A stretch of DNA of 64,000 bases from assembly GCA_029204225.1 (NCBI GenBank), contig MU832096.1, positions 1-64,000 of the forward strand, in the 5' to 3' direction. Position 1 is the first letter of the stretch; each line of letters starts with the position of its first letter. This stretch comes from Diphasiastrum complanatum (Eukaryota > Streptophyta > Lycopodiopsida > Lycopodiales > Lycopodiaceae). The notes under the pieces were generated by a model, which made no database searches, was not told the DNA's origin, and saw nothing but the letters and a program-made list of their open reading frames with translations. The position numbers and the translations under genes were made by a program. Shown here piece after piece: positions 1 to 64,000 of this stretch.

Positions 1-742
1 GGCCTTCCCCCCCCCCCCCCACATAAGTACGAATGTGGGGCCAAGGCCTTTAATCTTGCACCTTCATTCGATTAGGCTTGGGTTTTGCAACTTTGGAACT
101 TGCAATGCCTTCTAAGGTACCATAAACTAAACAATTACACAAAGATTAAGGGATCTAATTTTCATAAAGATTCAATATGAAAAGATAAAAATCTATATCT
201 CATTGTGAATTTAGAAATCTAAAAAAAACTTGAATTGGAAAAGAGTTTATGATAGACTCTTATACATCCCTAATATATTTAGTAGAGATGACACTTAACA
301 TGTCTATCAATGAAGTTTGCACATGATTAAACATAGAGTAAGTACATCTCCTTAGAAAATAAATGCACACATTACATGTAAGGGCCACCCTGATAGTAAA
401 TCGCATGTAAAAAACACCATTATCTAAGGTGTAGGTCAAACTAACAACACGTTGAGGTTTGTAAGATATAGCATGCTAATGATGAGTTTCAAGAATACAT
501 TGCAAAATGTAACATGCTAAATGATCGTCTCCAAGAACAGGATTAGCATGCAATAAGTAAGGTTTTAGCATGCTAAATGATAAGCTCCAAGCGCTAATGT
601 GCACTAATTAAATTTTTACTTCATATTGATTCCACATGGTTTACAAGTATGGCTTTTTCTTATGGTTCTTTTAGAGCTATCTATAGCATGTTGAGGTTGC
701 AAAAGGAGTATGGAATGTTGAAGGCTAAAATGTAGAACAGCA
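1..742. other. Non-coding leading segment
   Basis: I see no gene here. The stretch opens with a run of 14 C (7-20) and is otherwise AT-rich. A small imperfect tandem repeat (469-592) is listed separately. It ends where the LTR of copia element A begins. Confidence 0.6.
469..592. repeat. Three imperfect copies of an AGCATGCTAAATGAT-type unit
   Basis: Copies at about 469-497, 511-537 and 565-592 share GCATGCTAA(A)TGAT followed by a CTCCAAG- or TTTCAAG-like tail. Intervals are irregular (about 40-55 bp), so this is a degenerate local repeat rather than a satellite. No function is evident. Confidence 0.5.
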
Positions 743-1201
743 TGTGAAAGATTCAACTAGTTTGATCATATTTGCTATATTTCCATATGTGGCAAATTGA
801 CGCCAACTTTGTTTAGAATGCAAGTTTGAGTATATTCAAATTTAAGTGTTGAGTACTTTGAATCTACACATCTTCTCTTCTCTATCTCATTTCATGATTA
901 TATATGGTTCTATCCATTGGTGCACTATACTTGTGATTGCATGCAATTCTATGTGTAGAATGATCTATATTTGCTAGTTTTGGATCCACACATGTGAAAT
1001 ATAGTAGCTTGCTGGTTTTGCAAGGACAGCAACAGTACATTATCATTTGATTCATGTTTGATCAAGTTCTATTAGAGTTTGCATCTCATTTTGTGTGTAG
1101 ATGCTGATTTTTCTACATTGGTGACATTGGTAGAATTTTTTTCTTTTGTAACCCAAGATCTTTTTATGGATTGGATCATAAATGATCTGAAATCCCTCAC
1201 A
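743..1201 (+). repeat. 5' LTR of copia element A
   Basis: The segment starts TGTGAAAGATTCAACTAG and ends CA directly before a primer-binding-site-like sequence. Its start resembles the LTR start of the intact element F (58920, TGTGAAAAATTGTCAACTAG) and a fragment at 42228, so the three belong to related copia families. Length 459 bp against 653 bp in F. It contains a CACACATGTG palindrome at about 985-1000. No 3' LTR is visible, because the element is broken downstream. Confidence 0.75.
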
Positions 1202-1213
1202 TATTATCAGAGC
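1202..1213 (+). other. Degenerate primer binding site, element A
   Basis: TATTATCAGAGC lies immediately after the LTR. It differs at two positions from TGGTATCAGAGC, the copia site complementary to the 3' end of initiator tRNA-Met. It was probably functional once. Confidence 0.75.
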
Positions 1214-1801
1214 TTTTTTTTCAGGTTATGAAGGAGGAAATCATATCTATCAATGATTTGGTGAAATATCAAGGCTAGAGCATGCTAGAGGGGATTCTAC
1301 ACCAAAATCGAGTTTTTTGCTTTTGTAGATTGGATCTTTTGTAGATCAAAACCCTATATAGGTTTACAAACTTGATCAGTTCCGATTATGATTTCACATA
1401 CTGGATTTGGCCGATTTTTGGATCATTGGATCAGCCTTAGAAGTGGCTAATAGATTGCATATCAAATTTTCAGCATTTGCATGTAGTTTGGAATAGTCCA
1501 TTTTTTTGTGATTTTGTCAAAACCCTGATTTTGATTGGATCTCTAGATAGTGAGGTTGTTGTACTTCATTTGAGTGAATTTCAATCTTAGGAAGTGGCAA
1601 AAGTCATTAGATTGAGGATAGATCATAGGTTGATCAAGATTCCATGATTCTATGTGTTGATTTGCTTTGTATAAGTGCTAGAAGAGAATTTTTTATATAG
1701 TTTCAAATCTTGGTGATTTCTTTTGAAAGCATTTGTTGTTTTTCAAAGGAGTGCTTTGTGCATTGAAACAGGTTGAAAGAGAAGATCGGGTCATTGCTAC
1801 A

Positions 1802-3093
1802 TGGCAACCTCAATTGGAGTCATGTTGGAAGCCAACGATAGGCTTACCTCAAGTAGCTATTCATTGTGGAAAGTGAGGATGGAATCACTTCTTGATGAAT
1901 GATGTCTTGGATATTGTTTTAGGTTTGGAGGAGAGACCAGCAACACAACAAGATCAAGTGAGGTATGACCGGATGCTTGGAATTCATTGAAAAAGCTTTA
2001 TGAATCCAAGTCTACTTCTAGAGTGTTGACTCTAAGAAGGCAAATCTTTTCTTGTTTGCAAAAGAATGAAAAAAGTCCAAGTACTCGTGTTTTGAGGATG
2101 AAAGCATTGAATGATGAGTTGGCTTGCATTGATGAAAGCATTAAGGAAGGAGAGCGCGTTCAAATTGTTCTTAATGGCTTGTTGGATGCTCATGCTAACA
2201 TTGTTCAAAGTAATGTTATTCAAAAGACTTTGCCAAGTTTGATGGATCTTCAAGAGATCTTGATCAATGAAGAATATAGGCTTCAAGCAAGAGGTGGATC
2301 TACATCGACACTTCAAGAGGATGCTATATTCACAAAGGACGAATTCAAGGGCAAAACCAAAAGTAAGTGGTCTAAAGGGCAAGATCAGGTGGATGTTCTT
2401 CAAGTGGCAAAGAGAAGGATAGATCAAAGCTCAAGTTGCTTCTATTGTGGCATCATAGGACACTTTGCAAGTGAGTGCTACAAGAAGAAGAGAGATCAAG
2501 GAGACAAGCAAGGTAATCTTACTCTTGATGAGGATGGTTTGGATGTTCAAGATGCAAATGATGATGCTTTTGTGATGTCTTCATGTATGCTTGCTAATGA
2601 TGGAGATCTAGATCCTTGGTGGATTGATAGTGGAGCAAGTTCACACATCACAAAGAGTATTTCACTTATTTGTTGGCATATGGAGATGACAAGAGGGTGA
2701 TCTACATGGCCAATGAAAGTGAGGTGTGCAATCAAAGGGATTGGCACAATTCCTATTTCTCTCTCTACAAATAAGAATGTTCATTTGGAGGATGTCTTGT
2801 TTATTCCATCTATAACAAGAATTTGGTTAGTGTGAGTCAAATGCTAAGTAAAGGCCTCAAGGTGGAGTTGATGGAGATGCTTGTATGATCAAAAGGAAGG
2901 ATGTCTTGGTTGGAAAAGGTAAAAGGCAAGGAAAGTTGTTCAAACTAGATGCTTGTGTTATTGCTAACCAAGTTGGATGTGTTGTGCAAATACCTATTCA
3001 AGAGGTTTGGCATAAAAGATGGGACACCTCAACTTAAGTCGTTGGAGGTAATGGCTAGAAAGAAGGTTGTGATAGGTCTTCCAAGTTCCTTAT
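1802..3093 (+). pseudogene. Copia element A: gag-protease-integrase start, broken
   Basis: The start resembles the gag start of element F (ATG at 60182). A frame change and an internal deletion near 1976 follow. A frame of about 238 codons (1987-2700) keeps the gag tail, a CCHC zinc knuckle (CFYCGIIGHFASEC) and the protease DSGASSH motif. After 2700 the frame breaks again; protease and pre-integrase (VWHKR) similarity continues in other frames to about 3093. The product would not be functional. Its close relation to F dates it as an older member of that lineage. Confidence 0.85.
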
Positions 3094-3690
3094 AAGGATC
3101 GAGCATTTGAATCAACCTTGAAAATTAATAACGTGACTTTTATTCTTATGTGAGCATTCCCCACTGTTGGATTTATCTCGTCTACTCTCCTAAATCTCAT
3201 TTTAATCTCCTCCCTTCATGCTGCATTTTTACTCATGTTGTCGCACAGTCTACATATTTTACAAGTAAAATAAGATAGAAGAATAAAATGCGATTGTCTG
3301 CATAAATACAAGTAAATTCTCACAGGCAAATAAAAGATGAAAAAGACCGACACTGTGTTTTTACACGTGTTTATGTGACAGGCAAAAAAGACGACACTGT
3401 CTTACAAAATGCCGAAGGTGCCCTAGGAAAAGCAAAGGCACCCTATAAATCAAATCTAAGGCATTTCATCAGAGTGACGCATTTTTCGCATCTTCACCAA
3501 CGTTCATTTAAGCAAAGGCTGACGTCGCGACCTTTTCACGCTCATCCTATACACTTGTGCTAGCAGATTTGACAAGAACAGCAAGCCACCCACGATCTCT
3601 TACAAACAGCACATCCACTTTGTATTTTCTTCATCTGCACACCTGTAAAATTGTGTATATATATTGAATATCACTTGTGTACTCACATGA
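3094..3690. repeat. Insertion in element A, possible solo LTR
   Basis: Copia similarity stops at about 3093 and resumes at about 3700 with about 680 bp of expected integrase missing. The replacement begins near 3173 with TGTTGGATT, has a TATA-like CCCTATAAATC near 3430 and an ACACGTGT motif near 3366, and ends near CTCACA at 3690. These traits fit a solo LTR. I could not find a clear target duplication, so this stays tentative. Confidence 0.35.
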
Positions 3691-3699
3691 TGTACATCC

Positions 3700-4255
3700 A
3701 TAAAGGGATCTTTGTTGGCTATGGTGAGTCAAGCAAGGAGTATAGAGTTTTCAATCCTACTACTAAGAAGATCTTAGTAAGTATAGATGTTTTGTTGATG
3801 AAGTACATGTAACAAATGTGAATGAAAGTGCACCTAACAATTTGGTGCCAATGAGCTTGCTAGCTTAAGGAGGAGCATCAAAGTGAAGAAGATCTTGAGG
3901 ATCACCCACCACATCCGAAACTCCAGAAAGGCCCTCAAGGACCAAGGTCGAGCCATCAAGCCTCACTTATGATGAGAAAGATAAAAAAACAGTGAAGACA
4001 CTTTTTCCTTCACATTCTACACTTTCTTGATTTCAATGCTAGATGAGCCAACATGCTTTGAAGGTGCAATTAGCTCACAAAGTTGGATTGATGTGATGCA
4101 AATAGAGTATGATGCTTTGATAGAGAATCATACTTGGGATCTTGTAGATCTTCCTCATGTGAAGAAGACACTTGATTACAAGTGGGTCTGTTAGATTGAA
4201 ATATAATCAACATGGGTCATTCAACAAGTATAAGACAAGACTTGTGGCAAAGGTG
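3700..4255 (+). pseudogene. Copia element A: integrase C-terminus and start of reverse transcriptase
   Basis: Translated pieces match element F: a KGIFVGYG-like integrase C-terminal segment near 3705, the acidic linker, then the start of the reverse transcriptase (LVDLPHVKK, a KYNQHGSFNKYK-like stretch, LVAK near 4245). Stops and frame changes interrupt it. Similarity stops abruptly near 4255, where unrelated gypsy-like sequence begins, so the element lost its 3' half. Confidence 0.75.
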
Positions 4256-5290
4256 TATTGAAGGGCGAAGGTTACCTCCCAGCCAATTTTAAAAACTGAA
4301 AAAAAAAATAGCCAAAAACAATGAGAAGACCTCTAAAAATGCAAAAGATGAACCAACCTTCACTTGTTCTACTATATATAAACCTGACCTAGATTTACTT
4401 ATAGCTAGGTCGGCAAAGGTTAATTCTAAAAAGGAAAGTAAAGTGAACTTTCTCTAAGTTTCTGATCACTTTTGTATGAAAAGTTTAGTTTTTTGACAAA
4501 AATATCAATTTCTTTGTTGTCAATCAGTTACTCTTTTATACTATTTTTTTGGTGATCATTGAGCTAGGCGAAAGTTAAGACATCAAGTTCTATAAAAAAC
4601 TCCAATTTTTGCAAAAAATACCAGTATGTTTTATCAATTTTCACCTCAATCTTCGCCAATATTTTTGAGGTTTTTTTCAAATATAGTATTCCATTATTTT
4701 GAGTTTCATTCCATCAAATCATTCAAAATTATCCATTTTAACCCTCCCCAAGCTACAAAAGTTCCATCTTACTCTACCATATATCTATTTTTGTCAGGAT
4801 CTAGTTCCAGTCAGATGAGCGAAGGTTAGTTTTTTCAGGATTGCTAGAAACAATCATTCAAGTGATTTTTTTTTTACACAAAGTAGTAATTGTGAATTCT
4901 CGTCGAGTTAATCCTCGCCTAGATAATCGTCGCTAGTACTGTTTTTGAGTTCAATCTACCTGATTTAGCTACTGTCATATTTGTAAAAGACTCTGAGTTG
5001 ATACTTTACTAAAATCTAAGATTTTTTCACCTTTAGAGTGTCGATTTACTTGATCAAGATTTTTCTTTCTTTCAAAAATCAGATTCTGATATCATCATTA
5101 AGTGATCAAGTTTTTTATGGAACATATTAGAAGATAGGAATTATCTAAAAAATCTAGGTCCAATGTTTGAAAAATCTAGATCCAATCTCTTCTACACAGT
5201 TATACATCAGAAGAAAAAATGGTAGAATTAGACTCAGAACCAAAGGTTCGAGAATCTAGCCACGTCCTATTATTAGATAAAAATCTCAAT
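4256..5290 (+). other. AT-rich leader-like remnant, probably Ty3/gypsy-related
   Basis: No open gene. The stretch repeats short themes also found at 44640-45060: GCAAAAATACCAGTAT-like segments, 'GGTCGGYRAAG', 'TTTTTGAGTTC', and CGAAGGTTA/CGAACGTTA. I infer both are the untranslated leader of one retroelement family, here just upstream of a gag-like remnant. Weak evidence, by eye only. Confidence 0.35.
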
Positions 5291-5942
5291 TAGAGTTGGC
5301 AAATTATAATGCATTTACAAATCTCGTCAGATTCCTAAATTTTTTTACTAAATTTTGTGAATTCTATGGTGAAGTAAACCCAGAAGATAAACTTAAGCTG
5401 CTTCTTATGTCCTTGATTGACGCTACCGAGGATTGATTTTTCTAACCAAGACTGACAGAATGTTCTAATTGGGAAGTAGTTAAAGCTGGATTGATTATGT
5501 GGTTTAGACCCAAAAAAAAATTGTAAGATCATTTGTTCTATTGAGTAAGATAAAGATGGGGAAGAAGGCAATGATATGTGATCATATTGAATGTATCAAG
5601 CATCTTCGTTCTGAATGTGAACATGATCTTCTAAATGATGAGGCTATGATTATGTGGTTTCTGGCCGAATTGCCAAAATGTATCAAATGTGAGGTCAAAC
5701 CTCGTGAACATTATTTGACATTGCAATAGGCAATGAATGAAGCTACACGTGAAGAAGATGGAGAGTCAGATGATGAGCCGCACGTTAGAACATTGCCATA
5801 TACCATAGGGCAAATGATCACAACCTCTACTGTGATTGCATCGACAAATGAAAACGCAACTGTAGAGAAGATGATGGATGAATTTGAAAAACTTGGACAT
5901 AAACGACAAATACAGATTGATAAGATGCAAGCGCAATTTTGA
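5291..5942 (+). pseudogene. Decayed retroelement gag-like region
   Basis: Translated pieces read like a retroelement capsid: a FCEFYGEVNPEDKLKLLL-like segment near 5355, then a piece at 5541-5729 and one at 5733-5942 (REEDGESDDE acidic stretch, then a helical tail). At least two stops and frame changes break it. No zinc knuckle or protease is visible. I infer a gypsy-type gag from the pattern of helices and the context, and cannot name the family. Confidence 0.4.
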
Positions 5943-6261
5943 AACAAAGTTGAAAGCTTCGAAGGAACACCATGCTAAGATCGACAAGTGTTGCTGAAAA
6001 GACAGTTTTGACATTTTGCGAGTAAATTTTTTGTGGGTTTTGCGAGTTTTTTCTACCCATGATTCAACAAAATGGTAGCACATGGTGTGCTCCTCTTTTT
6101 ATGCCACCTTGATCTTTCAAGAACAAGAATTGTGGTTTGATGCATACTTAAAATTTTGACTATCCATCAAATTTTAAATAGGTCCATCACAAATTACTTT
6201 GTCACTCTATAAATATAGGTTTAATTTTATACAAAAAAAATGTTTCTTGAAGTTGTAAATG

Positions 6262-6610
6262 CCGGAGTGCTAGCTTGTAAATTTTTCATTTCAAAAAAAT
6301 GAAGTTGTTTTGAAGAACTTTTTGAAAAAATAAATTTCTTTTTGGAGCTAATTCGACTAGAGTGCCGGTGTGCTAACCGACTAATTATAAAATAGAAAAG
6401 CTATTTTGACACATTTGAGAACCAAATTTTGAGTAAAAACATTATTTCATAATATGTTTTTTAGCCTCCAAACATAGTAAGCTGACGTGCTAAGTAAAAC
6501 AGTTAAAAAGAAGAACTTGCAGCCTTTAAAGATAGCACGCTGACGTGTTATATGAAATGAGAAAAAAAATTTGCAACCTCCAAAGATAGTACGCCGGCGT
6601 GCTAGGCGAG
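6262..6610. repeat. Five copies of a GCYGRCGTGCTA motif, last three in ~54-bp tandem units
   Basis: The motif occurs near 6262, 6362, 6481, 6540 and 6593. The last three sit in successive units of about 54-59 bp that begin YAGCCTYYAAAGATAG, carry the motif, then an A-rich tail. The array ends at a (TA)n run. No coding potential. It may be a decayed minisatellite or subterminal repeats of an element. Confidence 0.6.
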
Positions 6611-6618
6611 ACTGCCAG

Positions 6619-6619
<1 letters not shown>

Positions 6620-6661
<42 letters not shown>
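6620..6661. repeat. (TA)n microsatellite
   Basis: About 20 uninterrupted AT dinucleotides directly follow the GCYGRCGTGCTA units. Just downstream, ATAGCCACTTTTTCAAG-like segments recur three times (6690-6775). Confidence 0.9.
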
Positions 6662-6664
<3 letters not shown>

Positions 6665-6792
6665 TTGCCATATCCAGCCTCCAAGTGACAGTGATAGCCA
6701 GTTTTTCAGGATAACCACTTTTTCAAGATAGCCACTTTTTTGCAAAAAAAAAGAAATAGCCACCTTTTCAAGAAACGAATGTAACGAGTTTC

Positions 6793-8904
<2,112 letters not shown>

Positions 8905-9194
8905 GTGAAGCAATCTTTGTGTTTTGACTCTCTTAAGCACTTTCTTTGTGGATGAATGCTTAGTAGATGATAAGTAAACTATTTCTCTGTTATCAGGCCA
9001 TACAATAGTTGTACTTCACACGTGTGAAGTTGTGGATCATCTTTTTTTATTGTTCTTGCTTGGAGTCACAAAGATTGTCAAGTAGAAGCTAGATTTGGAA
9101 GCTAGTCTTGATATAGATCAAGATCCCAAGCTACCAATCACTCTTTGTGATCATTTGTAGATCGATTTCAATCCTTAAACTCTGAAATTTGACA
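8905..9194 (+). repeat. 3' part of the 5' LTR of copia element B
   Basis: The right boundary is firm: GACA at 9194 is followed at once by a perfect primer binding site. The left boundary is not; 8905 is only where TGTGAAGCAATC occurs. The segment holds an 18-bp palindrome, ACTTCACACGTGTGAAGT (9013-9030), with a CACGTG core. Confidence 0.5.
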
Positions 9195-9206
9195 TGGTAT
9201 CAGAGC
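9195..9206 (+). other. Primer binding site of copia element B
   Basis: Exact TGGTATCAGAGC, complementary to the 3' end of plant initiator tRNA-Met, directly after the LTR. The leader runs to the gag ATG at 9817. Confidence 0.9.
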
Positions 9207-9816
9207 CAAGTCAAAGAGCTTAATTGATGATCCAAAAATCTTCATTTTGGTGAAAGCATTGGTGCTAGATTCACTTTGAAGGAGGGCGACCTTTTCTAAT
9301 AGTTTACTTGTGATGTTGAGGTTCAAATTAGTGTGTAAAGTTCAGATGTACTTCTCACATGTGTGAGAGGCTGCTGGAGTTGTACTTTCACCAAAACTTT
9401 GTGTTTTTTCAATATTTGAGCTTCAAACAAGTTGTGTAGAGTGAAACTAGTGATGTGCTTATGAAAAACCATTGTTTCCATTATAGATTTGATGAGTGAA
9501 TGGTGTTAGAATCTTATTAAACCTACAAATCCTTGAGAAAGAGTTTGAGGCTTATGTTTTTATTTTAAGAGTGAGACTATAACCAATTTTAAACACCATA
9601 GGAAGGCATTGGCACTTCCAAAAATCAAATCCAAGGTTCTAAGTGAATAGATTGTGTAGAATACGCTTTCCCAAATCTTTTTGAGTTCAAGATCATTATA
9701 AATCTTGCTTCTTGTGTCTAGTGAGATTCAAGAGAGTAGCATTTTAGCTAAATTCTGAGAAAGGAAGAAGGGAGAGCCTTTGAATAGTACATTTGTTGTA
9801 CTTGTTACTGTATAGA

Positions 9817-12800
9817 ATGGGTTCAATTGGAGCCTATCTTCTTGAGACTAGTGAAAGGCTAAATTCTAATAATTATTCAACTTGGAAAGTAAGAATGGAG
9901 TCACTACTTGTGCTCCAAGATATGTTTGATCTTGTCATAGGAGAGGAAGAAGAACCTCAAAGAGGGCAAGATCAAGTGAGGTACAAAAAGAGAGCTAGAC
10001 TAGCATTACATTGCTTGAAAATGAATCTTAGTAATGAACTTATAAAGGAAGTGACATCTTGTACCTCGACCAAGGAGGCATGGAACTACCTGAAAGGGAT
10101 TTATGAATCCAAAAACACCTCTAGAGTGCTTTTGATTAGAAACAAAGTTCTTCAAAGCATTAGAGGGAGTGATGAGAGTGCTCAAGAGTATGTCTTGAGA
10201 ATAAAATCTCTCAACAAAGAACTTTCCATCATTAGTGAGGGTATTCATGATAATGAGCTTGTTCAAATCATTTTGAATGGTCTTGGAGATGAGTTCTCCA
10301 ATCTTGTACAAAGCTTTGCTATTCAAGATGCACTACCTTCCATTGACAAGCTCCATAGTGTGCTTGTGTTCATGTCAAGCAAAGGATTGGATCCTCAAAG
10401 TTGCATGATGGTGATGAGAAGGCCAACTTCTCAAGCAAGGGAAAGTCAAAGTCAAAGAAGAAGATCCAACACAAGGAGACCAAGAATGATGATCAACCAT
10501 CAAGCTCCAAAGGTGGAAAGAAGAACAAAGCTAAACTGAAGTGCTTCTTTTGTGGAAAGAAGGGGCACTTTGCATCCGAGTGTTTCAAGAAGAAGAATGC
10601 ACAAGGAGAGAGCAAACAAGGCAACCTCACTCTTGAGGAAGATGAGGATGAAGTGGATTCATCCTTGATGGCTTCTACATCAACATCAAAGAGCTACTCC
10701 AATGACACATGGTGGATTGATAGTGGGGCTAGTTCCCACGTGACATTCCAAAAGGATTTTTTCTCAACTCTTGTACCTTTTGTAGGTTATAAAAAGTCTA
10801 TTCTAACAGCAAGTGATCAAGAATGTAGAATAGATGGAGTGGGAACTAATCCCTTAAGTCTTGGATCCTCTAAAAGAGTAGATCTTGATAATGTACTCTA
10901 TGTTCCTACACTCACTAAGAATTTGTTAAGTGTAGGACAATTGATGGATGATGGCTTAGATGTCCATTTTAAGCGAGGTGTTTGCTCCATATTGATGAAT
11001 TATACTTGCATTGTAAAGGGATTCAAGCAAGGAAGGCTTTTTAAGCTTGATGCTAATGTTTTTCTTGGAAGTGTGAACATGGTGAAGGAGGAGATCAATC
11101 AAGTCGAGCTTTGGCATAAGAGGTTGGGCCACCCCAACTTCAAATCTATGGAGATGCTATGCACCAAGGATCTTGCTCTCGGCCTTCCAAAGACACTCTC
11201 AAAGTGTGGAAAAAGTTGTGAAGTTTGTAGCCTCTCAAAGGCACACAAGCTACCTTTTGATATCTCTTCCAATAGATCTACAAAAGCATTAGATCTTATT
11301 CATAGTGATGTGCACTCTTTTTCTCAAGAATCTAATGGAGGCGCATCTATGTATGTATCTTTTATTGATGATTATTCTAGATACACTTGGATTGAACTTT
11401 TGGATTCCAAAAGTAAAGTGTTTGAAGCTTTTGTTCAGTTCAAAACTCTAGTTGGCATTAAGAGAGAACTTACATGTACTTATAGTCCTCAACAAAATGG
11501 TATAGCCGAGAGGATGAATAGAACACTATGTGAGTGTGCTAAGGCTTTAAGGTTAGATGCATCTCTACCTTAGTCTTTTTGGGGAGAGGCTATTATTTGT
11601 GCAACTTATCTGTGTAATAGATTGCCATGTAAGCCCATTGGAGGCATAACATCTTATGAGGCTCTATTTTGTAAGAAGCCGAATCCTAAAGATCTAAGAA
11701 TTTTCGGATCTACTTGCTATGTTTTTCAAGCATTAGATACAAGAAAAAAGGATGGTCCTACTTCTATTAAAGGGATCTTTGCTGGTTATGCTGAAAATAA
11801 CAAGGGATATAGAGTCTATAATCCAATCTCTAAGAAGATTTTAGTGAGTAGAGATGTTACATTTGATGAAGGTAACTACTACAAGTTGAATGAGAAAGCT
11901 TCTAATCCATCTTATGTCAAGGATCTTGTAAGGTTTGAGGAGGAGCCTACATGTGATCAAGATCTTGAAGATCCATCTCAAGATCCGAGGACTCCAAGGA
12001 GATCTACAAGAAGGAAGGCCGAGCCCTCAAGGCTCACCTATGTTGATAAAGGTGAACAAAGGGAAGATCTACATTCACTTACCTCTTACACTTTTCTAAC
12101 TTCTATGTTTGATGAGCCAATTTTCTTTGAAGAAGCTATGGAGTCACAAGAATGGAGGGATGCCATGCAAAAAGAGTATGATGCTCTTATGGAGAATCGC
12201 TTGTGGATCTTCCTCAAGGAAGAAAGCCACTTGAGTGCAAATGGATCTATAGATTGAAGTACAATCAAGATGGGAGCATCAACAAACACAAGGCAAGGCT
12301 AGTGGCAAAGGGGTTCTTGCAAACCAAGGGAGTAGATTTTGATGAAACTTTTGCTCCTGTTGCTAAGCTAGTTTCCATAAGGTTGATTACTTCTCTTGCA
12401 ACTACTTTCAATTGGCCTCTATTTCAACTTGATGTGACTAATGCTTTTCTCAATGGATATTTGGAAGAGGATATTTTCATGAGGCAACCCGAGGGGTTCA
12501 TCAAAGAAGATCAAGAGAAAAAAGTGTGTTTGTTGCTAAGAAGCCTTTATGGGCTTAAGCAAGCACCTAGAGCTTGGTACTCTAGGTTGAATACCTTCTT
12601 GAAATCTATTAAGTTTGTTGTAAGTGCTTATGATCCTTCTTTGTATTTAAGATTTAATGATGGTAAAATCATCATTTTCATTTTGTATGTTGATGACATT
12701 ATCCCTAGTGGAAATGATCTTGATGGTATACAAGAAGTGAAAGTAGTTTAAGATGGTGGACCAATCTTCATTTCATATTAGGAATAGAAGTTTCAAGAGG

Positions 12801-12938
12801 CAAGGATTTGACTTTTATTTGTCAATCCAAATATGCTTCTTCTATCTTAGAAAAGTTTGAAATGAAAGATTGTAAAGGAGTAGAAACTCCTATGGAGCAA
12901 AATGTAAAAGTTTCCAATAGTGATGATGAAGCATCCTA
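9817..12938 (+). pseudogene. Copia element B gag-pol, truncated and frame-broken
   Basis: Gag starts at ATG 9817 (MGSIGAYLLE). A frame change occurs between about 10345 and 10400. A second frame (10401-11573) holds the CCHC knuckle (CFFCGKKGHFASEC), protease DSGASSH, pre-integrase LWHKRLGHP, and integrase HSD and FIDDYSRYTW. About 30 residues with the second catalytic Asp of integrase are missing in frame, just before YSPQQNGIAER. A TAG replaces a Lys-like codon near 11571. After another frame change near 12230, reverse transcriptase follows with catalytic YVDD (about 12690). A last frame change lies near 12750, then similarity ends at 12938. RNase H and the 3' LTR are absent. Confidence 0.9.
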
Positions 12939-12980
12939 GGGAAATCACACAATCCTATTCACTTTTCCTCATGCTTTCTT

Positions 12981-13050
<70 letters not shown>
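12981..13050. repeat. (CT)n microsatellite
   Basis: About 35 perfect CT dinucleotides, 40 bp after the truncated end of element B. Open frames across it are artefacts of the repeat. Confidence 0.95.
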
Positions 13051-13053
<3 letters not shown>

Positions 13054-13744
13054 ATTCTTGCTCTCCTGATGCTCTACCATATTGTGATTGTGATTGAAGA
13101 GAAAGCTCATGAATGTTATTGGAACAACAATCGTGTGAACGATATTGCAAACAAAGGTGAGAATGATTTGAGGAATGGTAGCTCGCTAATAATGAAAAAT
13201 GTATGCTAAGATTGAATGCTCACAGGTTGCTGTGATTACCTTTGTGTATTAGCAAAGTCTGGCTTGCATATTGTGCTTGGATACTACTACAATCAATCGT
13301 TGTCCCAAGGAGCATATGTGGGCAATTTTTTAAGGTATGTTTTCAACCTTTTTGACCTATGATAGGCGCTAGGCAACAAGCCAACGTTTGATTATCACTA
13401 GCACCATTTTTGAGAACTGAGTAGTCGCTGGCCAGCGCCCTCTCTGAGGCGGATCTGGTCGCTGGCCAACACTGATTTTTGGCACAAATATGCTTGTATG
13501 AACTGCGATTTACCATGGATCTTTGTATGAGCATTGTTTCAAGCGTTTTTCAGTACGTAATGCTTGTAGAAATGCAATGGACCGTTGTCCTTCCATGTGT
13601 TTTATGGATATACCAAAAGCCATAGCATGAATATGGTTGATGAGAATGCTCTTGCTATACTTGATTGGCTGTAACCTTTATGTGGTATTGCTCCATATGA
13701 TTGCTCTCTTGGTTTGATAAAAACTATGATGCTTTCTGCCTCTA
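13051..13744. other. Non-coding stretch
   Basis: No supported gene. GTCGCTGGCCARC occurs twice (about 13426 and 13458). The style resembles the debris at 7-9 kb. Confidence 0.4.
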
Positions 13745-13961
13745 ATATAGCTAAGCCATTAGACTGAGGACTGCAAGGAGTGATGAATTGCTGCTCAATG
13801 CCTTGGCTTTGGCAGTACTCCTTAAACTTGATAGAAATATATTTTCCGCCATTGTCTAACCTTAGAGCCTTGATCGTCCGTCCAGTCTCCCTTTTCACAA
13901 GCTCCTTGAAGATTCTGCAGCAGTTGAAGGCTTCTGATTTCTTCTTTATAAAGTACACCAT
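13745..13961 (-). pseudogene. Copia integrase core fragment
   Basis: On the minus strand the frame reads KKKSEAFNCC, then ALRLDNGGKYIS with the second catalytic Asp, then ITPCSPQSNGLA where the catalytic Glu segment (usually NGVAERKNR) should be. The Glu motif is destroyed. It is an isolated piece of a copia family different from B and F, with no LTR recognised. Confidence 0.75.
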
Positions 13962-15640
13962 AGTCCTTCTGAAATTGTCTCTAAAAATCTATGGACACAG
14001 GAACCAAATTGTTACAACTTTTACTCCCTCTCTCGGTTGTTTACAATTGTATACACATATGTACTTTTTGTAAAACTTAGAAATGACTAAGTCACCGACC
14101 TATGATGACCTTTGTAAAAGAAATGTAAAGAAAATTGTTATTAGAGCTAGTGAGCCTCTGAGCCTTTCTCCTTTTAATGAGAGACTCTTTAGAGTCACAT
14201 ACCTACATGTGATCCTACTTATACATGCATTAGCTCTTTCTTTCCTAGATGACACTATAAAGAGGATGTGAATTGTGAGGATGCCTTTGTTATGACCACT
14301 CAAGTTCCTCAAGGACATTATAAACATTGGTGTATGCCCATAACCAAACAGACCCCATCGATACATTGCTCTTTCCAAAAACAAACCTAGATGAATGATG
14401 TGACACCAAACAAGTCTAACACCCACTTCAATTGGGATATTACTTATTTGTTAAACCATTGAGTCAAAGATACTTGATTTGAAACTCTTCTTGACATAAT
14501 GTGTGTACATAGAAACATTGTATACATGCATTAGAGCCATTTCAATTAGATAAATCTAGCCTTGACACTTTGAGGTGTGATAAATGCTTTATCTTATTTC
14601 TTCAACATTAATTGCTCCGAGTAAAACATGCTTTCAATTTTATGGATGTCTTTGATACCACAAATTGATTGTTTCAATACAATTTGTGTACATAACTCCA
14701 TAAGCTCTCTAGAACATACTCCACTGTAAAAAGTTTTATAGACACTACAAACTTAGAAGTAAATCTTCAGGTGTACCCAAATCAATCCTACTAAGAAAAT
14801 GTCAAACTCAAGGCCAGAATTTCATGGGTAGATGTCTTTCATACATACTCTTGAATACATCGGTACATCTCCATGGATTATTTTCACTCTCTTAGCAAAA
14901 GGAACATATGTACTATGTAGATCATCTACTTTGACCATCTTGAAAAATATCTACATTTTCAATCTTATAGGTTCATCAGCCATGTCCTACTTTAAGCCAA
15001 TAAAAAACATTATTCTGCTTACAATGGTGAATTGCCGGTCAAATTTTTACTGATAAAGAACAATTGGAATTTAGCCTCTAACGTTTGTGGATTCGATATC
15101 ACAAAAAAGATACCCTTTGTTTCCATTGAAGTTTCAACAAATCTGTTTTCCAGAAAACTATTCAAAACCCGGTTCTGAAAAGGCTTATGCTAGTTGGAGG
15201 AGGCACGTTCAGCAATACATGTTTGTCTCAGAGGTTTCCGACTGACCTCTTCAAAAAACCCCATTCAGGTATACCTCAAAATTATTCATATTTTATTGGA
15301 TCTTGTCAGAGTCCAGAGGAGTTGCAATCTGCCCACCAAAATCAGACCAACGACAAGCCAGTAGTTGGTGTACTTATCACATCAGAAGAAAAACAATGAC
15401 AGATCTTAATCATGTCTCTTTGTTCTTAATACTCAGCCTTGTCCTAGTTAATGCCTTAATTACCATCTAGCATAAAGAAAAATGTTTTTTTGTTTCAAAG
15501 GCTGGCAGATCATATTGCCCAGATCATATTTTCAGGGCATGATACCTTACATTTACCATCAGAATATGAACAAGATATCAATCGTGTACGAATAGTTTGT
15601 GTATGTCTGCTACGAACCTTGTCGAAGTAGCTCTGCAAAA
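13962..15640. other. Non-coding region downstream of the host gene
   Basis: No supported gene. The part nearest 15640 is expected to hold the 3' untranslated region and polyadenylation site of the minus-strand XBAT31-like gene. Short open frames here have no recognisable domain. Confidence 0.5.
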
Positions 15641-18477
15641 TTATGATACACATATCTCTGTAGATGGAGGCTCACAAGATTGTTTGGTCAGCCAGTCAAT
15701 GTCAGAAATTTTTCCTGAACCCTTGCCTCCAGATAATATTGTCAAAGATCCTTCTCCTGAATCACATGAGCATTTCTTGCCACTGCTTGACCTTTTGAAC
15801 CGCCTGTGCCTGCTTCTAGTTTCCTTCTCAAAGGACTTAATTCCTGGCTTTGCGACGGTAAGCTGTTCTATGTTACATCTGCAGAATGGACAAGCTGGAG
15901 GAGGGGAATGGTGCATCACAGGGTTGGGCTTGTTATGACAGCAGAGAGCAATAGTACATGCAGCACACATCTGATGCCCACAACCTTGCATTTCAATAGT
16001 GCAAAACTTTTCAAAACAAATGCAGCAAACCTCCCCAGTAACCATTTCTTGCTCCTGCACTTATCCAACATGGCATGAATAAGGAGCTGAGATTTGAAGC
16101 ATTCAAAGAGAGGAAGCTAAAGACAACTTGGGGAATATACCTCTGATTTTTGAGATTTCGACCTCTCCACGTTATGAGCCTTGTCTCTTTTAGGACTGAG
16201 AGCTGAAGAAATAGCATCATTTTCCTCAATTTGGAATGAATCGGCCACTTCCCGTACTTGGTTGGCTTGAGCTAAAGCTGCTTCTAACAAAGTCCTGGCT
16301 TCTGGATTGAGTTCTTTCATGAACTTCCATGGTGATGGCCACACAAGTGGTTCGGCTATGTTTGGATTCAGTAGTGCAGCACATGCCATATTTTTGTACT
16401 TGATAGCAATTTTATATGCAGTGTGCCTGCATCAGCGTGTAACTGGATTTAGCCATGAAGAACAGTACACAATGCACATAGAGTTTAAATTTCTTATGCT
16501 GGGATAGGAAGTACGGCTACAGGTAAGTACCCAGTTAGATTTCTATGGGTGCGATCTGAACCCCATGCAATCAGTTCCTGTATGCACTCCGGAGAACCCT
16601 TACGAGCAGCACAGTGTAATGGAGTGCTTCCGCGCCCTGGCCTTCAAAATCAAAGAAATTGCGAGTCAATGAATTTTCTAGGTCTTGATCATGAATTATT
16701 AGTTGCTTCTAGATTAATTTATTAAGTTTACCAAAGAAATAAAAAGCTTGCAGCCATAACTCTTGAGAAAATTATCCGTTATAGCATGCCACTCATCATG
16801 GCTCATGATACAAGAAAAACCTAAACCAAAATTGAGTCATATACATGTCGAAACATGCTTGTGTACACTTGAGATTTGCTGAATTTGTAGTTTAAGCAAA
16901 TACCTATCCAGAAACGAATGACTGACTCAAATCACTCTGATCTATAGAGGAAATGTTTTGGTTCCTTTCTATTACCGTATAGATATTATCTCACCTTCCA
17001 CTATTGCATAGTGATTTCAGCTGCTTCCAATTGTAAGCCAATCTAGTTGTTCTTTATAGCACGATAATGGATATCTCCTCCTTTGCTCTCCTCCGATCTT
17101 CCTCATATTGCAACAAATCCTAGACATCTTATGAAGTAAATAAATATAGTACATGAATTTTAGAGCTTACCCATTGCCTGTAGTGGACGCTATTGCTGAT
17201 ACCAAAGCCCCATTGTCCAGAAGCACCTTCAGAACTGCCAAGTGGCCTCTTCTTGCAGCTAGGTGAAGAGGAGTGGTACCTTTTGCATCTCGAACATTTA
17301 TATACCTAACATAACCCCTGAATTTTCAATATCCACATAATTAGCAAGAAACGCACGCCCAAATTTCATATGACGAACGAAAACAAAGATTTATGTTCAG
17401 ACTTCAGAATACCAGGAATCGTTCACAGTTCCGGTTTGAGCAGCAATTAGGAGTCTTTTGACACATTCGGTATGGCCACCTTTGGCTGCATAATGTAAGG
17501 GGGTTCTTGAATAGGAAGTGTCAAAGGAAAGCACCTGTATGGATAATCACAGCAAGAACTTAGATATCTTGACTAGTTGATCCACCCAAATATATATTCG
17601 CAAAGGAGACATGTAAGTTATCCATTCAAATGGAGGTTCATGTTGAATAGAGCTGCAATTGATCTAAAGTAGAAAACCAATTTCAAGTTGGTTATGCGAG
17701 CGTACGTTAGCACCGTGCTCCAACAGTTGCTGAACACAAGCCAAACTGCCAGCTTTGCAGGCCAGCATCAAGGGAGTCTGCATCAACCTCAAGTCAGGCA
17801 TCAAGTTAGAATCGAATACTTTCTCAAAGAACAACAGGCAGAGAGTTTAAAAGGATTGACAACTTTTGAAGGCACAGACAGTAATAGTAACTGATCAGCT
17901 GCTGTTACCTGCCCAATGTGACTAATTGCATTGACATTTGCTCCCTGCTGCAGCAGTATGTTCATCACCTGCATAGAGATCTACAGGAGTCAAAATTGGC
18001 TTTCTGAAACAAGAGCACAGAATCTATTGGCCTTTTTTAAGAACATTCTCTGCAAAAAATTTAAAATTTTGAGTGAGGTAGCTTGCGCTTAAAAACCATT
18101 CTGAGTCACCTCTGCCATATTGGGTTAGTTCTCTCAACTGAATTGGCTTTGTATTCGCGTAGCAAGAGATCAGTTCTGCTGGCATGATTCTAGTACTAAG
18201 CAAATATCTTACAAGGCCAAAAGCTCAAAGGAAGTTAAGCAGCAAAGTCAATGGTAAAAACCATATTTCGAGTCAAATCTGAGTTGCAAGCACTCACATC
18301 AAACTGGCTATTTGATGCGGCTAAATGCAAAGGAGCAAGCTGCCGATAATGAGCTGTTCTGTTAACCAGCTGAGGCTCCTTTGCAATCAAGCCCGCCACA
18401 ACGAAAGTATCACCATCCAGAACGGCTTCATACAGCTGCTGCGCATGCGCGTCTCTGCAGCTTATAGTCTGACCCAT
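15641..18477 (-). CDS. XBAT31/XB3-type ankyrin-repeat RING E3 ubiquitin ligase, 8 exons
   Basis: A plant E3 ligase that transfers ubiquitin through a RING finger and binds substrates by ankyrin repeats. Exons on the minus strand: 18477-18298, 17968-17909, 17777-17706, 17534-17413, 17305-17171, 16641-16531, 16426-16141, 16054-15641. All introns are GT-AG and all phases agree, giving 1380 bp and 459 residues, close to Arabidopsis XBAT31 (about 456). The N-terminus MGQTISC fits an N-myristoylation site (Gly2, Ser6), as proposed for XB3. Ankyrin repeats cover roughly residues 45-235 ([42 protein letters not shown]). The family block [11 protein letters not shown] follows. The RING lies at about 332-381 (CCICF...CGHQMCAAC...CPFC) with all metal ligands present. 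A basic, Ser-rich tail ends the protein. No break was seen; it looks functional. Confidence 0.95.
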
Positions 18478-20752
18478 GTCCCTGCGCTGCCTAAATATCG
18501 GCCTCGGAAGCTCTCATATCAATTCTGCAGGGTATTTCGCTAAACGCATCTTTCTTGTGAACATAGATTTGACTACATCAGAGTGTAAACTCTGATTCAT
18601 CAATCCTCCTCTGTTCATAAGCACTCTGCTTTGGCTATTCAATCTAAAGAGGAGCTGAGACAAGCTTCTCAAACTGCCGATTGCATTAGAACGGCTACCG
18701 TTTTGTGGTGGCTAAATGCCCAGTTCCATCTGTGACGATCCAGCACCGAAAGGGGTAGGTATCACCTCTGTTAGCTAAGATCAGCACCCTATCTTCTTTC
18801 TGGCCTTCTCTATTTCATCATATGCGAATTCAGCTCCCGATGCATGAATTGGTGCTCAGAAAGAGCTCCGCAAAGCAAATCCCACATCATGATTCATCTT
18901 TACCATCATCAAGCAGCATGCTTTGCCTTCAAGTGAAAAACACAACCATTTCCACCATTTCCAGGATCAGCTCGGCCCATCTCCCGCCAACATCATTCAA
19001 ACTAACTACTGTCAATACACAAAACAACAACATTCTTTGCTGATGGTGATGATGATGCTTGCAGAATCGCCCACACGCAACGCAATCTTCGTGGGAATGA
19101 GCAATAATCACTTGTGTCATACACATTCCATTCTTGTGCATACATATTACATAATGACAAACTATCCTGTTCCTTTGTGTGTGTGTGTCACTTTTTGGCC
19201 TTGAAAGGGCCTGGCAAGTGCAACACGCAACACTCAACACTATGTCTGTGTATGACTCATTAATTGACTTGATGGTCAAGTTCATGTTCACGAGCTAGGT
19301 TGGTCAAGTCAAGCAATGTGCAATGTGTTAGGTTAGTCCAAGAATTTTGATGAAAAGTCAGCATCCAAGAGGAATACATTATAGGAGGGAGCCTTTTTCC
19401 CAATATTCCCTTGTGTAGCTGGGTCCCTCCCTCATTAGACGATGGTGGTGATCTAAAATGTGGAGTGATGATGGAGAGATCAAGCATTCCACACCACCTT
19501 TGGATGAAAGTGGGAGGGACCCAAACTCTCCCTTGGGGATAGGGGAATAAAGTCCAAAAGAATTTGATCTTTACTCTGTGTGACAAGAATGGTGAAGTGA
19601 TGGAGCAAGTGCACCTAGAGAGGATGTCTAGAGACTAGAAGTTATGTTTTCTTACCTCCCAAAAATAGTGGGACCCATTTCTAGATTTATGCAAATTCAA
19701 ATCTAGATATTGTGCACTTAGCTATCACCAAGTGGCCAATATGGATAAGGACATTTCTATTAACTTGGAACCAACTTAAGAGACATGACTACATATCATA
19801 ACTATTATTAACAACCTCCAGATTTTTTCACAGTGTATTTGGAGGAAGCCTTAAGGGGCACAAATTATCAGTGCTCACAGAGAACCGGCAAAGTCCTACA
19901 ACCAATCGGCTAGTTCTAAAATTATTGATTGATCTTGAAACAAGCAGGAAGCCAAAAGTCTAAAAACCAGCTAAAAATATGAGTAGTAGGAACTTACCTC
20001 CTTGATGCAAAAGTAGGAGGAAATTTTTTGGAATACTTTGACATATTTCATTTAGTCACTTACACTTTATGTTAACTTTTAAAAAGTATAGCATTAATCT
20101 TTGGATTTCTTTTGGCAAACTTATCTTGAAGTACTTCAAATTTATGCTTGTTATTGATGGTTGTAGACTATTTTAACTTTATACCAAGTTTCAAATTGCA
20201 CAAAATTAATTTCCTATAGAAATTTCAATAAACAATTTGCAAGTGCGCTTTTGAACTGACTGCAAAACCGACCAATTTTGAAAGTTGTAGGAACTTGGAG
20301 GTTGAAAAAGAAAAAAAAATGATTGATTTAAGAAACTGTAGAAGACCAACCGACTTGAAAAAAAAAGGAGCATGAGCACTGGGCACAATATTAGACCTGA
20401 AATCATTGTCACATGAATTCATGGAGCAATAAATGTGTAAGGGCCTATTACTATTTTTATATAGTCATAAAAGCACCTTACAATTTTGTAAGATTCACTT
20501 GTTATTTTAGAAAATTGTGATAATGGAGGTATCACTAGAAAAATTGACTTGGTCTAAATTTCAAACTTTCTATTTTTAGAAAGTCATAGGTATGATGCTC
20601 ACTACTTTTTTTTTTAAAGAAAAATAAAATCTGTTTGTTATCACGGCATGGGTTTCCCTACACTAAAGTAGGGGCTTTTGGTCCTTAGCCATGTACTATT
20701 ATTTCACATACCATTGTGGTCATAAAATGCTAAAGCTTCAATTTGCACAATG

Positions 20753-20754
<2 letters not shown>
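18478..20754. other. Upstream region of the XBAT31-like gene and intergenic DNA
   Basis: 5' leader and promoter of the minus-strand ligase gene should lie in the first kilobase or so. I found no clear TATA box or second gene. The GC content near 18480-18900 is higher than the AT-rich sequence beyond 19600. Nothing else can be supported. Confidence 0.45.
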
Positions 20755-20818
<64 letters not shown>

Positions 20819-20842
20819 TCACACACACACACACACACACAC
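20755..20842. repeat. (TG)n followed by (AC)n, a perfect foldback microsatellite
   Basis: About 28 TG dinucleotides run to a GCGTGTTTC hinge, then about 11 AC dinucleotides. The two tracts are complementary, so the strand can form a hairpin, and alternating purine-pyrimidine DNA can adopt Z-form. Confidence 0.9.
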
Positions 20843-21719
20843 AATTGCACATTTACAGTAAATCTACTTTTATTGCATATTGTGAGATGTTGACCATTAC
20901 ATGTCTATGGTTTCAGAAAACAAAGTTGATCATACAAATGGTTTGGGGTATCTAGATTTTGGCACATTTGAAATAGCTCAAACTTTATCCACAAATAGCT
21001 CATTGTCGATGTGAATCTAAGCTTTGTGGATATGCATTGTAGATGGTTGAATCTAAACATGACCTTCACATAGAAAGCTTGATTCTTTTGAATGCTGCTA
21101 GCTCATGTTAATCGTCTTATTTTGGCCAAACTGATGTGGTCTACACAATCGATTTGTAGATGACTTCTAACACTAAACAAGCTAAAAAATAAACAATAGT
21201 CTTTAGGAAACTTCCAAGCATCGAGTAGAGAGTTGATAGAAGACACTTGTGGCCATGGTTGAGATTTTTTTCTGTATGAGTTGTCTTTAAATTCTTGATC
21301 TTCATATGTTAATCATTGTGCTTTGAGAAAAAAATTTAATGCATTGACAATTGTCACTAAAATTGAGCACTAATTAGGCCATGAGAAATCTATGAGCTAG
21401 TGATTTGTTGTGTACTACTTAATTCTAATTTTAATATGGAAACCAAAGTAATAGCATTGTGAATTGCTTTGATGAGGTCTTTTTGTGTGCACTCTACTAA
21501 ATATGGAGTGAGGAAACCTAAGGTGAATCTTCACATCTTTGCATCCTCATCTTAAAAATATGGAGCAGGAGAAACTAAGAGCTCTCACGAAATCTTTGCT
21601 TGTTGAGTACGTCTATATATTATTCCATCTATTTACTTTATCAATTTTGAAATACTGGAGAAGTCATCGATGATCTTTCATGCAATATATGTCAACTAAT
21701 TCATAGGATGAGCCTCAAT
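20843..21719. other. Non-coding stretch
   Basis: AT-rich, no supported gene or repeat boundary. Confidence 0.4.
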
Positions 21720-21998
21720 CATATTCTCACAATACCTGAAGGAGAGAGCACACACCAACCCAAGAAGCACAATATAAACTGTATTAACTAAGATAGGAGA
21801 ACACAGTACGTATATACATCAATATTTTGGGCGTTCCACTGCATGGCATGTCGGACCCTGTTACAGGACGTGTGTCCCGACTCACTACTAATTGTATCGT
21901 AAAGATGGCACTGACACGTACTACATGATACACAAAAATTGCTAAAAATGAAAATACAAATCAAGTATCCAAATAAACAAGATTTATACAATCTGACA
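21720..21998 (-). repeat. 3' LTR of an antisense copia element
   Basis: On the minus strand the LTR starts TGTCAGATTGTATAAATC, directly after a purine tract (ACTTAAGGGAGAG). It contains a CATGCCATGCAG...GGACACACGTCC-like block that resembles the LTRs of element C, so the families are related. The far end (about 21720) is an estimate. Confidence 0.6.
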
Positions 21999-22004
21999 CT
22001 CTCC

Positions 22005-22153
22005 CTTAAGTCCTAGTTTATTTACATACAAAAAGCTTTTATCTAAAAAAAACTCAAACTTAACGTTTAAAGCTTTAGTATGTCTGCTAGCTGAGCCCTT
22101 GTTCTACAATGCATTACATCTATTTTTTTAGGTAACAACTTTCTTCTAATAAA
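22005..22153 (-). pseudogene. Copia RNase H C-terminus and polypurine tract (3' part of a split element)
   Basis: The minus strand reads IRRKLLPKKIDVMHC, then AQLADIL, the usual end of copia RNase H, followed by a purine tract and the LTR. The upstream half of the same RNase H is at 31299-31770. A 9.1-kb DNA element separates them. One codon of the ADIxTKA motif region is lost. Confidence 0.8.
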
Positions 22154-22169
22154 AACATGATGACCAAAA

Positions 22170-22980
22170 AAAAGAGAAATGACTTGACGACCCATTTTTT
22201 TTTACATTTATTAATTTTTTTTAAAAAGTATCCAAATTTAAAATGCTTCAAATAAATATATTGTAATGGTAAAAAAATGTTGTATTTTGCAAGAAAATAA
22301 TTTAAGCTACAAAAATTTGGTAAATAGATTTTTATAAATAGCTTAAAATTAGCTTATATTAAATAATAATACTATTTAAAATAAAATCATTAGATACACA
22401 ACCACTAAAATACCTAAAAAATATTTTTTGCTTACTAAAAACAAAAGTTATAGTTTTTTTTTTTTGGAATTTTAAAAGTTTTCTAGATTACGATTCTTGT
22501 ATCGAAAAAAAATATTTTTTAAATTATGTTAAAAATTTGAATCAATATTTTTTGAAATTTTAAAATTTTAAAAATTTTTACTTACACCCACGTAAGTTTA
22601 TTAAATATTTAAACATTAAATAAACGCAAATAAAATTACTTTACAATAATCAAGATTAAATTATTTGTGATAATATTTAAATCACCCTGAAAAAAATCTA
22701 ATTTTTTTTTTCATTTCTTATAATTTGTAACAATATTTTTTTTACAAAAAATATTATAAAAACACATCTAGAATTAAAATATTGTAAACTTGACAAATCA
22801 TTACAATTTTAATTTTTTGTAATAATTATCAATGTTAAAATTTTTAAAATATTTCAAATTTTAAATTTTAAATCGTTAAAAAATAAATTTAAAAATAATA
22901 AATCAATAAAAAAAAGAATTCAAAACACAATACATCAAAAAATATAAACACAATTATTCTTTAAAACAAAAGAAAATTTT
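22170..22980. other. AT-rich left subterminal region of the DNA element
   Basis: About 800 bp of poly(A)/poly(T)-rich sequence between the left terminus and the stop codon of the methyltransferase-like gene. No gene. It would hold that gene's 3' untranslated region. Confidence 0.6.
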
Positions 22981-25900
22981 TTATTCCCAAAAATCATTGA
23001 TGTCATTTACATCTTTTTCTTTTGCTTTTTCTTGAGTAGCCACTGTACTATCAAGTGGCACCTCTTCTACAATTTCCTCGACTACGGTTACTACATTGTA
23101 ATCTTGAACCAAGACATTAGCAAATTCTCCTGTGTCGCCTACTTTTCCGCTAGCAGGAGGCTGAGGTTCCTTGGACAAGGGAATTATTGTATCCTCGTTG
23201 TCCAAACTCTTTCTCACCTCAGATAATTCATCTGACAAAATTGAAAGAGATTTTATTCTCATTTTTACAAAATCAATTAAATTAGTATCTAAATCTATTG
23301 TAGCAACATGTCTGTCTTTCTGAACAGCACATGCATTCATAGTGCTGTTACCGCTAAATAGATCTAAAACCCAATCAACTGGGTGAGAAAAAATATCAAT
23401 TAAATGATTAATTAATTATTGTGGATTTTAGTAGGGACAAGCCACGGAACCCGTCATTGGATTTTTTGGTTTCTTTGTCACAGTTGGATACTTGAACAAG
23501 TTTTCAAAACTTGTCAATCCGGAAGTGTTATAATGCAGCATCGAGCGTTTGCCATCCAAAGCATAATAACCAATGGTTATGTATTCTATTTTATTGCAAA
23601 GTCGAGCTCCTCCCCAGTTCCTGACATTGGGCTTGTACCTGACATGGAACATTTTAAGTAAAATCAATTTAAAATTTTAATTTTAAAATAAAAAATCTAA
23701 AATAAAATTATGAATTAAAATGCGAATTGATAATTCATGAACTTAAGAACTTACCACACAGCATTCTCAATTCCCGCATTACAGAAAGTTAGTAGAGCTT
23801 TCTGTACTGTTGCTGACTGCCAAGAAGAATGAAAAATAACAACTCTCCAAATTGGAAAAGTTTTGACTTCAAGAAAGCCCTGCATAAAACTATGGATTTT
23901 AGTGAATTTGAAAGGTGTATCATCATTTAATGATTCCTTCATCTGAAATCCATATGGTATATCGGCGATGCAGAGTGTATAAGGCCTTTTTCTTAAATTT
24001 TTTGAAATTTCTCTACAATCGCCCTCCTCAACAGAGTAAAAGCATGGTTGATCATCGACACTTTTGGGAAGGTAGGCCTTTAATGGATACTCCTCCGCAA
24101 TGGTCTCACCCCGTGCCAATCTCTCCATGTCCCTTTTTTCTAGTTTTGCCTTCAGAATATGTCTCTTGAATTGCTCTGGAAGGACTTTGTTTTTTTTTGT
24201 CTTTGGGAGACTGAAAAAAAAAAAAACTATGCTTAGCATGGGAGACAAAAAATATAAAATAGAATAGGAGACTTAACTTATCAAAAAATAATAATTAAAT
24301 AAAGAAAAAGCTATGCTTAGCAAAGGAGACATAGAATATAGAAAAGAAACAATTAATAAGCACCTATGCTAAGCATGGGTGAAATAAATACCATGTCTCT
24401 AAACAAAATAAAAAATGGACTCAGGGCTTTATTTCGGTTGCTCAAAGGATAAAGCCTCTGGCACTCATCGCAATCTTGACAATTTCCTGTCACGAGGGCT
24501 TCTTGAACTTTCATAAATAATTTGTGCCTGCATTCAAAAAAATATAATTGTTAAAAATCCAACCAAATTATGAAAATCATTTTATTAAAAAAGGTAACAT
24601 GAAAATAAATATTTAGATTATGATTATCACCTCTAAAATTCTTTTCTCATTTCTGCCAGGGAAAGGTGACCATCAGCAACTCTTGAAAGAACACTTATTA
24701 TTAGCTCTGAAGAGCTAATCCCTTGCATAGTCTTCCACTCTACTATTCCCATTTCAATAGGGATTGGATTCAGAGTTTGAGTGCTCACAACTTTTTTTTT
24801 TGGACTTTGAGGCACCCTGAGCAGGTTGGCCTTTTATTTGAAAAGTTTTCCACTTATCAAAAAATTTATCAACAAGGGCCCACACCTGAAATAAATAAAA
24901 AAAATAATTGATAAAGAATTTAACCAATATTAAGATTGAGTTCAAAATTTTAGTCTGATAAAAACAATCTAAAAAAATTATAACATATATTATGACCATA
25001 GCATTCCATGACAAGCATAGCCAAACAAATTACCTGGCCACTACGAAAAGCAAGCTGAAAAAAATTATCGTATTTAGTAAGGCTCTGCGTAGGATTTTTC
25101 GAATCAAAAGACAGGCTTGTCTCTTGAGCACATAGTGCTTTCAGCTCAAGTTGATTCACATCTCTTGCTTTGGAGACTCTCATGTATTCTTTGTGAAAAA
25201 AAACAAATTCTTTTATCACGGTCATCTTCATCCGGTAGTCCTGATCAATATTGTGGTCCCAAGCCAATAATTTCGCTTCTTCCACTGTCAGGCCAGCAAA
25301 TGCAATGGCACTTATAGTTCAAAAGCTTGGAATATGGGGATACTCTTGAGATAATTGTTTTTGAGCTTGTAAACTGTGTATCCCCCCAAGAACAAAAAAA
25401 TGATATAAATCTAATAAAGAAAAATCAAAATTTGCAACATCGTTGCATTCGTTGGGATCAACCAAAACAACAAAGGGAGTAACTATGGCCTGTGTATGAT
25501 CTTTAAATTTTATTTTTAAATTATGTACATGTGTTTCATTAGGCTCTCTAACTTTCATTGGCATGTCTCCTGTTATTGGGTCTACAGGTGGCCTATCACA
25601 CTGATTTATGTCTAAAATTAAAGTTGTTTCTTTTATTTTTTTTGTTTTATGGATATCCTTTCTTAATTTGGCAAATTCGAAATTGTCTTGTAATTTTCAG
25701 TAGAAGGGATGGACTTATGGCGATGTGTAGCCATGGTCTTTGGGCGTGACTTAGGTCTAGTGGACGAAGTCTCAGAAATATTATGAGACCTTTTTTTTGG
25801 GGATGAGGGACGGCTACGGTTTCATCCTCAACATTTTCAGAGGCCGGCTTTGTGACCTGAGCAGTGGTAGAAGCGGGCTTGCGAGGTCCAGTAGATACAC

Positions 25901-26497
25901 CTTTCGAACTCCGTAATGAATAGACCAAATTTTTTCTCTCAACAATAGCAGCTAAAACCATTTTTAAGCATTGCTTCATGCTCTGGACAGAAACAGAAAT
26001 CAAGTTTAAAATATAATGACTAAAAGCTTAAATCTAAAAGTTTAAATAATTTTATATCTAGTAACAACTATGCTAAGCATGAAACAAACATGATTAAAAA
26101 TATATTTTATAATTACTCACCAAAGTAACTAGAGCTTTATCAAAATAGGCTTTGATGGCCCCGTCCTGACAAAGTCGGATCTTTATCATAGTCTCGTTCA
26201 AAATGAAAATAGAACGAGACTTATCCGTCTCCTTTACAAGTATATTCACAAAACCTTCTTCTTGATTCTCATCTGGTTGATCAGTGAGCAATCTTCCTTG
26301 AACTTTGAATTGCGAGTCTCCTCTGCCAGGCTTCTCAGCTAAATGAATAGAAAGCTCCGAAAGCTTTGTGTTGTTGACCCCTTTGGTGAAATAGCACATG
26401 AATTTTTTCTTATCTTTTAACGGAATATCTTGAGGTTTCCCCGATATTTTAAAAGAAATCCTTGACATCTCAAAAATTATCAAAGGCAATTGAAAAT
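22981..26497 (-). pseudogene. ParB-like domain plus permuted amino-DNA methyltransferase, spliced, broken
   Basis: Probable exons on the minus strand: 26497-26121, 25982-25034, 24885-24631, 24537-24392, 24210-23755, 23638-about 23430, 23378-22981, mostly with clear GT-AG borders. The 5' end is unknown. The second exon holds a ParB-like core (YHFFVLGGIHSLQAQ; then LTVEEAKLLAWDHN). The fourth has Cys-rich CQDCDEC. The fifth has IADIPYGF, like motif IV (DPPY) of N4-cytosine/N6-adenine methyltransferases. The last has VLDLFSGNST, like the SAM-binding motif I, then ATIDLD. Motif IV before motif I is the beta-class order; ParB-methylase fusions are known in phages and bacteria. Breaks: an in-frame TGA near 25322, TAG near 24635, frame changes at A-runs near 25795 and 24795, unresolved sixth-exon donor. 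DIPY instead of DPPY may impair catalysis. Confidence 0.7.
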
Positions 26498-26697
26498 CTG
26501 CAAAAAAAAAGACTTTTTAGGAAAATTGGAAATGCTATCTTAATGAAAATGCTGAAAACTTTAATAAAACAACCCATTTTTGTGAAAAAAAAAATTAAAA
26601 AACAAAACTACAAATTCAACATATTTTCTTACTAAAACATCTCAAAAGGATCACTTTTCTGAGACAAAGCGTTGTAAAACAAGAAAATACGAGTAAC

Positions 26698-27152
26698 GAC
26701 CTATGCTGAGCATAGGTTGTGGTCGAGTCCTTACTAACAACTTATGCTTAGCATAGGACGGAGGGTGGATTCTTCAATTCTAACCTCCTTTCGACCTATG
26801 CTGAGCATAGCTTTCATCTCTGGTCCTGTTCCAACCTATACTCAACATAGGTTAGCAAGCAAATTGCGAAGACATCCTATGCTCAGCATAGGTCATTACT
26901 CGCGCGCTCTTGTCCAACCTATGCTGAGCATAGGATGTCTTCGCTATTTGCTTGCTAACCTATGCTAAGCATAGGTTGGAAGAGGACCAGAGATGCAACC
27001 TATGCTCAACATAGGTCGAACCGTGGTAAGAATAAAGAAATAACGTCGGAATCCTATGCTGAGCATAGGATATTACTAAGGACCCGAGCACAACCTATGC
27101 TCGGCATAGGTTAAAGGAGAGGATTGGTGCAGGCACCTATGCTGAGCATAGA
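26698..27152. repeat. Cluster of eleven CCTATGCTGAGCATAGG palindromes, partly in a ~100-bp-arm cruciform
   Basis: Near-perfect palindromes sit at about 26698, 26741, 26794, 26833, 26874, 26916, 26957, 26997, 27052, 27092 and 27134, spaced about 40-55 bp. Arms 26790-26893 and 26916-27018 are also inverted copies of each other, including the unique spacers. At least seven weaker copies lie outside the cluster (24228, 24311, 24361, 26068, 27221, 27701, 27771), all inside the element. The cluster is upstream of both divergent genes, so it may bind the transposase or a regulator. That role is inference. Confidence 0.85.
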
Positions 27153-27816
27153 TTACCCATGTTGCAAGAAGATGAATACAAATTAAAATATGAATATTTT
27201 CTTATGCAAGAATTTATTACCCATGCTAAGCATAAAGCAAAGCTAGAAAATGACAATAATCTTACTGTCAAAAAATCTGGAAGCGAGAACGTATGCGAAA
27301 TCTTATAGAAAGCCGTGACTTGGTCGTAGCGATTGCTTTGGCAGCATGTGGGCTTCTGAATTCGCAAATGAGGTGAGTTATGCTTGGACCATGGTCCCTA
27401 AATAATTTTTTTTTCGAGACCCCCGTCTCACGCCAGTCCTCCAGCTTACTTCAGGACCAAGTTGTCGCGACTCACCTCACCCCACGCCGACCTCGAGTAT
27501 TAGTCCAAACAGTCCAAACCTAACCCTAAACCTAAACCTAAACCTAACCCTAACCCTAAGAATGCTGCCAAACAGTATTCAAGGCATGGTAGCCGCCGTA
27601 AATTTTTATTAACCAATTACTTTTTAGGCTTGTTGCTCATTTGCATTTAGTTGGTTTTTCTGTGTACATCTATTGAGGTTCGCATAGGTTTTTATTTGTT
27701 CTATGACTAGCATAGGTTGCAGTTATGTTTGAGGAGCACATTTAGTGTGGTGTTAACTATTTGAACGGTTCTATGCTTAGCATAAGTACGTAGTTAAAAA
27801 ATAATTTGAGGCTACG
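27153..27816. promoter_or_regulatory. Putative bidirectional promoter region of the DNA element
   Basis: The spacer between the divergent gene remnants. It includes a GC-rich patch (27415-27500), the telomere-like tract, and further copies of the CTATGCTTAGCATA palindrome. No clear TATA box could be fixed. An upstream exon of the minus-strand gene could also lie here. Confidence 0.4.
27516..27560. repeat. Interstitial telomere-like tract
   Basis: About seven degenerate units of CCTAAA/CCCTAA, related to the plant telomere repeat CCCTAAA (telo-box). It lies between the two divergent genes. Telo-boxes occur in many plant promoters; a relic of telomere addition is the alternative. Confidence 0.8.
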
Positions 27817-30800
27817 ATGTCAAGTAGTTCTACCTCTTCTATTCCAGTAGTTGTAACTCAATATGTTGCAACAAGTGCAACATCTTCATCTAACATTCCC
27901 AATGAAAGTTTTTTTTATAAAGCCACTCATGAATCTGAACATATTTTGGTAAACGATGTGGCATCATCATCATTTACCCGTTCATCATCTAAAATTTCTC
28001 GAGAAAGTACTTTTCAAGAAATGACGTCTGTAACTCAACTTGTATCAAATCTTTCGACCTCATCCTCCTCTTCAGATACAGGCTCGGCACAACTAGAACA
28101 TTGTTCTCTTGAACAAGTTGAATCATTGAGTGATGAGTCAAAAGCTTCAGTTCACTCAGTTACTGATTCTAGTAAATCAACAGATCCACGTAAGTTTGTT
28201 GATCCGCGACGTTCAAGTTTTTCTCATGTTCGTAGGAGACCTTCTCAAAGTAATGTTCGTCGTGTTAAATCTAAAGGGCTATATTTGTTGAAAATTTAGA
28301 GCCTTCTGAGGGTCATGAACATCTTGGGGTTGGAGCCAGAATTCCCAGTCATGAAATTCCAACACCTTCTCAGCCAGTTCAAGCACCTACTAGTGTCACA
28401 GGTTCAATTTATAGATCAGACTCCAAACAAAAAGAAAAATACAAGAGAGACTTGAGATCCTCACCTGATTTAACGAATCGTCAAAAATAGTTGATTACAA
28501 AATCTGAGATTCGAAAGGTACGAAATATTATTTGCTGCTCATCCTGTTATTTGCAAAAGCTGAGTATCAGAGAAATTGAAGAATTAAAATCAAACTTCTT
28601 TTTACGAAGTAAGGATGAGAGAAATTACTATTTGTGTGCAATAGTGAGGCTGGACAAAAATTCATTTTTGTATTTTTTAAATGCTTTGGAGGTTTGTCGC
28701 AAAGCTTACAAAGCAATTCACACAATCGGAAACGCACGGCTTCAACGAATGCATGCATGACTTCAGAAAGACCCAACATTACGGGAATCCTTACAGGGTT
28801 GAACTGTTTCTCCAAATGCTTTAAATGCAACTGCTTGGCTAAAGCATTTCATAGATGTGCACGGAGAAAAATTGTCTAATTCCTTATATTTTCACTTGTC
28901 GAAAATTTTACAAAATTAGAAATATTTTTTATTTACAAAGAGTTTGCAAAAATAAAAAATGTTCCCTATTTGAGTTACTTATATTTTCTTAGAATTTGAA
29001 AAAGAGATTTTGGACTGGTAAAGATTCTCAAAAAATCATGAATGACAGTATGCTCCACTTGCAAGTTGTTAAAGTCTGCAAAACAACTTGCAAAGACCAA
29101 TGACGAGAAAGGTAAATATTAATCAAATTTGTCATTCATTTTAATACTTTCTGTTTTGAAAAAATTTATGTTGCAGTTTTTTTGAACACCATTATGTTGC
29201 AGTCTTTTGAACACCATTATGGTATGATCTTTATTTTATTAAATAGAGATCAACAAACAGTTGAAAGACAAAAGTTGGCCAAGCATCAAAAGAAATGTTT
29301 GGAATGTCCACAAAAATATCTGGGACTTGTTATTGATGGCATGGATCAGAAGAAAACAATGTTGTCTCATTTTGTCAGAGTGCCCAAAAATTTGAACAAG
29401 GCAGATTTTATTCAGGTTCATCTCGTTGGAGCACTTGTGTTTAATGGCACTTTGGAGTCCAAGGTCTTTTTTAATTATCCCAATGTTCGAAATGATCCAA
29501 ATTTGACGATCACCATTGTACATAAGATAATGTGCGAATTTGGTGAAAATCTTCCAAAAATACTTTATTTGCAGCTTGACAACACTGCTAGGGAAAATAA
29601 AAATCAAACTGTTTTGGCATACTTGTCTATGCTAGTTGTAAAAATTTCAAAAAAGTAAAAATAGGATTTTTGTTGGTAGGACATACCCACGGTCAAATTG
29701 ATCAAATGTTTAGTAGCTTTTCTAAGAGGTTGAGACGCAAGAAAGCATTTTCATTACCAGTGCTTCAAAGCATTGTTGAGGAATCGTATGTGCCAAAGCC
29801 AAACGTGTCATTTATCAAACACACATATGATATTCGTGATTATGATGCGTCCAATGAAACAGAGCGATGCGTAGCTAATATTAATGATATTAGCTTTCAA
29901 CACTAGTTTAAAATCAAATGTAACGAATCAGACATTATATTATTATGGGGCAAACTATTTTCAAATTCAGTTTCGTGGTTACCTCTTGAAGGAGTTCGAT
30001 TTTTGCTTAACATTCCATCGACTCAAATCAAGCTTGTTGTGTTGTCTTCCTTGAAGTCCTTGCTAGAAGAACAAAAGGCGCAAAGAGAACATCGTGAGAT
30101 TGATCCATTTGCCTCATTAAATTTTTTGGAATCAAGTATTCAAGCAGCTTATCATTTTTTTTGATGAGTTTGATCAGCATTGGTGGATGGACCTTTTCGA
30201 GGAACAAAAAATCAGTTTGCTCAATCTCGAACATACATCAACAACTGATGAATTTCATTGGCCTCATAAATTAGGAACATCAACTACGATTGTCAAACCT
30301 TCAGATCTTCCTCGAGATAATGATTTCCTGCAGCTTGTGCAAGGTGAGGAACGTGAAATTTATGTGGGCTCAAGGAAGAATAGGCAAAGTGTAAAAGTTG
30401 CAAAAATGAAATGGCGCGGTGATTTGAATGAAATCCAAATTGGAAGCCTTGTTGCACTTCTAGCTTCAGAAAACAATGAAGGACATCCATTTTGGATTGC
30501 CAAAGTACTTGGTTTTATTCAAAATAACAATCAAACAAAAGTACTATGTGTCCATTGGTTGCGCACCACTTCAACAAATGCTTTTTTGGGAAGGTACGAA
30601 CTCGAAATGTTGCAAGTAGATCCAAAGGGCAAGAGAAAGAGATTGCCAAAAAATCAACCAAGAGTCGACGATTTGAATCTACAGGATGTAGATGTTTTGG
30701 CATTTAATTTTGAATTAACAATGACCAATCATCTACGAAAGTCAACAATATCTATATTGAAAGAACGACTTGGATTACTTGAAAAACCATTATCCTCCAC

Positions 30801-30996
30801 TCGTCATCAACAGAGAAAAGCTGATTTACAAGATTTTTTGTCAACATTAGATGCGGATTTTGAGGAAGACATGCCAGTTGACTCTGATGAAGAAGACGGG
30901 TCTTCCACTTCATCAGCTGAAAACGAGAGTGTTGAGAATATGTCAAGTTCTGAATTGAGAGGCATCAGTGAAAATTCCTTAGAAAATGTACTTTAA
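27817..30996 (+). pseudogene. DDE/RNase H-fold transposase-like gene with C-terminal reader-like domain, frame-broken
   Basis: Pieces in order: a Ser-rich N-terminus (27817-28299, ATG 27817); a segment with ICCSSC and VCRKAYKAI-like motifs (28491-28757); an intron (29112-29176, GT...TTGCAG); then the core. Core motifs are LVIDGMDQ (about 29326), LQLDNTARENKNQ (about 29572) and VGHTHGQIDQMF (about 29673), a D-D-D pattern with the GHTH signature that I associate with the DUF7869 family, probable RNase H-fold nucleases. After a WLPLEGVRFLL stretch (29970-30006), the last frame (30187-30996) holds an SLVALL...PFWIAKVLG...VHWL domain resembling chromo/BAH-like readers, and an acidic tail. Frame changes lie near 29650 (A-run) and 30160 (T-run), with further stops at 28298, 28488 and 29904. 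Family naming is from memory and unverified. Confidence 0.7.
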
Positions 30997-31298
30997 AAAA
31001 AAGAATGTGCAAATATAATTTAAGTTATTTTGTATTTCAATGGGATTTTGAGTTTCAAAAATCATTTGTTCTCTTGAATTATTATTTCATTTGTAATTAT
31101 GATGGTTTTATGAAGTTTGCAACAAAAAACTTTTAGTTCTTTATATAAAATATGTATTTTTTTTGCTTTTTTTAAAAACAAAATTTAGAGATTTATTAAA
31201 AAAATCCATGATTTTGGCCTTAAACTAGGACCATTAAAAAACACCAAAAAAGATTACTCTTTTTCATGTCAAAGTCCCAAAACAAATGTCATCGTGTT

Positions 31299-31770
31299 TA
31301 AAATGATATTTATTTTCTATATGCTTCATGTGTGCATGAAATACAATATTCTTAACTAGTTGAATAGCACTTTGGCTTTCACACCTGATTACTGTAGGCT
31401 TACTTTGCAAGATGCCAATGTAATTACATTATTGTTCTAGCCATATTGCCTCTTGTGTAGCTGAACATAGGGCTTTGTAATTTGCTTATGTTGTAAAAAG
31501 AGCAACTTTTTCTTGTTTCTTGCTAGACCAAGAAAATACACCATTGCCAACATAAAAAATATAACTAGTGGTGGATCATCTATCGTCCATACAGCCTACC
31601 CAATCTGAATCAATGAAGCCCTATAAAACTAATAAAGCTTGTTGTCTATCATACGACATTGTTAGAGATTTTGGGCGAGTAAAATCCCTTGATGCATCAT
31701 TTGTGCGACGCATATTGAATCAAATCATGATGGCGAGTCAAAATGACATGACTGATTCTACTTGATTATG
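31299..31770 (-). pseudogene. Copia RNase H, 5' part of the split antisense element
   Basis: The minus strand reads DSDWVGCMDD, then SWSSKKQEKVAL, then a damaged SxAEYKA region with a stop, SAIQLVKN, and HAHMKHIENKYHF at the breakpoint. It continues at 22149 after removal of the DNA element. Two or more stops show that the copia copy was already, or has since become, inactive. Confidence 0.8.
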
Positions 31771-32965
31771 ACTTCAAAGTTGTTAGAATCGATAGGTTCG
31801 ATTACGTAGACAAACACCCGGTAGGTGGGGGGTATGTGGGAGGTTAACCACCATTGAAATTAGTGCATGATCGAAGGGGACTGTATAGTCATGCCCTATA
31901 TGGATCACGGTAAAATGATCAACGTGGAAGGTGAAAAAGGCCCTCTGGACTACAAAAAGGTCCTACATGAGAGGTACGTCCATCGTGTCTAAGCCTGTGA
32001 CAGTCAAAACTGCTAGGCCACCATTAGTGCAAAGAGTTGTGAGCTCTTGCTCTGTAAGCATGGGCATGATGGTGTGTTGCAATGGTGCATGAGCAACAGG
32101 GGATCGACGGATAGATCGGAGAGAAGTCTCTCTCTCCTCTCGGCTACGGGAAGTGGATGTGGTCGGTGATGAGGACTGGTTTGCTGGGACGAGGATGGTG
32201 AGTGGTCGTTCGGGATGATGAGGTGGGGCTCGAAGAATGGCTAGGACTAGATGGTGGGGCGGTGCTCCTGGTGAGTCTGACTCATTGTCCAGGGGAAGGA
32301 GACTCGTTGTCCAGGGGAAGGAGAGTCGTTTGAAAGTCGATGTTTCAATGCCATGTAGGCAATCAGGGGTTATTTCAAGGTAGGAGGGTCAAAGAAAAAA
32401 ATGGAAGCTATAGATGAGTTAAAAAGGCTAATAGCGAGTTAGGACAAGTAAATGACTTATGGTAAGTAAATGGATGACGGCGAGTAAGGGCGAGTAAAGG
32501 GAAATGGTGGAAAATGAGTTCAGGAGGCTGCTGGACTAATGGCGAGTAAAGTGGATGGGGGATGGGCGAGAAACACAGATGGCGAGTAAAAGGTTCTGTG
32601 CACGAGTTAGGATGAGTAAATGAAAACGGTGAAAAATGGTGCGTGAAAGGTGCGGGCCTGATGGCAAATAAGCTATTCTTCTCTTTCCATTCTTGAATAT
32701 CTTTGCATGTTGTTTCATAATTTAAATGCCAAGCTTGGCCTAGAAAAAACTCAAGCTATATGGGTTTCTCAAGTCTAGTTAGTAGTATACAACTTGCATA
32801 TAGATTATAGACTTAGAAATGTGATTAATATGCTTGTAAAAACTTGTGGAATATCACATGCAATGGTTGTAAGTGATCCATAGTGACATGCAAGGCATGC
32901 ACAAAGTGAAATCGACACATGCATGATGATTTGTACAATTCTAGTTGGAAAAATGACACTTGGTG
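31771..32965. other. Non-coding stretch with degenerate GGCGAGTAAA repeats
   Basis: No supported gene. Between about 32410 and 32690 the motif GGCGAGTAA(A/G) and variants recur at least six times at irregular spacing. GTTGTCCAGGGGAAGGAGA occurs twice near 32285-32330. Earlier sequence (31800-32250) is GC-richer than its surroundings and unassigned. Confidence 0.45.
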
Positions 32966-33265
32966 TAGGGATCAAGTTATTACTTCACGACTTACATCAC
33001 ACTCAGTTCAATGCTACTACCATTCTATGTAACTACTTGAGCTGTATTTCACTGTCACTAAATCCCAGATTTCATGGCAAATCCAGGCACATAGAAATCC
33101 AGTATCACTTCATTCGGCAGAAAGTTTTCTTAGGGCAAGTGATCCTCTAATACTGCTCCACAACAGAAATGGTCGCAGACATCTTCACCAAAGCGCTTCC
33201 CAGGATCAAGCAACAGAAGTTCTTCAACATGCTGAACCTGACGAAGATACCAAGGCACCAACTGT
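32966..33265 (+). pseudogene. Copia RNase H C-terminus (3' end of an element upstream of LTR D)
   Basis: The translation reads HDLHHTQFNATTILC, IEIQYHFIRQKVF, a TAA near 33150, TTEMVADIFTKALPR, and a tail, followed by the purine tract TTAAGGGGGAC and the LTR. It closely matches the minus-strand copy at 51848-52140. Everything upstream of about 32966 is lost. Confidence 0.85.
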
Positions 33266-33280
33266 GACCTTAAGGGGGAC

Positions 33281-34361
33281 TGTTGAAAATTAAGCCCACA
33301 ATTGTCTCCTTGGTGAATCATAACTTAGGCAGCCAACAATTTGAAGAACGTCTACAACGAGCTTTTGGCTGATCTCCAGCAAAGGGTAACCAATCCTATT
33401 ATAATTTCAAGTTCAGATGTTAAGTTTAGTAACTTGAAGACATTCAAGACTTGGCCATCTTCAAGGACTTCCACAAACTTGCATTCAGAACAAGTCTGCA
33501 AATTTACATTACTTTTTGAACAGTCTGCAGAAATACACTAAGTGTCACGCAGTTCGCATTTTTTGCACTTTCCCAAAAACTGCGAAACTTGTCTTCGACT
33601 TCTTCCGTTCAACTATTTTGAAGAAGTCAACTTGTTCACAGTTCAACAATTTAACTATTTTCAACACCTTCGGCTTTTTCACATTTTCTCAAATAATACA
33701 AAGAAAGATGAATTCCAGAAGGTCCTCTATTTTTAAGGGTTAAACTATTAAATACACCTGTGCCAATTTTCTAAGGGCACTTTAAACTTGTTTACAGCAC
33801 CTTCACCTTTTTTGCAAAATCCCAAAGAGAGAGAAAAATGTCGAAGGTCGTCTATTCTGAATGAGGTACGTTCCCATGTCACTTCCCAAAATTTGCGAAG
33901 TGAGAGAATTTACGACGTCCTCGTCAGCGTCAACGATCCTGATTTGTTGACCGTATATACTATGTACAATTGTCACAAAGCCATATGCTTCCAAGTACAA
34001 CGACTTTCCTAATTAGGTGACAATCATTCAATGTAATACATGGATGAAATCTATAAATAGATCATCCAAGCACAGATAATTGGTTGCTCAGTCCATGAGA
34101 CACATTATTTGAGCCTCCCAGTTACACCGTCATTCTTGGTTGTAATTGTTATTTGTATTGTGCTTCAGTGTAATATAGTAGTAGCTGAATTAATTTTTAA
34201 AATCTTGTTGGACAATCAAAACGCATAAAGTGATTATCTTTAGCATAAGTTGTCAATTAGATTGGTTTTGCACCTAGCAGCCGATTAGGACGGGAGAGCT
34301 ATTCCGCAATATTCATGCTCTCTTCTCCGTTCTTGTTCTTCCTATCTCTCTTGCCCCATCA
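33281..34361 (+). repeat. LTR of copia family D/E (1081 bp)
   Basis: Starts TGTTGAAAATTAAGCCC after a polypurine tract and ends GCCCCATCA before a primer binding site. A TATA-like CTATAAATAG lies at 34051-34060. Since RNase H precedes it and gag follows it, one LTR joins the tail of one element to the head of another. The minus-strand counterpart at 50459-51834 is about 300 bp longer. Confidence 0.85.
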
Positions 34362-34364
34362 GAT

Positions 34365-34376
34365 TGCTATCAGAGC
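34365..34376 (+). other. Primer binding site, family D
   Basis: TGCTATCAGAGC, one mismatch from TGGTATCAGAGC, three bases after the LTR. Confidence 0.8.
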
Positions 34377-34429
34377 GTAGTCCAAATAAACCGAGAGATT
34401 AAGTTTGTCTATTTGTATACTGTTATCAT

Positions 34430-35778
34430 ATCTCATATAGGTAGCTCTTCATCTTCATCACTCAGTGAAGCTAGAGTCATTGACAAGTTCAATGGTTCTA
34501 ACTTCTACATTTGGAAGTTGAAACTTAGAATAATGTTGATTGGGATGTAGCAAAAGGTGCAGACCTAAAACCAGAAGATGGTGATCAAGTAAAGACCTGG
34601 AAGATCAAAGATCAGAAGGCCTTAGCATGTATCACACTCAATCTGGTCGACTCCCAAATATCTCACGTTACCACGTGCAAAACCTCTAAGGAAGCATTGG
34701 ACTTGTTATCAAGTATCTATGAGACTCACGATGTAACCACAAGATTACACTGTTACTTTCTCATCTGAGTAGTGTACAATACTCGAGGAAGATACTACTC
34801 TGACTACATGCACTAGAGTCGGAAATCTTTACGTACTCTCTTACATTAACTAGTATCTCTAATGAAAATGTAAACGACAATGTTGTTCTGTGGCATAGCC
34901 GATTTGGACACGTGAATACAAGATCAGTATTTTATATGCTTTGTAATAATTTAGTCGATAGTTTGAATTTTCCATCTTCATTAGATAGGAAATCTTTCTT
35001 TTGTGAATCATGCATCTATGGGAAGCACTCTAGAAGCAAGTTTCCAAAATCACATTCCATCAAATCAAAGCATGTATTAGATCTTGTACATAGTGATCTC
35101 TATGGTCCAATGCCAACTCCAGCCTTAGGAGATGTAGTCTATTTTATCACTTTCATAGATGATTACTCCAGATGGTCTACAGTCATGTTCATTAAGCACA
35201 AATCTGAAGCCTTTGAATGCTTCAAGAGATTCAAGGCCATGGTTGAGACACAAACGTCTAAGAAAGTGTAGGCACTCCGAACTGATGGTGGCGACAAATA
35301 CATCTCCAATGAGATGTCCGACTACCTGGTTGAACATGGCATCAAAAGACAGTCCAATACTTCTTATTAACCTCAACAGAACGGGATTGCAAAAAGGAAG
35401 AACCGAACTCTTCTCAACTCAGCCAAATCAATGCTACATCAAGCACACCTACCTACAAACTTCTGGGCAGAAGCTACTGCCACAACCTGTTATGTGCAGA
35501 ACAGATCCAACACCAAAGTTGTCAACAACAAGACTCCTCATGAAGTTTGGCATGGGCACAAGCCTAGTGTCAGCCATTTAAAAATCTTTGGTTGTATATG
35601 TTTTGTTCACATTCCTAAACAGCTTAGGAAGAAGCTAGATCATAGGACAAATAAATGTATTTTCATTGGCTATCTTGATGAACATAAAGCTTTTAAAGTT
35701 TATGATCCATCCACCAATGTAGTGTTTGTCTCTAGGGATGTAATATTTCAAGAACATGCATATTATGATTTCAAATAG
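34430..35778 (+). pseudogene. Copia element D: gag start joined to integrase, defective
   Basis: The gag N-terminus (SSSSSLSEARVIDKF) is followed by an early stop. Near 34755 the gag sequence jumps directly into protease/pre-integrase sequence, deleting the zinc knuckle and protease compared with the copy at 48.8-50.4 kb. The integrase part (34912-35778) keeps FCESCIYGKHSRSKF, LVHSD and FIDDYSRWST. A TAG follows KKV at about 35269, a TAA precedes PQQNG near 35369, and a last stop is at 35778. No reverse transcriptase follows; the LTR of element C abuts. Confidence 0.85.
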
Positions 35779-35851
35779 CCATTGATAGATAAAGGTATGT
35801 TATTTCATCCTATTCTACGTAGCATTCAACCTTCTAACGTTGATGATTCAC

Positions 35852-36121
35852 TTAGAATTTTCTTTGAACAGGAACACAGATCATGCTACATAGTAACACA
35901 GACAGAAAACACTCTCCATAGCAAGCTCACATAGCAACTGTATTTCTCAAAATGAAATTACATTATACATATAGTTGTTCACTCAAGCAACCCATGCATG
36001 ACCTAGGTTGTCGTTGGCGGGACGCGTGTCCCGTCGACTTGCCTCGTGGCAAGGGCAACCAATCCTTATCAACTGATAGGACCCACAGTACAGCAGCACA
36101 GTGATTCTACTTTAATTCTAA
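35852..36121 (-). repeat. 3' LTR of copia element C (270 bp)
   Basis: On the minus strand it starts TTAGAATTAAAG and ends GAAAATTCTAA, so its ends are inverted copies. It matches the LTR at 40580-40847 with visible scattered differences (roughly one per ten bases by eye), indicating an old insertion. A polypurine tract precedes it (36122-36133). Confidence 0.85.
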
Positions 36122-36133
36122 CTCTCTCCCTTA
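36122..36133 (-). other. Polypurine tract of element C
   Basis: The minus strand reads TAAGGGAGAGAG immediately before the 3' LTR, the usual site for plus-strand DNA priming. Confidence 0.75.
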
Positions 36134-36177
36134 AAGTAGAGTCTACTTTTTACACAATCATATACATAGCTTTAAAG

Positions 36178-37600
36178 TCAACAAACTTTAAGTACAGAAA
36201 GCTTTGATCTAAACTTATCAAACTTTTCTCCAACAAGTGGCTTAGTGAAAATATCAGCTAGTGGTTCTTCCGTACTACAATGAACAACATGAATTTCACA
36301 ACTCAGCAGTCTCTCACGTATAAAGTGATACTGAATCTCAATGTATTTGGTTCTCGCATGGAACACTGGATTCTTTGCTAGTTGAATGCCACTCTGATTA
36401 TCGTTATGTAATGTCGTTGGATTTTTCTGCTTCATGCCAACCTCTTCCAAGATTTGTCTCAACCATATAGCTTCATGTGCTGCACTACACATTGCCTTAT
36501 AATCTTCTTCTGTGGTGGATAGAGCAATTGTACTTTTCTTCTTACTAGACCAAGAAAGCAACTACCACAAAACTGGAATACATACCCTGTGGTGGATCTA
36601 CGATCATCATAGTCACCTCCCCAATCTGCATAATCATAGCCGCACAACTCAGGTAAACCATCATGCTTCCTATAAATCAAGCCATAATTTGAAGTGCCTT
36701 TCACATAACACAAAATGCGTTTAGCTGTCTTCCAATGCGTTTCCGTGGGTGCTGCCATAAACTGACTTACAATGCCAACAACATAGCATATATTTGGTCT
36801 AGTCGTGGTAAGGTAAATCAAGCTTCCTACTAACTGCCTATACAGTGTAGCATCAAATGACTGTGACTCATCAAGCTTAGAAAGCTTTTTACCTGGTTCA
36901 ATAGGAGTATTCATTGGTTTGCAATCCTGCAACCTAAGCCTGTGCAGCAACTCTTTGACATATTTCACCTGTGTTAAACCCACTTCATGTCCTTTTTGCC
37001 ACACCTCTGCTCCAAGGCAATAATGCATCAGGCTGAGATCTGTCATCTCAAATTGTTCCATGAGGTCTTTCTTGATCATGTCTATCATCTCTTGATTATT
37101 TCCTGTAATAATCAAGTCATCAACATAAAGAGCAATCAAAGCAACCATACCATCAAAGCATAAGACATATATATTTGGATCAGAATGTATTCTCACCATC
37201 CTCTTTGAATGAAAGTAGGCATCAATCCTACTGTACCACGCACGTGGTGCCTATTTAAGACCATAAAGCGCTTTCTTCAAGCGACATACTTTATTTTCCT
37301 GTCCCTTTGCTACAAAGCCTTCAGGTTGATCCATGAACACTTCTTCTTCTAACTCACCATTTAGAAAAGCATATTTCACATCCATCTGATGCAAAGGCCA
37401 ACCAAAATGTGAAGCTAAAGCAACAAGTAGACGTAGAGTATTCCACTTACATACTGGCGCAAAGGTCTCCTCATAGTCAATGCCTTTACTTTGTGCATAC
37501 CCTTTGATCACCAATCTTGCCTTGTGCTTTGCTATACTACCATCTGCATGGTACTTAGTCATGTATACCCATTTGCAACCAATTCTGTTTTGTGATCTGT
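36178..37600 (-). pseudogene. Copia element C reverse transcriptase and RNase H
   Basis: Minus-strand frames: 37562-37251 holds HKARLVIKGYAQSKGIDYEETFAPV and QMDVKYAFLNGELEEEVF; a stop in the WYSRI-like region follows; 37199-36459 holds catalytic YVDDLIITGNN and the connection region; 36561-36178 holds RNase H (ALSTTEEDYKAMCSAAHEAIW, IEIQYHFIRERL, PLADIFTKPL). A frame change joins the last two. Upstream of about 37600 gag, protease and integrase are absent, replaced by unrelated and satellite DNA. Confidence 0.9.
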
Positions 37601-39046
37601 AGTCGTGTGTCTAGGATCCTGCAAGCTTCCGCATTAGAAAATTCAAAAGAAAAAATTTCGTTCGCGATCCAAACCCGTTCACAACAGGTTGGTTCTATTT
37701 TTCTGATCTTAATCTTTGCTCTGCCTTGTTCAGAGATTCAGGGATGATGCAATGGTTGCCATGTTAACACATCTGCATGTTTCATTCATGCAACTCATGA
37801 AACTTTCACATGCCTGAGTAAATTGTTGATTTACTATCAAGCGGATTGTTGATTCACTGTCAAGTGAATTGCTGATTTCTTATTAGATGAAAAACTTGAT
37901 TGCCAATTTGACCTTCTACTGGATTGCTGATTCATTGGCAAATTTTGTAATTTTGGCATTGTAATAATATCAAGAAAAAAAAAATTCAGACAGTATTTTT
38001 GCGTGTGCTTCAGTCGTAGCAGTGCCATGGAGTATGAGTGCATGCAACAAATATACTAAGATAATTGCACAGAGCCATGGAGCAGCTCGCAATAGAGCCA
38101 TGGAGTAGCAGCGACACATTGGATCATTCGAGAGAGTAGCAATTAGCAAAGAGGGCGATAGAGACATGCGGGGAGGAGGGGATTCCGTGTCATGGCCTTT
38201 TCTGATTTAAGGCCTCAGGCCCAAGGCCTTAAATCGGGGAAGGCTTTATGATGGGGGTTGAAGTTTTTTTTTACCTTCTAGAATTATGGAGGATCTACCT
38301 TCTTCTTTTAATATATTTACTTTTCTCTGCATGTTTCTGAGTGCAAGAGTCATGGAACTACACTCGGGAAAAATCTTGCATATCTCTTTACAATCCAGTT
38401 CTTGATGTTCTTGGGATGTCCAAGAATCAAAAGGCTGATTGGTTTCTTGATTCTTGACTTCTAATATGTTGTAGATTAGTTCTTGTTTCTTGGTTTGTCA
38501 TTTATGCAAGTGTAGCTCAGTTTAGTAATACTTAGGATCTGATTCAGTTCATTTTTAAGAGTAGATAGCTATAGAATCTTCTGAATGTTCATATGGGTTG
38601 CACTTTGATCTGTTAATAAGCGTTCTTGGCTTGCATCTCTGTTAGACTGTAAGCGCATTCAAGAGAGTTCGTCCCTGAGTAGTCCTCTGACAGGCATGAC
38701 AAAAGCAATATACTACAATGACAATCTATCCCTTCTGCCTAGTTTGGCATTGTAATATCAAGAGCACACATAACAAATGCCACGAAGCCTAGTAACAGGC
38801 TGAATACCAAGCCATAGAAGCTGTAAGCAAGGATCAAAAGAACCATAGTAAATAGATCCTCTGGATCAGGGGATCTGTAAACATTTGTGTAAACATTAGT
38901 GTCAACATTTGGCACCGTTGCCCATTGAACTCCAACACCTTCTACATCAGAAACCCGCAACCTTGTCCACGCTCTGCCTGTCCCCTCACGATCACATTTC
39001 AACCGGAGCCCCCCCCCCCACCCCCCCCCCCCCCCATGTTGAAATC
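37601..39046. other. Unassigned internal region of element C
   Basis: No supported gene. Short direct repeats of GGATTGCTGATTC/GATTGTTGATTCACTGTCAAG type occur at 37825-37935. An AGGCCTCAGGCCCAAGGCCTT palindromic patch lies near 38209. C-runs at 39008-39034 precede the satellite. Confidence 0.4.
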
Positions 39047-39810
39047 TCAACTGGAGAGCTCGTGTCCAATCTCAACCGACGCCTTTTTCATATCTCAGCC
39101 GATGCTTTCCTTCATATCTCAACCGACGCTTCCCTTCATATCTCAGCCGACGCTTTTTTCATATCTCAACCGACGCTTCCCTTCATATCTCAGCCGATGC
39201 TTTCTTCATATCTCAACCGATGCTTTCTTCATATCTCAACCGACACTTCCCTTCATATCTCAGCCAACGCTTTCTTCATATCTCAAGCGATGATTTCCTT
39301 CATATCTCAGCCAACGCTTTCCTTCATATCTCAACCGACGCTTTCCTTCACATCTCAGCCGATGCTTTTTTCATATCTCAACCGACGCTTCCCTTCATAT
39401 CTCAGCCCACTCTTTCTTCATATCTCAACCGATGCTTTCCTTCATATCTCAACCGACGCTTTTTTTCAAATCTCAACCGATGCTTTTTTTCAAATCTCAA
39501 TCGACATTTTTTTTCAAATCTCAACCAACGGGTTCGTGTCAGATCTCGACCGACAGGTTTTCGATCAAATCTCGACCGACGGGTTCACGTCAGATCTCGA
39601 CCGACGAGTTTTTGATCAGATCTCGACTGACGGGTTCGCGTCAGATCTCGACCGATGGGTTCGCGTCAAATCTCGACCGACGGGTTCGCGTCCGATCTCG
39701 ACCGATGGATTTTTGATCAGATCTCGACCGATGGATTCGCGTCAGATCTCGATTGACGGGTCTGGGTCTAATCTCGACCGACGAGATTCCACACGATCTC
39801 AACCAACCAA
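39047..39810. repeat. ~24-bp satellite-like array grading between two unit types
   Basis: About 31 head-to-tail units of 23-26 bp. The left half follows ATATCTCAACCGACGCTTCCCTTC; the right half follows AGATCTCGACCGACGGGTTCGCGTC, with intermediates near 39460-39540. All share ATCTCRACCGACG. None of the plus frames has a stop for long stretches, giving overlapping open frames (38909-39841 and others) that I regard as by-products. It lies where copia gag should be in element C. Confidence 0.9.
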
Positions 39811-40565
39811 CTCCATGTCAGACCACAAAACTTTCAAATGACACCTCTGATTGGCATTTTGACTGAACCACCAGTTTTTCAAAGTCTTAGAGGTTGGAAA
39901 AAAAAAAAAGACATAAACATCCAAAAATTTTAAAAAAATCAAACTCATACCACTAGAAAGCAATTTTCATACTGAGTCTCCACCTTCACTTCCTTCAAAA
40001 TCCTAAAAAATCCAAAAACACCAAAAACCCTAAAAAATCTAAGGCCTGGAGCAGGGTCGCCCTACTGAATCCATGACTGTAGAGTGTTCAGTCAGAAAAT
40101 TTCGTGGAGAAACGGTGATTTTAGCTCAACTTGACAAAGTGGCTTTTTCACCTTTTTACTGCAAATTTGCTAGGTTAACTGTCTGGAGACAAATCTCTGA
40201 CACAAACCTCAGAATCTCTCAATGACTCATTGACAATGTGATTAGCTTCCTTCCTGTCCTTACGACATCCAAAACGGTGCACAAACAGCGAAGAAATCAC
40301 CAGTTATGTATAAAAATCGTAACCCCAACTCCGGTTTCAATTTTGCTTCGAAATTGTCAAATTTTCACCAAATTTTTCCCTGTCTGATGCTATGCACAGG
40401 CTAATAATCCCTCTGCTGAGCTTAGCAAGCCTCTATAAATTAGAAACCGTGCATCAGTGCTTCTCTTTCTGTCTTCAACCTGCCGTAAAACCCCGAACTC
40501 TCAGAAGACAGTTCTCCCGAAGCTCTCTTCAACGACGACATTGTACTGTGTACACTCCCTGTACG
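39811..40565. other. Leader-like non-coding part of element C
   Basis: No gene. On the minus strand this follows the primer binding site, where a leader and gag are expected, but no gag similarity is visible. Confidence 0.5.
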
Positions 40566-40577
40566 GCTCTGATACCA
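40566..40577 (-). other. Primer binding site of element C
   Basis: The minus strand reads an exact TGGTATCAGAGC two bases after the end of the LTR. Confidence 0.9.
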
Positions 40578-40579
40578 AC

Positions 40580-40847
40580 TTAGAATTTGCTTTGCACAGG
40601 AACACAGATCATGCTACACAGTAACACAGATAGAAAATCACTCTCCTCAGTAAGCATAGCAACTGTATTTCTCAAAATGAAATTACACTGTACATATAGT
40701 TGTTCACTCAGGCAACCCATGCATGACCCAGGTTGTCGTTGGCGGGACACGTGTCTCGTCGACTTGCCTCGTGGCGAGGCCAACTGATCCTTATCCACTG
40801 ATAGGACCCACAGTACAGTAACACAGTGATTCTAACTTTAATTCTAA
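40580..40847 (-). repeat. 5' LTR of copia element C (268 bp)
   Basis: It is bounded by TTAGAATT...AATTCTAA ends as in the 3' copy. With the 3' LTR at 35852-36121 it delimits a 5.0-kb minus-strand element. The flanks (GATTCAC left, CTATA right) do not form a target duplication. Confidence 0.85.
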
Positions 40848-41400
<553 letters not shown>

Positions 41401-41414
41401 TATTTTGATATTCT

Positions 41415-42180
41415 AAGAATATTTGTACCAAGAAGTATTATTTTCTGCAGCAAATTGCAGATAAGTTTGGACTATATTTTAAATTGGATTTCTTTAGCTT
41501 TTGGATTTGATCTCAGAAATAAAGAGTTAATTCACCTAGTGGTTCATGTAATTTGGATTCATGAAGGTGATGACTTTTATTTTGGAGTAGCCTCAACCCA
41601 TTAGGAAGATTTATAGCTTGGTGTATCTTCATCAAACTAAGAATAATGATACATGGGTAAGACTTGAAAGCTTAAGAAATTATTTCATGTTTTCTTTTTC
41701 ATGTTCTGAGGATAGAACTTGTTTAAGTAAAGAAGAATGTTATGGTCAGCTAAGTCCTAATATGGTAGACCGGCCCTCTAGTGTTCGAGATTATTGGTCA
41801 AGCCTAGATTTAATACCACGTCAAGGCCTATTGGTGACTAATGACCTTGAGATGACCCTGACACTCTAATTGAGACATACGGAGTAGGCATGTACGTGTG
41901 GCGGATATAGGTAGGAGGAAACCTATTTATAGTTGACCTACATGGGGATTGCATGGGTTCTTGCATAGGATCCTACTCTCTATATATTGAGGTAGAGATT
42001 GTCCCATCGACGACTTTGGTCTAGGTTACCAGTTGAGCTCTTCTCCACTTGCTATCACATGGCATGGCTTGGGGGCTAGATCCAGGAGGGGTCTAGGTTT
42101 GGTTGGGTGGTTTTGCTCCATAGTCTCTCTTGTTGTGTTTTCCTATCCTCATCTTAGGGGTTTTTCCTAGTGGTCTTTAC
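41415..42180. repeat. Left arm of a large inverted repeat
   Basis: Roughly 770 bp whose reverse complement reappears at 42535-43388. Clear anchors are TTGTACCAAGAA (outer end), CACCTAGTGGTTCATGTAAT, GGCTTGGGGGCTAGATCC and TTTCCTATCCTCATCTTA (inner end). Differences and indels are frequent, so the duplication is old. No gene is recognisable; TATA-like stretches suggest LTR origin. Confidence 0.8.
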
Positions 42181-42534
42181 GCTTGGAGCATTCTCAAAGT
42201 CTATGCTAAAACTAGTTGAAGAGGGAGTGTGAGAAATTGTCAACTAGTTTGATCTTTTGTATTTGGCAATTGATGCCAATTTGCATTTGAGACTTAGAGA
42301 TAGACATTTCAAAGTTATTTTAGTCTACATGTTTTTGAATTATCACTTTTGAGTAGTATCATGGCTTTCAAATAAGCAAGATAATATTTCATTGTCTTCT
42401 ACCAAATCCGAGTATAAGGCCTTGACATCAACATGCAAGGAGCAAGCATATCAAGATTTCTCATCATTTTGTGAGGGAGAAGGTGCAAGCCAAAGAAATC
42501 AAACTCCAACATGTGTCTTCATCAAGTGGCTTAG
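42181..42534 (+). pseudogene. Copia debris between inverted repeat arms: PPT, LTR start, RNase H
   Basis: A purine tract (GAAGAGGGAG) precedes a 5' LTR piece, TGTGAGAAATTGTCAACTAG (42228 to about 42360), similar to element F. It joins RNase H sequence in plus orientation (SWLSNKQDNISLSSTKSEYKALTST, then HARSKHI and VREKVQAKEI), with a deletion between the two RNase H parts. Confidence 0.7.
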
Positions 42535-43388
42535 TATAAAGACCAGTAGGAAAAACCCTTAAGATGAGGATAGGAAAACACAACAGGAGACATATTGGAA
42601 CAAAAGACCCAACCAAACCTATCAATCCTGGATCTAGCCCCCAAGCCATGCCATGTGATAGCAGCAAGAGAAGAGAGCAACTAGTAACCTAAACTAAAGT
42701 TGTCGACGGGAGAATCCCTACCTCATTATATAGAGAGTAGATTCATATGCATGAACCCATGCAATTCCCATCCAAGTCAACTATAAATAGGTCACATCTC
42801 TGCCTACATCTGTCACACGTACATGCACCACTCCATATGTTTCAATTAGATTGTATGGGTCCTCTCAAGGTCATTAGTCACAAATAGGCCTCAACATGGA
42901 GTTAAATCTCGGCGTAACCAATAATCTCAAACACCAAAGGGACGGTCCACCATATTAGGACTATTCCATGTCCTTAATAGAATATGGCCATGACATTCTT
43001 CCTCCCTTAAATAGGTTTTGTCCTCATAACAATAAAGAGAAGACATGAAATTATGTCTTCACTTTCAAGTCTTACACATGAATCATTATTCTTAGTTTGA
43101 TCTTTTCATCTGAATAAGTACTCAAAGATGCAACAATTCTTCAATTGCTTGTCTTTACACAAGAGTAATAACTCAAAATTCAAAGATACACTAAGCTATA
43201 AATCTTCCAAACGAGTTGATCTTCTCCAAATAAAAGTTCATGTAATCCAAATTACATGAACCACTGGGTGAATTAACTCTTTATTTTTGAGACATCAAGT
43301 CCAAAAGCTAAAGAGATATATTTTTTTGATAGTCTAAATCCTATCCACAATTTCTTGTAGATAATAGTGTTTCTTGGTACAACTATTC
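42535..43388. repeat. Right arm of the large inverted repeat
   Basis: Inverted counterpart of 41415-42180. Its outer end coincides with the start of a gypsy-like LTR at 43389, which may have cut it. Confidence 0.8.
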
Positions 43389-44154
43389 TGTTGGAGGGTT
43401 TGCGGATCCCAAGGCAACCCTAACCCTAGTTAATAAGTGAGAGGGATTTGGAACCTTGCGTGCATAAGCAACCCGATGATCACATAGTTATTTGATAATT
43501 AGAAAGTCAATAAAAGGACTTTAGGTCTTTTTGCGGTACTTTTAATGTAGTAGGGCCTAAATGTCAAGTTAGTGAATAAAGTTGGGACTCCCACCAAAAT
43601 TGGTTCAAATTCAAATTCAAATTGGCTCCCTCCAATTTTGAATGAGTTCTCACTCTTTTTTAAGTTTGAAGACTTAGGGAAGTAGAAATGGGCCAATAGG
43701 ATTTTGAGGCCAAGGCCCTCCTCTCCACTATAAATAGGGGCAAACTCGAGTTGCTCCTCATGTTCTCTCTTCATTTCAATATAGGCAAATTGGCTCTCTT
43801 ATGGAATGGATAGGGAATGTCCTTGCTCTTCCACTTTCCTCCTCCATCTCTCATGCTTTCTTTGGATTTATCAATTGTTGGGATTTATTTTTATTTCTTA
43901 TGTTTTTTGTGAGAGAAAGAGAGAGAGAGAGAGCAAGCTATCTTCATTGTGGATCATAGTGTTAATGGTTTAGTGTTAATTCTTAGGGTTAATGGATGTT
44001 AGAATTAGATGTGGATCTTCCATTCATGCTGAAATCTAAGATATGCTATCGTTTCCTTGGAAACGAACCTACGCGTGACAACTAACTTCATCTCCTTGAT
44101 GCTAGATTGCTTGGATCTTGGGTTGAGGATAGGCTAGAAAAGAAACCCACTACA
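43389..44154 (+). repeat. Ty3/gypsy-type LTR (766 bp)
   Basis: Starts TGTTGGAGGGTTTGCGG, ends ACTACA, and is followed four bases later by TGGCACCGTTGTTAGGGA, which resembles the primer site (TGGCGCCGTTGCCGGGGA) of many plant gypsy elements. A TATA-like CTATAAATAG lies near 43730 and a (GA)n run near 43917-43934. Confidence 0.7.
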
Positions 44155-44158
44155 ATTT

Positions 44159-44176
44159 TGGCACCGTTGTTAGGGA
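44159..44176 (+). other. Gypsy-type primer binding site
   Basis: TGGCACCGTTGTTAGGGA, a few substitutions from the canonical plant gypsy site, just after the LTR. Confidence 0.7.
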
Positions 44177-45177
44177 GCCACAACAATTTTTTAGTTTGCA
44201 ACATGTTTGTTGGATGGTTAGCTTGCATTAGAAATCTTGTCATGGCATGAATAGTCTTAAAACTGCATTTAGGATTAGTTTGGAAGTGATTTTGCTTGAT
44301 TTGATTGGATTTTCTTGTTTGAATTCTAATCTGATTATTGAACAAGGGAAGCTACTCATGTCACCATTCTTAAAATCCATTTGGATCTGAGAAAAAACAA
44401 CAAAAATTGGTCAAATATGTCAGATCTTGGTTAAAAAGAGACAAAAATCGTCATCAGAACTGATAACTTTTTATCCTGTTTTAAAATATGTTCACCAAGT
44501 TACAAGCATCTTCAGTTTTGATCACAAAACCTTCAGTTTGAAGGCAAACATTCCTTTTAGTAGATTTTCAAAAATATAAGAAAAACATTCAGAAAACACC
44601 AAAACCCTAAAAAAATTCATAAAAAAAACGTTTACCCAATTCACTGTCCATAGGTTCTGATTCAGATCTATCTACTACCAGGTCGGTGAAGAATAATACC
44701 AAAAATAGAAGGCCAAAGTGACGGTTCATCTAGTTGTTGGTAACCTTTTGTGGAAAATTATACTTTTCTGCAAAAATATCAGTGTCCTGAGAGGAACATT
44801 CGTCTAAAAATTTTGCAGAGTTTGTGTCAGTTCCATTACTATTTTTTGATAATTAGTAAGTTGGGAGAAGGTATCCCAAAAGATCAGTTGTCATATTGTC
44901 ATATTTTTGTTTAAAAAAATATCTTTTTTGCAAAAATACCAGTATTACTCTTGATTCTTCACCAGGTCCTTCACCGAGTTTTCTAAAGATTTTATTTATA
45001 GTAAGTTATTATTTTTGAGTTCGACGAACGTTAAATCTGCCAGGATCACGAAAACCCTCCAACACATTCTTAGATTATCCAAATATTCTAAAATACGACA
45101 ATTCAATCAACTAAAATGTCTAGGAAATCCATCAAGTTTTAGATAAGTATAACTCAATCCAGAGTACAACAGTTACT
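44177..45177 (+). other. Leader region of the plus-strand gypsy fragment
   Basis: No gene. It shares several short themes with 4256-5100 (GCAAAAATACCAGTAT, GGTCGGTGAAG). It ends where an oppositely oriented gag begins, so the plus-strand element is truncated here. Confidence 0.4.
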
Positions 45178-47124
45178 CTAATAAGTTAATAGCCCCAATT
45201 CTAGCATCACATGCAAGAAATCAACAATCCATCTGAATCTCAATAGATTTAACTGTCTCATATAAATCCAGAAATATAGATTGAACTTGTGCACAAACAC
45301 TCTTGCTGTACAATTGGTTGTTTTGGGCTTGGATTCCCTGGATTTGGCCGTCCAAGCAATGTGATGTCCTGATGTAGGTTTGTGGTGGCCAGATGTTGAG
45401 TGGAACATTCCGACTTTGGTTGGATCTTGCTTATGATTGGCGTTGAAATTAGAGGACAATCTCTCACCTTAGTCTTTCCTTTCTCAATGGACTGCTCTCT
45501 TGAAGGTGGTACAGATGGATCGTTGTGTTGACTGGTAGTCAGTTTGCCTTCAAGTTGCTTGGTTGATGTGAGGCCCCTTTGTAATTCATTCACCAAAAGT
45601 TGTGGCAGCATTTGTTTAATGAGGCTTGGTAAAATCTGCTGGACTGTATCTGTTGCCAATTTCTTGACTTCTTTCGCTATCCCTGGTTGGATAGATTTTA
45701 CCTACTCTGTCTTTTGTGGTGTTGGTGATTCACGTGTGGCCGTGTCAACTTGTCTTAGGATCTTTCTCTCATTCCTTCTATCTGCATCTGCTTCGTAACC
45801 AAGTGGCACTAGAATTTTGCGTTTGTAGTGCAGCTTCTCGGTTGGTAGATTTGCATGGTCATATGTAGGTTGCCGATCCAAGCAAGTAGGAGTCATAACA
45901 GTTTTTCTTGGATCTCTTAGTGGACAATCACGACATGGGTGATTGATGTCGCATTGTTCACACCAAGTATAAAAGGAGGACAACTAATTTTGGTGTGGGC
46001 ATTCTGATCTACGATATTTACCTCCACATCCGAAACACCCTACCATGTGTAAGATTTTGTCACCTCTCAATTGATGCGCGCACACCGGTATTAGGTCTCC
46101 TTTGATTCCTTCTACAAAATATAGTGGTGAGCCAATTTGAACTTCCTCTACCTGGGATGATCCGCTCGCTGATATAACCAGTACTTCCACCAAACCTTGC
46201 CTAGCCACTAGAGAAGATTCTGAAAGTCCTGAGACCGATCCATTTTCTTTGGAGGAGCGATCTGATGGCAAGCTAGATGGCATAGATGAGGATTTTGTTG
46301 ATTGATTTCCAATCTCCAGAATTCCCTTATTGGATTGATTTCGTAATCTCGGATTTTGAACTAGACATTGAGGTGTTGGATGTTTTCCAAAACAATAATG
46401 GCACTGGTCCAGTGGTCGGATCTTTTGATTGGCAATTTGTGGTTCTGGGGGTAATCAGATTGACTGCACATCTCATCTGTGTCACTGACAACTTGCATCT
46501 GATCGTCCGTGTTGCTAGTACTTTGGCTAGCGTTGTCTGTGGCATCTTGTGAATTAGATGCTCTATCATCCCTAATTGTTTGAATGTTGGATATGGGCTG
46601 TGATGGTGTGTGCGAGATCTGGGCTTATGCAATAGCGGCTGCCTTACAGAGTTCATTTGGACTGGTATATGATGTAAAAGGTGACATACCAATCTTGATC
46701 TCATGCGATAATCCGACACAGAAAACTGCTGTTTTGTGGTGACTAGGAAGACCGGAATTCCAATCTCTGGCCATTTTGGCAAATTGTGCAGTGTAGCCCT
46801 TGAGAGTTTCTCTGACAAGCATTGAGATTTGGGCAAGTTGCTCATAAATTGTCATGGCCTGCTGTGTGCAAGATGAAGGTGATATGAAGTGGTGTGGTGA
46901 TGTACGAGAGAGAGATTGCGAGATGCAGTTTTTGAAATGTCTATGAGAGAATTGATGATGAGGAGATGGAAGAGAAAAAGAAAAGCAAAAATATTCCTTT
47001 GTCTAGAACATTCACGGTTTGGGCAAGGGTAGATTTTATAAATAAATTCAATTATGCCCTTCCAGCGAAAGTCTTCTGATGAGGGATGACAATTGGAAAA
47101 GTACTTATGTAGGTTTTTCGACAA
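45178..47124 (-). pseudogene. Ty3/gypsy-type gag, frame-broken
   Basis: The piece at 46855-46625 reads as a retrotransposon capsid segment (ISMLVRETLKGYTAQFAKMARDW, then GLSHEI and SPFTSYTSPNEL). Farther along, 46283-45984 has a Cys-rich CFGCGGKYRRSEC and 45983-45702 has WCEQCDINHPCRDCP, two knuckle-like motifs. Frames 45659-45258 form the tail. Frame changes and stops separate the pieces. No protease or pol follows. It is antisense to the LTR at 43389, so it belongs to another insertion. Confidence 0.6.
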
Positions 47125-47829
47125 AGAGTTAGTTTTGCTTCAAAAAATTACTTATTGACACTTCTCCGCAAGTTTATAGAAGGACTTTTCAATACCAACT
47201 ATAACTTGTTTTAGCCTTGGCGATCTTGGGAGGAGTCTATCAAAGACAAAGTCACTCACCAAAGAGGCTTGGGCTAAAATTATTATAATATTTTTTATAG
47301 AAAAGGGCCTTCGACAGTCATGGGAGGAGCTATCAAAGATAGGGTCGCTTCCCAATGAAATGGCCCAATTCATTTTTTTTTAATATTTTATTATTTTATT
47401 TTTTTATAAAAAAATAAACCTTTGCAGATTTCTCTGTGTCTTGGTCTCAACGAGATGGAACTTCAAAGGCTTCTACAAAAGTTTGTTGTTTTTTTTTTTT
47501 TTTGACAACAAACCCTTGCAGATTTCTCTATGTCCTAGTCTTAGTGAGACTAAGATGGAACTTCAGAGGCCTTTACAAAAGTTTGTTGTTTTTTTTAAAA
47601 AAAAAAAGAGACTACAGTTAAAAACAGCGAGGGTAACTAGATCGTCAAAAGTTAAGGTTTAAAAAACATAGCAGATGAAATAAAATGAAAAACACAACTC
47701 CAAAAAAGGCCTCAAAGATAACATAAAAAGAGAAGAAGGAAAATATTAAAATTATAAAAAAATTAAGAGGTGAGAAGAAGAGAAGGAATGCTATATGCAG
47801 GAGTATGGAAAATGCAATAAGGGCGGGAA
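47125..47829. repeat. Leader region of the minus-strand gypsy fragment with short direct duplications
   Basis: Two pairs of direct repeats: TGGGAGGAG(T)CTATCAAAGA at about 47227 and 47321, and a ~95-bp pair at about 47417-47500 and 47510-47595 starting CCTTGCAGATTTCTCT and ending ACAAAAGTTTGTTGTTTTTT. The far end (47640-47829) is A-rich. No gene. Confidence 0.6.
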
Positions 47830-48788
47830 GGGAGCGGATCAGGGTAGGAGAGGGTAGGCGGTGATAGATGAAGGGGGAGCGAGAGATGAAGGGGGAGGCA
47901 GCGAGGAGGAAGGTAGCGAGGAGCAGCAAGCACGAGCAGTGAAGACGAAGGAGCAGCGAACAGAGGGGAAGGGAGAGGGAGCAGAGGAGCAGAAAGGAAA
48001 CAAGTAGGACGAGCAAGGAGGTGAAGGAGGTGGAGTGTAGGGAGGCAGGGAGGTGAAGTGAGGTGGAGAGAGTAGGGAGGGAGCGAAGGAGAGGGGGAAG
48101 GGAGCGGAAGAGGGAGTGAGAGAGAAGGGGGAAGCGAGCAAGGAGAAGCGAGAGAGGTGAAGAGGCGGGTGAGTAGCAGACAACAAGCTGACAGGGAGGG
48201 TGCAAGAAGGGGGAGGGGAGATGGAGCTATGGCAGCGAGCAGTGGGAGGTGAAGGAGGTGGAGCGAGGTGGAGGCAGGGAGGTGAAGCGAGGTGGTGCGA
48301 GCAGGGAGGTGGTGAAGGGAGCGGACAGGGAGGTGCGAATAAGGAGCAGGGGGTGGTGAAGGGAGCGGGCAGGGAGGTGAGCGGGAGCAGCAGAGAGATG
48401 ATCAGTAGGCGAGGTGGTGAAGGGAGCAGGCAGGGAGATGAGCGGGAGCAGCAGGGAGATGAGCAGCAGGTGAGGTGTTGAAGGAGCGGGCAGGGATGTG
48501 CGGAGAAGGAGCAGGGGTGGTGAAGAGAGCGGAGAGGGACGTGAGTAGGAGCAGCAGAGAGATTAGCAGCGAAGGAGGGAGGTGGAACGAGGTGGAGTGC
48601 GGGGAGGCAGGGAGGTGAAGCGAGGTGGAGCGAGAGATGAAGGGGGGAGGGGCAGCGAGGAGAAAGGTAGCGAGGGAGAGGTAGCAAGGAGGAGGTGAAG
48701 GAGCGAGAGATGAAAGGGGGGGCAGCGAGGAGGAGAGGGGGGAGCAGAGAAGAGAGGTGGACATAGCAGGGAGGGAGTGGAGGAGAAG
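47830..48788. repeat. Purine-rich GGGAGGTG-type minisatellite
   Basis: Nearly a kilobase of plus-strand G/A-rich sequence made from variants of GGGAGGTGAAGCGAGGTGGAG and GAGCAGGCAGGGAGATGAGC. On the minus strand it reads as Ser/Leu/Pro-rich peptide in several frames. It interrupts the integrase of copia E2 right after the WSTI codons. Confidence 0.85.
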
Positions 48789-50406
48789 GACGCATGATTG
48801 TAGACCATATGGAGTAATCATCTATGAAAATGATAAAATAGACTGCATCTCCTAAGGATGGAGTTGACATTGGACCACAAATATCACTATGTACAAGATC
48901 TAATACATGCTTTGATTTGATGGATTGTGATTTTGAAAACTTGCTTCTAGAATGCTTCCCATAGATGCATGATTCACAAAAGAAAGATTTCCTATCTAAT
49001 GAAGACGGGAAATTTAAACCATCAACTAAATTATTACAAAGCATATAAGATAGTGATCTTGTATTCACGTGTCCAAATTGACTATGCCACAGAACAACAC
49101 TGTCGTTTACATTTTCATTAGAGATACTAGCTAATACAACTGAATTAGAGAGTACGTAAAGATTTCCAACTCTAGTGTATGTAGTCAGAGTAGTATCTTC
49201 CTCGAGTATTGTACACTGCTCATATGAGAAAGTAACAGTGTAGCCCTCATCAGTTATCTTAGAGACTGATAACAAGTTCTTTGGCAACTAAGGAACACGA
49301 AGGACTTTAGGAATACAAATGGATAGATCGTTGTTGACGTTGATCTTCACTGCTCCTTTTCCATCCACGTGTATGGTGCTAGAATCTTAGAGGTAGACAA
49401 ATTGGTCTCTGTTGTAAGTTGTGTACTTCATAAACCGTTCCTTGTGAGAGGTCATGTGTTGGGTAGCATCACTGTCCAGATGCCATCTATCACAGTCTTT
49501 GCTGTTACTGTAAGCCATTAACAAGTGTGCGTCTTGCTCCCTGCATTCGGCTATGTTGGAGGAGTCTGGCTGTTGTTGTTGTTGTTGTTTCTTTGCCTCA
49601 TTGTAGATCCTGATGCGACACTCGTTGATGTCGTAATTAGCTCTTTTGCAATATCTGCAGAAAAGCTTTTTGCGCAATCCGCCATGCTCACCTTGTATGT
49701 GAGGCTTCTACTATTGTTGTTGTACCTGATTCTTGCCCTTGGAATGATCTTTCTTCTTGGTGTATAGAGCCATGGATTTGTCTTTGATGGACAGGTTGCT
49801 AGTCTTTCTTCACATTTCTTTTTGAAGAAGATGACCAATCACCTTTTGAAGGGTGAGGTCCGGTTGTGTGGAGATCATCACCACAAAGTGCTCATAGTAC
49901 TTTAGAAGAGAAGAAAGCAAGATCATGATGACATCATCATCTTGAATAGAACATCCTACAGCCGATAACTGATCTAACAGGGACTTGAAGTTGTTGATGT
50001 GAGAAGTGATGGCAGTAGAATCAGACATGCTAAGAGTAAAGAACTTTCTTCTAAGATGTAATCTCGTGGTTACATCGTGAGTCTCATAGAGACTTGATAA
50101 CAAGTCCAGTGCTTCCTTAGAGGTTTTGCACGTGGTAACGTGAGATATTTGGGAGTCGGCCAGATTGAGTGTGATACATGCTAAGGCCTTCTGATCTTTG
50201 ATCTTCTAGGTCTTTGCTTGATCACCATATTCTGGTTTCAGGTCTGCATCTTCTACTACATCCCAAAGATCTCTATCTATCAACATCATTCTAAGTTTCA
50301 ACTTCCAAATGTAGAAGTTAGAATCATCGAACTTGTCAATGACTCTAGCTTCACTAAGTGATGAAGATGAAGAGCTACCTATATGAGACATGATGACAGT
50401 ATACAA
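48789..50406 (-). pseudogene. Copia element E2: gag, protease and start of integrase
   Basis: Gag starts at about 50391 (MSHIGSSSSSSLSEARVIDKF). A TAG replaces Trp at about 50205, after which the same frame continues to 49810. The zinc knuckle (CRYCKRANYDINEC) has Tyr where the His ligand belongs. The protease motif reads DSDA rather than DSGA. A poly-Gln stretch precedes it. The frame 49287-48789 holds KNLLSVSKI, FCESCIYGKHSRSKF, LVHSD and FIDDYS, then runs into the minisatellite. Nonfunctional. Confidence 0.85.
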
Positions 50407-50443
50407 ATAGGAAAAACTTAATCTTTCGATTTATTTGGACTAC

Positions 50444-50455
50444 ACTCTGATACCA
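50444..50455 (-). other. Primer binding site of copia E2
   Basis: The minus strand reads TGGTATCAGAGT, one mismatch from the canonical site, three bases after the LTR end. Confidence 0.8.
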
Positions 50456-50458
50456 ATC

Positions 50459-51834
50459 TGATGGGGCAAGGGAGATAACAAGAACGAGAACGGAGAAGAG
50501 AGCAGGAATATTGCGGAATAGCTCTCCCGTTCAAATCGGTTGCTAGGTGCAAAACCAGTCTAATTGATAGCTTATGCTAAAGATAATCACAGCTTTATGT
50601 GTTTTGATTGTCCAACAAGATGTTAAAAATTAACTCATACTCTAAAACAAGAGTACAGTCCACCAAAGAGATTGGAGATGATTTGTGTGTGGTACAATTG
50701 AAATCAGATTCAACGTGAAGTATAGTTCTGAAATATATGGAAGAGCAGTATGATATCGCGAGTTCCTCAGGCGTCAAATACAGCCATCGTCTGATCAAAA
50801 ACTGAGGAGTCGTAGATGTCCGTGTTCTGATCAGAGTGAGTATACAAGCACGATCAAACAACAATGAAAGTGCATTCAATCACAACATGCAATCATCTAT
50901 GTAGTACACAAATAAAAACAAGTTGTTGCTATATTACACTGAAGTACAATACAAATCACAATTACAACAAAAAATGACGATGTAATTGGGAGGCTCAAAT
51001 AATACGTCTCATGGATGAAACAACCAATAATCTGTGCTTGGATGGTCTATTTATAGATTTCATTCGTGTAATAATTACATTGAATTATTGTCACCTAATT
51101 AGGAAAGCTGTTGTACTTGGAAGCATATGGCTTTGTGACAACTATACATAGTGTATACGGTCAACAAATCAGGATCGTTGACGTGGACAAGGATGTCACA
51201 AATTCTCTCACTTCGCAAATTTCGGGAAGTGACATGGGAACGTACCTCGTTCAGAATAGACGACCTTCGGCATTTTTTTTTCTCTTTGGAATTTTGTGAA
51301 AAAGTCGAAGGTGTTGTAAACAAGTTTAAAGTGCCCTTAGAAAATTGGCGAAGGTGCCTTTAACAGTATAACCCTTAGAAATAGAGGACCTTCTGGAATT
51401 CATCTTTTTTTGTATTTTTTGGAAAAATGCAAAAAAGCCGAAGGTGTTGAAAATAGTTAAACTATTGAACTGTGTACAAGTTGACTTCTTCAAAATAGTT
51501 GAACGAAAGAAGTTGAAGACAAGTTTCGCAATTTTCGGGAAGGAAAGTGCAGAAAATACGAACTGCGTGACACTTAGTGTATTTTTGCAAATTGTTCAAA
51601 AAGTAATGTAAATCTGTAGACTTGTTCTAAATGCAAGTTTGTGGAAGTCCTTGAAGATGGCCAAGTCTTCAATGTCTTCAAGTTACTAAACTTAACATCT
51701 GAACTTAAAATTATAATAGGATTGGTTACCCTTTGTTGGAGATCAGCCGAAATCTCGTTGTAGACGTTATTCAAATTATTGGCTACCTAAGTTATGATTC
51801 ACCAAGGAGACAACTGTGGGCTTGATTTCCAACA
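50459..51834 (-). repeat. Shared LTR between copia E1 and E2 (1376 bp)
   Basis: On the minus strand it starts TGTTGGAAATCAAGCCC after AAGGGGAC and ends GCCCCATCA. TATA-like CTATAAATAG is at 51056-51047. RNase H precedes it and gag follows it, so it served as 3' LTR for one element and 5' LTR for the next. Homologous to 33281-34361. Confidence 0.85.
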
Positions 51835-51847
51835 GTCCCCTTGAAGA

Positions 51848-54800
51848 TCACGGTCGGTGCCTTGGTATCTTCGTTAGGTTCAGCATGCTGAAGAACTTCT
51901 GATGCTTGATCCTAGGAAGCGCTTTGGTGAAGTTGTCTGCGACCATTTCTGTTGTGGAGTAGTATTGAAGGATCACTTGCCTTGAGAAAACTTTCTCCCG
52001 AATGAAGTGATACTGGATTTCTATGATTTTGGATTTGCCATAAAATTTGAGATTCAGTGACAGTGAAATACAGCTCAACTTGTCACACAGAATGGTGGTA
52101 GCATTGAACTGAGTGTGATATAAGTCGTGAAATAATAACCTGATCCATACAGCTTCTTTTGAAGCTTGACATGCTGCAATGTACTTTGCCTCAGTCGAAG
52201 AAAGCGCAACAAATTTCTGCTTCATTGAGTTCCACGAAATCAGTCCCCCTGCCAGATAGAAATAGAACCCGAAGGTAGGTTTTTAGTAGAAATTGTTTTT
52301 GCCCAATCTGAGTCGGAATAGTCTCCCAGGATGAGTGGGTTGATAGCATTTTCATCATAAGATAAGATGTGATCTAAACTTCCTTGAATATATCTAATCA
52401 CTCTCTTCAACGCTTTCCAATGAGATATCTTGGGATTAGACATGAATTGACTTAACGTGAGATATCTTGGGATTAGACATGAATTGACTTAACATGCTAA
52501 CAGTGTATGCTAAATCTGGTCTAGTACATAACATTGCATACATTAGAGATCCAATTAGTGAATGATTAGAGTACTTCGCTATGTCGAGTATTTCACTATC
52601 AGTCTCAGCACAAGAAGGTTTAGTCAATACTATACTTGGATCCATTGGGGTATCAATTGGTTTGCAATTAGACATATGAAACTTTTCTAAAATGCCTTAT
52701 AGATATGCCTACTGGCTAAGATAGATTTTCTTCTGAAGTCTATTTCTAGTAATGTGAATTCTTACAAAGAATGAACAGATCCTAAATCATTCATGTCAAA
52801 TTCCTTTGACAGATCACTCTTAGTAGTGTGTAGTAGAGAAGTGTCGTTAGATTAAATAGTTGCATCATCTACATAAAGAGCTATGTGAACTAAATTGGTG
52901 CCTATATGCTTTGAATAAACATTACAGTCAGCTGAATTGTTTGCAAATCCCAATTGAATGAGATAAGAGTTGATTCTATCGAACCATGCTCTTGCGGCCT
53001 ATTTCAGACCGTAGATTGCTTTGTGTAGCTTGCACACTTTGTGCTCTTGGCCTTTGACTTCGAATCCTTCCGGTTGGAAATGTACAACTCCTCTTCAACG
53101 TTGTCGTTGAGAAATGCTATCTTGACATCCATTTGGTGCATTTCGAGGTCTTTCGCGGCAACTAACCAAATCAGAATCCCAATTGACTGTCTCTTGACAA
53201 CAGGACTAAAAATTTATAGGTAATCCACTCCTTGGACTTGAGTGAATCCTTTAGCCACCAGACATGCTTTCTATTTGGCAATGGAACCATCAGAGTTTAT
53301 CTTCTTCTTGAAGATCCACTTGTTGTCGATAACTCTCTTGTCAGTGAAGAAGTCGACCAGTGTCTAGGTCTGATTCGTCAAAAGTGAGCTATACTCGCCT
53401 TCCATAGCTTCTTGCCACTACCCAGCATCCTTGGAGTTAATTGCTTCGGCTAGGCTTTCTGGTTCTTCTGATGAAGTCCAGAATGATTGAGGTGCATACC
53501 TCTCCAAAACTGTCCAAGTCCATGAGGATCTATGAATGTTGGGTTGACCAGGATGCACTGATTCTTCTTCTTGAAATTCTCCAGATCTGCTCGAGCTTGT
53601 TTGGTTTGATATGGTGACAGGCTCTGTTTGTTGCTCGGCTTCTGTAGCCGTAGCTACAGGCTTTGTAGAAGAATCCATTGGGATATCAATTGCTTTGCAA
53701 TCAGACATATGAAACTTTTCTAAAATGCCTTTTAGATATGCATGCTGGCTAAGATAGATCTTCTTCTAAAGTCTATTTCTAGTAGTGTGAAAGTCTAGCA
53801 AAGAATGAACAGTTCCTAAATTAGTCATGTCAAATTCCTTTGACAGATCACTCTTAGTAGTGTGCAGTAGAGAAGTGTCGTTAGATAGAATAAATGTGTC
53901 ATCTATGTAAAGAGATATGTGAACTGAATTGGTGCCTATATGCTTTGAATAAACATTACAGTCAACTGAATTGTTTGCAAATTCCATTTGAATGAAATAA
54001 GAGTTGATTGTATCGGACCATGCTCTTGGAGCATGTTTCAGACCGTAGATTGCTTTGTGCATCTTGCACACTTTGTGCTCTTGGCCTTTGACTTTGAATC
54101 CTTTCAGATGGAAGGTGTACAGTTCCTCTTCGACGTTGCTATTGAGAAATGTTGTCTTGACATCCATTTGGTGCATTTCGAGGTCTTTCGTGGCTGCTAA
54201 CCCACAAAGTCCTGATTGACTGTATCTTGATGATAGGATTGGAAATTTCTTGGTAATCCACTCATTGGACTTGAGTGAATCCTTTATCCACCAGCCGTGC
54301 TTTCCATTTGGCAATGGAACCTTCAGAGTTGATCTTTTTCTTGAAGATCCACTTGTTGTCGATAACTCTCTTTTGAGTGAAGTCAACCAGTGTCCAGGTC
54401 TGATTCGTCAAAAGTGAGTTGTATTTCCATAGCTTCTTGCCACTTCACAACATCCTTGGAGTTAATTGCTTCGGCTAGGCTTTCTGGTTCTTCTAATGAA
54501 GTCCAAAATGATTGAGGTGCATACTTCTCCAAAACTGTCCGAGTCCATGAGGATCTACGAATGTTGGGTTGACCAGGATGCGCTGATTCTTCTTCTTGAA
54601 ACTCTCCAGATCTGCTCGAGCTTGTTTGGTCTGGTCTGGTGACAGGCTCTGTTTGTTGCTCGGCTTCTGTAGCCGTAGCTACAGGCTTTGTAGAAGAATC
54701 CATTGGGGTATCAATTGCTTTGCAATCAGACATATGAAACTTTTCTAAAATGCCTTTTAGATATGCATGCTGGCTAAGATAGATCTTCTTCTAAAGTCTA

Positions 54801-56938
54801 TTTCTAGTAATGTGAAAGTCTAGTAAAGAATGAACAGCTCCTAGATCAGTCATGTCAAATTCCTTTGACAGATCACTCTTAGTAGTGTGCAGTAGAGACG
54901 TGTCGTTAGATAGAATAAATGTATCATCTATGTAAAGAGCTATGTGAACTGAATTGATGCCTATATGCTTTGAATAAACATTACAGTCAACTGAATTGTT
55001 TGCAAATCCCATTTGAATGAAATAAGAGTTGATTCTATCGGACCATGCTCTTGCAGCCTGTTTCAGACCGTCGATTGCTTTGTGCATCTTGCACACTTTG
55101 TGCTCTAGGCCTTTGACTTCGAATCCTTTCAGATGGAAGGTGTACAGTTCCTCTTCGACGTTGCTGTTGAGAAATGTTGTCTTGACATCCATTTGGTGCA
55201 TTTTGAGGTCTTTCATGGCTGCTAACCCACAAAGTCCTGATTGACTGCATCTTGATGATAGGATTGGAAATTTCTTGGTAATCCACTCATTGGACTTGAG
55301 TGAATCCTTTAGCCACCAGCCGTGCTTTCCATTTGGCAATGGAACCTTCAGAGTTGACCTTTTTCTTGAAGATCCACTTGTTGTCGATAACTCTCTTTTG
55401 AGTGAAGTCAACCAGTGTCCAGGTCTGATTTGTCAAAAGTGAGTTGTATTTCCATAGCTTTTTGCCACTTCACAACATCCTTGGAGTTAATTGCTTCGGC
55501 TAGACTTTCTGGTTCTTCTAATGAAGTCCAAAATGATTGAGGTGCATACCTCTCAAGAACTGTCCGAGTCCATGAGGATTTGCGGATGTTGGGTTGACCA
55601 AGATGCGTTGATTCTTCTTCTTGAAATTCTCCAGATCTGCTCGAGCTTGTTTGGTTTGGTCTGGTGACAGGTACTGTATGTTGCTCGACTTCTGTATTTT
55701 TAGCTTAATGCTATGTAGAATAGGATGAAATAACATAGCATCATCTATCAATGGCTGTTTGAAATCATAATATGCATGTTCTTGAAATATTACATCCCTT
55801 GAAACAAACACTACATTGGTGGATGGATCATAAACTTTAGAAGCATTATATTCATCAGGATAGCCAATGAAAATACATTTATTTGTCCTCTGATCTAGCT
55901 TCTTCCTAAGCTGTTTAAAAATGTGAACAAAACATATACAACCAAAGACTTTTAAATGGCTGACAGTAGGCTTGTGCCCATGCCAAACTTCATGAGGAGT
56001 CTTGTTGTTGACAACTTTGGTGTTGGATCTGTTCTGCACATAACAGGTTGTGGCAGTAGCTTCTACCCAGAATTTTGTAGGTAGGTGTGCTTGATGTAGC
56101 ATTGATTTGGCTGAGTTGAGAAGAGTTTGGTTCTTCCTTTCTGCAATCCCGTTCTGTTGAGGTGAATAAGAAGTATTGGACTATCTTTTGATGCCATGTT
56201 CAACCAGGTAGTCGGACATCTCGTTGGAGATGTATTTGTCGCCACCATCAGTTCGGAGTGCCTACACTTTCTTAGACGTTTGTGTCTCAACCATGGCCTT
56301 GAATCTCTTGAAGCATTCAAAGGCTTCAGATTTGTGCTTAATGAAAATGACTGTAGACCATCTGGAGTAATCATCTATGAAAGTGATAAAATAGACTGCA
56401 TCTCCTAAGGATGGAGTTGGCATTGGACCATAGAGATCACTATGTACAAGATCTAATACATGCTTCGATTTGATGGAATGTGATTTTGGAAACTTGCTTC
56501 TAGAGTGCTTCCCATAGATGCATGATTCACAAAAGAAAGATTTCCTATCTAATGAAGACGGGCAATTCAAACTATCGACTAAATTATTACAAAGCATATA
56601 AAATATTGATCTTGTATTCACGTGTCCAAATCAACTATGCCATAGAACAACATTGTCGTTTACATTTTCATTAGAGATACTAGCTAATGCAACTGAATTA
56701 GAGAGTACATAAAGAGTTTTGGCTCTAGTGCATGTAGTCAAAGTAGTATCTTAGAGACTGATAACAGGTTCTTTGACAATTGAGGAACATGAAGGATGTT
56801 AGGAACACAAATGGATAGATCATTGTTGAAACTGATCTTCACTGCTCCTTTGCCTTCCATGCGTATGGTGCTAGAATTGGTCTCTGTTGTAAGTTGTGTA
56901 CTCCGTAAACCATTCCTTGCGAGAGGTCATGTGTTGGG
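51848..56938 (-). pseudogene. Copia element E1: protease remnant, integrase, triplicated reverse transcriptase, RNase H
   Basis: From 56938 the minus strand holds a frame-shifted protease/pre-integrase remnant. Integrase (56621-56063 and 56102-55518) has FCESCIYGKHSRSKF, LVHSD, FIDDYSRWST, a TAG after KKV, then SPQQNG and FGCICFVHI. Three tandem reverse-transcriptase copies follow: 55411-54791 and 54386-53766 with catalytic YIDD, and a third (about 53300-52700) with YVDD and a following stop. Then come the connection region (52443-52240) and RNase H (52225-51848: KFVALSSTEAKYIAACQAS, IEIQYHFIREKV, EMVADNFTKALPR). Many stops and frame changes. Confidence 0.9.
52671..55700 (-). repeat. Three tandem copies of a ~1.03-kb integrase-linker/reverse transcriptase unit
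   Basis: The landmark GACATATGAA recurs at 52671, 53704 and 54729 (spacing 1033 and 1025). Each unit runs from the linker through reverse transcriptase to an AIDTPMD-like segment, then jumps back to a linker copy (STKPVATATEAEQ). The two outer-strand copies (53.7-54.7 and 54.7-55.7 kb) are nearly identical; the one next to RNase H is more diverged. A 33-bp duplication also sits at 52424-52490. Confidence 0.9.
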
Positions 56939-57578
56939 TGACAATCATTCAATGTAATCAATACACGTATGAAATCTATAAATAGATCATCCAAGCACAG
57001 ATTATTGGTTGCTCCGTCCATGAGACGTATTATTTGAGCCTCCTAGTTACGTCGTCAATTTTTGGTTGTAATTGCTATTTGATTAAGTGTTTCAGTGTAG
57101 TATAACAACAGCACATTTTTATCTGTGTACAACGTAGATGAATGCTTGTTGTGATTGAATGCATTTTCATTGTTTGTTTGATCACGCTTGTTTACTCACT
57201 CTGATCAGAACACAGACGTCTACGACTCCTCAGTTTCTGATCAGACGATGGTTGTCTTTGACGCCCGAGGAACTCGCGATATCATACTATTCTTCCATTT
57301 ATTTCAGAATCATACTTCACATTGAATCTGATTTCTAGTAATACCACACACAAACCTTTTTAATCTCTTCGATCGACTGTACTCTTGTTTTTCAAAGTAT
57401 GAGTTAATTTCTAAGATCATGCTGGGCAATTAGAACACCGAAAGCTATGATTACATCTAGCCTGAGTTGTCTATTAGACTATTTTTGTATCTAGCAGCTG
57501 ATTGTAATGGGAGAGTTGTTCTGCAATATTCCTGCTCTCTTCTCCGTTTGCATTCTTCTATCTCCATTGCCCCCATCA
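56939..57578 (+). repeat. 3' portion of a family D/E LTR, inverted relative to E1
   Basis: Matches the later part of LTR D (ACAATCATTCAATGTAAT, CTATAAATAG at 56976-56985, GCTCTCTTCTCCGTT, CCCCCATCA end). The first ~400 bp of the LTR and the primer site are missing. It meets the protease remnant of E1 head-on at 56939. Confidence 0.8.
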
Positions 57579-57589
57579 GCAATCTCCCG

Positions 57590-57790
57590 ATGGAAGCTAA
57601 AAGAATCATCCTCAACATATCAGACACACAAATTGGCCATGTGTCTGAAGCTCAGACCTCGAAAGAAGTCCGAGACATCTTGAGCACCCTATACAAAGTG
57701 TGCGATGTAGTTTCTAAGCTACATCTCATGAGAAAATTCTTCTTTGCTACTGCCCTCGCCTCCACTTCCTCACAAGGGCCATCTGTGACC
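57590..57790 (+). pseudogene. Copia gag fragment
   Basis: Translation (EAKRIILNISDTQIGHV, TSKEVRDILSTLYKV, SKLHLMRKFF) matches the middle of copia gag. It starts about 12 bp after the LTR end without a primer site or N-terminus and ends where an opposite-strand gag begins. Confidence 0.75.
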
Positions 57791-57960
57791 ATTGGGTCTT
57801 CCTGTAACAACATCCCATAACTCGCTGGCGATTAGCAAGGTCTTCATCTTAAATTTTCACAAATGATAATTGGATCCATTCAACTTGTCTGCGATAAGAC
57901 CAGCTTTACTTTGAGAATCCATCTGGAACTTAGATTGTTGATTGTATCGATGACGCTAAG
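57780..57960 (-). pseudogene. Copia gag N-terminus, element G
   Basis: The minus strand starts MDSQSKAGLIADKLNGSNY, then a stop, then LLIASELWDVVTGRP, typical of a copia gag start. It follows LTR G and its primer site. It collides with the plus-strand gag fragment near 57785. Confidence 0.75.
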
Positions 57961-58074
57961 ATGTACTAACGCCAACAACATGAAATCAAATTCTCTGATA
58001 CTGAAAGGTTGAAAGGAACTGAAGAGTTTGATGTCAATTTGATATCATGAAAGATATCAAGTATTAGAGCTTTT

Positions 58075-58171
58075 GCCCTGATATCAAAATAGTATTAGGT
58101 TTTGAAGAAGATTCAACGCTTTGATATCATGTAGGTATGCTATGATACCATGATATAATGCTCTGATACCA
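58075..58171 (-). other. Primer binding site of element G with three degenerate upstream repeats
   Basis: The minus strand has TGGTATCAGAGC at 58171-58160, then TGGTATCATAGC (58150-58139), TGATATCAAAGC (58129-58118) and TGATATCAGGGC (58086-58075). Spacing is 21, 21 and 43 bp. The first is the true site beside the LTR; the others are degenerate copies of it. Confidence 0.75.
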
Positions 58172-58919
58172 TGTCGGAAATAGGATAAATAATGGTAGTG
58201 CGGAAACTTCTTACTTCCAGTGCATGACTATGCCTATCAAAAATTGAACAAAGCAGTAATGATGGAAATCACGTTCAATCTTTAGCAACTAACTTTGAAA
58301 TTGCTAGATACTAAGTAATTACGTACCCGAACATGAAGTAATGAATTCTCAGACAATTTCTATCAGTTACAGAAGTAATACAAAGGTGCATGCATTTTGA
58401 CATATATAGAACACAATAAGAAGATAGTATTGATTCAGAAAAATAAAATCAGATGCTAATGAGCGCAAGACAATAGCGAATAGAAACCGCGCACTCTAAG
58501 TTGTCTCTGAGTAACCGAGAATAAGTCTAATAATAAGCAGCTCTGCTGATAGGTAGTAGCGCAATAGCAACTCTAAAATAAATCTCTAAAAGACTGAGCT
58601 AGAATGCTCAAGAGAGTTCAAGCTTGAAAGCTTGATAGAGAGCTAACTACAATACTTGCTGATTATGAATGATCTGCTTGATGAGAGCGTAGGAAGCGTC
58701 GTGTAATAACACTCAGCCCCTTCACAATTCACAATACCATTTCAGATGATGAAAAACTTCTGAACCTGATAATAAGATGTATGAACTGACAAAATTTTCA
58801 AATTTCACACGTGTGGGGAAGATCCACAAGTATGATTGATCTTATTAAGCTTTATGATTAGCACAATAATCTGATTCTAGATTGAATAGCAAGATCTAGT
58901 ACAGAACTTATGGCTTAAC
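58172..58919 (-). repeat. LTR of copia element G, cut by element F
   Basis: The minus strand ends CCTATTTCCGACA right before the primer site. It contains a CACACGTGTG-like palindrome near 58806. Its start is not found; the insertion of F at 58920 probably removed or separated it. Confidence 0.6.
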
Positions 58920-59572
58920 TGTGAAAAATTGTCAACTAGTAGTATTTTCCTAACTTGAGATTTTGTAGGCCTATGGCCAAATAAAAGTTAGAGATAGGTT
59001 CATACATGTATGTAGAGGCCCAAAGTATGTGTACACTACTTTTGAGGTCACATTAATTAGAGGAGGTCGAGTGTGGAGCTCTTCTATTGGCTCATAATTT
59101 GGTGCATTCCTATTTGACCAAATTTCTAGGTATATGGGTGAATCCTATTGGACCCCAATTTTAGCCTATCATAAGACAAGTGGCCAAGAGGCACTATGGC
59201 TGCTATAAATAGCCATCTCCACGAGTATGTACATATCTCATTTTCATTCTATTGAATGAATGTTATGCTCTTTGAAGATCCATCTTCTTCTCTCTCACTT
59301 TTTTGTTCATATCTTGCATTCTAGCCACTAGAATTGTGATTTCTTTGTTGCTATGGCTTCACACGTGTGAAATGCAGGTTGTAGGCTCTGAAGTACGGAC
59401 AGGGACAGCAAGTTTCTGTTTGTGGAAGCTTATGATCAGATTTTGATGTTTAGTTGATGTTTAGTATGCTTAACATCACAATTTCTATCATTTTTTCAAT
59501 CTAGATGTGCATAACTTCCATGGCCAAGATCTTTATGAAACTTTAGCATCTTTTGGATCTGAGTTTTTCACA
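58920..59572 (+). repeat. 5' LTR of copia element F (653 bp)
   Basis: Starts TGTGAAAAATTGTCAACTAG and ends TTTCACA before a perfect primer site. TATA-like CTATAAATAG is at 59213-59222, and CTTCACACGTGTGAAA with a CACGTG core lies at about 59358-59372. The possible 5-bp target TTAAC precedes it; the 3' LTR is outside the window. Confidence 0.9.
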
Positions 59573-59584
59573 TGGTATCAGAGC
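59573..59584 (+). other. Primer binding site of element F
   Basis: Exact TGGTATCAGAGC, complementary to initiator tRNA-Met, directly after the LTR. A leader of about 600 bp follows to the gag ATG. Confidence 0.95.
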
Positions 59585-60181
59585 ATTAGGCGGCCAAATG
59601 TGCAGGTTTTGCCAGATTTAGAAGAGATTTGTGGGCGAGTTTGCTTTTGTAGCATTCCAATCAAGTTTCTAGCTAAAAATCTTGTTGATTTATGTGTAGA
59701 AATTGGATCTTTGTGATCAAAACATCATTTGTATGCATTTCAATTGAAGTAGGGCGAATTCCCTCTGTACTTATCAGAATAAGGAGACAAAAATTGTTTT
59801 GGAAAGAGGGAGATGCAAGATCCAACAAGATCCTATTAGTTTTCCATTCTAGCATATAGTTTTTTGATTCAATTTCTTGCTTCTTCATGTCAAAAACTTC
59901 AAAATTGATGTAACCCTCTGATTTTCAGTTTGCTGAATGATTCAAGAGTGTATTTCAATCTTAGGAGTGAGGGAAAAGCAAGTATATTGAGGTTTGGTCT
60001 TGGTTTGATCAAGAAATCATAAAACTAGTGGCTAAAATTAAGGAAAAAGTGAGGAAAAGAGAGAAAAAGTAAGGTTTTAGGTTCCAAATCTTTGTGATTT
60101 CTTCTTGTGTTTCATTTGTTGATTCAAGAGAGTGCTTAGTGCATTGGAACAGGTCAAAGATCAGAGATCAATCATTGCAAC

Positions 60182-63100
60182 ATGGCTACAAATGGAGGCT
60201 ACATGTTGGAAAGCAATGATAGGCTTACCTCCCTCAACTATTCTACTTGGAAAGTAAGGATGGAGTCTTTGCTTGAGATGAATGAGTTGATGGATATTGT
60301 TGTAGGTGTGGAGGAGAGACCTTTGGCACCTCAAGAACAATTGAGGTATGACAAGAGGGCAAAGAAAGCCCTTCACATGATCAAGATGAATGTGACAAAT
60401 GAGCTTATCAAAGAGGTTGGTAAGTGCACATCATCTAGTGAAGCTTGGGAAGCCTTGAAGAAGGTTTATGAATCCAAGTCTACTTCTAGAGTGTTGACTT
60501 TAAGAAGGCAAATCTTTTCTTGTATGCAAAAGAAGAGTGAGAATGGACATGCTTTTGTTTTGAGAGTTAAAGCATTGAATGATGAGTTAGCATGCATTAA
60601 TGATGGCATAAATAATGAGGAGCTTGTTCAAGTGATTCTCAATGGCTTGTTGGATGATCATGCTAATCTTGTTCAAAGTTATGCTATCCAAAAATGTTTA
60701 CCAAGTGTTGGAGACTTGCAAGAGGTCTTGTTGGCTGAAGAATTCAGGTTGCAAGCAAGAGTGGGAGCATCTTCTACATCTCAAGGAGGAGAAGAGGAGG
60801 CAATGTTCTCTAAAGGCAAGTTCAAGGGCAAAGGTAAAAGCAATTGGTCTAAAGGGCAAGACCAAGGTGAGCACTCTACTTTTGGCAAAAAGAAGGATAG
60901 ATCTAAGCTAAAATGTTTCTATTGTGGAGTCAAAGGGCATTTTGCTAGTGATTGTTTTAAGAAAAAGAGGGATCAAGGGGAAAAGCAAACCAATCTAACT
61001 ATTGATGAGGGTGGGGATGAGCTTCTTTCAAATGATGCTTTTGTTATGTCATCTTGCTTGTTGGCTAATCATGGAGACATTGATCCTTGGTGGATTGATA
61101 GTGGAGCCACTTCTCATATGACATATCATAAAGAGTATTTTTCATCTTTAATGGCATTTGATGGTGATAGGAAGGTAATCTATACCGCAAATGATGGTGA
61201 GTGTGCAATCAAGGGGATTGGCACAATTCCTATTTCACTTTCTACAAATAGGAATATAGAATTGAAAGATGTTTTGCTCATTCCATCCATTACCAAGAAC
61301 TTACTTAGTGTAAGCCAAATGCTTGACAAAGGATTCAAAGTTGAGTTTGATGGTGATGCTTGCTTGATCAAAAAGGGGTGTAGTATCATTGCAAAAGGGA
61401 AAAGGCAAGGGAAATTGTTCAAGCTTGATGCATGTGTTGTTGCTAACCAAGTTGGATGCATGGCAAATGAACAAATGTCAATTCAAGAGGTATGGCATAA
61501 AAGGATGGGACATCTCAACTACAAGGCCTTGGAGGTAATAGCCAAAAAGGAGGTAGTAAGGGGACTTCCCAAGTCTCTTACTTGCTTGAATCATGTTTGT
61601 GAAGAATGTGCTTTGTCTAAATCACATAGATTGCCATATACTAGATCTATATCTAGATCTAAGATGCCTTTTTCTCTCTTGCATTCGGATATTCATGGTG
61701 TTACTACAATTAGCAATGGAGGTGCTAAGATGTATGTAACTTTCATTAATGATTTTAGTAGATTTTGTTGGGTTTATCTACTAAAGAGCAAGGATGAGGT
61801 GTTTGATGTGTTTGTCAAGTTCAAAGTTGCTATTGAGACTCAATTTACAACCAAAATCAAATGCTTGAGGAGCGACAATGGTGGTGAATACATTTCTAAC
61901 AAATTCAAAGCCTTTTTCGATGAGCATGGGATCAAGAGGGAGTACACATGTCCAAGAACACCACAACAAAATGGAGTGGCCGAGAGGAAGAATAGGACCT
62001 TGTGTGAGAGTGCAAAGGCAATGAGATTGAATGCTAATCTTCCTAAACCTTTTTGGAGTGATGCTTTGTTGTGTGCAAATTTCCTATGCAATAGATGGCC
62101 AAGTGTTGTATTGGAAGGAAAAACCCCTTTTGAAGCTTTGTTTGGTACGAAGCCTAATGTCAAGTTTCTAAGAACTTTTGGATGCATTTGCTACTTCAAC
62201 ATTACTCTTGATGATAGAACTAAGGAGGATCCATCTTCAAGAAAGGGCATTTTTGTTGGTTATAGTGAAGTAAGCAAAGCATATAGGATTTATGTTCCTT
62301 CAATCAAGAAAGTGTTCACAAGTAGGGATGTCATTTTTGATGAAAGTAACATTCCAAAAGTTGTTTCAAGTGATGATGGTGTTGTTGCAACTAATGTGCT
62401 TGATGACAATGGAGTTGATGACACATTGGATGTGGATGTTGAAGAAGCCTCTTCAAGTCAAATTCCAAGGAGAACTCCAAGGCATAAAGTGAAACCCTCA
62501 AGGCTCACTTATGATGGCAAAGGTAAGCAAGTGGTGGATGGATCCAACTATGCTTTCCTAACTTCTTTTGATGTACCTTCATGTGTAGATGAAGCAAGGC
62601 AAAAAGAGGAATGGATCCAAGCAATGGATCTTGAGTTTGAAGCACTTATGAAGAACAACACATGGAGATTGGTGGAGCTTCCAAAGGGCAAAAGTGCAAT
62701 TGGATGCAAATGGATCTTCAAGGTAAAGACAAATCAAGATGGATCTATCAACAAGTTCAAGGCAAGGTTGGTGGCTAAAGGTTATGCTCAAGAGCATGGC
62801 ATTGACTATGAGGAAACCTTTGCACCCGTGGCAAAGATGGTGAGCATAAGAGTAATCATTTCCCTTGCAACTCTTTATGGATGGGATCTTTGGCAATTAG
62901 ACATTTCTAATGCTTTCTTGAATGGTGATCTTGAAGAGGAAGTCTACATGGAGCAACCCGAGAGCTATGTTTCTCATAGCAAGCCTAATCATGTGTGTTT
63001 TCTACAAAAAAGTTTGTATGGTCTTAAGCAAGCACCAAGGAGTTGGTATGCTAGGCTTAACTCTTTTCTACTTTCTCAAAACTTCACTATGAGTGAGTAT

Positions 63101-64000
63101 GATCATTCACTTTACTTTAGAATTAGTGCTAATGATGTTACAATCCTTCTAATTTATGTGGATGACATTATTTTAAGTGGAGGGAACAAGGAAGATATAG
63201 AAGATATCAAGAAAGCACTAAAAAAGGAATTTGAAGTGCATGATCTTGGTCTTTTGAGCTATATCTTAGGAATAGAAGTAATTAGAACTTCTCAAATCAC
63301 TTTTATTTCACAAGAGAAGTATGCTATTTCTATTCTCAATAGATTTCATATGGTAGATGCAAATCCTATTGATACACCTATGGAATCACATGTAAAGCTA
63401 ACTATAAGAGGTAATGAAAGATCCTTCGAGGACATTACTCTCTATAGGAAGCTAATAGGTTCTCTTATATATCTAACCATCACAAGACCTGATTTATCTT
63501 ATTGTGTTGGTAGATTAAGCCAATTCATGCAAGATCCTAGCATAGAACATTGGAAACTAGGAAAGAGGATCTTGAGATACATCTCGGGAACAAAAGATTT
63601 TGGCATTGTTTATAGAGGCTCATCACCTAACTTATTTGGTTTTTCAGATTCAGATTTTGCAGGAGACCTTATGGATAGAAAATCCATAAATGCACATGCT
63701 ATTTTCATAGGTGATGGAGCTATCTCATGGATGTCGAAGAAACAAGCAACTATATCACTTTCTTCTAGTGAGGCCGAGTACAAAGCTTTGACATCATGCA
63801 CAAAGGAGATGGTGTGGATCAAGAGGATGATTATGGAGCTTCATTTGCTGGATTTTTCAGAGAGTCCAATCATCTTTTGTGACAACCTTTCAGCCCAAAG
63901 TCTAGCAAGCAATCCGGTTTTCCATGCAAGGAGCAAACATATCGAGGTGGCTTACCATTTTGTGAGAGAACAAGTGTTGGCAAAAGAGATCAAGCTTGAA
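60182..64000 (+). CDS. Intact copia gag-pol polyprotein, element F (runs off the window)
   Basis: One frame from ATG 60182 stays open for 1273 codons to the last base, so the stop lies outside. It encodes capsid, protease, integrase, reverse transcriptase and RNase H as one polyprotein. Landmarks: gag start MATNGGYMLESNDRL; CCHC knuckle CFYCGVKGHFASDC at about 245; protease WWIDSGATSH (Asp306); integrase zinc region ending CEECALSKSHR; integrase Asp503, Asp565 and Glu601 (DD35E spacing); reverse transcriptase YVDD (Asp994, Asp995); RNase H SSSEAEYKAL (about 1197) and HARSKHIEVAYHFVREQ near the end. All catalytic residues I looked for are present. One oddity is FINDFSR where FIDDYSR is usual, not a catalytic site. 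A similar but decayed relative is element A. Confidence 0.95.
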   Translation, partial: MATNGGYMLESNDRLTSLNYSTWKVRMESLLEMNELMDIVVGVEERPLAPQEQLRYDKRAKKALHMIKMNVTNELIKEVGKCTSSSEAWEALKKVYESKSTSRVLTLRRQIFSCMQKKSENGHAFVLRVKALNDELACINDGINNEELVQVILNGLLDDHANLVQSYAIQKCLPSVGDLQEVLLAEEFRLQARVGASSTSQGGEEEAMFSKGKFKGKGKSNWSKGQDQGEHSTFGKKKDRSKLKCFYCGVKGHFASDCFKKKRDQGEKQTNLTIDEGGDELLSNDAFVMSSCLLANHGDIDPWWIDSGATSHMTYHKEYFSSLMAFDGDRKVIYTANDGECAIKGIGTIPISLSTNRNIELKDVLLIPSITKNLLSVSQMLDKGFKVEFDGDACLIKKGCSIIAKGKRQGKLFKLDACVVANQVGCMANEQMSIQEVWHKRMGHLNYKALEVIAKKEVVRGLPKSLTCLNHVCEECALSKSHRLPYTRSISRSKMPFSLLHSDIHGVTTISNGGAKMYVTFINDFSRFCWVYLLKSKDEVFDVFVKFKVAIETQFTTKIKCLRSDNGGEYISNKFKAFFDEHGIKREYTCPRTPQQNGVAERKNRTLCESAKAMRLNANLPKPFWSDALLCANFLCNRWPSVVLEGKTPFEALFGTKPNVKFLRTFGCICYFNITLDDRTKEDPSSRKGIFVGYSEVSKAYRIYVPSIKKVFTSRDVIFDESNIPKVVSSDDGVVATNVLDDNGVDDTLDVDVEEASSSQIPRRTPRHKVKPSRLTYDGKGKQVVDGSNYAFLTSFDVPSCVDEARQKEEWIQAMDLEFEALMKNNTWRLVELPKGKSAIGCKWIFKVKTNQDGSINKFKARLVAKGYAQEHGIDYEETFAPVAKMVSIRVIISLATLYGWDLWQLDISNAFLNGDLEEEVYMEQPESYVSHSKPNHVCFLQKSLYGLKQAPRSWYARLNSFLLSQNFTMSEYDHSLYFRISANDVTILLIYVDDIILSGGNKEDIEDIKKALKKEFEVHDLGLLSYILGIEVIRTSQITFISQEKYAISILNRFHMVDANPIDTPMESHVKLTIRGNERSFEDITLYRKLIGSLIYLTITRPDLSYCVGRLSQFMQDPSIEHWKLGKRILRYISGTKDFGIVYRGSSPNLFGFSDSDFAGDLMDRKSINAHAIFIGDGAISWMSKKQATISLSSSEAEYKALTSCTKEMVWIKRMIMELHLLDFSESPIIFCDNLSAQSLASNPVFHARSKHIEVAYHFVREQVLAKEIKLE

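Follow-up and report, generated by a model that had tools for sequence, protein, structure and literature searches.

A decayed two-gene DNA transposon in Diphasiastrum complanatum with a DUF7869 transposase, a permuted DNA methyltransferase and an intergenic palindrome array

The window, i.e., the entire 64,000-nucleotide stretch of Diphasiastrum complanatum DNA that was analysed, contains a 9,145-bp DNA transposon (22154-31298) inside a copia RNase H gene. This element represents a cut-and-paste DNA transposon of two genes in a decayed state: a transposase gene and a methyltransferase (MT) gene, both bearing stops or frameshifts, stand head to head with a palindrome array in their shared promoter region. 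The best explanation of the whole, to which we give an even chance, is a two-gene transposon whose MT binds the array and methylates the element there. The following features delimit the element:

22150 to 22153, no strand: left copy of the target-site duplication (TSD) TAAA, 4 bp; empty site in frame
22154 to 22164, plus strand: left terminal inverted repeat (TIR) AACATGATGAC, pairing with the right end at 10 of 11 positions
31288 to 31298, minus strand: right TIR, partner of the left TIR (10/11 match)
31299 to 31302, no strand: right copy of the TSD TAAA, 4 bp; copia alignments run across the junction

A 9.1-kb insert with 11-bp TIRs and a target duplication had been predicted from the sequence, and its coordinates proved exact, with a TIR match of 10/11 and a TSD of 4 bp. 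One TIR-plus-TSD pair of this kind was found around the ends (1 kb × 1 kb). Shuffled pairs of the AT-rich flanks (n = 60) yielded a mean of 0.23 such pairs over the same area, and the termini alone were therefore rejected as proof of an element. As pairs of this kind are not rare in AT-rich flanks, the empty site was tested. Removal of the element and one TSD copy restored a minus-strand frame across the junction that encodes copia RNase H (KHIENKYHF on one side, IRRKLL on the other). The interrupted copia copy is old and has two stops elsewhere. Four copia stretches of the window aligned across the junction (36561-36247, 53%; 63683-63991, 41%; 33004-33186, 39%; 52276-51935, 37%) and, together with the in-frame empty site, established the boundaries of the element. 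A search of the junction peptide against Pfam gave no copia match, and one against plasmid records gave two copia matches of 31%. A copia segment at 32964-33300 recurs in opposite orientation at 51815-52151 (90%).

The transposase gene comprises the following features:

27817 to 30996, plus strand: decayed transposase gene containing DUF7869; aspartates of the D-D-D core at 29344, 29578 and 29700
30331 to 30774, plus strand: C-terminal part of the transposase, matching the BAH-like region (residues 681-796) in the P0005 model

DUF7869 (PF25273) was the only Pfam family above cut-off for the transposase and matched it as two segments (E 4.7e-21 and 2.3e-22; 75.7 and 80 bits; cut-off 26). The aspartates of GMDQ, QLDN and IDQ were invariant in the 41 of 96 relatives that were aligned, and all three are present in the window. 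These results bore out the D-D-D transposase-like core of the original prediction and indicated, at the level of sequence, that the transposase carries the three putative catalytic acidic residues of DDE/D transposases, in a putative RNase H-like fold. Its predicted model showed likeness to Mos1 and integrases and has helical N-terminal parts. A PDB sequence search with the transposase returned chance-level xylanases alone (E 0.8-0.9). Three scans of viral contigs, with P0018, A3 and A4, gave no confirmed relative. The 96 DUF7869 relatives were obtained by scoring the 8000 candidates sharing most words; among the matches listed, the closest transposase from a named plant was that of the fern Adiantum nelumboides (56% identity over 48% of the query). 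Two relatives, P0024 (Adiantum) and P0067 (Riccia), are annotated as proteins in which DUF7869 is joined to an integrase of retroviral type or to a cellulase domain; these fusions probably reflect annotation running across neighbouring genes.

The MT gene was divided into exons whose limits are our own reading of the sequence:

22984 to 26468, minus strand: MT gene, several exons, decayed, with stops and one frameshift
25029 to 25690, minus strand: MT exon carrying GGxH and DHNxD, the motifs of the 'ParB-like' region, and interrupted by a single stop
23754 to 24212, minus strand: MT exon with motif IV; ADIPYG at 23969-23950
22984 to 23415, minus strand: end of the MT with motif I (VLDLFSGNST, from 23370 downwards); PF01555

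The window MT matched PF01555 with 27.6 bits (cut-off 26.7), as did an exon from one of the related loci described below (L017, 31.1 bits). Motif IV (ADIPYGF) lies ahead of motif I, as in four phage methylases. The amino-methyltransferase was thus confirmed in its permuted form, and motif content identifies the MT as a predicted permuted beta-class N6A/N4C DNA methyltransferase. The 'ParB-like' exon shared 46-51% identity over ca. 165 residues with P0099 and with related loci where compared. A Pfam search of the MT proteins gave no ParB match, and DUF6551 matches in P0100 and L015 were below cut-off. Profile-profile comparison (hhalign) of the MT with six phage ParB proteins was not significant (Prob ~0.2%, two trials); GGxH and DHNxD were in register with ParB in one of the two comparisons. 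The ParB-like label of the original prediction, drawn from motifs only, is the least secure part of the identification. The predicted structure of the MT had a pLDDT of 36. A PDB sequence search with the MT profile returned nothing, and a search of PHROGs with its N-terminal part returned a single match of no use (E 0.19). When phages were searched by tblastn with P0098, 45 records matched, the best 15 of the 45 covering the methylase end only.

A scan of prokaryote genomes identified eight contigs (L011-L018; CAKZGI010000142.1 and others), all from a single 'uncultured Trichormus' metagenome-assembled genome. Azolla ferns harbour Trichormus azollae as their cyanobacterial symbiont, as stated in the available text of PMC12362246, and the MT genes on inspected contigs contain introns, mostly GT-AG. 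Based on this symbiosis and the intron-bearing genes, the contigs were taken to be, probably, mis-binned Azolla fern DNA. In five of the eight loci (L012, L015, L016, L017, and L018), both genes were found head to head, one on each strand, with 5' end turned towards 5' end; the other three (L011, L013, and L014) are short contigs carrying the MT gene alone. The refuting case, in which other copies would have the two genes between different termini, was checked on these loci and did not hold; most of their ends start with AACA(C/T)G. Transposase frames were open (858-866 codons) in 4/4 loci tested. MT exon 1 was stop-free in 6/8 loci (partial in L017); L014 has three stops there, and L016 a single one close to the start. 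ADIPYG was kept in all eight, and the intron behind motif IV has the same position in the window and the related loci. L017 is an internal-deletion copy that has lost the array and the 5' portions of both genes, which now abut at 3511-3517; its transposase match is split in two pieces. In L016, a second C-terminal transposase fragment (398-766) lies beside the full-length gene.

Ends in the related loci were located by means of conserved blocks together with a pattern. Seven of the ten ends read start AACAYG, a share that leans towards the search pattern because that pattern was partly used to read them; both ends of L015 and that of L014 are off by one base each. The window ends likewise start AACA(C/T)G. 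No 11-bp TIRs accompanied by a 4-bp TSD were detected when L012, L015, and L017 were searched for them. Among the three contigs with both ends, a 4-bp duplication was seen in L012 (TGTT), with no match in L015 and L017.

Between the two genes of the window element, and at a few sites in or near them, the following palindromes were found:

26700 to 27152, no strand: array of 11 palindromes of 17 bp, consensus CCTATGCTNAGCATAGG; starts at 26700, 26741, 26795, 26835, 26876, 26918, 26959, 26999, 27053, 27094 and 27136
26699 to 27111, no strand: imperfect inverted repeat of 413 bp that includes 10 of the 11 array palindromes
24226 to 24379, no strand: three further palindromes in an MT intron (24226, 24310, 24363), 1-4 mismatches
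26067, 27220, 27700 and 27770, no strand: other outlying palindromes, 1-4 mismatches

At ≤2 mismatches, CCTATGCTNAGCATAGG occurred 15 times in the element and nowhere else in the window; at 3-4 mismatches, it occurred three times in the element and six times outside. The related loci have, in the same intergenic place, a 17-bp palindrome TCGATGCNNNGCATCGA in 2 to 15 copies (6/8 loci). At ≤3 mismatches, 45 copies lay between the genes, as bounded by tblastn matches, vs 2 in the remaining 51 kb of the eight loci. The common core ATGCnnnGCAT has 14 exact matches inside the element and one in the remainder of the window, and is also present in 6/8 loci. No array was found in L011, which has 162 bp upstream, or in L017, which has lost the intergenic region.

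Palindromes in the window array are spaced by 40-42 or 54 bp. Over all 49 spacings (31, 40-43, 50-54, 63, and 72 bp), the distances lay close to integer multiples of 10.5 bp (R 0.79), a value reached by 0 of 5000 null sets. Growth of arrays by duplication makes the spacings interdependent; when the test was restricted to the 11 distinct values, an R as high as that observed was reached in 0.16% of null sets. Copies in the window array are also not independent, as they lie partly within the inverted repeat, which matches its own reverse complement at 344/418 aligned positions. In the arms of this repeat, palindromes were better kept than spacers (74/80 vs 89/111, p 0.022). Spacing by whole helical turns would be expected if bound proteins were lined up along the same side of the DNA. 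The array, which the original prediction did not include, is the best clue to the target of the MT or the transposase.

Subterminal repeats serve as transposase binding sites in other transposons. The array could accordingly be an internal binding site of the transposase itself, with the MT acting mainly elsewhere, e.g., at the ends. Palindromes that also adjoin the transposase start (27136-27770) and the helical N-terminal parts of its model are in line with such binding. The seven palindromes outside the array are situated in MT introns or ahead of the transposase gene. The four array-like ones in MT introns (by our exon limits) and the absence of array-type palindromes from both ends of the element speak against binding by the transposase. 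This alternative was judged unlikely. Operators, too, are often palindromic, and the array occupies a region common to divergent genes. It might thus be a mere promoter operator balancing both genes while the MT acts in trans, countering silencing by the host or modifying host DNA in general. As 2 to 15 phased copies exceed the needs of a simple operator, this alternative was considered distinctly improbable.

Sequence comparison of the related loci indicated purifying selection on both genes. For the MT exons, pN was 0.03-0.22 and pS 0.59-0.93 (exon 1 from 6/8 loci, the motif IV exon from 5/8 and the next exon from 4/8). For the transposase, pN was 0.10-0.18 and pS 0.54-0.73 (4/5 loci; the broken L017 gene was left out). 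Synonymous sites were near saturation, with dS beyond correction in 25/31 MT pairs, while pN was low in the MT exons, like that of the transposase, which argues that the MT is kept by selection. Among 5.8 billion proteins, four relatives of the MT were found, two of them from the liverwort Riccia sorocarpa. One of these, R1sor_010796, has a locus tag consecutive with that of a DUF7869 gene, R1sor_010795, and the contigs recorded for the two are equal in length. For the second, R1sor_003872, no DUF7869 neighbour by tag was seen among the 96 matches.

In a tree of 90/96 transposase relatives and the window, which carries long-branch warnings, R1sor_010795 formed a small clade with R1sor_019130 and one more row, apart from a Riccia expansion of 21 rows. 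The window transposase grouped with Adiantum in a different clade, and that of L015 (P0031) with Ceratopteris in a third; all three lie inside one 68-row clade (100/100). The separate positions of the three paired transposases imply that the pairing is old or arose more than once. By itself, the window copy would be compatible with unrelated genes joined by chance or by nested insertion, the MT being passenger cargo, as would the second Riccia MT gene for which no neighbour was seen. Recurrence of the pair in five loci and in Riccia, the common palindrome core and selection on both genes make that a very remote prospect. Since this layout is shared by related copies, the MT appears to function within the element rather than being carried along in it.

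ParB proteins recognise parS sites, which are palindromic. In the preferred reading, methylation by the MT of its own element, the MT protein would bind the array as side-by-side dimers, through either its ParB-like part or the region that follows, and would methylate the element at the array, on the amino group of adenine (N6) or cytosine (N4). The methylation state could then govern the divergent promoters and access of the transposase, so that, for example, freshly replicated, hemimethylated copies would be favoured or host silencing kept off. Timing of transposition and evasion of silencing, the roles suggested for the enzyme in the original prediction, are candidate functions. This reading is supported by the gene pair in 5/8 loci and the Riccia tags, constraint on the MT and retention of motif IV in all related loci. 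Concentration of palindromes between the genes, their common core, the 10.5-bp phasing and parS binding also support it, as do phage ParB-methylase fusions and the self-modification proposal of PMC12477816. Counted against it were the motif-based ParB support, the low pLDDT of the MT model, the transposase as an alternative binder of the array, the lack of an array in L011 and L017, the lack of a 4-bp duplication in L015 and L017, R1sor_003872 without a tagged neighbour and the location of palindromes partly in an inverted repeat. In land plants, the AMT1 pathway of adenine methylation has reportedly been lost. That a ParB-like MT recognises a parS-like phased array in land plants and writes m6A/m4C as a private epigenetic mark controlling transposition is a tentative proposal, with chances somewhat short of even.

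Sola1 transposons, a candidate affiliation of the element, generate a 4-bp target duplication; one of that length was observed for the window (TAAA) and L012 (TGTT), and none for L015 and L017. Fungal KDZ transposons resemble the window element as DNA transposons bearing a DNA-modifying enzyme; they differ in their transposase and in their chemistry, oxidation of methylcytosine. Their TET/JBP genes are cited in the available text of PMC12477816. The same text describes Sola1-1_Ec32 of Ectocarpus, a DNA transposon with, as in the window, a ParB plus N4C/N6A methyltransferase gene (1104 aa) on the strand opposite the transposase, and suggests that algal ParB-methyltransferases modify their own transposon. 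In contrast to the 9.1-kb window element, Sola1-1_Ec32 is from a brown alga and 21.5 kb long, and that text mentions no palindrome array. PMC12477816 also cites similar accessory proteins from transposons of green and red algae (Iyer 2011; Petroll 2025) and refers to the giant red-algal elements as EnSpm. The original prediction of an undescribed class was thus not supported in a wide sense, as ParB-methyltransferase transposons were already reported from algae. Sola2 has 4-bp AT-rich target duplications (PMC3627910, available text), and Sola1 is listed for Physcomitrella (PMC9033089, available text).

Giant-virus Mariner elements also combine a transposase with a methyltransferase; in the available text of PMC3627910, they have a Mariner transposase, an endonuclease and Methyltransf_26 or a C5 methylase, with ParB unmentioned. 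Fusions of ParB to N6_N4 methylases, the domain pair predicted for the window MT, are frequent in phages (PMC12704722); these are phage or prophage proteins, and the available text mentions no plant, alga or transposon. A literature search (mostly open-access, without preprints) gave no land-plant ParB-methyltransferase element or array among the matches listed and nothing on DUF7869. No report was thus found of the land-plant host, the DUF7869 transposase or the palindrome array. The role of transposon-borne methyltransferases has been raised without an answer for algal and viral elements (PMC12477816 and PMC3627910, available text). With the conserved array as a concrete 17-bp test substrate, this role becomes directly testable, and open copies for such tests are available in the related contigs.

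Two simple repeats were also observed: a CA/GT microsatellite left of the element (20704-20955), seen as TH/CV repeats in translations, and telomere-like CCCTAAA-type units inside it, upstream of the transposase start (27519-27559).
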